NCBI GenBank assembly: GCA_900317925.1
Contig: ONIQ01000019.1
Location: forward strand, 1-37,886
From: an uncultured Bacteroidales bacterium
GTDB taxonomy: Bacteria > Bacteroidota > Bacteroidia > Bacteroidales > UBA932
Direction: 5' to 3'
DNA length: 37,886 nt
The notes beneath the pieces are model-generated. The model was not told the origin of the DNA. It did no database searches and saw only the letters and a list, made by a program, of their open reading frames with translations. Both the position numbers and the translations under genes were made by a program. Of this stretch, positions 1 to 37,886 are shown piece after piece (positions within the stretch are counted from its first letter, which is position 1; each line of letters begins with the position of its first letter).

Positions 1-171
1 TTTTATGGGATGGATATCCATCAGGACGGTCAAGCTGTCCTTGGTAAAGGCCTTCCAGGAATCGGAATCTTCAAGAGGATTGATATCAGTTGGTTGATTC
101 TGTGCCAAAGCGTTGCCGGAGAGCGTGAAGAGCACAGCGGCGGCAAGAAGCAGGGAAACTAATCGAGTCAT
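1..171 (-). CDS. Secreted protein, N-terminal part only
   Basis: This gene runs leftwards off the window edge, so only its first 57 codons are seen. They start at ATG 171-169. Residues 1-23 form a clear type I signal peptide: a positive start (MTR), a hydrophobic core of Leu and Ala, and an ALA/Q cleavage site after residue 23. The mature part begins QNQPTD and is polar. No family can be recognised from 34 mature residues, so I give no function beyond export to the periplasm or beyond. The gene is divergent from the DUF4199 gene. Its own TATCTTTG box lies about 42 bases upstream of the ATG, which supports this start. Confidence 0.7.
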   Translation of the reverse strand, partial: MTRLVSLLLAAAVLFTLSGNALAQNQPTDINPLEDSDSWKAFTKDSLTVLMDIHPIK

Positions 172-196
172 ATTAAAAACACCGGTAAAAAATTAT

Positions 197-204
197 TATA
201 TTTG
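197..204 (+). promoter_or_regulatory. -7 box for the DUF4199-glycosyltransferase pair
   Basis: TATATTTG matches TAnnTTTG. It ends 27 bases before the ATG at 232. No good -33 TTTG is visible at the expected distance. Confidence 0.6.
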
Positions 205-213
205 TAAGTTTTA

Positions 214-221
214 CAAAGATA
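214..221 (-). promoter_or_regulatory. -7 box for the leftward secreted-protein gene
   Basis: Read on the minus strand the bases are TATCTTTG, an exact match to the Bacteroidetes TAnnTTTG -7 consensus. It overlaps the region of the rightward promoter, so the two genes share a compact divergent promoter of about 60 bp. Confidence 0.6.
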
Positions 222-231
222 ATAAAAAAGA

Positions 232-810
232 ATGGAAACCATATCCGGCAAAGCAATCTGGAACGAAGCCACAAAAGCGGGCTTGATGTTTGGTCTGGTC
301 TCTGTGGCCTATAACTATATCAGCATTTACCTGGGTAGTCTGGTGGGGTCGTCTTTTCTCCTCAACTTCTTTGCTTCGGTGGGTGTCTGGCTTCTCCGAG
401 TAGCGAAAATTGTGGGCCTCATCCTGTTGATGCGCGCTTGTATGACGCGTCTCACACGGAATTATAGCGAGGTAACGAATGGCGATACCTTCCTTCTGGG
501 CATTGCCATTTCCGCCTTGTCGGCCATTATCGTGGCAGGTTTTACTTTGCTGGACTGCACGGTGTTGCTCCCGACTCATTATCAGGATGTAATGAACCAG
601 GTCATGGCTGAATTGCAGCCGAGTATGGATGCCAATCTCCGTTCCGCGATGGAAGACGTCCTGTCCAATTTCTCTGGAATCATGTTCTGGAGTACCTTGT
701 TCTATTGCATCCTGTACGGTGTGATCCTGTCCCGTATCCTATCCAGAAGGATTCCTGCGCAGGATCCATTCGCCGATTTCCCCCATTCCGATAATCCCGA
801 TCAACAGTAG
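232..810 (+). CDS. DUF4199 family membrane protein
   Basis: The protein has 192 residues with about four hydrophobic segments, roughly residues 15-38, 45-67, 85-107 and 147-168. The layout, length and the motif region around NEATKAGLMFG near the start fit DUF4199, a Bacteroidetes family of small inner-membrane proteins of unknown function. The segment between membrane spans three and four (about 108-145) is polar and probably faces the periplasm or cytoplasm as one loop. It ends only four bases before a family 2 glycosyltransferase, a pairing I know from other Bacteroidetes genomes. The two are probably co-transcribed and may act together in polyprenyl-linked sugar transfer, but that is inference. 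The start is supported by the promoter box 27 bases upstream. Confidence 0.8.
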   Translation: METISGKAIWNEATKAGLMFGLVSVAYNYISIYLGSLVGSSFLLNFFASVGVWLLRVAKIVGLILLMRACMTRLTRNYSEVTNGDTFLLGIAISALSAIIVAGFTLLDCTVLLPTHYQDVMNQVMAELQPSMDANLRSAMEDVLSNFSGIMFWSTLFYCILYGVILSRILSRRIPAQDPFADFPHSDNPDQQ

Positions 811-814
811 CATC

Positions 815-1777
815 ATGGAATACAAGAAAGACATCAGCATCATCGTTCCGTTGTTCAACGAAAACGAATCGCTGCCCGAACTGGTTCGCCGAATCGATGC
901 GACGATGTGCAGCGAAGGCCTTGGTTATGAACTGATTCTGGTAGATGATGGCAGCCAGGATGGCTCGTGGGAGAGCATTCGTGACCTTGCGCGCGAATAC
1001 CCCTGCGTAAAGGGAATCTCTTTCCGCCGGAATTACGGCAAGAGCGCCGCGCTTTTCTGCGGTTTCGAACAGGCGGAAGGACGGGTGGTGTGCACCCTGG
1101 ACGCTGACCTGCAGGATGCTCCGGAGGAATTGCCGGAGATGTACCGGATGATTGTGAACGAGGGATACGATGTCGTATCGGGCTGGAAACAGCATCGCAA
1201 AGACAACGCCCTCACGAAAAACCTCCCTTCGAAGCTTTACAACGCTACCGCGCGTTGGATTACCGGCATCCGCCTGCATGATATGAACTGCGGCATCAAG
1301 GCCTATCGCAGCGAGGTGGTGAAGAGCATCGAGGTCTATGGCGAGATGCATCGTTACATCCCGTATCTGGCAAAGAATGCGGGTTTCGACAAGATTACCG
1401 AGAAGAAGGTGCGTCACGAAAAACGCAAATACGGAAAGAGCAAATTCGGCATGGAACGCTTTGTGAACGGCTTCCTGGACCTGCTTTCGCTATGGTTCCT
1501 AAGCGTGTTCGGCAAGAAGCCGATGCATTTCTTCGGTTTCTCCGGCATCCTGATGTTCCTGGTGGGCGGCATCATCGCCGTGTGGCTGATCGTGGCCAAA
1601 CTGATACATCAGGCCCATCATGTCCCCTTCCGGCAGGTTACAGACCAGCCGTTGTTCTATCTGGCCTTGGTCGCCGTCATCCTGGGCGTCATGCTTTTCC
1701 TGGCCGGCTTTGTCTGTGAAATGGTCTCCCGCACGGGCCAGGATCGGAACCATTACAACATCAAGGACCGTTTCTGA
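815..1777 (+). CDS. Family 2 glycosyltransferase, DPM1/GtrB type
   Basis: The protein has 320 residues. Residues 6-230 are a GT-A fold: an IIVPLFNE opening, DDGS at 44-47 (nucleotide binding) and DADLQD at 96-101 (the DXD-type metal site). Two membrane spans follow at about 239-261 and 281-305, which is the GtrB/ArnC/YfdH layout of undecaprenyl- or dolichyl-phosphate sugar transferases. It probably moves a sugar from a nucleotide donor to a polyprenyl phosphate carrier on the cytoplasmic face of the inner membrane. The sugar cannot be told from sequence. It follows the DUF4199 gene after four bases, so co-expression is likely. The thrS promoter begins right after its stop codon. Confidence 0.88.
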   Translation: MEYKKDISIIVPLFNENESLPELVRRIDATMCSEGLGYELILVDDGSQDGSWESIRDLAREYPCVKGISFRRNYGKSAALFCGFEQAEGRVVCTLDADLQDAPEELPEMYRMIVNEGYDVVSGWKQHRKDNALTKNLPSKLYNATARWITGIRLHDMNCGIKAYRSEVVKSIEVYGEMHRYIPYLAKNAGFDKITEKKVRHEKRKYGKSKFGMERFVNGFLDLLSLWFLSVFGKKPMHFFGFSGILMFLVGGIIAVWLIVAKLIHQAHHVPFRQVTDQPLFYLALVAVILGVMLFLAGFVCEMVSRTGQDRNHYNIKDRF

Positions 1778-1798
1778 TGGTTATTCGGATTTTATTCG

Positions 1799-1806
1799 TA
1801 TCTTTG
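1799..1806 (+). promoter_or_regulatory. -7 box for the thrS-infC-rpmI-rplT cluster
   Basis: TATCTTTG, an exact TAnnTTTG match, lies 21 bases after the glycosyltransferase stop and 30 bases before the thrS ATG. Confidence 0.65.
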
Positions 1807-1836
1807 TAAGTTAATAGTTAGAGATTCGTAAGCGAT

Positions 1837-3768
1837 ATGATTAACATTACATTTCCTGATGGCAGTGTCAAGCCCTTCGAGCAGGGCGTGACCGCGTATG
1901 ACATTGCGATGAGTATCAGCCCTCGCCTGGCGGCCGAGGTACTTGCTGCCAAGGTAAATGAAACCGTATATGACCTGACCCGTCCTATTAAGGAAGATGC
2001 TGCTATCCAGCTTCTTAAGTGGGACGATGAAGAAGGGCGCCGGGTGTTCTGGCACTCCTCCTCCCACCTGATGGCAGAGGCCCTCGAGGCCCTCTATCCG
2101 GGTGTAAAATTCGGTATCGGACCGGCCATTGAAAACGGATTCTACTATGATGTGGACCTGAATGGCGCGCAGATTTCGGATACCGACTTGGCCGCAATCG
2201 AGAAGAAGATGCTGGAGTTGGCCCGCGAAAAGCAGGACTTCAAACGCATCGAAGTCTCCAAGGCCGATGCCCTGAAGTATTTCGAGCAGAAAGGAGATCC
2301 GTACAAGTGCGAGCTGATCAGCGAGTTGGAAGACGGAACCATTACGTATTATGAAAATGGTGCTTTTACCGACCTTTGCCGCGGCCCGCATCTGCGGAAC
2401 ACCGAGATGATCAAGGCGGTGAAGCTGACCGCCATTGCCGGAGCCTATTGGCGCGGAGATGAGAAACGTCAGCAGTTGACCCGTATCTACGGTATCACCT
2501 TCCCGAAGAAATCCCTGCTGGACGATTATCTGGTCCTGCTGGAAGAGGCCAAGAAGCGCGACCACCGCAAGATTGGAAAGGAGATGGAACTCTTTACCTT
2601 CTCGCCTCGCGTGGGCATGGGTCTGCCGTTGTGGCTTCCCCGCGGTACCGTCATGCGCCAGGAACTGGTCAAATTCCTCACGAAGAAACTGAACGAAAGC
2701 GGCTACCTTCAGGTAGTTACGCCGCATATCGGTGGCAAACAGCTGTATGTCACTTCCGGTCACTATGCCAAATACGGCAAGGACTCTTTCCAGCCCATCC
2801 ATACCCCGCAGGAAGGGGAGGAATACCTGCTGAAGCCGATGAACTGCCCGCACCACTGCGAAATCTTCCGCAGTTCTCCGCGCTCGTACCGTGACCTGCC
2901 GCTGCGTCTGGCTGAATTCGGTACCGTGTACCGTTACGAACAGAGCGGCGAGCTACATGGTCTTACGCGTGTGCGCTGCTTTACCCAGGACGACGCCCAT
3001 ATGTTTGTCCGCCAGGAACAGCTAAAGGATGAATTCAAGAAGGTTATCGACCTTATTCTCTATGTGTTCAAGGTATTCAAGTTCGAGGATTACACCGCTC
3101 AGATTTCCCTGCGCGACAAGGTGAACCGCGACAAATACATCGGTTCGGAAGAGAATTGGGACAAGGCCGAGGCCGCCATTATCGAGTCGGCGGCGGAAAA
3201 GGGCCTTCCCACGGTTGTGGAGTATGGCGAGGCGGCCTTCTACGGTCCGAAACTGGACTTCATGGTGAAGGATGCACTCGGACGCAAATGGCAGTTGGGT
3301 ACCATTCAGGTCGATTACAACCTGCCGGAGCGTTTCGAACTGGAATATATCGACGCTGACGGCTCCCGCAAACGTCCGGTGATGATCCACCGCGCCCCCT
3401 TCGGCTCGCTGGAGCGTTTCACCGCCGTGCTGCTGGAGCATACGGCCGGTCACCTGCCTCTCTGGCTCACGCCGGACCAGGTAAAAGTGCTGCCTATCAG
3501 TGAAAAATATGCAGATTATGCAAAAAAAGTTTGCGAATTGATGAATAATTCCGAAATTCGCGCTTCCATAGACGATCGCAACGAGACCCTTGGCAAGCGA
3601 ATCCGTGAGATTTCCTTGAAAAAGATCCCGCTTATTGCGATTGTCGGTGAAAAGGAAATGGCCGACGGCACTGTCTCTATCCGTAGGGATGGTGTTGACA
3701 AAGGCTCTATGACCGTAGATGCATTCATCGCCCGTTTCAAAGAGATTATCTCCGAGGAACTGGCTTAA
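1837..3768 (+). CDS. thrS: Threonine--tRNA ligase
   Basis: This enzyme charges tRNA-Thr with threonine in the cytoplasm. At 643 residues it is full length (E. coli has 642). In order there is an N-terminal TGS domain (1-62), an editing domain with the zinc-like HSSSH motif at 73-77 and the C181/H185 pair, the class II catalytic core (about 245-540) and an anticodon-binding domain (about 545-643). The core zinc ligands of the family appear as Cys337 (in MNCPHHC), His388 and His518, so the enzyme looks fully active and editing-competent. It opens the thrS-infC-rpmI-rplT cluster common in bacteria. The start follows a TATCTTTG box by 30 bases. No T-box or operator-like tRNA mimic is evident in the 30-base leader. 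Confidence 0.97.
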
Positions 3769-3775
3769 AAAACAC

Positions 3776-3792
3776 AGGAGGATCGCTTTATC
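3776..3792 (+). promoter_or_regulatory. Strong Shine-Dalgarno and AUC start of infC
   Basis: AGGAGGA at 3776-3782 is followed after seven bases by ATC at 3790, in frame with the IF-3 coding region. No ATG, GTG or TTG lies in the frame between the thrS stop and the conserved IF-3 N terminus. A full Shine-Dalgarno stands out here because nearly all other starts in this window lack one. Confidence 0.7.
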
Positions 3793-4392
3793 GCTGGACC
3801 TTACAAACCGAGACCGAACTTCGGTCCCAAACCTGCCCGGCCGGCCAACGCCCCGGGAAACCGTCCTCGCCAGAAAGGAGAGAACGAGCTGAATATCAAT
3901 GAGGAGATCACTGCTTCTCAGGTGCGCCTTGTGGGGGAGAACATCCCCGAACAGGGCATCTATCCCATTGCTGCGGCCCTGAAGATGGCCGACGAGCAGG
4001 GTCTTGACCTCGTTGAAATCAGCGGAAAGGCCGATCCGCCCGTGTGCAAGATCCTGGATTATCAGAAGTATCTGTACCAGCAGAAGAAGAAGGCAAAGGA
4101 AATGAAGCAGAATGCTTCGAAGGTGGTCATCAAGGAGATCCGTTTCGGGCCCAACACCGACGAGCATGACTTCCAGTTCAAACTGAAACATGCGCGCGAG
4201 TTCCTGGGCGAGGGTTCCAAGGTGAAAGCCTCCATCTTCTTCCGCGGCCGTTCCATCATGTTCGCCGACCAGGGCCAGAAACAGCTGCTGCGTTTTGCCG
4301 TAGAGTTGGAGGATGCCGGTCGCGCCGAGAACATGCCGGTTCTGGAAGGAAAACGGATGACGATGATGATCGCTCCGGTAAAAAAGAAATAA
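3790..4392 (+). CDS. infC: Translation initiation factor IF-3, AUC start
   Basis: IF-3 binds the 30S subunit, keeps it apart from 50S and checks the start codon and initiator tRNA. The protein is 200 residues. A basic proline-rich extension (1-34, mostly P, R, K, N, G) leads into the N domain (LNINEEI from about residue 36, then QVRLVGENIPEQGIYP). A lysine-rich linker (QQKKKAKEMKQ) and the C domain (VKEIRF-like through GRSIMF) follow. The first ATG in frame is at 3922 and would delete the conserved LNINEEI, so I place the start at the AUC at 3790. Rare start codons on infC are known in other bacteria (AUU in E. coli) and make translation self-limiting, because IF-3 rejects them. It lies 21 bases after thrS and before rpmI. 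Confidence 0.9.
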   Translation: MAGPYKPRPNFGPKPARPANAPGNRPRQKGENELNINEEITASQVRLVGENIPEQGIYPIAAALKMADEQGLDLVEISGKADPPVCKILDYQKYLYQQKKKAKEMKQNASKVVIKEIRFGPNTDEHDFQFKLKHAREFLGEGSKVKASIFFRGRSIMFADQGQKQLLRFAVELEDAGRAENMPVLEGKRMTMMIAPVKKK

Positions 4393-4395
4393 GAA

Positions 4396-4412
4396 TCCGT
4401 AACAGTTACGGA
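4396..4412 (+). repeat. Short palindrome between infC and rpmI
   Basis: TCCGTAAC, one A, then GTTACGGA: eight-base arms immediately after the infC stop. In RNA it can form a six-pair stem with a five-base loop. It has no T-run directly after it, so it may be an mRNA-stability or processing hairpin rather than a terminator. A second, weaker AACAGTTA copy lies at about 4424. Confidence 0.4.
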
Positions 4413-4445
4413 ACGTATATTATTAACAGTTAAATTTTTTTAACA

Positions 4446-4640
4446 ATGGCAAAGCTTAAGACCAACTCCGGTGCCAAAAAGCGCTTTACGCTTACCGGTT
4501 CGGGCAAGATCAAGAGGAAGCATGCTTATCACAGCCACATCCTCACGAAGAAGACCAAGAAGCAGAAAAGGAACCTCGACCACTTCGCCATCCTCGAGAA
4601 GGTGGATGTGAATCGCGTAAAAGAACTTCTGGTCCTCTAA
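4446..4640 (+). CDS. rpmI: 50S ribosomal protein L35
   Basis: L35 is a small, very basic protein of the large subunit. The 64-residue product begins [14 protein letters not shown], has the family signature of a glycine-lysine patch ([17 protein letters not shown]) and a [11 protein letters not shown] stretch, and is the usual length. It sits between infC and rplT as in most bacteria. The ATG follows an A/T-rich leader with no Shine-Dalgarno, as is typical for this phylum. Confidence 0.96.
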
Positions 4641-4654
4641 ACCTTATCGTTTAA

Positions 4655-4698
4655 CTTTGGAAAGCAGTCCGAAGAACCCGAAACGGGTCACTGCTTCC
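4655..4698 (+). promoter_or_regulatory. Probable L20-binding leader between rpmI and rplT
   Basis: An irregular two-part hairpin is visible. The outer stem pairs GGAAAGCAGT (4659-4668, one bulged A) with ACTGCTTCC (4690-4698). The inner stem pairs ACCCG (4676-4680) with CGGGT (4684-4688) around an AAA loop. Between them is a very uneven internal loop of seven purine-rich bases (4669-4675) against one (4689). A stem with an asymmetric, adenine-containing internal loop just upstream of rplT is how E. coli L20 recognises its own mRNA in place of 23S rRNA. That this one binds L20 is inference from position and shape. Confidence 0.5.
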
Positions 4699-4715
4699 AG
4701 TAAAATCAAAAAATT

Positions 4716-5060
4716 ATGCCTAGATCAGTTAATTCTGTCGCCTCCAGGGCGCGCCGCAAGAAGATTCTTAAGAGAACCCGCGGCAACTTCCTTTCCCGGA
4801 AGAATGTGTGGACCGTAGCGAAAAACACCTATGAGAAGGGTTTGACCTATGCGTACCGCGATCGTAAGACCAAAAAGCGCACCTTCCGTGCCTTGTGGAT
4901 CCAGCGTATCAACGCTGCCGCCCGCCAGTACGGAATCTCCTATTCCCAGTTCATGGGCCGTCTCGCCAAGCAGAACATCGGTCTGAACCGCAAGGTTCTC
5001 GCTGACCTCGCGATGAACAATCCGCAGGCGTTCGAGGCTATCATCAACTCGGTAAAATAG
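4716..5060 (+). CDS. rplT: 50S ribosomal protein L20
   Basis: L20 binds 23S rRNA early in large-subunit assembly. The 114-residue product is the usual length. It begins [23 protein letters not shown] (basic, disordered N-terminal arm) and continues with [27 protein letters not shown] and the globular C domain [19 protein letters not shown]. It is the fourth gene of the cluster and is preceded by a structured 75-base spacer that probably mediates self-repression. lepB begins eight bases after its stop. Confidence 0.97.
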
Positions 5061-5068
5061 TCTGAACC

Positions 5069-6415
5069 GTGCGTTGGAAGGATCTCTGCCATAACCGTTG
5101 GGCCCGGATGCTTTTCTGGGCGGTCCTGTACGTGTTATGGGTGATCTGGCTCGGGAACTACTGGTGGCTCTTTGGACTCATTGTCATCTTCGACCTCTAC
5201 ATTACCAAAAAGGTAAAGTGGCTGTTCTGGAAGAAAGAGTACAAAGAGGGTGAAAAACACAATGCCCTGCTCGATTGGATCGATGCCATCGTCTTCGCGC
5301 TTGTGGTGGTCACGTTCATCAACATGTTCTTTTTCCAGGCCTTCAAGATTCCTTCCTCTTCGATGGAGAGTTCCCTTTACACGGGCGACCATCTCTTCGT
5401 CAGCAAGCTTACCTATGGCCCGCGGGTGCCTCAAACCCCGCTGACCATCCCGTTTACCCACAACGTCATTTTTGGAAAGGAGTCGTATTCGACCGCCATC
5501 CAGAACAAATACCGCAGGCTCAAGGGCTTCCGGAATGTGAAAAGGGGCGATTATGTGGTGTTCGGGTTTCCGCACGGGGATACCGTGCTGAAAAAAGATC
5601 CCATGGCCGATTATTACGCCTATGTGCGGGATGCCGGCCGCGATTATGTCCTCCGCCATTATGGCCCCGTGGTTGTCCGTCCGATGGACAAGAAAGACCA
5701 CTATGTCAAGCGCTGTGTCGCCATCCCCGGTGACACGCTGGAAGTAAAGGCCGGTGTGGTGTATGTGAATGGGATTCAGCAGGAAGCGTATCCGGGTTTG
5801 CAGCTGACCTACAAGGTGATGACCAACGGGCATCCCTTTAACCCCAAGTTCGTGGATGAACTGGGATTGAACACGACGGAACTCTATTATGATCCGCGCC
5901 TGCCGGGATATCCGTTCCTCCCGCTCACGGCTTCCATGCTGGAAAAGGTGAAGCAGATCAAGGCAGTCGTTTCGGTGGAACCCAACCTGGATGTGTGGCC
6001 GCCGGACTTCCCGGACAACGAGGAAACCCTTTTCCCGTTCACCCCGGAACGTCACTGGACCCGCGACTGGTATGGCCCCATCTGGATCCCCGTCAAGGGC
6101 GCCACGGTGCCCCTTACGGTGGAGAACATGCCCCTTTATCGCCGCATCATCGCGGTGTACGAGGGAAACAGCCTCGAGGAACGGCCCGACGGAACCATCC
6201 TTATCAACGGAGAAATCGCACAGGAATATACATTCAAGCAAGACTATTATTTTATGATGGGAGACAACCGGCATAATTCCCTCGACTCCCGGTACTGGGG
6301 ATTTGTCCCTGAGGACCATATCGTGGGAAGACCGTCGGTCATCTGGCTCTCAACAGACAGGGGACGAAAGTTCCCCAAGAATATCAGGTGGCGGAGATTC
6401 CTCAAATTTGTATAG
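5069..6415 (+). CDS. lepB: Signal peptidase I, long Bacteroidetes form
   Basis: This membrane serine peptidase removes signal peptides from exported proteins. The product is 448 residues, well above the 323 of E. coli. Membrane spans lie at about 14-45 (a pair) and 74-92. The catalytic Ser98 is in PSSSMESS and the general-base Lys214 is in YVKRCVAIPGD. The closing box MGDNRHNSLDSRYWG holds the conserved structural residues. The extra length is mainly an insertion of about 130 residues between box D and box E (roughly 235-370), a common feature of this phylum. The start chosen is GTG 5069, eight bases after rplT; an ATG 13 codons later is a possible alternative. Confidence 0.93.
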   Translation: MRWKDLCHNRWARMLFWAVLYVLWVIWLGNYWWLFGLIVIFDLYITKKVKWLFWKKEYKEGEKHNALLDWIDAIVFALVVVTFINMFFFQAFKIPSSSMESSLYTGDHLFVSKLTYGPRVPQTPLTIPFTHNVIFGKESYSTAIQNKYRRLKGFRNVKRGDYVVFGFPHGDTVLKKDPMADYYAYVRDAGRDYVLRHYGPVVVRPMDKKDHYVKRCVAIPGDTLEVKAGVVYVNGIQQEAYPGLQLTYKVMTNGHPFNPKFVDELGLNTTELYYDPRLPGYPFLPLTASMLEKVKQIKAVVSVEPNLDVWPPDFPDNEETLFPFTPERHWTRDWYGPIWIPVKGATVPLTVENMPLYRRIIAVYEGNSLEERPDGTILINGEIAQEYTFKQDYYFMMGDNRHNSLDSRYWGFVPEDHIVGRPSVIWLSTDRGRKFPKNIRWRRFLKFV

Positions 6416-6420
6416 ATTTC

Positions 6421-6451
6421 TTGGAATTACGGAAATTTAATGCGAACTTTG
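6421..6451 (+). promoter_or_regulatory. Likely promoter for rpmB-rpmG-DUF4295
   Basis: A TTG at 6421-6423 is followed after 20 bases by GAACTTTG at 6444-6451, a near match to TAnnTTTG that lacks the first T. The 68-base leader to rpmB ends in an A-rich stretch. Confidence 0.45.
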
Positions 6452-6518
6452 CAGCCCGCTGCAATAATGTGGGAATCTGACGCACAAGAGATTGAAATAA
6501 AATAAAAAAGAAATAACC

Positions 6519-6761
6519 ATGGCAAAAGTTTGTCAAATTACAGGAAGGAAGAGAATGAAGGGCAACAATGTCGCTCATTCCAAGCTGCGCACCAAGCGTG
6601 ACTTCTCCCTCAACCTCAAGCGGAAGAAATTCTGGTCCGAGGAAGAGCAGCGTTTTGTTACACTCAGAGTGTCTTGCAAGGGCATGCGGATCATTCGCAA
6701 GAATGGTCTCGAGGCTACGGTGAAAGAGGCTCAGAAGAAAGGATACGTTAATCTTGTCTAA
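6519..6761 (+). CDS. rpmB: 50S ribosomal protein L28
   Basis: The 80-residue product begins MAKVCQITGRKRMKGNNVAHSKLRTKR, the L28 signature, followed by FSLNLKRKKFWSEEEQRFVTLRVS. It lacks the paired Cys zinc ribbon seen in some L28 proteins, having single Cys residues only. It is a large-subunit protein near the E site. It leads a conserved block rpmB, rpmG, DUF4295, ftsY. rpmG starts 12 bases downstream. Confidence 0.96.
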   Translation: MAKVCQITGRKRMKGNNVAHSKLRTKRDFSLNLKRKKFWSEEEQRFVTLRVSCKGMRIIRKNGLEATVKEAQKKGYVNLV

Positions 6762-6773
6762 AACCGTAGGATT

Positions 6774-6962
6774 ATGGCAAAGAAAGCAAAAGGCAACAGA
6801 GTTCAGGTCATCCTCGAGTGCACCGAGCAGAAAGAAAGCGGCGTTCCCGGAATGTCCCGCTACATCACGACCAAGAACAAAAAGAATACGCCCGAACGTT
6901 TGGAGCGTAAGAAATACAACCCTTACCTGCACAAGGTGACGGTTCATCGTGAAATCAAATAA
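6774..6962 (+). CDS. rpmG: 50S ribosomal protein L33
   Basis: The 62-residue product begins [62 protein letters not shown], matching L33 (written here only as family evidence: [21 protein letters not shown] and KYNPYL are the diagnostic blocks). Only one Cys is present (in LECTE), so this is the zinc-free form. Paralogues of zinc-binding type are sometimes held elsewhere in a genome. Co-transcription with rpmB and DUF4295 is likely from the 12- and 16-base gaps. Confidence 0.95.
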
Positions 6963-6978
6963 TTGAGGAGATTATACC

Positions 6979-7137
6979 ATGGCAAAGAAAGCAGTTGCAA
7001 CCTTCGCAGCCAAGGCCGGTGCCAAGAGCATGGTCAAGTGCATCAGAATGGACAAGTCCCCCAAGACGGGTGCTTACGTGTTTACGGAGCAGCTTGTTGA
7101 AACCGCACTGGCAAAGGATTTCTTCAATAAGAAGTAA
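6979..7137 (+). CDS. DUF4295 small basic protein, probable ribosomal protein
   Basis: A 52-residue protein, MAKKAVATFAAKAGAKSM at the start and KDFFNKK at the end, with a central MVKCIRMDKSPKTGAYVF. It matches DUF4295, a Bacteroidetes-only family almost always encoded between rpmG and ftsY. From memory, a Bacteroidetes-specific large-subunit protein named bL38 was found in the Flavobacterium johnsoniae ribosome structure, and I believe it belongs to this family, though I cannot confirm the match here. Its basic charge and the L28-L33 context fit a ribosomal role. An AGGAG at 6966-6970 sits eight bases before the ATG, one of few Shine-Dalgarno-like sites in the window. Confidence 0.88.
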   Translation: MAKKAVATFAAKAGAKSMVKCIRMDKSPKTGAYVFTEQLVETALAKDFFNKK

Positions 7138-7157
7138 TCTTTACTGAAAATATGATT

Positions 7158-7191
7158 GGGAGAGGGCCTTAACGGGTGCCTCTCTCTTTTT
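7158..7191 (+). terminator. Rho-independent terminator after DUF4295
   Basis: GAGAGG (7160-7165) pairs with CCTCTC (7179-7184) and a TTTTT run follows at 7187-7191. It separates the ribosomal-protein block from ftsY. Confidence 0.7.
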
Positions 7192-7209
7192 ATTCTCCCC
7201 AGTTTTTGT

Positions 7210-7217
7210 TATATTTG
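7210..7217 (+). promoter_or_regulatory. -7 box for ftsY
   Basis: TATATTTG, an exact TAnnTTTG match, lies between the terminator and the ftsY ATG at 7237. It shows that the open frame upstream of that ATG is not translated. Confidence 0.65.
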
Positions 7218-7236
7218 CAGGTTAAAGTATTCATTT

Positions 7237-8169
7237 ATGGGATTATTTGACAAAGGCATCCAAAAAACGAAGCAATCGTTCTTCGAGCGCATCTCGCGAG
7301 CGGTTGTCGGCAAGTCCAAGGTCGATGACGAAACGCTTGATGCCATTGAAGAGGCCCTGGTGGCCTCCGACATGGGCGTGGATACCACTTTGAAGATTGT
7401 GGACAACCTTCAGGACCGTGTTGAAAGGGACAAATACCTGTCTTTCGACGAACTGGTGGAAATCCTCCGGGACGAGATTTCGAAGCTGATGGATTTGGAA
7501 AACGCCCCCGACGGCGTGGTCCAGCCTTTCGATTTTTCCCATAAGCCCTATGTGATCATGGTTGTGGGGGTGAACGGCGTAGGGAAGACGACGACCATCG
7601 GTAAACTGGCCTCCATGCTGAAAGCGCAGGGAAAGAAGGTCATCATCGGTGCGGCCGATACCTTCCGCGCCGCAGCGGTGGATCAGCTGGAAATCTGGGC
7701 GCAGCGCGCCGGGGTGGACATCGTCCGGCAAAGCATGGGTTCCGATCCCGCTTCGGTGGCCTTCGATACCGTCAAGGCGGCGGTCGCCCGCGAGGCGGAT
7801 GTGGTCCTCATCGATACGGCCGGCCGTCTGCACAACCGGATCGACCTGATGAACGAACTCACCAAAATCCGCAATGTGATGCGGAAGGTGGTTCCCGATG
7901 CCCCGCATGACGTGCTGCTGGTGCTGGACGCTTCGACCGGCCAGAACGCCTATCAGCAGGCCAAAGAATTCGCCCGCGCCACGGATGTTACCTCGCTGGC
8001 GCTGACCAAGTTGGACGGCACGGCGAAGGGCGGCGTGGTGATCGGTATTGTGGACCAGATGAAGATTCCGGTGAAATTCATCGGCATCGGAGAAGGGATC
8101 GACGACCTGAAGATCTTTGACAGGAAGGAATTCGTGGCGTCGCTTTTCTCGAAAGAAGATTTGAAATAA
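7237..8169 (+). CDS. ftsY: Signal recognition particle receptor FtsY
   Basis: FtsY is the membrane-associated SRP GTPase that docks ribosomes making membrane proteins. The product is 310 residues: a four-helix N domain (about 1-95) and the G domain with Walker A GVNGVGKT at 111-118, DTAGR from Asp193 and TKLDG from 257. It lacks the long acidic A domain of E. coli FtsY, which is normal for this phylum. The reading frame is open further upstream to 7156, but a terminator and a -7 box lie in that stretch. I therefore start at ATG 7237 (MGLFDKGIQKTKQSFF), the conserved family opening. pheT follows after 15 bases. Confidence 0.95.
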   Translation: MGLFDKGIQKTKQSFFERISRAVVGKSKVDDETLDAIEEALVASDMGVDTTLKIVDNLQDRVERDKYLSFDELVEILRDEISKLMDLENAPDGVVQPFDFSHKPYVIMVVGVNGVGKTTTIGKLASMLKAQGKKVIIGAADTFRAAAVDQLEIWAQRAGVDIVRQSMGSDPASVAFDTVKAAVAREADVVLIDTAGRLHNRIDLMNELTKIRNVMRKVVPDAPHDVLLVLDASTGQNAYQQAKEFARATDVTSLALTKLDGTAKGGVVIGIVDQMKIPVKFIGIGEGIDDLKIFDRKEFVASLFSKEDLK

Positions 8170-8184
8170 AACAGTAAACCAGAT

Positions 8185-10626
8185 ATGAAGCTTTCTTACA
8201 ATTGGCTCAAGGATTATCTTGAGGTGGACATGACTCCGCAGCAGATTGCGGATGCAATGACCTCGATCGGTATCGAGGTGGATGGCGTGGAAGAGACGGA
8301 GGCGGTTCCCGGCGGCCTGGCCGGCGTGGTAGTCGCCAAAGTGCTTACCTGTGAAGCGCACCCCGATTCGGATCACCTGCACATCACCACCGTGGAGGAC
8401 GGAACCGGGGAACCGTTGACGGTCGTTTGCGGCGCCCCGAATGTGGCGGCAGGCCAGAAAGTGTTGTTCGCCCGCATCGGAGCCGTGCTTCCGGGCGATT
8501 TCAAGATCAAGAAATCCAAAATCCGCGGCGTGGAATCCTTCGGAATGATTTGTGCCGAGGATGAACTGGGCATCGGTACCTCTCACGAGGGAATCATGGT
8601 CCTTCCGGAAGATGCCGTGGTGGGAACGCCCGCCAAGGAGTACCTCCACCTCCAGACCCAGGCGGTCATCGAATATGAAATTACCGCGAACCGCGTGGAT
8701 GCGGCCTCCCACTGGGGTGTCGCCCGCGATTTGTATGCCTACCTGATGCACAATGGCATCCCGTGCACGCTGAAGCATCCGGACGATGCCGGCTTCGCCG
8801 AGGGCGCCGGGAAGGAAATTCCGGTCGAAGTGCAAGATGCTACCGCTGCTCCGCGATATACGGGCATCACCCTCGCGGGCGTGCAGGTGAAAGAATCGCC
8901 TGAGTGGCTGCAGCAGAAGTTGCTGGCCATCGGTCTGCGTCCCATCAACAACGTGGTGGATATTTCCAACTTCATCCTGTTCGAGCTCGGACAGCCCCTG
9001 CACACCTTCGATGCGGCCAAGATCGGCGGCGGAAAGGTCATCGTCCGCCGGGCGAAGGAGGGTGAGAAAATTGTCACGCTGGACGGTGTCGAGCGCACCC
9101 TGGCGGCGACCGATATCGTCATTGCCGATTCTTCGCGGCCGATGTGCATCGCGGGTGTGTTCGGCGGGGAGGATTCGGGTGTGTCCGAGTCGACCACCGA
9201 GGTCTTCCTGGAGAGCGCCTGTTTTGATGCCGGTTCCATCCGCAAGACGTCCAAGAAACACCAGCTGCAGACCGACGCCTCCTTCCGTTTCGAGCGGGGT
9301 GCCGATCCGGAAATCGCCGCCCTGGCCGGTCGCCGGGCCGCCAGGCTTATCTGCGAACTGGCGGGAGCCCATGTGGTGGGGAAGATGCAGGAATGCTATC
9401 CCGTGCCGGCCGAGCGCAAGGTCATCGACCTGGATTATGCGCGGATCGAAGCCTTTGTGGGCCAGCCCATCGGCCACCAGACCATCGAGAACATCCTGAC
9501 CTGGCTGGACTACCGGTTTGTCTCCAAGACCGCGACGGGCGCAACGGTGGCGGCTCCGACCTATATGGTAGATGTGTACCGCGAATGCGATGTGGTGGAA
9601 GAAATTCTCCGGATTTACGGATACAACAACATCGACCTGCCGAAGCACATGAAGATGAGCGTGAACGCCACGCCGTCTCCGCAGCCGGAAGCAATCCGCA
9701 ATGCGGTCTCCAACTTCCTGGCCGCCAACGGTTTCGTAGAGACGATGAACAACTCCCTGACCAAGGGTGATTATTACAATGGCCTGGAGACCTTCCCGGC
9801 CGAGGCCTGCGTCCGCATCGTGAATCCGCTTTCTTCGGACCTGAACGTGATGCGTCAGACCCTCATCCTGAATGGATTGGAGGTGATTGCTTACAACCTG
9901 AACCGTCAGGCTGTATCGCTCAAGACCTTCGAGTATGGCAGCGTCTATCGCCGTCTGCCGGAAGGAGACGGGACCACGCTGGCCTCCTATGAGGAGCATC
10001 CTTGCTTTGCCCTCTTCATGACGGGCACGCCGGACAAATCGTGGTCGGCGGCACCCCGCAAAAGCGGTTTCTTTGGCCTGAAAGGTTATCTGGAAGCCTT
10101 GCTCAAGCGCTATGGCGCCGATCTGTCCCAGATGGAGACGGCCCCGGCTCCGGCCGACATCTTCTCCGAGGGTCTGGTGTACAGCCTGCCCGGCAAGGGA
10201 GCAAAACTGGCCGTGATGGGTACGGTGAATCCGGCCCTTGCCAGACGCTTTGGCGTGAAGCAGCCGGTGTTCGCCGCCGAAATCGAGTGGAACACCCTCT
10301 TCGAACTGGTGAAACGCGACAAGGTGAAATTCAAAGAGTTACCCCGTTTCCCCGAAGTTCGCCGCGACCTGGCCCTGCTGCTGGACGAGAGCGTTTCGTA
10401 CGCTGACCTGCAGAAGAGCGCCCAGCGTGCAGCGAAGAAACTCCTTCGCCAGGTGAACCTCTTTGATGTCTATCGGGGCGACAAGATTCCTGCGGGAAAG
10501 AAACAGTATGCCTTGAGTTTCGTGCTGCAGGATCCCGAGCGGACCCTCACCGACGCCGATGTGGAGAATACCATGAAGAAGGTGCTCGCCACCTTCAAGA
10601 ACGAATACGGAGCTGTCCTTCGCTAA
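8185..10626 (+). CDS. pheT: Phenylalanine--tRNA ligase beta subunit
   Basis: The beta subunit of the (alpha-beta)2 enzyme binds tRNA-Phe and edits mis-charged tyrosine. It is 813 residues, close to the E. coli 795. Domains in order are B1 (from residue 1, MKLSYNWLKDYL), the EMAP-like tRNA-binding fold (about 40-150, CEAHPDSDHL), B3/B4 editing (about 210-390), B5 (about 405-480), the catalytic-like core (about 490-690) and a C-terminal FDX-ACB anticodon domain (about 720-813, LPRFPEVRRDLAL). The alpha subunit gene pheS is not in the window, so the two subunits are encoded apart. A DUF4296 lipoprotein gene starts one base after its stop. Confidence 0.96.
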   Translation: MKLSYNWLKDYLEVDMTPQQIADAMTSIGIEVDGVEETEAVPGGLAGVVVAKVLTCEAHPDSDHLHITTVEDGTGEPLTVVCGAPNVAAGQKVLFARIGAVLPGDFKIKKSKIRGVESFGMICAEDELGIGTSHEGIMVLPEDAVVGTPAKEYLHLQTQAVIEYEITANRVDAASHWGVARDLYAYLMHNGIPCTLKHPDDAGFAEGAGKEIPVEVQDATAAPRYTGITLAGVQVKESPEWLQQKLLAIGLRPINNVVDISNFILFELGQPLHTFDAAKIGGGKVIVRRAKEGEKIVTLDGVERTLAATDIVIADSSRPMCIAGVFGGEDSGVSESTTEVFLESACFDAGSIRKTSKKHQLQTDASFRFERGADPEIAALAGRRAARLICELAGAHVVGKMQECYPVPAERKVIDLDYARIEAFVGQPIGHQTIENILTWLDYRFVSKTATGATVAAPTYMVDVYRECDVVEEILRIYGYNNIDLPKHMKMSVNATPSPQPEAIRNAVSNFLAANGFVETMNNSLTKGDYYNGLETFPAEACVRIVNPLSSDLNVMRQTLILNGLEVIAYNLNRQAVSLKTFEYGSVYRRLPEGDGTTLASYEEHPCFALFMTGTPDKSWSAAPRKSGFFGLKGYLEALLKRYGADLSQMETAPAPADIFSEGLVYSLPGKGAKLAVMGTVNPALARRFGVKQPVFAAEIEWNTLFELVKRDKVKFKELPRFPEVRRDLALLLDESVSYADLQKSAQRAAKKLLRQVNLFDVYRGDKIPAGKKQYALSFVLQDPERTLTDADVENTMKKVLATFKNEYGAVLR

Positions 10627-10627
10627 G

Positions 10628-11176
10628 ATGAAACGCATTCCGGTAGCCTTCCTCTGCCTGACCCTGGCTTTGCTTTCCCTCTGCTGCTGCTCGCGCAAGG
10701 GGAAGGTGATTCCGCGCGATGAAATGGCCGATATCTATTATGATATGTTCATGGCCGACCAATGGCTGCAGGATCACCGGGAATTCCGGGAGACGGCCGA
10801 TACGACCCTGTTTTACGAGGCCCTTTTCCGCCGTCATGGCTACTCCACGGCCGATTATTTCCGGAGCGTGCAGCATTATATGCGGGATCCCAAACGCTAC
10901 AGCCGCATGATGCAAGCGGTCATCGACCGGCTGGAAGCCGACCGGGTAGCCCTGGACAAACTGGCCAACGCGGAATCGGACAGGCAGGCGGAGCGCCAGC
11001 GTATCCGGAGCCTCCGTTTCGGCGTTCCGTATTACCGCGATGTCTTTTCGGGCCGGTTCAGCACCGATACCCTCACGGTCTTCGTGGATTCCACCGACCA
11101 CCGGCTGAAAATCCTTCCGGCCCAGCGGGATACGATGTTCCGCGGACCAATTATCTTGACGGGAGACGAACGATGA
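10628..11176 (+). CDS. DUF4296 family lipoprotein
   Basis: The 182-residue product begins with a type II signal: MKR, a hydrophobic run to about residue 18, then a cluster of three cysteines at 19-21, one of which should carry the lipid. The mature part contains IPRDEMADIYYDMFMADQWL near residues 32-52, the hallmark of DUF4296, followed by helical segments to about 125. The function is not known; lipid anchoring suggests the periplasm or outer membrane. It is one base from pheT, and its stop overlaps the next ATG (ATGA at 11173-11176), so it is translationally coupled to the amidohydrolase. Confidence 0.8.
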   Translation: MKRIPVAFLCLTLALLSLCCCSRKGKVIPRDEMADIYYDMFMADQWLQDHREFRETADTTLFYEALFRRHGYSTADYFRSVQHYMRDPKRYSRMMQAVIDRLEADRVALDKLANAESDRQAERQRIRSLRFGVPYYRDVFSGRFSTDTLTVFVDSTDHRLKILPAQRDTMFRGPIILTGDER

Positions 11177-12363
11177 ACCGAGTAGCCGCTTCCTATCTCT
11201 TTGCCCTGGATGGCAGGGGGCCCGTACAGAATGGTTTTGTCGAATACGACGACGAGGGAACCATCCTGCGGACGGGTGTATGCGAGGATGTGGCGGCGGA
11301 ACCGCATTTCCTGACGGGCTGCGCCCTGGTGCCGGGATTCGTAAATACCCACTGCCACATCGAGCTTTCCTATATGCGGGGGCTTTTCCGTCGCGGGACC
11401 GGGATGGCCGGTTTTATCGACCAGATCAATGCTTTGCGCGATACGGCGCCGCAGGCCGAGCGGATCGAAACCATCCGCGGCCGGATGGACCAGCTTTGGC
11501 AGCGGGGTGTCCAGGCGATGGCCGATATCAGCAACGGAGCCGATTCTTTCGCCGTCAAGGCGGCTTCGCCCCTTTATACCCGTACCTTTCTGGAAGTGTT
11601 CGGGACGGAACCCGAGGATTGCCCGAAGGTGATGGAAGACGTGCTGGCCCTGCAGCGGCAGGCCCAGTCTTTCGGCTTGGATGCCGCCCCGACGCCGCAC
11701 GCCTGTTATACCATGAGCCCGGAACTGGTGACGGCCTCCAGCGCCGCCGGCCTGGCGTCCGGATTCCTGTCGTTCCATAGCGAAGAAACGCCCGAGGAAG
11801 AGGAGATGATGCGCAGCGGCAGCGGCCCCATGTGGGAGAACCGTGTGCGTGCCGGCATGAGCACGCCGCCCGTGACGGGGACCTCCTCCCTGCTGTATTT
11901 CCTGGATCGCCTGGAAAAAGTGCATCCTGCCCCCTTCGACGAGCACATCCTGCTGGTACACGAGGTCTGTATGGATGCCGAAGGAATTGCCGCCGTAAAA
12001 GCGAAGTTGCACCATCCCTTTATCGTGCTGTGCCCCTTGTCGAACATCTATATCCACGACGCGTTACCGCCCGTGGAATTGCTGCGGAACAGCGGCCTTT
12101 CCCTGACCGTGGGAACCGACTCCCTGTCCAGTAACGACGACCTGGACATGGTGTCCGAACTGTTCTGTCTGCAGGAAAATTTCCCGCAGCTCTCTTTGGA
12201 AGAAATGCTGGGCTGGGCTTGCTCCAACGGTGCCGCCTTCCTGGGAAAGGAGGATGTCATGGGGCGTCTGGAAGCGGGCATGCGCCCGGGAATTGTTTGC
12301 ATTGACCATCTTGCCGACGGAGCCCGGCTCACAACGGCAAGTATCTCTTATAGAATCCGATAG
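11173..12363 (+). CDS. Amidohydrolase, nucleoside/base deaminase-like
   Basis: The 396-residue protein is a metal-dependent hydrolase of the TRZ/ATZ/guanine-deaminase branch. The metal motif HCH is at 60-62 (in VNTHCHIELS), with further candidate ligands His202 (HSEE), His263 (VHE) and Asp316 (GTDS). This set of HxH, His, His, Asp is the usual mononuclear zinc or iron site of the superfamily. The likely reaction is deamination of a purine-like or S-adenosylhomocysteine-type substrate, but the substrate is not readable. The start is ATG 11173, overlapping the DUF4296 stop by four bases. A longer frame reading back to 10762 lies wholly over the preceding gene and lacks support. Confidence 0.85.
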   Translation: MNRVAASYLFALDGRGPVQNGFVEYDDEGTILRTGVCEDVAAEPHFLTGCALVPGFVNTHCHIELSYMRGLFRRGTGMAGFIDQINALRDTAPQAERIETIRGRMDQLWQRGVQAMADISNGADSFAVKAASPLYTRTFLEVFGTEPEDCPKVMEDVLALQRQAQSFGLDAAPTPHACYTMSPELVTASSAAGLASGFLSFHSEETPEEEEMMRSGSGPMWENRVRAGMSTPPVTGTSSLLYFLDRLEKVHPAPFDEHILLVHEVCMDAEGIAAVKAKLHHPFIVLCPLSNIYIHDALPPVELLRNSGLSLTVGTDSLSSNDDLDMVSELFCLQENFPQLSLEEMLGWACSNGAAFLGKEDVMGRLEAGMRPGIVCIDHLADGARLTTASISYRIR

Positions 12364-12366
12364 CCT

Positions 12367-13122
12367 ATGATGCGCGAAGAAACGGTATTTGGTCCTATCT
12401 ACAGCCGCAGGCTGGGTTCCTCACTGGGCATCAACCTGCTGCCCCAGAAGGGGAAGTTGTGCAACTTCGACTGCATTTATTGCGAATGCGGGTGGAACCG
12501 GGATGGGCGCGGAGATACCGTCCTCCCGACAGCGGAAGACCTGCAGAAGGCGCTGACGTCCAAGCTGGAAGCGTGCAAGGTAGCAGGAACACCCATTGAC
12601 TCCATCACGTTCAGCGGGGACGGTGAACCGACCTTGAATCCGGAATTCGCACAGATCATTGACGTGACCCTTTCGTTGCGGGACGCCTATTATCCGGCCG
12701 CGAAGGTATCGGTCCTGTCCAATGCCACGCGGGTGGGTCGGGAGGACGTCTTCCATGCTTTGCGGAAGGTGGATAATCCCATCTTGAAAATCGATGCTCC
12801 CACCGATGCCCTGGCGGCCTTGATTAACAGACCCGCCCCGGGTTACCATGTGGCGGATGTGGTTGCAGCGCTGAAGCGTTTCGAGGGAGATTTTGTCCTG
12901 CAAACCATGTTCCTGCGCGCCCCCGGCTTCGATTCGTCCGCCCCGGAAGTGCTGCTCGGGTGGATGGATATCGTCCGGGAACTTCGGCCCCGCGAGGTAA
13001 TGGTTTATACCCTGGACCGGGAGACGCCGATGAAGGGTTTGCAGAAATTTACCCCCGAAGAGATGGCCGTCCTGGTGCGCCCGCTCATCGAGGAGGGGTT
13101 CAAGATACAAATCAGAGGATAA
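12367..13122 (+). CDS. Radical SAM protein, TYW1-like (COG0731 type)
   Basis: The 251-residue protein has the iron-sulfur motif CNFDCIYC with cysteines at 32, 36 and 39, an extra Cys at 41, and the SAM-binding FSGDGEPTLNP block typical of radical SAM enzymes. The opening FGPIYSRRLGSSLGINLLP matches a group often called Fe-S oxidoreductase or wybutosine-synthesis-like. The protein lacks the flavodoxin domain of true TYW1, and bacteria do not make wybutosine, so the substrate is unknown. It starts three bases after the amidohydrolase stop; ATG 12367 or the next ATG 12370 are both possible. Confidence 0.85.
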   Translation: MMREETVFGPIYSRRLGSSLGINLLPQKGKLCNFDCIYCECGWNRDGRGDTVLPTAEDLQKALTSKLEACKVAGTPIDSITFSGDGEPTLNPEFAQIIDVTLSLRDAYYPAAKVSVLSNATRVGREDVFHALRKVDNPILKIDAPTDALAALINRPAPGYHVADVVAALKRFEGDFVLQTMFLRAPGFDSSAPEVLLGWMDIVRELRPREVMVYTLDRETPMKGLQKFTPEEMAVLVRPLIEEGFKIQIRG

Positions 13123-13139
13123 TTAATAACCAATAAGAT

Positions 13140-14033
13140 ATGACAGATTATTTAAAAAAGTACGATTATACTCCTGATAAGGATGCAATCGACCGCAGTC
13201 TGGGTATCATAGCCGAAAACGTATCCAAGGTTACTTCTCCTGAAGTGCTGAAAGACTGCTTCTCCTTTATGGACCTGACGACCCTGCGCAGCAATGATAC
13301 GGTCGCCTCGGTGACCAAGCTCGTGAACAAGGTGAACGGCCTGAAGAAAGAATGGCCCGGCTACCCCATGCCGGCTTCCATTTGCGTCTATCCCAATTTC
13401 GCTTCTACGGTCCGTGAGGAACTGCTGGACCCTTCGGTCCATGTGACCACGGTGGCCAGTGCATTCCCTTCTACCCAGAGTTTCCTGGAGGTAAAGGTCC
13501 GCGAGTGCGAACTGGCTGTTGAGCAGGGTGCCGACGAGGTGGATATCGTCCTGTCCCTTGCGAATTTCCTGGCGGGAGATTATGACGCCGCTGCCGCGGA
13601 AATCCGTGCCATGCGCAAAGCGATTGATGTCGCATCGGCCCGGGTCGGCCGCCCGGTGGTGCTGAAAGTGATTCTGGAAACCGGCCTGCTGGTGACTCCG
13701 GAAGCCATTGCCACCGCTTCCTTCCTGGCCATGGAAGAGGGCTCCGATTTCATCAAGACATCCACCGGTAAGGTTGAGGTGAATGCGACGCCGATGGCAG
13801 CCTACGTAATGTGTGCGTGCATCCGCCGCTTCTTTGAGAAGACCGGCCGCAAGGTTGGCTTCAAGGCAGCGGGAGGTATCTCTACCGCCCAGGACGCCGT
13901 GTGCTATTATTCCATCGGGATGACACTGCTGGGGAAGGAGTGGATGAACAAGCAATTCTTCCGCTTTGGCGTGAGCCGCGTGGCCAATAGCATCATGAGT
14001 GCGGTAGAACAGAAAACCGTCACGTATTTCTAG
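13140..14033 (+). CDS. deoC: Deoxyribose-phosphate aldolase
   Basis: DeoC splits 2-deoxyribose 5-phosphate into glyceraldehyde 3-phosphate and acetaldehyde in deoxynucleoside breakdown. At 297 residues it is longer than E. coli (259), mainly from an N-terminal extension of about 30 residues, as in other Bacteroidetes. The Schiff-base lysine is Lys206 in FIKTSTGK, the second lysine is Lys242 in GFKAAGG, and the catalytic Asp135 is in DEVDIV, so the active site looks intact. It lies 17 bases after the radical SAM gene without a clear promoter of its own and is closed by a strong hairpin terminator. Confidence 0.94.
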   Translation: MTDYLKKYDYTPDKDAIDRSLGIIAENVSKVTSPEVLKDCFSFMDLTTLRSNDTVASVTKLVNKVNGLKKEWPGYPMPASICVYPNFASTVREELLDPSVHVTTVASAFPSTQSFLEVKVRECELAVEQGADEVDIVLSLANFLAGDYDAAAAEIRAMRKAIDVASARVGRPVVLKVILETGLLVTPEAIATASFLAMEEGSDFIKTSTGKVEVNATPMAAYVMCACIRRFFEKTGRKVGFKAAGGISTAQDAVCYYSIGMTLLGKEWMNKQFFRFGVSRVANSIMSAVEQKTVTYF

Positions 14034-14070
14034 TCGCGTTTTTTATATAAAAATAACGATTTTACCATAA

Positions 14071-14109
14071 AGAAAATCGCCGTTCTACGCATGTAGGATG
14101 GCGATTTTT
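14071..14109 (+). terminator. Strong hairpin terminator after deoC
   Basis: AAAATCGCC (14073-14081) pairs with GGCGATTTT (14100-14108); inside, TTCTAC pairs with GTAGGA (one G-U) around a GCAT loop. The A-run before and T-run after could let it act in both directions. Confidence 0.8.
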
Positions 14110-14112
14110 CAC

Positions 14113-14145
14113 ATTATCCGTGTAAATTTAGTTTACACGGATAAT
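14113..14145 (+). promoter_or_regulatory. Perfect 14-bp-arm palindrome, likely operator
   Basis: ATTATCCGTGTAAA (14113-14126) and its exact complement TTTACACGGATAAT (14132-14145) flank TTTAG. The right arm lies where the -33 element of the next promoter should be, six bases before TACCTTTG. A dimeric repressor or activator is the simplest reading; the regulator is not identified. Confidence 0.65.
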
Positions 14146-14151
14146 CCCTTG

Positions 14152-14159
14152 TACCTTTG
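14152..14159 (+). promoter_or_regulatory. -7 box for the zincin lipoprotein operon
   Basis: TACCTTTG matches TAnnTTTG. It ends 19 bases before the ATG at 14179, which rules out the longer upstream frame that would start at 14098 inside the terminator. Confidence 0.65.
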
Positions 14160-14178
14160 CCGTGAAAAGATTTTTGCT

Positions 14179-15768
14179 ATGAAAAGGATGAAGTACATCT
14201 GGTTGTGGTTGCTGCTCGCGGTAGTGCCGGGGGCGTGCTCCAAAGATGGCGGCTCCGACCTTTCGGGCGGCGAAGAAGAACGGGATACGGAAGTCTATCA
14301 CGAAATGATTGTCCTGGGGAACAAATTGGATGATCCTTACACGGTAGATAACATGACCAAGGCCCTGGCTTCGGTCTATCCGACCAAGGCCGGCCGGACC
14401 GATATCCGGCCCAGCGACATCTATGTCCGCTTCCTCCCGGCGGACGAGGACCAGTACAAGAGGCTGCAGGAACTGGGGGTGGAAATGCTGGACCATCCGA
14501 TGGACTATGAGATTCTGCGGGAGGGGGATTATTACCACGATCCATCCGTGGATGAAGACAAGATCACCTGGCAGTACGCCGTGGTCTCACCCTCGTTCCA
14601 GTTCCCGGAAGGCATCCCGTACGAGGTGCTGGATGAGTGCTATATCCCCAATGAGGCCGTGACGCGGGCCGATGACGGCATCGACTGGGCGGCGGTGGAA
14701 CGCGAATCCTTCCGGCTCACGGGGAACGAGAATCTCTATGTGCCTGAGACCAAGGGCGAAGCCACGCGTCCGGAGGGGCGGATAATGATTGTGGATGACA
14801 AATATGCTGAGGGCAAGCCGTTTGGCGTTGCAGGCGTGATGGTCTCGTGCAATGTATTTGTGAAGTTCGCGTCCTGCTACACCGACCGGGACGGCTATTA
14901 CGAGATGCCGAAATACTTCTCGTGGCGGCCACGTTACCGGCTGGTTTTCAAGAACAAAATCGGCTTTGGAATCGGACTGAACCTGATCTTGATTCCGGCT
15001 TCTTTTTCGACCCTTGGGAAGGGTTCGCCACATGGCATTGACGAGATTATCCACAAAGACTCGGACCGCAAGCTGTTTGCCCGCTGCGTGACGAACAATG
15101 CGGCCTGGGATTACTTCCAGCGCTGTTCCGAAGAGGACCTGAACCTGCCGAAACCCCCGTCGGACGTCCGGTTCTGGATCTTTTACAAGAAGGATTTGAG
15201 CAGTGCGGCCATGCTCAAGCACGGGACGGTGCTGGGGAAGGGACTGTTCGCGAAGTTCCTGGGTGAATTCCGCTCCATCATCCAGGTATTCCTGCCGGAT
15301 ATTACCCTGGGTGTTTCCAATGCCGATGATTATGCGGCCATCTATAACCTGGTCGTGCATGAATTGGCCCATGCAAGCCATTTTACGCGTGTGGGCGTAG
15401 ATTACTGGGACCGCTATATCGAGTATATCATTTCTTCCTTCGTAAGAAGCGGGGGCGTGGTCTATGGGACCGGGACCGAATCTGATTCCGGCTATTGTGA
15501 AATCGGGGAAATGTGGGCCTACTACCTGGAACAGAAGCTTTATTCCGACCGATACGGCGGCAACCCGCCTTCCTTCGGACAGGAGTGGTGGTTCTTCCCG
15601 CAAATCTTCCGATACCTGGACGAGCGGGGCATGACACCTTCGGAAATCATCAAGGCCCTGGATGGGGAGGTGGCCTCGCGCGAGGCCCTGAAAGCCAAGC
15701 TGGTGTCGCTCTACCCGGGCAGGAAAGCCATTATCGACGAGGTGTTTGCACGTTATACAAATGAATGA
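14179..15768 (+). CDS. Lipoprotein with a zincin (HExxH) motif, family not recognised
   Basis: The 529-residue protein has a lipoprotein signal with the lipid Cys at residue 20 (VVPGAC, then SKDGGSD, an acidic tail like Bacteroidetes surface-export signals). Residues about 195-255 (IMIVDDKYAEG through a YTDRDGYYEMP turn) look like a small carboxypeptidase-regulatory-type beta domain. A clear metallopeptidase motif HELAH is at 394-398, in VVHELAHASHF. Glu441 or Glu444 (GYCEIGEMWAYY), about 45 residues on, could be the third zinc ligand as in gluzincins. Cleavage of a protein or peptide at the cell surface is the likely role. It leads a three-gene unit with DUF3575 and FimB/Mfa2-like genes, behind a palindromic operator. 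No named family came to mind. Confidence 0.75.
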   Translation: MKRMKYIWLWLLLAVVPGACSKDGGSDLSGGEEERDTEVYHEMIVLGNKLDDPYTVDNMTKALASVYPTKAGRTDIRPSDIYVRFLPADEDQYKRLQELGVEMLDHPMDYEILREGDYYHDPSVDEDKITWQYAVVSPSFQFPEGIPYEVLDECYIPNEAVTRADDGIDWAAVERESFRLTGNENLYVPETKGEATRPEGRIMIVDDKYAEGKPFGVAGVMVSCNVFVKFASCYTDRDGYYEMPKYFSWRPRYRLVFKNKIGFGIGLNLILIPASFSTLGKGSPHGIDEIIHKDSDRKLFARCVTNNAAWDYFQRCSEEDLNLPKPPSDVRFWIFYKKDLSSAAMLKHGTVLGKGLFAKFLGEFRSIIQVFLPDITLGVSNADDYAAIYNLVVHELAHASHFTRVGVDYWDRYIEYIISSFVRSGGVVYGTGTESDSGYCEIGEMWAYYLEQKLYSDRYGGNPPSFGQEWWFFPQIFRYLDERGMTPSEIIKALDGEVASREALKAKLVSLYPGRKAIIDEVFARYTNE

Positions 15769-15772
15769 TTCC

Positions 15773-16324
15773 ATGAAGAGAATGCTGATGCTGCTGGTCT
15801 GGGCCGTGCTGTCGTGCGGCCCGGCCTTTGCCCAGAAGACCGCCGTGACCCTGAACATGGCGGACTATATGATGCTGGGTACCTTGAATGTGGGCGCGGG
15901 CGTTTCGGTGGCCCGGCATTGGACGCTGGAGGCCGCCGCCAAATACAATCCTTTCTCCTACGGCCCGGAAGAAAACCGGATGCAGAACCGCCAGCAGGTT
16001 TACAACGCGGGCGTCCGGTACTGGCCCTGGCACGTGTTTTCGGGGTGGTGGATTTCCGCAAAGGCCCAGTACCAGGAGTACAATCATGGCGGGGTGTTTT
16101 CCCGGGAGACCCGGGAGGGAGACCGCGTGGGGGCGGGTCTGGGAGCCGGCTATACGTATATGGTGAACCGGCGCCTGAATCTGGAATTCGGTCTCAGCGG
16201 GTGGGCCGGCTGGGACCGGTATGCCGTCTATGAGTGCCCGGTCTGCGGCTTTACCCTGGAGCGCGGCCAGAAAGTGTTCTTCCTGCCCAACGAACTGGTG
16301 CTGGCATTGACCTATGTGTTTTAA
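15773..16324 (+). CDS. DUF3575 family outer-membrane-type protein
   Basis: The 183-residue protein has a signal peptide (MKRMLMLL... cut after AFA at about residue 20) and then alternating amphipathic strands rich in Tyr, Trp and Gly, ending in Phe (LTYVF). This is the look of a small outer-membrane beta barrel. Motifs such as NVGAGVSVARHWTLEAAAKYNPF and VYNAGVRYWPWHVFSGWWISAKAQYQEYN match DUF3575, found beside fimbrial genes in Bacteroidales. I chose ATG 15773 for its positive start; ATG 15761, which overlaps the preceding stop, is equally possible. Its end overlaps the next gene by 11 bases, so the pair is coupled. Confidence 0.78.
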   Translation: MKRMLMLLVWAVLSCGPAFAQKTAVTLNMADYMMLGTLNVGAGVSVARHWTLEAAAKYNPFSYGPEENRMQNRQQVYNAGVRYWPWHVFSGWWISAKAQYQEYNHGGVFSRETREGDRVGAGLGAGYTYMVNRRLNLEFGLSGWAGWDRYAVYECPVCGFTLERGQKVFFLPNELVLALTYVF

Positions 16325-17093
16325 GCAAAGGCTCTTATGGGCGGGGTTATGGGCCGGCTGCCTCATCGCGGCGTTTTCCTGTGCGGTGAAGGAAGACCGG
16401 ACCGACTGTCCCTGCAACCTCGTGATTGGTATACGGGGAGGCGCTCCGCCCTATTATTTATCACTTTCACAGGGAACGGAGCGGGTGGAGGATACCCTGC
16501 ATACCGGTTCGGCCGCTTTTGAGCGGAGGGTGGTGCGCCGTCCGCTCCGTTTCCAGATCTATTGTGCCGATTCCTCCCTGTATGTGCCGGGGAAGGGGCT
16601 GGTGATCCCGCCCGGACGGGACTGTCCGCCGGTCTGGTCGGCGGTCCGGAGCCTTGTGGCCGAGGGGGAGCGCCAGGCGGAAATCGTGACGCTGCACAAG
16701 AATCACTGCCGGCTTTCGCTGGCGTTCAAGGTGGAAGGACAGCCGGCTGCGAACTTCCCTTTCCAGTTGAGGATACGGGGCTTCATCGCCGGATATGACC
16801 GGGACGACAAACCGGTTGCGGGTGCGTTCGACTATGTCCCGTGTCCCGATGGGAAAGGAATCTTCCATATCGGCCTGCCCCGTCAGACCGATGCCTCCCT
16901 GGCGCTGGAAATCCGGGATGAGGATGGCGTGTTGCGCGCCTTCCCGCTGGGAGATTATATCGTCCAGGGAGGCTACGACTGGGCTGCGCCGGATTTGCCG
17001 GACCTGCCCATGGAGATTGATTATGCGCGGACGCAGGTGACCTTCCGCCTGGAATGTTGGGAAAAGACAGTCGAGCGAAACGTCGTTATTTGA
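16314..17093 (+). CDS. FimB/Mfa2-like fimbrial anchor lipoprotein
   Basis: The 259-residue protein carries a lipoprotein signal with Cys23 (AAFSC) followed by AVKEDRTDCPC, the opening typical of the FimB/Mfa2 group that anchors and caps Bacteroidales fimbriae. The rest is predicted beta-rich, with two transthyretin-like halves (about 35-125 and 130-255). It is somewhat shorter than usual members (about 290-330). No fimbrillin (FimA/Mfa1-like) gene is present beside it, so it may anchor a pilin encoded elsewhere or serve a non-fimbrial surface complex with the DUF3575 protein. It overlaps DUF3575 by 11 bases. A weak hairpin (17102-17120) follows its stop. Confidence 0.72.
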   Translation: MCFKQRLLWAGLWAGCLIAAFSCAVKEDRTDCPCNLVIGIRGGAPPYYLSLSQGTERVEDTLHTGSAAFERRVVRRPLRFQIYCADSSLYVPGKGLVIPPGRDCPPVWSAVRSLVAEGERQAEIVTLHKNHCRLSLAFKVEGQPAANFPFQLRIRGFIAGYDRDDKPVAGAFDYVPCPDGKGIFHIGLPRQTDASLALEIRDEDGVLRAFPLGDYIVQGGYDWAAPDLPDLPMEIDYARTQVTFRLECWEKTVERNVVI

Positions 17094-17110
17094 AAAATTA
17101 GGGAAAAATA

Positions 17111-17141
17111 TTGTTTTTCCGGAAAAGAGTTTCTATCTTTG
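17111..17141 (+). promoter_or_regulatory. Promoter of tRNA-Leu
   Basis: TTG at 17111-17113, a 20-base gap, then TATCTTTG at 17134-17141; the tRNA begins 15 bases later. This is the best -33/-7 pair near a stable RNA in the window. Confidence 0.7.
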
Positions 17142-17156
17142 CAGTCCTATCCACTT

Positions 17157-17239
17157 GCGCGGGTGGCGAAATGGTAGACGCGCTAGTTTCAGGAGCTAGT
17201 GGGGTAAAACCTGTGTGAGTTCGAGTCTCATCTCGCGCA
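17157..17239 (+). tRNA. tRNA-Leu (anticodon CAG)
   Basis: An 83-base cloverleaf with a long variable arm, as leucine tRNAs have. The acceptor stem pairs GCGCGGG with CTCGCGC (one G-U) and A is the discriminator base. The D arm contains TGGCGAAATGGTAGACGC, the anticodon loop is TTTCAGGAG with CAG reading the CUG codon, and the T loop has TTCGAGTC. CCA is not encoded. It has its own promoter and is closed by a strong terminator. A mobile repeat block begins directly downstream. Confidence 0.95.
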
Positions 17240-17240
17240 C

Positions 17241-17272
17241 GAGCCGGCCTTTTTTGGCCGGCTTCTTTTTTT
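17241..17272 (+). terminator. Terminator of tRNA-Leu
   Basis: GAGCCGGCC (17241-17249) pairs with GGCCGGCTT (17256-17264) around TTTTTT, with seven T bases at 17266-17272. Confidence 0.85.
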
Positions 17273-17285
17273 CTGGAGTGGGAAA

Positions 17286-17366
17286 GGCCTTTTCTGCAAA
17301 GATTGGTAAAATTGACAGTGATTCTCTTGTAGAGGGCTTTGATTTCTATGTACAGTTAGGGGTAAG
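17286..17366 (+). repeat. 81-bp direct repeat, left copy
   Basis: It begins GGCCTTTTCTGCAAAG and ends at GGGGTAAG just before the first 37-nt palindrome. The right copy is at 18429-18509 with one mismatch (T or G at offset 60). It contains a small CTCT/AGAG hairpin. It has no open frame of note and could be the element's left-end sequence. Confidence 0.8.
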
Positions 17367-17454
17367 TGCTCCAGGTGTCCTATTTTATTGCAGACCAGGA
17401 GCAAAATAAGCGTTTTTTGCTCCTGGTGTCCCATTCTTCTGTAGACCAAGAGCA
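17367..17454 (+). repeat. Left REP-like array: two 37-nt palindromes and a core
   Basis: Unit 1 (17367-17403) is TGCTCCAGGTGTCC, nine bases, GCAGACCAGGAGCA. Unit 2 (17418-17454) is TGCTCCTGGTGTCC, nine bases, GTAGACCAAGAGCA. Both are exactly 14+9+14. The arms pair TGCTCC with GGAGCA and GGT with ACC around a mismatch, which is the imperfect-stem form of REP sequences. The units are in the same orientation and separated by a 14-nt core, AAATAAGCGTTTTT (17404-17417). Confidence 0.75.
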
Positions 17455-17472
17455 CCTAATCAACCGTATGCT

Positions 17473-18339
17473 ATGAATTTAAAAACAGAAACAACGTTTT
17501 GGATGATAACAACGAATCATCTGACAGACCGTCTTTGGTTCAAAGACGAAGTAGATTACAAGACAGGAATGAATTATGTAGCTGTCTTAGCGGCTCATAA
17601 TCCGGTGATGGTAATAGCTTTTATTTTGATGTCGAACCATGTCCATTTCCTTTTGGCTGGAACAGAGAAGCAAGGAAGGTTATTTGTTGAGCGCTTTAAG
17701 AAAAAGTATTCCCAATATTATTCCTATAAATATGGATCGGCTGAATTGCTCCGTGGAAATGAGATTGATGTTCGGGAAGTGAGCCTGAAGGATGAATCGT
17801 TTGAGCGTGCTGTGGCATATATCCAGATGAACAGTGTGGCCGCTAACAATTGTTTGCACCCTTCAGGATATCCGTGGGGAACTGGCGATGTATTTTTTAG
17901 TGCTACTCCTCAGACGGGAATCCCTCTTGGTTCCATGAGTGCTCGTGCAGTGAACCGGATGACGCGAAGCAAAGAATCCTTGCCGGATCACTATATGATG
18001 GGTGAAAAAGGGTATATTACTCCAAGTTCTTTTGTACCCGTAAAATATGTGGAGTCAGTCTTTAGGACACCACGACGAATGAATTATTTTTTGCAGAACT
18101 CCTCAAAAGCCCGTCGGTTGAAAGAAGCTCCTTCTTTTGACGACAGTTTGGTACTCTCAGCTGCTCGAAGTCTATGTGTCTCGTTATTCCGAAAAACGCA
18201 GATTTCGGAATTATCTACAGAACAGAAAGCGGAGATTTTGAAACAGTTGCGTTATCGATTCTCAGCAGGGCCCCATCAGCTGTCCAGGATTTCCGGTCTT
18301 TCCTATCAGTCCGTGAGTGAGTTGCTGGATCAGGGATGA
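17473..18339 (+). CDS. REP-associated tyrosine transposase (Y1, HUH)
   Basis: The 288-residue protein has the Y1 transposase fold: a metal-binding HUH motif His56-Val-His58 in FILMSNHVHFLL and a probable catalytic Tyr116 in AYIQMNSVAANN, the position of YIHLNPV in relatives. A C-terminal extension (about 140-288) ends in a helix-turn-helix-like ISGLSYQSVSELL, as in the RAYT branch rather than in short IS200 TnpA (about 150 residues). It would nick single-stranded DNA at hairpins and stay bound through the tyrosine. Both active-site parts are intact. No TnpB partner is present. Codon use is AT-richer than the neighbours. No promoter was found; it may be read from outside. Confidence 0.85.
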   Translation: MNLKTETTFWMITTNHLTDRLWFKDEVDYKTGMNYVAVLAAHNPVMVIAFILMSNHVHFLLAGTEKQGRLFVERFKKKYSQYYSYKYGSAELLRGNEIDVREVSLKDESFERAVAYIQMNSVAANNCLHPSGYPWGTGDVFFSATPQTGIPLGSMSARAVNRMTRSKESLPDHYMMGEKGYITPSSFVPVKYVESVFRTPRRMNYFLQNSSKARRLKEAPSFDDSLVLSAARSLCVSLFRKTQISELSTEQKAEILKQLRYRFSAGPHQLSRISGLSYQSVSELLDQG

Positions 18340-18428
18340 TGGTGGGGTTTGGATCGGGGAGCCATCCACCAGTCAGGACTTTTCGGCGGATGACCTCCCC
18401 CTGAATGACCCGGCCTTCCAAGCTGCCG
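18340..18428. other. Unassigned spacer after the transposase gene
   Basis: Eighty-nine bases of GC-rich sequence between the transposase stop and the right direct repeat. GGTGG near its start can pair with CCACC about 25 bases on. No gene, promoter or match to the left flank is seen. Confidence 0.4.
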
Positions 18429-18509
18429 GCCTTTTCTGCAAAGATTGGTAAAATTGACAGTGATTCTCTTGTAGAGGGCTGTGATTTCTATGTACAGTTA
18501 GGGGTAAGT
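18429..18509 (+). repeat. 81-bp direct repeat, right copy
   Basis: It matches 17286-17366 at an offset of 1143 bases with a single mismatch, and identity continues through the first palindrome to 18545. This near-identity implies recent duplication or ongoing exchange between the flanks. Confidence 0.8.
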
Positions 18510-18597
18510 GCTCCAGGTGTCCTACTCTATTGCAGACCAGGAGCGAAAAACGCTTATTTTGACCCTGGTCTGCACTTTTTCGGGACACCTGGAGCAG
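18510..18597. repeat. Right REP-like array: inverted pair of 37-nt palindromes
   Basis: Unit 3 (18510-18546) is in the plus orientation. Unit 4 (18561-18597) is in the minus orientation (read backwards: TGCTCCAGGTGTCC, nine bases, GCAGACCAGGGTCA). The 14-nt core between them (18547-18560) is the exact reverse complement of the left core. Unit 3 with unit 4 makes a large nested palindrome, with outer arms of 14 bp and inner arms of 10 bp, like a BIME. Confidence 0.75.
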
Positions 18598-18638
18598 TGG
18601 ATAGCCGTTTTTTCTTCTTTTATTGCCGCATTTTTATT

Positions 18639-18646
18639 ATTTTTGT
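18639..18646 (+). promoter_or_regulatory. -7 box for cstA-GH2-HerA
   Basis: TATTTTTG matches TAnnTTTG and ends 22 bases before the cstA ATG. The T-rich stretch upstream gives no clear -33. Confidence 0.55.
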
Positions 18647-18668
18647 AAGACGCATAAATTATCGTACT

Positions 18669-20138
18669 ATGTATTCATTCCTTTTGAGTGTTTTGGCTCT
18701 GGTGCTGGGGTATTTCGTGTATGGAAAGTTCATTGCCAGGGTATTCGGTCCGGATCCGAAACGGCCTACGCCGGCCGTGGAGAAGGCGGACGGGGTGGAT
18801 TTCATTGTCATGCCCACCTGGAAGGTCTTTATGATACAGTTCCTCAATATTGCGGGGACGGGGCCGATCTTCGGTGCCATCATGGGCGCTAAATTCGGCC
18901 CGGCGGCTTACCTGTGGATTGTTTTGGGCTGTATTTTCGCCGGTGCGGTACACGATTATCTGACCGGAATGCTCTCGGTCCGGCACGGGGGCGCGAGCCT
19001 GCCGGACTTGATTGGCATCTATCTGGGGAAAAGCACGCAAAAGGTAATGCTCGTCTTTTCCGTTATCATGCTGATGCTGGTGGGTGCCGTGTTTGTGTAT
19101 TCTCCGGCCATCATCCTGGGCAATATCGCCGGAGACGGTACCCAGATGTCCATGATGTTGTGGGTGGGCGTTATTTTCGTCTATTATATCATCGCGACCC
19201 TCCTGCCCATCGATAAGATTATCGGTAAGATTTATCCGGTTTTTGCCTTCGCCCTCCTGTTCATGGCGGCCGGCCTGCTGGTGGGCCTGATCGTGAAATG
19301 GCCCTCCATCCCCGAACTGTGGGACGGCCTGGCCAACAGGGGACCGGAACTGGGCATTACGGGTCAGCCCATTTTCCCCTGCCTGTTCATTACCATAGCC
19401 TGCGGCGCCATTTCCGGTTTCCATGCCACCCAGAGCCCGTTGATGGCCCGTTGTATCAAAAACGAGGAACTGGGACGTCCGGTGTTTTACGGTTCCATGA
19501 TTACGGAAGGCCTGGTGGCCCTGGTCTGGGCGGCCGTGTCTTCCTACTTCTTCTTCGATGGCGGTGCGGCCGAGGTGGGCTCCTCCATGGGTGCCGCCGC
19601 TCCCGAAGTGGTAACAAAGGTTTCGAAAAACTGGCTGGGTCTTGCTGGTGGCATCCTGGCAGTGCTGGGCGTCGTCGCGGCTCCTATCACAAGCGGCGAT
19701 ACGGCTTTCCGCAGCGCCCGTCTGATCGTGGCCGATTTCCTTTCTTTCCCGCAGAAAAGTATCCGCAACCGGCTGATGATCTGCATCCCGCTCTTTATCG
19801 CCGCCGGTCTGCTGCTCTGGTATAACATTGCCGATTCCCAAGGGTTCAATACCATCTGGCGGTATTTCGGCTGGGCCAACCAGACGCTTGCCGTTTTCTC
19901 GCTCTGGGCGGTAACGGTTTACCTGACCCTTAATAAGAAGGACTTACGTTATCTGGTTGCGTTATTACCGGCCGCCTTTATGAGCGCCGTCAGCGTAACC
20001 TTCATTTGCATTGACAAGACCGGACTCCACCTTCCGGCCAACTGGAACGCCTTCCTGGGCATGGGCGTATTCGTTTTGTCACTGGCCCTCTTTTATGGGT
20101 GGAAATTCACACGGAAATCCAAAGAGAATCAGATATGA
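18669..20138 (+). CDS. cstA: CstA-family pyruvate/peptide transporter
   Basis: The 489-residue membrane protein has about 13 hydrophobic segments and the CstA signature: GYFVYGKFIARVFGPD near the start, a GVDFIVMPTWKVF segment, FLNIAGTGPIFGAIMGA, GAVHDYLTGMLSVRHGG, then SGFHATQSPLMARC and APITSGDTAFRSAR. E. coli CstA and BtsT carry pyruvate or peptides; members in this phylum (about 480-490 residues, shorter than the 700 of E. coli) are not characterised, so the substrate is open. It has its own promoter and overlaps the GH2 start by four bases (ATGA). Confidence 0.9.
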   Translation: MYSFLLSVLALVLGYFVYGKFIARVFGPDPKRPTPAVEKADGVDFIVMPTWKVFMIQFLNIAGTGPIFGAIMGAKFGPAAYLWIVLGCIFAGAVHDYLTGMLSVRHGGASLPDLIGIYLGKSTQKVMLVFSVIMLMLVGAVFVYSPAIILGNIAGDGTQMSMMLWVGVIFVYYIIATLLPIDKIIGKIYPVFAFALLFMAAGLLVGLIVKWPSIPELWDGLANRGPELGITGQPIFPCLFITIACGAISGFHATQSPLMARCIKNEELGRPVFYGSMITEGLVALVWAAVSSYFFFDGGAAEVGSSMGAAAPEVVTKVSKNWLGLAGGILAVLGVVAAPITSGDTAFRSARLIVADFLSFPQKSIRNRLMICIPLFIAAGLLLWYNIADSQGFNTIWRYFGWANQTLAVFSLWAVTVYLTLNKKDLRYLVALLPAAFMSAVSVTFICIDKTGLHLPANWNAFLGMGVFVLSLALFYGWKFTRKSKENQI

Positions 20139-21958
20139 GAAAACTGACTGTCCTGCTGGCCACCGTCCTGGTGGCCGCCTGCACCGCTGCTCCGAGCTGG
20201 AAACCGGCCGGTGACAGAATCCTGACCACGTGGGGGGAATCCCTGGACCCCGCCCATGTCCATGCCGAATATCCCAGGCCGCAAATGGTCCGGGAGACCT
20301 GGAAGTCGCTCAACGGTTTTTGGAAATATGCCATTGTGCCGCAGGAGGAACAGAATCCGGTCTGTGACAGTACCATCCTGGTCCCGTTTTGTGTGGAATC
20401 GGCCCTCTCGGGCGTTGGGAAACGCGTCTCAAATAAGGAGGCCCTTTGGTATGAGACTGTCTTTTCCGTTCCGAATTCGTGGCGCAAGGGCGGTGTAATG
20501 CTGAATTTCGAGGCCGTGGACTGGTATGCAGAGATCTATGTAAACGGCCATTCTGTGGGTACCCATTCGGGCGGATATACCCATTTCGGTTTTGATATCG
20601 CCCCGTATTTGAAGAAGGGGAAAGAGCAGTTGCTGCGGGTGAAGGTGACCGATGCCACCGATACCGATTTCCAACCCTGCGGCAAGCAGGTTACGGTGCC
20701 GAGGGGAATCTGGTACACACCGGTAACCGGTATCTGGCAGAGCGTGTGGATGGAGCCCGTTCCCTCCGTCCACATCACGGATTACGAAGCAGTCGCCGAT
20801 CCGGAAAGCGGTTCCTTCTCGATAACGGTGAATTGCGCCGGAAACGAGGATCTGGATACGACGGTGGAGGTGGAAGTCCTCTCGGCCGACGGGACCCGGG
20901 TCGCGACCGCAATTACCACTCCCGGAGAGCCGGTGGTCGCGGCTGTTCCGGATCCGCAGCTGTGGACCCCGGATACGCCCTACCTGTACGGCCTCCGGCT
21001 GAGCCTGCGCCAGGGGAAGGATGAGGTAGATCAGGTAACGGGCTACGCCGCGATGCGTTCGGTGAGCATGGTAGTCGATAAAGATGGCTACAAACGCCTG
21101 GGACTCAATGGGAAGCCCATCTTCCACTACGGTCCGCTGGACCAGGGCTGGTGGCCGGATGGCCTCTATACCGCCCCTTCGGACGAGGCCCTCAAATACG
21201 ACATCCAGAAGACCAAAGACTTCGGATACAATATGATCCGCAAGCATATCAAAATCGAACCGCGCCGCTGGTATTACTGGTGCGACGTCCTGGGCGTGAT
21301 GGTCTGGCAGGATATGCCGTGCATCGCCCACAACAAGAAGGGACAGTGGGACGAGTGGACCTATGGCGGGGAGGATTACGAAGTTCCGGAGCGCGCGAAG
21401 GAGAATTACTACCGCGAATGGGGAGAGATCATCGCCCAGAACAAGGTGTCTCCGTGCATTGTGGTCTGGGTCCCGTTCAACGAGGGCTGGGGCCAGTTCG
21501 ATACGGAGCAGGTGGTCGCTTTCACCCACGATCTGGATCCGACGCGCCTCATCAATCCGGCGTCCGGCGGCAACCATCGCCACTGCGGCGATATCCTGGA
21601 CAGCCACAACTATCCGATGCCGAAGATGAAACTGCGCAGCAACGGGGAAGTGATCGACGTGCTGGGCGAATATGGCGGCATCGGCTGGCCGGTGGAAGGA
21701 CACCTCTGGCAGGCCGATAAAAACTGGGGCTATGTGAAATATACTTCCGGAGAGGAAGTGCTGGCCGAATACGAACGCTTTGCCGAGATGCTGAAAGGAA
21801 TCATAAAGGAAGGCGTGGCCGGCGCGGTCTATACCCAGACCACGGATGTGGAAGTAGAGGTAAACGGCCTGATGACCTACGACCGGAAAGTCATCAAGAT
21901 GGATGAGCCCCGTCTCCGCGACATCAACCAACGTGTAATCCAATCCATGCAGGAATAG
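20135..21958 (+). CDS. Glycoside hydrolase family 2 lipoprotein
   Basis: The 607-residue protein has a lipoprotein signal with Cys16 ([10 protein letters not shown]). Domains follow GH2 order: a sugar-binding jelly roll (about 35-205), an immunoglobulin-like sandwich (about 206-310) and a TIM barrel (about 315-607). The acid/base is Glu450 in FNEGWGQF and the nucleophile is probably Glu512 in LGEYGG, so it should be an active retaining exo-glycosidase of the beta-galactosidase/beta-glucuronidase/beta-mannosidase group. The sugar is not clear. There is no SusC/SusD pair or other polysaccharide-locus gene beside it. The start is ATG 20135 inside the cstA stop; the frame upstream of it lacks a signal peptide. 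Confidence 0.88.
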
Positions 21959-21959
21959 T

Positions 21960-23588
21960 ATGCTCGATCAAGAACGCGGGCTGTACATAGCCCACTCCCA
22001 AAACGGCCCGATCAGCATTGTCGGGAAAATGGCGAATCGCCACGGTTTGATAGCCGGTGCCACGGGTACCGGAAAGACCGTCACCCTCCAGGTCCTCGCG
22101 GAAACCTTCTGCCAGGCCGGCGTGCCGTGTTTCATGGCCGATATGAAAGGCGACCTCTCGGGTATCAGCCAGCCGGGGAAACTGTCCGGTTTTATCCAGA
22201 AACGGCTGCCGGAATTCGGCATCGAGGATCCGCAGTTCCAAAGTTGTCCGGTCCGGTTTTTCGATGTGTTCGGCGAACAGGGACACCCGATGCGGGCCAC
22301 GGTTTCCGACATGGGACCGCAGCTGCTGGGCCGCCTGCTGGAACTGAACGAAACGCAGACCGGCATCCTGAATATCGTGTTCAAGATTGCCGACGACCGC
22401 GGCCTTTTGCTGCTGGATATGAAGGACTTGCGGGCGATGCTGGACTATGTGGCCAAAAATGCCGCAACGTTTACCACGGCCTATGGCAACGTGACCGCGG
22501 CCAGTGTGGGCGCCATCCAGCGCTCCTTGCTGACCCTGGAGAACCAGGGCGCCGAGAAGTTCTTCGGCGAGCCGGCCTTCGACGTCTATGACCTCCTCCA
22601 GTGCGAAGGCGGAAAGGGCATCATGAACGTGCTCGCGGCCGACAAGCTGATGCTTCAGCCGAAGCTCTATTCCACCTTCCTTCTCTGGCTGCTGTCCGAC
22701 CTGTATGCCCGCCTTCCCGAGGTGGGCGACCTGGATCTTCCGAAGCTGGTCTTCTTCTTCGACGAGGCGCACATGCTCTTTGCCGATACGTCCAAGGCCC
22801 TCACGGACAAGATCGAGCAGGTGATCCGGCTCATCCGCTCCAAGGGGGTGGGCATCTATTTCATCACCCAGAGCCCGACCGATATTCCCGAAAACATCCT
22901 GGGTCAGCTGGGCAACCGCGTGCAACATGCCCTGCGGGCCTATACGCCCAAAGACCAGAAGGCCGTGCGCAGCGCGGCCCAGACCTTCCGCACCAACCCG
23001 GCTTTCAAGACGGAAGATGCCATCCTGGAACTGGAAACGGGCGAAGCCCTGGTATCGGTCCTGGACGAAAAGGGCGCCCCTACCGTGGTGGAACGGGCAA
23101 AAATCCTCTTCCCGTTGAGCCAGATCGGTGCCATCACCGAAGAACAGCGGGCGGACCTGATCAAGAAGTCCCGTCTGTACGGGCGCTACGAGCATGCCAT
23201 TGACCGGGAGAGTGCTTTCGAGGTCCTGCTGGCCCAGTCCGAGCAGGCGGCGAAGGAAGCGGCGGATGCCGCCGAAGAGGAGCAGGCCGCCCGGGAGGCG
23301 GCTGCGGCCGAGAAAGAAGCGGCCAAAGCCGAGAAAGAGGAAGCAAAACGTCGGAAGAACAGCCTGGGAAGCAAGATTTTCGGAGCTGTTGTGACGGCGG
23401 TGACGGCCAGCGTGGCCCGGAGCGTGGGCAGCGCCGTCAGCAATTCCCTGGGCGGCAAGAAATCCACGTCCGGGAAATCGGGTTCCAAAAGCGCTGCAGG
23501 GAAAGCGGCCTCTACGGCGGCATCGGCCGCTACGCGGACCCTTACCCGGGAATTGACGCGCAGCATCCTCGGAAACCTGATTCGTTAA
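21960..23588 (+). CDS. HerA-like ATPase, DUF853 (YjgR type)
   Basis: The 542-residue protein is a P-loop ATPase of the HerA/FtsK branch, DUF853 group. Walker A GATGTGKT is at 33-40 and Walker B FFFDEAHM has Asp268-Glu269, with a sensor-like ITQSP further on. It has a charged Ala/Glu/Lys-rich coiled coil at about 420-465, then a small-residue tail (470-542, rich in Ser, Ala, Gly and Thr). The role of this group is not known; relatives act in DNA pumping. It starts one base after the GH2 stop, so it is co-transcribed with cstA and GH2 without any evident functional link. Confidence 0.85.
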
Positions 23589-23603
23589 TTCAAAAAAACT
23601 TGC

Positions 23604-23611
23604 TACCTTTG
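23604..23611 (+). promoter_or_regulatory. -7 box for the AspT/YidE-type transporter
   Basis: TACCTTTG ends only eight bases before the ATG at 23620, so the mRNA leader would be a few bases at most. Confidence 0.6.
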
Positions 23612-23619
23612 CGGCCGTT

Positions 23620-25272
23620 ATGATGAAGATGTTGACACAAGGGAGCACCACCGGCGCCATTTTTGTCCTTGCGCTGGTCATTGCTTCCGGATTGTATCTG
23701 GGCCGTTTCAAGGTTAAGGGGGTCTCGCTGGGATCTACCTGGATCCTGTTCGTGGGTATCCTGCTGGGCCATTTTGGCCTGCGCATCAACCCGACGATGC
23801 TGAGTTTTGTAAAAGATTTCGGCCTTATCCTGTTCGTGTTCGCCATCGGCTTGCAAGTGGGCCCCGGCTTTTTCCGCTCATTCCGCAAAGACGGCATTAC
23901 CATGAACCTGATGGCCATTGCGCTGGTGGCGCTGGCTGTCATTACCACTTTTGTCATCCATCTGGTAACGGGTGAAGACCTGGCTATCATGACGGGTGTC
24001 ATGTCGGGTGCCGTTACCAATACCCCCGGCCTGGGTGCCGCACAGCAAATCCTCGAAGAGGGAGGGCGGCCTTCCGGCCCCATCGCTTCCGCATATGCGG
24101 TAGCCTATCCGTTGGGCGTCCTGGGCGCGATTTTCGTGCTCATCCTGGGCAAGAACCTGTTCCGCGTCAACCTGGACAAGGAACGGGAGGCTGCCTCGAA
24201 GGGAGACAATGTCGATGCCAATGCCTATCGCGTGGCCTGCCGGGTCGAAAATCCCGCCTTGTTTGGAAAATCGGTTCACGATATCGTCGGAGAGGTGAAT
24301 TCAGACCACCTGGTTATCGCGCGCATGAAGCGCGCAGGGGAAGTCTTCTTTCCGGACCTGGACCTGCCTTTGCAGGAAGGAGATGAACTGCTGATTGTCA
24401 CCGATGTCCAGCACAAGGACAAGGCCGGTATCATTTTTGGCCTGGAACTTCCCGTGGAGATGAAAGATTGGCAGAAACCGGGCACCGAACTGGTGTCGAG
24501 ACGCCTTTCCATCACCAAATCCGTCATTACCGGCCACAGCCTCCGCAACCTGGATATCCGGCAGAAATACGGGGTTACCGTCACGCGCATCCTGCGAAGC
24601 GGCATTGAGCTGCAGGCCGATGCCGACCTGATCCTCCAGGTGGGGGACAGCATCCAGGTGGTGGGATCGGAAGAGGGCATCCGCCATCTTTCCAAGTTCG
24701 TGGGGAACCAGCCTGAATCGCTGAGGAAACCCAACCTGGTGCCGATTTTCTTCGGTATCGCCCTGGGTGTCCTGCTGGGGATGGCGCCCATTCACTTATC
24801 GACCATGCCGCAGCCGCTGAAACTGGGACTGGCGGGCGGTCCGCTTATCGTGGCCATCCTGCTGGGACATTTCGGCCCCAAACTGCGCATTACCACCTAT
24901 ACGGCTTTGAGTGCCAACCTGATGATCCGGGAAATGGGCATTTCCCTCTTTATGGCGGCTGTCGGCCTTGGGGCGGGAGAAAATTTCGTGTCCAGCCTGA
25001 TGGGCGGCGGTTATGTGTGGGTCCTGTACGGCGCCCTCATTACGCTCATCCCGATGCTGGTGGTCGCGTTCGTTTCCCGTCTGGTCCTGAAAATGGACTT
25101 TTTCAAGGTTTGCGGTCTGCTCTCCGGCGGAACCACCGACCCCGCCCTGCTTTCTTTCTCGGAGCAGATGTATGGCAGCAGCCGGATTGCAGTCAACTAT
25201 GCCACCGTTTACCCGTTGACAATGTTCCTGCGCGTCGTTGCTGCGCAAGTTTTGATTATGAGTATAATATAA
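23620..25272 (+). CDS. AspT/YidE/YbjL-family transporter with TrkA_C domains
   Basis: The 550-residue membrane protein has two homologous membrane halves (about 1-175 and 378-550) that each carry the AspT-YidE-YbjL duplication. The first holds FAIGLQVGPGFF and GVMSGAVTNTPGLGAAQQIL, and the second FMAAVGLGAGENF and GGTTDPALLSFSEQ. Between them are two cytoplasmic TrkA_C (RCK_C) domains (about 205-285 and 290-370), which usually sense a small ligand. AspT exchanges aspartate and alanine; the substrate here is unknown. ATG 23620 is followed by ATG 23623 and a third at 23629, so the exact start is uncertain. It has its own promoter. The next gene is 12 bases on. Confidence 0.88.
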   Translation: MMKMLTQGSTTGAIFVLALVIASGLYLGRFKVKGVSLGSTWILFVGILLGHFGLRINPTMLSFVKDFGLILFVFAIGLQVGPGFFRSFRKDGITMNLMAIALVALAVITTFVIHLVTGEDLAIMTGVMSGAVTNTPGLGAAQQILEEGGRPSGPIASAYAVAYPLGVLGAIFVLILGKNLFRVNLDKEREAASKGDNVDANAYRVACRVENPALFGKSVHDIVGEVNSDHLVIARMKRAGEVFFPDLDLPLQEGDELLIVTDVQHKDKAGIIFGLELPVEMKDWQKPGTELVSRRLSITKSVITGHSLRNLDIRQKYGVTVTRILRSGIELQADADLILQVGDSIQVVGSEEGIRHLSKFVGNQPESLRKPNLVPIFFGIALGVLLGMAPIHLSTMPQPLKLGLAGGPLIVAILLGHFGPKLRITTYTALSANLMIREMGISLFMAAVGLGAGENFVSSLMGGGYVWVLYGALITLIPMLVVAFVSRLVLKMDFFKVCGLLSGGTTDPALLSFSEQMYGSSRIAVNYATVYPLTMFLRVVAAQVLIMSII

Positions 25273-25284
25273 GATTCAATCGAT

Positions 25285-26883
25285 ATGAGAAAAGTATTGG
25301 TTTTGGCTGCGTTGTCGCTGGCGGTCCTGAGTGCCTGCCAGCAACAGGAGAAGTCTCCTTTTACGCGGAAAGTGGCGGATTACCCCGTTGTAACCTTCGA
25401 TGCCCCTGATTTGAGCGGCATCACCGATAATGGAAAAGAAGTGTTGAACCTGTACCGGTTTGCGGCGGCCGAACTGGATGCCATGTACTGGGAACAGTAT
25501 TTTGGCGACAAGCAGGCCCTGCTGGATGGAATAGAGGATCCGGCCCAGAAGACCTATGCAGAGATCCAATACGGCCCGTGGGACCGTACCAATGGCGAAT
25601 CCTTCATAGAGGGCTATGAGAATCGCCTTCCGGGGGCCAATTTCTATCCGGCCGACATGACCGAAGCGGAATTCGCCGCATTCGAAGATCCGGCCAAAAA
25701 CAGCCCCTATACCCTGATTCGCCGCGGGGAAGACGGCGCCTTGAAAACCGTGTGGTTCCATGACGCCTATCGCGATCATATTGAAAAGATTGCCAACTAC
25801 CTGACGGCCGCGGCCGACATTACCATCAAGCCCAGCGTAAAGAAATACCTGCTGAGCAAGGCGGAGGCCCTTCGCACCGACAACTATTACCAGAGCGATA
25901 TCGACTGGTTGGAGATGGACGATAGCAAGATGGACCTGGTCCTGGGCCCGAACGAGACGGACGATGACCAACTCTTCGGCCTGAAGCGTTCCTATGAGGC
26001 CTTCGTCCTCCTGAAGAACGAGGCCAAGACGCAGATGCTCATGAAGTATGTCTCCCGCCTGGAAGAATTCCAGAAAGATCTCCCCTGTGACGAAGCCTAC
26101 AAGACGTTCCAGCCCGGCACCGGCTCCAATATCTTTTCTTGCGATGCCCTCTACTATGCCGGAAAGGCCAATGCGGGCGTAAAAGTAATTGCCCTGAACC
26201 TGCCGTACGATGCCGACGTGCAGCGGGATAAAGGTACCCGTACCATCCTGCTGGAGAATGTAATCCGCGCCAAATTCAACTATGTGGTAAGCCCTGCCGG
26301 CAACGTGTTGCTGGACGATGCCGCTGCGGCCCATCTCTCGTCCGAAGCCTTCTTCTGGAATATCGTCTTCCGCGAGGTGGCCCAGGGGCTGGGTGTCAAG
26401 GAGACGGTAAACGGCCTGGGCAGTGTCGAGCAAGCCCTGGGGAATGCCGCCCTTACGTTCGAGGTGATGAAGGCCAATGCCGTGGGCGCCTTGCTGGTTT
26501 GCAAACTGCAGGACCATTTCGACATTCGCGACCTCTTTACCAAAGAAGATGCCTTGACCACGTTCTTCGTATCGCTGGCCCGTTCCGAGCGCTTCGGTGA
26601 GGGAACGGCTCGCGGACGTGCCAACACCATGATATTCAACTATCTGCATAAAGCGGGTGCGTTTACCCGTCAGGAGAATGGCCGCTATGTGCTGGATTAT
26701 GGCAAGATGGAAAGTACGCTGGCAGAACTGTCCGGCCTGGTGCTGAAGACGCAGGCAACGGGCGACAGCGCCTTTGCCACCGCCTTCATAGAGGAATATG
26801 CACAGCAATCCGCCGAATCCAAGGCAGATGTGTACAACCTCTCCCTGGAGAACGTGCCGCTGGATATCCGGTTCGCGTTCTAA
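25285..26883 (+). CDS. M49-type peptidase homologue lacking its zinc ligands
   Basis: The 532-residue lipoprotein (Cys18 in VLSACQQQ) matches, along its whole length, the Bacteroidetes dipeptidyl-peptidase III-like (M49) lipoproteins, including the later segments FFVSLARSERFG and ANTMIFNYLHKAGAFTR. In that family I recall a metal motif of the form HEVAH-GLG and, about 30 residues on, EEGKAD. Here the first reads REVAQGLG, with Arg363 and Gln367 in place of the two histidines. The second reads EVMKAN (393-398), with Val394 where the ligand glutamate should be. All metal ligands are therefore changed, so it is probably not a zinc peptidase but a pseudoenzyme or binding protein. The frame is otherwise intact. 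It is convergent with cysH, 12 bases away. Confidence 0.8.
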   Translation: MRKVLVLAALSLAVLSACQQQEKSPFTRKVADYPVVTFDAPDLSGITDNGKEVLNLYRFAAAELDAMYWEQYFGDKQALLDGIEDPAQKTYAEIQYGPWDRTNGESFIEGYENRLPGANFYPADMTEAEFAAFEDPAKNSPYTLIRRGEDGALKTVWFHDAYRDHIEKIANYLTAAADITIKPSVKKYLLSKAEALRTDNYYQSDIDWLEMDDSKMDLVLGPNETDDDQLFGLKRSYEAFVLLKNEAKTQMLMKYVSRLEEFQKDLPCDEAYKTFQPGTGSNIFSCDALYYAGKANAGVKVIALNLPYDADVQRDKGTRTILLENVIRAKFNYVVSPAGNVLLDDAAAAHLSSEAFFWNIVFREVAQGLGVKETVNGLGSVEQALGNAALTFEVMKANAVGALLVCKLQDHFDIRDLFTKEDALTTFFVSLARSERFGEGTARGRANTMIFNYLHKAGAFTRQENGRYVLDYGKMESTLAELSGLVLKTQATGDSAFATAFIEEYAQQSAESKADVYNLSLENVPLDIRFAF

Positions 26884-26895
26884 ATAGATCGATTT

Positions 26896-27609
26896 TTAGC
26901 GGGAGTGGAGTCCGCACTCGCGATGGTCGGGATTTTCCCACCACCATCGGCCGGCGCGGATGTCCTCTCCCTCTTTTATGGCCCGGGTACAAGGCTGGCA
27001 GCCGATGCTGGGAAAGCCTTTGTCGTGCAGGGGGTTGTAGGGAATACCGTTATCCCGGACATAGTCCTTCACCTGCTCTTCTGACCAGAGGATCAGGGGG
27101 TTGAATTTGAGCAGTCCGTCCGCCTCATCAAATTCTACCATCTGCATGTCGGTCCGGGTGACGGACTGGCTGCGTCGCAGGCCGGTAATCCATACTTCGG
27201 TGCCTTCCAGAGCCCGTTTCAGCGGTTCCACCTTCCGGACTTGACAGCACAGGTGCCGCAATTCCACGCTTTCATAGAACAGGTTGACACCGTGCTCCCT
27301 GACCATTTCCTGTATCTTGCGGTAATCCGGAAAGAATACCTCGATGGAAATGCCCAGGGCCGCTTGCGTGCGGTCCAGCAGGTTGTAGAATTCCGGGAAC
27401 TGACGGCCGGTATCGAGGGTGAAAACCCGCGCCAGTTTTTTGTCGGCACGGCACATCATGGCCGTCACGGCCTGGTCCTCATAGCTCAAGCTGGAAGACA
27501 GGGCGGCCTTCCGGCCATAATTCAGAACAAACCAGGTAACCGCAACCTGCGGATCGGCGCCCATAAACCTCTTGTTCAGGCGCGTGGCGGTTTCTTTCAG
27601 ATTCATCAT
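26896..27609 (-). CDS. cysH: APS reductase (CysH, 4Fe-4S type)
   Basis: This enzyme reduces adenylyl sulfate to sulfite and AMP with thioredoxin-type electrons. At 237 residues it has the four cluster cysteines as Cys121-Cys122 (CCQVRK) and Cys204/Cys207 (CQPC), with the catalytic Cys232 in ECGLH at the C terminus. The CC..CxxC set marks enzymes that use APS directly, so no APS kinase (CysC) is needed, and none is in the window. It is the last gene of the pst-cys operon. Its start overlaps the cysN stop by four bases. Two ATGs in a row make the exact start uncertain by one codon. Sulfite reductase is not nearby. Confidence 0.93.
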   Translation of the reverse strand: MMNLKETATRLNKRFMGADPQVAVTWFVLNYGRKAALSSSLSYEDQAVTAMMCRADKKLARVFTLDTGRQFPEFYNLLDRTQAALGISIEVFFPDYRKIQEMVREHGVNLFYESVELRHLCCQVRKVEPLKRALEGTEVWITGLRRSQSVTRTDMQMVEFDEADGLLKFNPLILWSEEQVKDYVRDNGIPYNPLHDKGFPSIGCQPCTRAIKEGEDIRAGRWWWENPDHRECGLHSR

Positions 27610-28883
27610 GCGTTCTTGATCATGCCGGCACCAACGGTATCGTTGCTTTCGTCGATAAATACCAGCGATCCCATGACGCGATTGCGCTCATAGGGCGTAT
27701 ATACCAGCGGTTCGGCGGTTTTGATGCGGACCCGGGCGATATCGTTCATCCGCAGGGATTCCACGTTGCCGATGCGCTCCTGCGTGTTGATATCGATCTT
27801 GTATTCGATGGCTTTCACGATCCCCGTCACTTCCTGTGCGGCGTGGCGCACCAGGTAGCGCCGCCCCGTCTCCAGCGGGGTATCGCGCAACCAGCAGACA
27901 TCCACTGTAAATTCCTGTCCGATACCGGGTTGCATTTCGTCCGATGCCGTCAGCACATCGCCCCGGCTGATGTCGATGTCATCCTTCAAGGTGACGGCAA
28001 CGGAAAGGGGAGCGACCGCCTCCGGTATCTGCTTGTCGCCCAGCCAGATCGCGGTTACTTCCGTGGTGAGGCCGGAGGGCAGGACGGTCACCCGGTCACC
28101 CGGTTTGAGCGTCCCGGCACAGAGCTGCCCCGCATAGCTGCGGAAGTCCGGGAATTGGGCGGAAATGGGGCGGATGACATATTGGACCGGAAGGAGGGTG
28201 CCGGCGTCGCTGCCAGCCGGAATGGGAACGGTCTCCAGGTATTCCAGCAGGGAAGGCCCGCTATACCAGGGCATGCGTTCGGAGCGATTCACGACATTGT
28301 CTCCATCTTTGGCGGAAATCGGAATGAACGTAACATTTTCCAGGCTGAAGCCCATCTCCTGCTCCATTTTCCGATAGTCCGATACGATGGTGGTAAACAC
28401 CTCTTCGCTGAAATCCACCAGGTCCATCTTGTTGACGGCCACCACGACCTCCCGGATGCCCAGCAGCGAGGCGATGAAGGAGTGGCGGATGGTCTGTTCC
28501 ATGATGCCGTGCCGGGCGTCCACCAGAATCACGGCCAGGTCGGCGGTAGAAGCACCCGTTACCATATTGCGGGTGTATTGGACGTGTCCGGGGGTGTCGG
28601 CGATGATGAATTTGCGCTTCGGCGTGGCAAAATACCGGTATGCCACGTCGATGGTGATGCCCTGCTCGCGCTCGGCCCGCAGGCCATCGGTGAGCAGCGC
28701 CAGGTTCACCTCTTCGTTGCCCCGGCTCCGCGAAGCCTCTTCCACGGCTTCGAGCTGATCCTCGAAAATGGATTTGGAATCGTACAGCAAGCGACCGATC
28801 AGGGTGCTTTTTCCATCGTCCACGCTGCCGGCCGTGGTAAACCGCAGCATCTGCATATCCAGATATCCTTTGTTGTCTTGCAT
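27606..28883 (-). CDS. cysN: Sulfate adenylyltransferase subunit 1 (GTPase)
   Basis: CysN is the EF-Tu-like GTPase that drives ATP sulfurylase (CysD) to make APS from sulfate and ATP. The product is 425 residues, matching CysN without a fused CysC kinase. G1 is GSVDDGKS at 19-26, followed by DTPGH for G3 and NKMD for G4, and then two beta-barrel domains (about 230-425). It follows cysD after 12 bases and overlaps cysH. The absence of a kinase domain agrees with the APS-type CysH. Confidence 0.94.
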   Translation of the reverse strand: MQDNKGYLDMQMLRFTTAGSVDDGKSTLIGRLLYDSKSIFEDQLEAVEEASRSRGNEEVNLALLTDGLRAEREQGITIDVAYRYFATPKRKFIIADTPGHVQYTRNMVTGASTADLAVILVDARHGIMEQTIRHSFIASLLGIREVVVAVNKMDLVDFSEEVFTTIVSDYRKMEQEMGFSLENVTFIPISAKDGDNVVNRSERMPWYSGPSLLEYLETVPIPAGSDAGTLLPVQYVIRPISAQFPDFRSYAGQLCAGTLKPGDRVTVLPSGLTTEVTAIWLGDKQIPEAVAPLSVAVTLKDDIDISRGDVLTASDEMQPGIGQEFTVDVCWLRDTPLETGRRYLVRHAAQEVTGIVKAIEYKIDINTQERIGNVESLRMNDIARVRIKTAEPLVYTPYERNRVMGSLVFIDESNDTVGAGMIKNA

Positions 28884-28895
28884 CTTTCCAGTCTG

Positions 28896-29801
28896 TTAAA
28901 AATAGCCCTGTTTCTTTCTGTCTTCCATGGCGGATTCGCTGCGCCTGTCATCGGCCCGGCCGCCCCGCTCCGTAATGCGTGTAGCGGCGATTTCGGCAAT
29001 GATGTCCTCGAGCGAATGGGCCCGTGAAAGGGTGAGGCCGGTGCAGGTTACGTCGCCGATGGTCCGGCAGCGCACATCCATCTCGACCACTTCTTCTTCC
29101 GGCCGGCGGGGGATGAAGGCGGGCTCGGCGGCCAGCCACTGTCCATCGCGCTGGAAGACCTTGCGGCGGTGCGTGAAGTACAGCGACGGCATCTCGATGC
29201 CTTCCTGGTAGATATATTGCCAGACATCCATTTCCGTCCAGTTGCTGATGGGGAAGACCCGGAAATGCTCGCCCACATCCTTCTTTGCATTGTAGATATT
29301 CCAGAGCTCCGGCCGCTGGTTTTTGGGATTCCACTGGCCGAACTCATCCCGATGAGAGAAAATGCGTTCCTTGGCGCGGGCTTTCTCTTCGTCCCGGCGC
29401 GCTCCGCCGATGGCGGCATCGAACTTTCCGGCTGCCAGGGTGTCGAGCAGTGTGACGGTCTGCAGCTTGTTGCGGCTGGCGTTGTAGCCGGTCTCTTCCC
29501 GCACGCGTCCTTTGTCGATGGACTCCTGGACGGATCCGACGGTCAGGTCGGCTCCCAGGCGGGCTACCAATTCGTCCCGATAGGTCAAGGTTTCGGGGAA
29601 ATTATGCCCCGTATCGATATGTACCAGGCGGAAGGGTATTTTGGCAGGCCAGAACGCCTTCCAGGCCAGGTGGGTGAGGACGATGGAGTCTTTCCCGCCG
29701 GAAAAAAGGATGCACGGCCGCTCGAACTGCGCCGCCACCTCGCGGAGGATGAAAATCGACTCCGCTTCCAGCTCTTTCAGATGGGTAAGGGTTTTGCTCA
29801 T
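28896..29801 (-). CDS. cysD: Sulfate adenylyltransferase subunit 2
   Basis: CysD is the catalytic half of ATP sulfurylase and forms APS plus pyrophosphate. The 301-residue product is the usual length. The PP-loop SGGKDS is at 34-39 in ILFSGGKDSIVLTHL, followed by HIDTGHNFPET and the conserved GARRDEEKARAKER block and WTEMDVWQYI. It starts 18 bases after the pstB stop with no promoter of its own in view, so it is read from the pst promoter. Confidence 0.95.
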   Translation of the reverse strand: MSKTLTHLKELEAESIFILREVAAQFERPCILFSGGKDSIVLTHLAWKAFWPAKIPFRLVHIDTGHNFPETLTYRDELVARLGADLTVGSVQESIDKGRVREETGYNASRNKLQTVTLLDTLAAGKFDAAIGGARRDEEKARAKERIFSHRDEFGQWNPKNQRPELWNIYNAKKDVGEHFRVFPISNWTEMDVWQYIYQEGIEMPSLYFTHRRKVFQRDGQWLAAEPAFIPRRPEEEVVEMDVRCRTIGDVTCTGLTLSRAHSLEDIIAEIAATRITERGGRADDRRSESAMEDRKKQGYF

Positions 29802-29819
29802 ATCGTAAGATCTTTCTTG

Positions 29820-30581
29820 TTAACTAAAGATACCGGCCAGGTATTTGCGGGTAAGGTCTTCGCGGGGCTGGCCAAACAGGGTGGCGGCAGGCCCTTCCTC
29901 GACTACTTCGCCCAGATACAGGAACACCGCGTGGTCGGCAATCCGGCGGGCCTGATGGAGGGTATGCGTTACCATGATGATTGAATAGTCTTCGCGCAGT
30001 TTGACAAAAAGGTCTTCTACTATTTTGCTGGACAGGGGATCCAGGGCGCTTGTGGATTCGTCGGCCAGGATATACTCCGGCTCTACGGCCAGGGTGCGGG
30101 CCAGGCACAGGCGCTGCTGCTGGCCCAGGGATAGCCGTACCGCAGGGCTGCCCAGGCGGTCTTTAACCTCCTCCCACAGTCCCACTTCGGTCAGGTATTT
30201 CTCCACGATGTCGGGGATCTCCCGATTCTTGTGCAGGCCGTGAATCCGGCAGCCGTAGGCCACGTTGTCGAAGATGGACATGGGCAGGGGACACGGTTTC
30301 TGGGGGACCAGGCCAATGGTCCGGCGCAGTTCCAGCAATTCCCGATCGCCGGCCTGGATGACATCCTGCCCGCCGAGCAGGATGCTGCCGGAGACCTCCA
30401 GTCCCTCTATATAATAATGCAGGCGGTCCAGGCATTTGAGCAGGGTGCTCTTTCCGCAGCCGGAGGGACCTACGATACAGGTAATCTGGTTTCTGGGGAA
30501 GGTAAGCGACACATCTTTCAGGATATGCGCTCCGCCGATGTGTACGTTCAGGTGATGGACAGTTAAAGATTCCGGGTTCAT
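29820..30581 (-). CDS. pstB: Pst-type ABC transporter ATP-binding protein
   Basis: The 253-residue protein drives transport by the PstA/PstC permease. Walker A GPSGCGKST is at 38-46 and the PstB-type LNVHIGGAHILKDVSL precedes it. The signature reads LSLGQ rather than LSGGQ, and the Walker B region reads ILADESTSALD where PstB normally has a DEPTSALD form. These are small but real departures from the consensus. The ATG at 30581 overlaps the pstA stop by one base (TAATG); a longer frame upstream lies over pstA and is not used. cysD follows 18 bases downstream. Confidence 0.88.
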   Translation of the reverse strand: MNPESLTVHHLNVHIGGAHILKDVSLTFPRNQITCIVGPSGCGKSTLLKCLDRLHYYIEGLEVSGSILLGGQDVIQAGDRELLELRRTIGLVPQKPCPLPMSIFDNVAYGCRIHGLHKNREIPDIVEKYLTEVGLWEEVKDRLGSPAVRLSLGQQQRLCLARTLAVEPEYILADESTSALDPLSSKIVEDLFVKLREDYSIIMVTHTLHQARRIADHAVFLYLGEVVEEGPAATLFGQPREDLTRKYLAGIFS

Positions 30582-31390
30582 TATGACAAGTTGTTTTGGG
30601 TGAAGCGCCGGCTGAGCCAGCGGGCTCCGAGACTCAGGAGCAGGACGATGACGGTCAGGATCAAGGCGGCGGCGTAAGCCTTGTCCGGGAAGGGTTCCGG
30701 CATGGAAATCCAGCTGAAGACGGCCATCGGGAGGGTGGCTGCCGGATCGGTTGGCGATTGGGGGACCGTGTCTGAAAAACCGGCGGTAAACATCACGGCG
30801 GCGGCTTCGCCGATGGCGCGGCCGATGGCCAGCAGGAAGGCGGTGGTCATCCCCGGCAGGATTTGCAGGAGGATCACCTTGAGGGTCTCCCACCGGGTGG
30901 CCCCGAGGGAATAGACGGCCTCGATCAGCTCGTCCGGGACATTGCGTGCAATCTCATCCCCGGAACGGATCATGATGGGAATGATGAGCAGGACCGTGAC
31001 CAGGATGCCGCCCAGTACCGAGGCCCGCATCCCCGCATAGACCATCAGCGAGAACGCGAATGCACCGTAAACGATGCCGGGAATGCCGTACAGGATGTCA
31101 TAGGCCAGACGGGCGATGTAGGAAACGGGATCGCTCCGTTTGCGGTACATCGTGATATAGAATACGACCGGCACGCTGATGAAGGCGCCCAGGACGGCGG
31201 CCGGAATGACGATATACAACGAGCCTGCCAGGGCCGCCCAGGGAATCAGGTCCCAGGAAAAGGTGCGGATGCCCCGGACCAGGACGGTCCCGACGATGCT
31301 GACCGTGCAGGCCAGGACGATGCCGACACTTAGCACCATCAGGATGCGGACGATCCGTTCTCCCAAATGTCTTTTCTGATCTTGTGGCAT
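30581..31390 (-). CDS. pstA: Pst-type ABC transporter permease PstA
   Basis: The 269-residue inner-membrane protein has six hydrophobic segments and the BPD_transp_1 fold. The EAA-type loop with SLGATRWETLKVILLQILPG (about 170-190) contacts the ATPase. IVYGAFAFSLMVYAG and GEAAAVMFTAGFSD are also PstA-like. It pairs with the PstC part of the upstream fusion. Its frame begins directly after the fusion's stop and ends in a one-base overlap with pstB, so the three are tightly coupled. Confidence 0.9.
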   Translation of the reverse strand: MPQDQKRHLGERIVRILMVLSVGIVLACTVSIVGTVLVRGIRTFSWDLIPWAALAGSLYIVIPAAVLGAFISVPVVFYITMYRKRSDPVSYIARLAYDILYGIPGIVYGAFAFSLMVYAGMRASVLGGILVTVLLIIPIMIRSGDEIARNVPDELIEAVYSLGATRWETLKVILLQILPGMTTAFLLAIGRAIGEAAAVMFTAGFSDTVPQSPTDPAATLPMAVFSWISMPEPFPDKAYAAALILTVIVLLLSLGARWLSRRFTQNNLS

Positions 31391-33319
31391 TTACATATTC
31401 TTTTGGATCCGGTACAGGATGACGCGGGATAACACATTGAACAACAGGACAATTACCGTTAGGATAAGGGCGGCGAACATAATGGCCGATTCATACAGGG
31501 GAACAGATGCCATTTCGCCATAATTGTTGCCGATGAGCGCCGGAAGCGTATAGAATCCGTCCGACAGCCGGAGCGGAATCCGGGCGACGGAACCGCACAC
31601 CATCATGACGGCGATGGTCTCTCCCATACATTTGGAAAGGGCCAGTACCACCGAGGCGAAAATGCCCGGGAGCGTTTTGCGGAGCACGATGTTCCGGGTG
31701 GTCTGCCAGGGCGTTGCTCCGATGGCGAGTGAAGCCTCCCGCAATTCTTGCGGAACGGCGGCGAACAATTCCGTGAACAGGCTGATGAGCAGCGGCAGGA
31801 TCATGACCGACAGCACCAGCGAACCACTGGCCAGGGAGTAACCCAGGCGGGGGATGAGGAAGAGGACCCCCCAGACACCGTAGATGACGGAGGGCAGGGC
31901 TGCCAGGATGTCCAGGGCGGGATAAACGATCTTCCGGATGCCCCGCGGGGCATATTCCGTCAGGAAAACGGCCGTAAACAGCGATATCGGTACACACAGG
32001 CAGAGGGAACACAGGGTCACCATGACGGTACCGCCGATAAAGGGCGCGAATCCGAATTTCCCCTGTGAGGGAATCCATTCATGGCCGGTGAGCACTTCTT
32101 TCAGGCTCTGTTGCTGGAGCAGGGGCAGGGATTTCCCCACCAGGAGGACCAGGATGCCTGCAAGCACCAGCAGGGAAGAAACGGTAAAAAAGGTCATGGC
32201 GGCGGCCGAAACCCGTTCCTTATACATCCGTTTGCCGGAAAGGGTCTTGCTGAAGACAGAACCGCCGGATAGGACGCCCATGAACAACAGCAGGCCCAGG
32301 ATCACTCCCACGATGGCCGCGGTGTTGTCTTCCCGAAGGTGCAGATTCCCTTTGCGGGCCTGCCGCAACTGCCGCTGGGCCTCGTGGACGGCGCTTTCTG
32401 AAATGCGCACATATCCGTTGGGAGCGTTCAGGCGCTGGCCATCCTTTATGATATATCGCAGGAACGCGGCGGCGGCGTCGGACGGCGTCCCCTTTGCGAC
32501 CAGATACAGGTTCCGTGCGGGAGGGGAAGGAAAGTCTCCCGCTTCGATGGCGTTCACCAGCCTTTCTTTGGTCGCGTAGATGTCCTCGTCTTCCCGGATC
32601 CTCCCGTCGTCGTCCTGGTCGATCGGAAAAGCGGTCAACCCGCTTTGTGGCAAACCGGTCTCCGGGTCATAGGCATAAGCCAGGTTGTTGAAGCCGATGC
32701 CGAAACGGTCGTCCCGGACGGCTGTGGCGATGCCGGGATCGCCGAATACCGCCGTGCCGGACAGTTCATCCTGCCGGGCGTCGAACCAGGCGGCGAAGGT
32801 CTGGGCGGCCCCGCAGGCATCGGACCGGGTATAGACCCGGATCGGCGTTCTGTCGGCTGTGCCCAGCAACTGCCCCCAGGTGGTGATTTCCCGGGTGACC
32901 CAGATCCTGCGGGCGTCTTCTGCCGTGATGCCACGGCGCTGCAGGGCCTCCAGGAAGGGATTGTGCGCGTTGATGACGGGGATGACGGCGTCGCGTCCCA
33001 CGGTAAAAGCCAGGGCGCCGCGCTGGATTTCTTCCTCGTGCAGTTCGCGCGAGAGCATGGCGAAATCGGTCATGCCGTTCAGGATATCCGTCATGCCTTT
33101 CCCTGCTCCGCCGGCCGAGACATCGACCCGGACGCCCGGGTGCAGCCGCTCGAATTCATTTTCCCATTCCAGAGCCAGTGGATAGAGGGCGAAGGCCCCG
33201 GAGACCGACACCTGTCCCGTCAAGTCTTCGCGGCTTCTCTTTCCGGGGAAGTCTCCGCAGGACGCGGCCAGCCATAGGACCGCAAGGAAAAGAAAGGCTC
33301 TTTTTAATCTACGCTGCAT
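31391..33319 (-). CDS. PstS-PstC fusion: oxyanion-binding domain joined to permease
   Basis: The 642-residue protein joins two normally separate parts. Residues 1-21 are a lipoprotein signal (Cys21 in LAASC). Residues 33-320 are a PstS-like binding domain: SGAFALYP at 40-47, SAGGAGKGMTD at 68-78, MLSREL at 88-93 and RSDACGA at 165-171. An added membrane span (about 333-350) brings the chain into the cytoplasm. Residues 370-642 are a PstC-type permease with six spans and the loop LAIGATPWQTTRNIVL. Residues 234-245 (DQDDDGRIREDE) fit an EF-hand calcium loop exactly. At the sites where E. coli PstS has Asp56, Ser139 and Thr141 I read Ser90, Cys169 and Ala171, so phosphate specificity is doubtful. 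It leads the operon. Confidence 0.85.
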   Translation of the reverse strand: MQRRLKRAFLFLAVLWLAASCGDFPGKRSREDLTGQVSVSGAFALYPLALEWENEFERLHPGVRVDVSAGGAGKGMTDILNGMTDFAMLSRELHEEEIQRGALAFTVGRDAVIPVINAHNPFLEALQRRGITAEDARRIWVTREITTWGQLLGTADRTPIRVYTRSDACGAAQTFAAWFDARQDELSGTAVFGDPGIATAVRDDRFGIGFNNLAYAYDPETGLPQSGLTAFPIDQDDDGRIREDEDIYATKERLVNAIEAGDFPSPPARNLYLVAKGTPSDAAAAFLRYIIKDGQRLNAPNGYVRISESAVHEAQRQLRQARKGNLHLREDNTAAIVGVILGLLLFMGVLSGGSVFSKTLSGKRMYKERVSAAAMTFFTVSSLLVLAGILVLLVGKSLPLLQQQSLKEVLTGHEWIPSQGKFGFAPFIGGTVMVTLCSLCLCVPISLFTAVFLTEYAPRGIRKIVYPALDILAALPSVIYGVWGVLFLIPRLGYSLASGSLVLSVMILPLLISLFTELFAAVPQELREASLAIGATPWQTTRNIVLRKTLPGIFASVVLALSKCMGETIAVMMVCGSVARIPLRLSDGFYTLPALIGNNYGEMASVPLYESAIMFAALILTVIVLLFNVLSRVILYRIQKNM

Positions 33320-33330
33320 AAAAGTAGATT
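33306..33330 (-). promoter_or_regulatory. Inverted repeat over the fusion start codon
   Basis: AATCTAC (33306-33312) and GTAGATT (33324-33330) are exact complements 11 bases apart, spanning the ATG at 33319-33317. GTAGAT recurs at 33360 and 33375, suggesting repeated operator halves. Confidence 0.4.
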
Positions 33331-33344
33331 ATGGATAAAATAAA

Positions 33345-33363
33345 CTACGCAATTGTTGCGTAG
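33345..33363 (-). promoter_or_regulatory. Palindromic operator in the pst-cys promoter
   Basis: CTACGCAATTGTTGCGTAG: eight-base arms around TTG. It starts six bases after the -7 box on the minus strand, over the expected transcription start, a place where a bound protein would repress. The Rrf2 gene directly upstream is the obvious candidate. Confidence 0.6.
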
Positions 33364-33369
33364 ATTGTG

Positions 33370-33401
33370 CAAAGGTAGATGAAAAATAATAGAAAACCAA
33401 A
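33370..33401 (-). promoter_or_regulatory. Promoter of the pst-cys operon
   Basis: On the minus strand TTTG (33401-33398), a 20-base gap, then TACCTTTG (33377-33370): an exact Bacteroidetes -33/-7 pair. The -33 element begins right after the Rrf2 stop codon. Confidence 0.75.
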
Positions 33402-33815
33402 TTATTTACAGAGATCCAGGAGGCTGGATTCGGTCAGGGTCCGGATGGTGTCCAGGTAAATTTTCCGGGCGACGCCGCGGATGGGACAGGTGCTGATTTC
33501 AATGCAGAACTCGCATTGGTCTTCGCCGGCGTTTGTGTCCAGGCAGGACACGAACGCCACCGTATCTTCGAACAGCAGCACGATGGGGAGGAGCTTGACC
33601 TCTTCGGGTTTCCGTACCAGGTAGTACCCGCCGTCTTTGCCGCGATAGCTGCCTACGATGCCTTCGTTCTTAAGCCGCAGCAGAATCCCTTCCAGATAGC
33701 GTTGGGAGATGTTCTGGCTCTTGGCGATGGCGCCTATCGACAAATGCTCGCGGCCGTAGTTGCGGGCGAGCACGGCGAGCGCCATCAGCGCGTAGCGCGT
33801 CTTTTTGGAGAACAT
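33402..33815 (-). CDS. Rrf2-family regulator with four cysteines
   Basis: The 137-residue protein has the Rrf2 winged helix: MFSKKTRYALMALAVLAR at the start, recognition helix ISQRYLEGILLRLKNEGIV (about 36-54) and wing GSYRGKDGGYYL (55-66). The later part holds Cys91, Cys101, Cys104 and Cys110. Rrf2 proteins such as IscR bind an Fe-S cluster through three cysteines, and CymR senses cysteine supply without one. Either could apply, and the sulfur operon downstream favours a role in sulfur or redox sensing. It shares the strand with, and lies three bases from, the CoA-transferase. A palindrome and promoter directly follow its stop. Confidence 0.88.
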   Translation of the reverse strand: MFSKKTRYALMALAVLARNYGREHLSIGAIAKSQNISQRYLEGILLRLKNEGIVGSYRGKDGGYYLVRKPEEVKLLPIVLLFEDTVAFVSCLDTNAGEDQCEFCIEISTCPIRGVARKIYLDTIRTLTESSLLDLCK

Positions 33816-33818
33816 ACC

Positions 33819-35129
33819 TTACGGAAGATAGAGCTTGAATCCCCGGTAGTGCGGGCCAAAGCGGTTGAAAGCGGCCTCGTCCAGCATGGCCCGGTCGTCG
33901 GGATGGGCAATGGTAATGAGCAGCTTGGCACGTTCCTGCAGGGATTTTCCGTACAGGTCTACGGCACCGTATTCCGTGACAATCCAGTGGGCATCGGCCC
34001 GCGGGGTCACCACGCCGGCACCGGGATTCAGCATCGGGACAATCTTGGCCTGGCCCTTGTTGGTGCGCGATGCGAAGGCCGTTACGGACTTGCCGCCCTC
34101 GGACATGGTGGCGCCTTTGACGAAATCCAGCTGGCCGCCGGTGCCTGAGAAGATGCGCGTACCGATGGAATCGGCGCTGATCTGGCCCGTGAGGTCTACC
34201 TCCGTGGCGGAGTTGATGGCCATCATACCGGGATTCTGGGCGATGATCCAGGGATCGTTGGTATACTTGATGTCCTTCATCAGCACGTCGGGATTGTGGT
34301 CGATGAAACTGTACACGTCGTTGCTGCCCAGCAGGAAGGAAGCCACCACCTTGCCGGTGTCAATCTTCTTGCGCGCCCCGTTCACCACGCCTTTCTTGAT
34401 CAGGCGCAGGATGCCGTCTGCGAACATTTCGGTGTGCACGCCGATGTCCTTGTGGTTCACCAGCTGGGCGGCGAGGGCGTTCGGAAGGGCGCCGATGCCC
34501 ATCTGGATGCAGGCGCCGTCCGGCACCAGTTCCGCGCAGTTCTTGCCGATGAGCACCTCCGTGGGGGTGGGCTCCGCAAAATTGGCCGTCACCAGCGGGG
34601 TGTCGTCCTTGACGAAGAAGTCGAACTGGTCGATGCTCACCAGGTCGCCATAGGCATAGGGAACGTTGGGGTTCACCACCGCGATGGCGCAGCCGGCCGA
34701 TTCTACGGCGGCGAGGGCACAGTCCACCGAAGTGCCCAGCGAAACATAGCCATTCTCGTCCGGCAGGGAAACCTGCACCATGGCCACGTCGCAGCGCAGG
34801 GCGCCGCTCCGGTAGAGCTTCTGCGATTCGCCCAGGTGGACGGGCAGGTAGTCGGCATAGCCGGCATTTACGTTTGCCCGCACGTTCGGACCCAGGAAGA
34901 AGCCCTGGTCGAAGAGGATGCCGTCATACTTCGGCTCGGAATAGGGTGCAGGGCCCTCCGTATGGAAGTGGTGGAAGCGGACATCTTCAATTTCTCCGGC
35001 ATCTGCCCGGCGGCAGAGGGCCTGGATGAGGATGTGGGGAACGCTGGCTACGCTGCTCAGGTGGATGTGGTCGTGTGATTTGACGACACGGACGGCCTCG
35101 TCGGCGCTGACATATGTAATGGCTTTCAT
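33819..35129 (-). CDS. Acetyl-CoA hydrolase/CoA-transferase family protein
   Basis: The 436-residue protein moves CoA between acyl-CoA and a short carboxylic acid such as acetate, or hydrolyses acetyl-CoA. The family blocks are VPHILIQALCRRAD near the start, MGIGALPNALAAQL and GVHTEMFADG (holding the likely catalytic glutamate), then GTGGQLDFVKGA and the C-terminal TEYGAVDLYGKSLQERAKLLI. Its length and motifs fit the 4-hydroxybutyrate or butyryl-CoA:acetate transferase branch; which acids it uses is not readable. I use ATG 35129 (MKAITYVSADEAV); ATG 35144 (MKSQI) is possible and is only 12 bases from the -7 box. It is upstream of and co-directional with the Rrf2 gene. Confidence 0.88.
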   Translation of the reverse strand: MKAITYVSADEAVRVVKSHDHIHLSSVASVPHILIQALCRRADAGEIEDVRFHHFHTEGPAPYSEPKYDGILFDQGFFLGPNVRANVNAGYADYLPVHLGESQKLYRSGALRCDVAMVQVSLPDENGYVSLGTSVDCALAAVESAGCAIAVVNPNVPYAYGDLVSIDQFDFFVKDDTPLVTANFAEPTPTEVLIGKNCAELVPDGACIQMGIGALPNALAAQLVNHKDIGVHTEMFADGILRLIKKGVVNGARKKIDTGKVVASFLLGSNDVYSFIDHNPDVLMKDIKYTNDPWIIAQNPGMMAINSATEVDLTGQISADSIGTRIFSGTGGQLDFVKGATMSEGGKSVTAFASRTNKGQAKIVPMLNPGAGVVTPRADAHWIVTEYGAVDLYGKSLQERAKLLITIAHPDDRAMLDEAAFNRFGPHYRGFKLYLP

Positions 35130-35156
35130 AATCTGTGATTTCATCTTATCAAACCC

Positions 35157-35164
35157 CAAAGATA
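35157..35164 (-). promoter_or_regulatory. -7 box for CoA-transferase and Rrf2 genes
   Basis: On the minus strand TATCTTTG, an exact TAnnTTTG match. It lies in a short divergent region shared with mazG. Confidence 0.6.
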
Positions 35165-35177
35165 GCCGATTTTTTGC

Positions 35178-35185
35178 TATTTTTG
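35178..35185 (+). promoter_or_regulatory. -7 box for mazG
   Basis: TATTTTTG matches TAnnTTTG and ends 16 bases before the mazG ATG at 35202. Confidence 0.55.
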
Positions 35186-35201
35186 CGGAAATATTCTCAA
35201 A

Positions 35202-35987
35202 ATGCATACAAAAGAAGAAAAATTGGCGCAATTTTCACGCTTGCTCGATATCATGGACCGCCTGCGGGCCGAATGCCCGTGGAACCGTGCCCAGACCGTG
35301 GACAGCCTCCGTCCCATGACGGTGGAAGAAGTGTATGAGCTTTCCGATGCGGTCATGAAAAAGAACGAAGAAGAGCTGAAAAAGGAATTGGGCGACGTGA
35401 TGTTGCACATCGTTTTCTACTCCAAGATTGCCGAGGAGCAGGGAAAATATGATGTGGCCGACGTCCTGGAGAAAGTCTGCGACAAGATGGTTTTCCGCCA
35501 TCCCCACGTGTTCGGCGATGTCAAGGCCGATGATGCCGAAACCGTTTCCCAGAATTGGGAGATGATGAAAACCAAGGAAAAAGGCGGGAACAAGCGGGTG
35601 CTGTCCGGCATTCCGGATGCGATGCCGTCCGTCCTTAAGGCCCATTCCATGCAGGACAAGGCCCGCGGTGTGGGCTTCGACTGGGAGAAAAAGGAAGATG
35701 TCTGGGCTAAGGTGAAAGAGGAGATGGGCGAGTTCGAGGTGGAGCTGCGCAAGGGCGATGCCGACCATTCCGAGGAGGAACTGGGCGATTTCCTGTTTGC
35801 CGTCATCAATGCGGCACGCCTGTACGGCATCAATCCGGACACGGCCCTGAACCGCGCCTGCGACAAATTCCGCCGCCGTTTCACCTATCTGGAGGAGCAG
35901 ACCCTCCGCAAAGGCCGTTCCCTGCACGACATGACCCTGGCCGAAATGGATGCCATCTGGGACGAAGGGAAGGCCAAGGGCTTGTAG
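35202..35987 (+). CDS. mazG: Nucleoside triphosphate pyrophosphohydrolase MazG
   Basis: MazG converts NTPs to NMPs and pyrophosphate, cleaning the nucleotide pool of faulty bases. The 261-residue product has the usual tandem layout. The first domain (about 20-110) holds CPWNRAQTVDSLRPMTVEEVYEL with metal-binding EExxE, then EELKKELGDVMLHIVF. The second (about 150-245) holds a WAKVKEEMGEFEVEL helix and EEELGDFLFAVIN with the second EExxE/ExxD set. Both acidic sets are intact. It has its own -7 box and is divergent from the CoA-transferase. Confidence 0.95.
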   Translation: MHTKEEKLAQFSRLLDIMDRLRAECPWNRAQTVDSLRPMTVEEVYELSDAVMKKNEEELKKELGDVMLHIVFYSKIAEEQGKYDVADVLEKVCDKMVFRHPHVFGDVKADDAETVSQNWEMMKTKEKGGNKRVLSGIPDAMPSVLKAHSMQDKARGVGFDWEKKEDVWAKVKEEMGEFEVELRKGDADHSEEELGDFLFAVINAARLYGINPDTALNRACDKFRRRFTYLEEQTLRKGRSLHDMTLAEMDAIWDEGKAKGL

Positions 35988-35990
35988 GCA

Positions 35991-36022
35991 TTTGGCAAAG
36001 CCGGTGAAAATGCGTACATTTG
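35991..36022 (+). promoter_or_regulatory. Promoter of the GNAT-like gene and prfA
   Basis: TTTG at 35991-35994, a 20-base gap, then TACATTTG at 36015-36022: a full -33/-7 pair 19 bases before the ATG at 36042. Confidence 0.7.
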
Positions 36023-36041
36023 TAAATTATTTTAATCATCG

Positions 36042-37160
36042 ATGGAAACATATCGTATCGTTGAAGTAACCACGCGCAAGGACCTGCGCCGCTTTGTGGA
36101 GTTCCCGGACCGCCTGTACCGGGACTGCCCGCAGTATGTCCCCGCCCTGCACGCCGACCAGATCAAGTCTCTCACCAAGGTCTCTACCTTGCGGTATTGT
36201 ACCCGCAAGATGTGGCTGGCCTTCCGGGGAAATGAAGTGGTGGGCCGGATCTGCGGCATGGTGAATCCGCGGTACAATGAGCTCTACAACAAGAAACGCG
36301 CCCGTTTCGGCTGGTTCGATACCATCAATGACCTGGAGGTGGCCCGCCTGCTGCTGGGCACCGCCGAAGCCTGGGCAAAGGAACAGGGGATGGACGAAAT
36401 CCACGGACCGCTCTATTACAACACCCTGGGCAAACAGGGAATGCTGGTAGAAGGCTTCGACAACATCCCGCCGTTCAACTGCCTGTACAATTTCCCGTAT
36501 TACGCAGACCTGGTGACGGCCCTCGGGTATGAGAAAGAGTGCGACTGGCTCCAGTACAAGATGGTGGCCAACGAAGGCGTTCCCGACAAGGTGCACCGCG
36601 TGGCCGGGATGCTCAAGGAACGCTATCATTTGCATGAGGGCAGTTTCGACCAGTTGAAGAAGGACAAGAAGATGGTAGATTACTTCTTCAAGGTTTACAA
36701 CGAGAGTTTCGCTTCATCGGTGTACAATTTCATCCCCTTTACGCAGGAGGAAATCGACGAGGAAGCCGCTTCGGTGCTGCCCTTCGTCAACGACAAGGTG
36801 AGCAGCATCGTCCTGGATGAAAACAACGAACTGGTGGCGTTCGGCATTGCTTTCCCGAGCATCTCGAAGGCCCTCCAGAAAGCCCGTGGCCGGCTGTTCC
36901 CCTTCGGATGGTTCCACCTCTGGCGGGCAATGCACCACTTCGAGACGGTGGACCTGATGCTCAACGGCGCCGTTCCCAAATGGCAGAATACCGGCGTTTC
37001 CGCCATCTACCACTGCCTGATGGCAGACAAATACAGCGCCCGGAATACCCGCTGGGCCATTTCCAATCCCCAGATTGAAACCAACAGTGCAGTGAATGCC
37101 TGGAACAAGTACGAGCACGAACCGTACATGCGCCGCCGCTGCTTTGTGAAGAAGATATAA
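36042..37160 (+). CDS. GNAT-fold protein of unknown substrate
   Basis: The 372-residue protein resembles the large acyltransferase-like family (E. coli YghO type) common in this phylum: VEFPDRLYRDCPQYVPALHADQ near the start, AFRGNEVVGRICGMVNPRYNE (the strand 4-strand 5 part of a GNAT fold, about 61-82), and GMDEIHGPLYYNTLGKQGMLVEGFD. A second GNAT-like half spans about 215-345, with SIVLDENNELVAFGIAFPSIS. The usual acetyl-CoA pyrophosphate loop (Q/RxxGxG/A) is not evident, so catalysis is uncertain. It has a strong promoter and lies two bases ahead of prfA, so the two share a message. Confidence 0.7.
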   Translation: METYRIVEVTTRKDLRRFVEFPDRLYRDCPQYVPALHADQIKSLTKVSTLRYCTRKMWLAFRGNEVVGRICGMVNPRYNELYNKKRARFGWFDTINDLEVARLLLGTAEAWAKEQGMDEIHGPLYYNTLGKQGMLVEGFDNIPPFNCLYNFPYYADLVTALGYEKECDWLQYKMVANEGVPDKVHRVAGMLKERYHLHEGSFDQLKKDKKMVDYFFKVYNESFASSVYNFIPFTQEEIDEEAASVLPFVNDKVSSIVLDENNELVAFGIAFPSISKALQKARGRLFPFGWFHLWRAMHHFETVDLMLNGAVPKWQNTGVSAIYHCLMADKYSARNTRWAISNPQIETNSAVNAWNKYEHEPYMRRRCFVKKI

Positions 37161-37162
37161 TT

Positions 37163-37886
37163 ATGGCAGACAACAATACGATATTGGAAAAAGTCCTGAG
37201 CCTGCAGGACAAGTACAACGCGCTCCAGGAGCAGCTTGCGAGCCCGGAGGTGATGTCGGACATGAAACGGTTCGTCCAGTTGAGCAAGGACTACAAGGAA
37301 CTGGAACCCATCATCAAGGCCGGACTGGAGTACAAGAAGATGGTTGAGGAACTCGCGGCCGCGAAGGACATCCTCATGAACGAGAAGGACAATGACCTCC
37401 GCGAGATGGCCCGTGACGAGATTTCGGAAATCGAACCGAAACTTCCCGAAATGGAGCAGAACATCAAGCTGTTGCTGATTCCGGCCGATCCGGACGACGC
37501 GAAGAACGCCATCATCGAAATCCGTGGCGGTACCGGCGGCGACGAGGCGGCGATTTTTGCCGGCGACCTTTTCCGCATGTACAGCAAATATGCCGATGCC
37601 CGCGGCTGGAAACTGGAAGTGAACGACGAGGCGCCCGGTACGTCGGGCGGCTACAAGCAGATCGTCTTCAAGCTCTCCTCCAACACCGACGGGGTGTATG
37701 GCATCATGAAATACGAGTCCGGCGTGCACCGCGTACAGCGCGTACCCCAAACCGAAACCCAGGGCCGCATCCAGACGTCCGCCGCATCCGTGGCCGTTTT
37801 CCCGGAGGCGGGCGAGTTCGATATCGAGCTGAATCCCAATGATATCCGCAAGGATCTGTTCTGCTCGTCCGGTCCCGGTGGCCAGG
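37163..37886 (+). CDS. prfA: Peptide chain release factor 1, 3' end cut by window
   Basis: RF1 ends translation at UAA and UAG. The visible 241 codons cover the N-terminal coiled domain (about 1-100), IEIRGGTGGDEAAIFAGDLF, and the decoding segment GVHRVQRVPQTETQGRIQTSAA. The PQT tripeptide there is the PxT codon-recognition motif of RF1; RF2 would have SPF. The window stops right after the peptidyl-hydrolysis GGQ motif (SSGPGGQ at its last codons), so about 120 residues are missing on the right. It starts two bases after the GNAT-like stop. Confidence 0.96.
   Translation, partial: MADNNTILEKVLSLQDKYNALQEQLASPEVMSDMKRFVQLSKDYKELEPIIKAGLEYKKMVEELAAAKDILMNEKDNDLREMARDEISEIEPKLPEMEQNIKLLLIPADPDDAKNAIIEIRGGTGGDEAAIFAGDLFRMYSKYADARGWKLEVNDEAPGTSGGYKQIVFKLSSNTDGVYGIMKYESGVHRVQRVPQTETQGRIQTSAASVAVFPEAGEFDIELNPNDIRKDLFCSSGPGGQ

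Follow-up and report, generated by a model that had tools for sequence, protein, structure and literature searches.

The recognition of REP sequences by RAYTs has, in the literature accessible to us, been studied with a few gammaproteobacterial enzymes. In Pseudomonas fluorescens SBW25, RAYTs are found together with REPINs, which the available sections of PMC3116915 describe as extragenic doublets of hairpins. The tag of Pseudomonas REPs is GTAG (PMC3733652). A first-pass annotation of the DNA studied here had noted that REP-associated transposases are best known from gammaproteobacteria. RAYTs with flanking structures have already been reported in Bacteroidetes: genes of TnpA_Y1 subclass 2.6 (RAYT group 5) lie between unusual secondary structures that also have copies at other places of the genome, according to the available sections of PMC6006769. 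The same sections give the tyrosine motif Y---NP as common to all class 2 TnpA_Y1 members. Since hairpin-flanked RAYTs of Bacteroidetes are known, the novelty of the system described here is limited to its lineage, its tag and spacer, and a possible radiation of private enzyme-hairpin pairs. Among the open-access papers that our literature searches listed, no title or abstract describes a RAYT/REPIN lineage of this genus.

We consider it likely that the locus belongs to a genus-specific RAYT/REPIN lineage, in which most RAYTs have a short non-autonomous doublet element of their own that they would mobilise. Its fold, its catalytic residues and the layout of its repeats place it next to the RAYT/REPIN systems. 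The protein has an HUH motif with one tyrosine and the TnpA_REP fold, and its gene is flanked by palindromes, as expected of a RAYT. The doublets fold as single strands, are built as inverse pairs around a spacer and have dispersed extragenic copies in relatives, as expected of REPs and REPINs. That said, we do not file the system in a published subclass, because it lacks GTAG, a general Y---NP, a score above the NCBIfam cut-off and high abundance.

The window, i.e. the whole stretch of 37,886 nucleotides that was analysed, carries a RAYT-like HUH/Y1 protein gene at 17473..18339 on the plus strand. Its ORF is intact and encodes 288 aa, with H56 at 17638-17640, H58 at 17644-17646 and Y116 at 17818-17820 of the same strand, and also N120 and W135; the first-pass annotation had recognized the intact enzyme with its H56-V-H58 and Y116 correctly. 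The C-terminal extension that it had noticed is also present, as an all-helical region. We read residues ~249-286 (18217-18330, plus strand) at the end of this extension as a putative helix-turn-helix, going by the residue pattern rather than by a family model. A tRNA-Leu(cag) gene lies just upstream (17157..17240, plus strand), outside the RAYT system, and was alone in reaching its gathering score in an Rfam scan. The gene downstream of the RAYT is one that we take to be CstA-like.

Pfam Y1_Tnp matches the N-terminal half of the window protein with an E-value of 8.8e-4, below the cut-off. The NCBIfam model of the REP-associated tyrosine transposase (REP_Tyr_transpos, NF047646) matches with an E-value of 1.7e-9 and 37.7 bits, short of the equivalog cut-off of 80 bits. 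For an AlphaFold2 model (mean pLDDT 94.5), the best solved fold is 4ER8_A, the REP-bound RAYT of E. coli (E 1.6e-4, the sole match below 1e-3). This match is modest, with a TM-score of 0.57 over the 4ER8 chain and 14% identity, and IS200-type transposases come next in the ranking (E 2.2e-3 and worse). A hhalign comparison of the family profile with the E. coli RayT sequence was not significant (probability 2.8%). The first rank of 4ER8 and the matches of 75/78 family members to REP_Tyr_transpos at E <=0.001 support the original call of a REP-associated (RAYT-type) transposase.

The closest studied enzyme, E. coli TnpA_REP (RayT, PDB 4ER8), shares with our protein the HUH motif, one tyrosine with a following asparagine, a hairpin with a mismatched stem, a tag 5' of the stem and a gene that lies beside its repeats (available sections of PMC8266576). 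The differences are also clear. The E. coli protein has 165 aa against 288 here, and it needs GTAG, according to the same sections; its tyrosine motif is Y...NP, whereas that of the genus is Y...N[P/C/S]. The genus proteins have no Trp opposite the W94 region of E. coli RayT, in an alignment that is itself not significant.

Homologues (E <=0.001) were found in 53 of 101 relatives, that is in 52/61 genomes of the same genus and in 1/40 others of the order (E 4.4e-4). Counting fragments, the 52 positive genus genomes hold 275 RAYT matches, with a maximum of 12 in one relative (G011); five matches were found in the window's genome. The expectation of one such transposase per genome therefore fails, as genomes of this genus often hold several. 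Protein length is 282-351 aa in 80/83 homologues, with start codons chosen by script; the remaining three are truncated at contig ends or by N. In 78 alignment rows H56, H58, Y116, N120, W135 and Q269 are invariant, and every row has the HUH motif with a single catalytic Tyr. The Tyr motif keeps its Y and N in 78/78 rows and the Pro of Y---NP in 27/78; the Pro is otherwise replaced by C (26), S (22, including the window protein), G (2) or A (1). Values of dN/dS were 0.05-0.30 in seven homologue pairs, two of them with dS >1, and so the RAYT proteins appear to be kept under selection. Close homologues in named MAGs belong to Bacteroidales and Prevotellaceae bacteria, and several of these MAGs come from the rumen or other ruminant stomachs, judging by their titles; RUG in MAG names presumably stands for rumen.

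How far does this form of the enzyme extend? A profile of the 78 members was searched against 393 genomes of the order (E <=1e-10, with at most the best six candidates per genome scored). Full-length matches occurred only in the three genus genomes of this sample. Another 50 genomes gave partial matches, almost always N-terminal and mostly to ORFs of ~190-290 codons. Among the genomes searched, the full-length lineage thus appears to be confined to this uncultured Bacteroidales genus. In a core-domain tree of 52 sequences the 24 genus rows, which were picked by hand, are set apart from the others by a branch with support 100/99. This clade is found in 100% of bootstrap trees and has a stem length of 1.06; the choice of its nearest other RAYT group has support of only 54/92. 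Seven other Bacteroidales RAYTs of at least 245 aa also end, by our own reading, in a stretch that looks like a helix-turn-helix, so the C-terminal domain may not be unique to the genus.

Two described subclasses deserve comparison, both by the available sections of PMC6006769. Subclass 2.6 resembles our system in its Bacteroidetes host and in its flanking structures with other genomic copies; unlike our proteins of 282-351 aa, its members have a median of 179 aa and the motif YIH[QN]NP. The genus forms a clade apart from the Bacteroidales RAYTs that we sampled, subclass 2.6 being compared by description only. Subclass 2.1 (RAYT group 1) shares with the genus the C-terminal extension, long proteins and NHVH. 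Its extension is partly like Bac_DnaA_C, a family that is not among the 25 listed for genus members (E <=0.1).

The window gene is flanked by four hairpin units of 37 nt, units A (17367..17403, plus strand) and B (17418..17454, plus strand) upstream and units C (18509..18545, plus strand) and D (18560..18596, minus strand, with a degenerate 3' arm) downstream. All four lie where the first-pass annotation had put them and match with no mismatches a pattern that we loosened from its consensus. Against the letters of the original consensus, there is one mismatch in unit C (at the last G), and there are two in unit D (GGTCA instead of GAGCA). In stem sequence A and B are alike on one strand, and C and D are inverse. 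The units had been described as palindromes of 14+9+14 nt. This holds as a pattern of conservation but not as one of pairing: as single strands A, B and C form 9, 10 and 8 pairs, and the inner four nucleotides of the arms are barely paired. The folding energies of A-C are -4.8 to -5.6 kcal/mol, while D barely folds (-0.6). The corresponding z-scores against shuffled sequences are -2.1, -1.6, -1.1 and +1.7 for A to D.

The doublet is a stronger structure than the single unit. Each window doublet has the layout of a 37-nt hairpin, a 14-nt spacer and a 37-nt hairpin, and both 101-nt doublet sequences fold better than 200/200 shuffles (z -4.6 and -8.1). The upstream doublet (17367..17454), which is REPIN-like, has the spacer AAATAAGCGTTTTT (17404..17417) and scores 67.9 bits (E 1.2e-13) with a covariance model that we call R1, for which it is one of the 21 rows used in building. 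The downstream doublet (18509..18596) scores 48.0 bits on the minus strand and 44.9 on the plus strand; its spacer AAAAACGCTTATTT (18546..18559) is the exact reverse complement of the upstream one. Two further features had escaped the first-pass annotation. An AAG tag precedes both doublets on the plus strand, at 17364..17366 and 18506..18508. The far end of the upstream doublet (17455-17457) reads CCT, which is AGG on the minus strand, and the far end of the downstream doublet is without a tag. The gene is also bracketed by a direct repeat of 169 nt, made up of a leader of ~80 nt and the doublet, with its left copy at 17286..17454 and its right copy, 88% identical, at 18428..18596 (both on the plus strand).

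Similar arrangements are common in the genus. By eye, hairpins with differing stems were suggested at many of 43 homologous loci, among the flanks listed. We scanned for pairs of hairpins, each 35-39 nt long and separated by 11-18 nt (score >=24), and found a doublet beside the gene at 62/83 RAYT loci, compared with 4/166 shuffled flanks and 0/71 window tiles. Counted among the 62 are the window locus and the contigs L043 and L044, which come from the window's species; some of the 62 are barely above the threshold and may be chance. The scan found no doublet at 21/83 loci, 16 of which belong to homologues of at most 34% identity; at some of the others, such as L016 and L067, hairpins missed by the scan are visible by eye.

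For spacers and tags we used 37 doublets of 22 loci, 18 with a spacer of 14 nt and 19 with one of 15 nt. Spacer composition had no part in the scan, and the tag lies outside both scan and model. The G+C content of the 14-nt spacers is 0.00 in the first four positions, 0.81 in the middle six and 0.04 in the last four, and the 15-nt spacers have a similar, less regular A/T-G/C-A/T pattern. The bases just outside the doublets prefer AAG, with AG at 31/74 ends (background 6%) and AAG at 21/74. GTAG was found at 1/148 unit ends and GGAG at 2/148; the AAG-like tag is found in their place. The tags point away from the doublet at either end, which makes its two hairpins an inverse pair like those of REPINs, even though A and B of the window read alike on one strand.

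The stems are private to their loci. Between the upstream and downstream flanks of one locus stem agreement, counted over arm positions, has a mean of 81% (25 loci; the lowest value of 29% probably comes in part from register errors), and between loci it is 41%. Protein and stem distances are weakly correlated (Mantel r 0.25, p <=0.0005, 50 loci). In the 21 doublets of the R1 model the percentage of paired positions and the counts of compensatory changes are inflated, because all rows had been chosen for self-complementarity, and our case does not rest on them. These 21 remain from 26 selected doublets after three that were out of register (L014, L022, L072), a near copy of L060 (L062) and L055 had been dropped.

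With R1 (matches at E <=0.01), doublets were found in 39/61 genus genomes and 0/40 outgroup genomes. They occur in 39/52 genus genomes with a RAYT and 0/9 without (p 2.9e-5), and in 26/27 genus genomes with a close homologue compared with 13/34 without (p 1.8e-6); these p values ignore relatedness and genome completeness. There are 13/52 RAYT-bearing genus genomes in which R1 finds no doublet. In the sample of 393 genomes of the order, with the best 11 candidates per genome scored, R1 gave a single match in the window's genome and in each of three others (E 3e-5 to 3e-4), but none in two further genus members (G101 and G428). Classic REP genomes hold hundreds of copies. Here the count stays under the >100 per genome expected of REPs and REPINs: at most 40 R1 matches with both strands counted, and about half as many sites, in the four genomes listed in full, and at most 39 matches in the 101 genomes, among the best 43 candidates scored per genome.

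We studied 25 of the ~31 dispersed sites that lie away from RAYT genes in three genomes (G016, G019 and G054). The six sites left out as weak or partial are G016 C2:460872, G019 C12 and G054 C20, C22, C30 and C32:112; the one site in G000 was left out too. The stems of 21/25 sites best fit the RAYT flanks of their own genome, and those of 4/25 fit another genome's. This test is strict, as each genome offered one to three loci of its own against 47-49 others. AG is present at 19 and AAG at 12 of the 50 ends of these sites, some of which share longer flanks and are not independent. Only 5/25 sites overlap an ORF of at least 150 aa by half, compared with 73% of random windows. The doublets at 62/83 loci, their co-occurrence with the enzyme and the own-genome stem matches bear out the idea of a lineage-specific hairpin family tied to the enzyme.

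In the window's own draft genome (2.18 Mb) the hairpin family is low-copy, a statement to be taken with caution since assemblies break in such repeats. The unit pattern, with up to three mismatches, has six copies, four of them at the RAYT gene, and the reversed pattern has none. The two other copies are at C14:8703-8739 and C34:43293-43329 (three mismatches), each near a contig end and in a doublet, which is cut off on C34. Each adjoins a tandem array, with a 52-nt period, of another hairpin family (GGAAGGTCC...GGACCTTCC), with eight starts of GGAAGGTCC on the C34 piece. The two contig ends are similar and could be opposite sides of a single place, so we count one or two further places in this genome. 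The idea of an abundant REP family is not borne out here. Neither of the two patterns that would have spoken against a REP system was seen, however: the units are not limited to this locus, and the 1.3-kb block occurs in full only once in the draft genome, not in many near-identical copies.

The doublets compare well with the REPINs of SBW25 (available sections of PMC3116915). Both are extragenic doublets with inverse ends, clustered beside each RAYT, with a separate family for each RAYT. The stems differ, the tag is AAG-like and not GTAG, and the spacer here is 14-15 nt with its A/T-G/C-A/T pattern. There are tens of matches here and >1000 there, up to 12 RAYT matches per genome here, and the protein here is longer, as far as those sections allow the comparison.

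The history of these loci can be followed in a few genomes. Among relatives, the CstA-like gene was found at 30 loci; excluding the window, 1/29 (in G016) has a RAYT upstream, although several of the 29 have <1.5 kb of upstream sequence. The G016 RAYT is the closest homologue of the window RAYT (55%), and its hairpin is different. This one genome suggests an old RAYT at the CstA-like site, which stayed while the stem changed. G023 and G047, which are ~90% identical, differ in that G023 has a RAYT locus with hairpins where G047 has a hydrolase-like gene. Only one edge of the replacement coincides with a doublet end, a few nucleotides off. The difference is a gain or loss of a RAYT-hairpin set, and not evidence of transposition. 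The single dispersed site tried, on C9, had no counterpart in G047, and neither comparison showed an insertion with both edges clean. A 94-96% identical stretch of G003 and G011 is broken at a doublet end, and was set aside as the G011 contig may be a contaminant. In G016 there are composite repeats in which doublets of two RAYT families, in inverse orientation, surround a core of a few hundred bases. These composites look like mosaics; they sit in longer repeats with 75-97% identity by piece, and so recombination may spread them. We do not claim a RAYT remnant inside them (profile E 0.34 or worse).

Could the RAYT be a domesticated, immobile protein? Its doublets would then serve for binding and as structured 3' ends (terminators, ends of mRNAs, autoregulation of the RAYT), and the dispersed copies would be old or spread by recombination. 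We regard this as unlikely. Dispersed sites are often close to long ORFs: at 12/25 the edge of an ORF of at least 150 aa is no more than 100 nt away, and 11/25 lie between two converging ORFs of this kind. Whole doublets fold strongly, copy numbers are low, the G016 copies lie inside longer repeats, and three MAGs of ~97% identity share the window locus, all of which is as this explanation would have it. General terminators, however, would not be expected to have private stems that match the resident RAYT, nor a tag whose position is constant although the bases further out vary, nor to be absent, as R1 doublets are, from all nine genus genomes without a RAYT.

Explanations in which the gene moves as part of a larger unit fare worse. 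In a TIRtron, a Y1 gene between long terminal inverted repeats moves as a whole, and RAYT-like genes between such repeats are described in the available sections of PMC3733652. The window flanks do form a 92-nt inverted repeat, 74% complementary, yet they consist of hairpin doublets with tags and a spacer of ~14 nt; by the scan the doublets are one-sided or tandem at many loci, and the dispersed copies are doublets too, which makes a TIRtron very improbable. We give still less credence to an ordinary insertion sequence of the IS200/IS605 type. The Y1 domain would fit (72/78 members match Pfam Y1_Tnp at E <=0.1), but the 1.3-kb block is single in the draft genome, dispersed doublets lack the gene, and searches of 72,556 plasmid records and 50,697 phage records gave no match (E 1e-5). 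Paralogues within a genome are at most 61% identical, with a median of 46% in 43 comparable pairs, which is not the pattern of an IS. We have rejected an IS200-type element on the grounds of block copy, paralogue divergence and the plasmid and phage search. A phage origin was also rejected; a scan of viral contigs gave two distant relatives only, 19-26% identical.

We return to the RAYT/REPIN lineage with its own doublets, and propose how it could work. The element would be a REPIN: an AAG-like tag, a hairpin, a spacer (four A/T, about six mostly G/C, four A/T), a second hairpin and the inverse tag. The doublet would become single-stranded, on the lagging strand or by extrusion, and the RAYT would then recognise the tag and the private stem. 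Tyr116, with a metal held by His56 and His58, would nick at the foot of a hairpin and remain attached to the 5' phosphate. Through a second cut, followed by strand transfer, the doublet could be moved or copied into a new position, again single-stranded and mostly intergenic. The gene for the RAYT would mainly be inherited, flanked by its doublets, and the C-terminal helical domain might, as a guess, bind either the duplex stem or a different strand. Recognition, nicking, the 5' phosphotyrosine and strand transfer are modelled on E. coli TnpA_REP, as presented in the available sections of PMC8266576. We likewise infer where exactly the cut falls, what the C-terminal domain does, and that copying is the work of the RAYT rather than of recombination. 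The catalytic residues, fold, layout, tag, spacer, private stems, dispersed cognate copies and co-occurrence were computed in this work.

A more tentative proposal, about which we are slightly more doubtful than confident, is that the genus uses a different guide code. Enzymes with the relaxed Y...N[P/C/S] motif and an added domain resembling DNA-binding ones would read an AAG-like tag together with a private stem, and paralogues and doublets would have co-diverged. If they diverged as matched pairs, the genus may contain 100 or more natural enzyme-hairpin pairs that share one layout and differ in specificity (the flanks of 83 loci were examined here). With many paralogues, private stems, one layout and a different tag, exchanges between natural pairs could be used to map specificity. 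REPIN-like systems of low copy number can be common across an uncultured gut genus, and repeats at contig ends may hide such systems in draft genomes.

Finally, the window locus has counterparts in contigs of two further MAGs, RUG487 and RUG13987, at ~97% identity. The loop of unit A differs between the window and these two, and in both MAGs it equals the loop of unit C. Both leaders differ between the window and the two MAGs by the same T/G change (17363 and 18505). From these matching changes, the two flanks of the window RAYT seem to evolve in concert, by gene conversion or a similar process.

Each copy of the 169-nt direct repeat that flanks the RAYT gene consists of a leader followed by a doublet, i.e. 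two 37-nt hairpins separated by a short spacer. The 80-nt leader (17286-17366 and 18428-18508) has no match elsewhere in the window's draft genome by sequence search. Recombination between the two direct-repeat copies would delete the RAYT and leave one doublet behind.

The same draft genome (G000) hosts a second hairpin family, GGAAGGTCC...GGACCTTCC, in a tandem array with a period of 52 nt. At L006 (G000:C34:41792-43361) and L002 (G000:C14:7202-8972) this array adjoins the additional copies of the 37-nt unit known from the window. Both loci lie at contig ends, and these two ends are similar to one another.

In G016, another genome of the genus, four loci (L145, L146, L147 and L148) are composite intergenic repeats of ~1 kb each, in which doublets from two different RAYT families lie in inverse orientation with a conserved core between them. 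A further doublet family in this genome, ATATGGGTCC...GGACCCATAT, is found at L149 (G016:C1:497233) and L150 (G016:C3:367231). G016 has four RAYT matches, and three of these loci were compared with the doublets; none fits, so the doublets may be either orphans or partners of the fourth RAYT. In genome G023 a RAYT with its doublets (L191, G023:C3) occupies a place where genome G047 carries a different gene (L190, G047:C45), which we read as alpha/beta-hydrolase-like.

For comparison with the RAYTs of the genus, a locus from another Bacteroidales family (L174, G240:C49) illustrates the ordinary type: a short RAYT of 188 aa, whose flanks contain three AATCCTCCA hairpins, each 31-33 nt long and with a loop of 5 nt.
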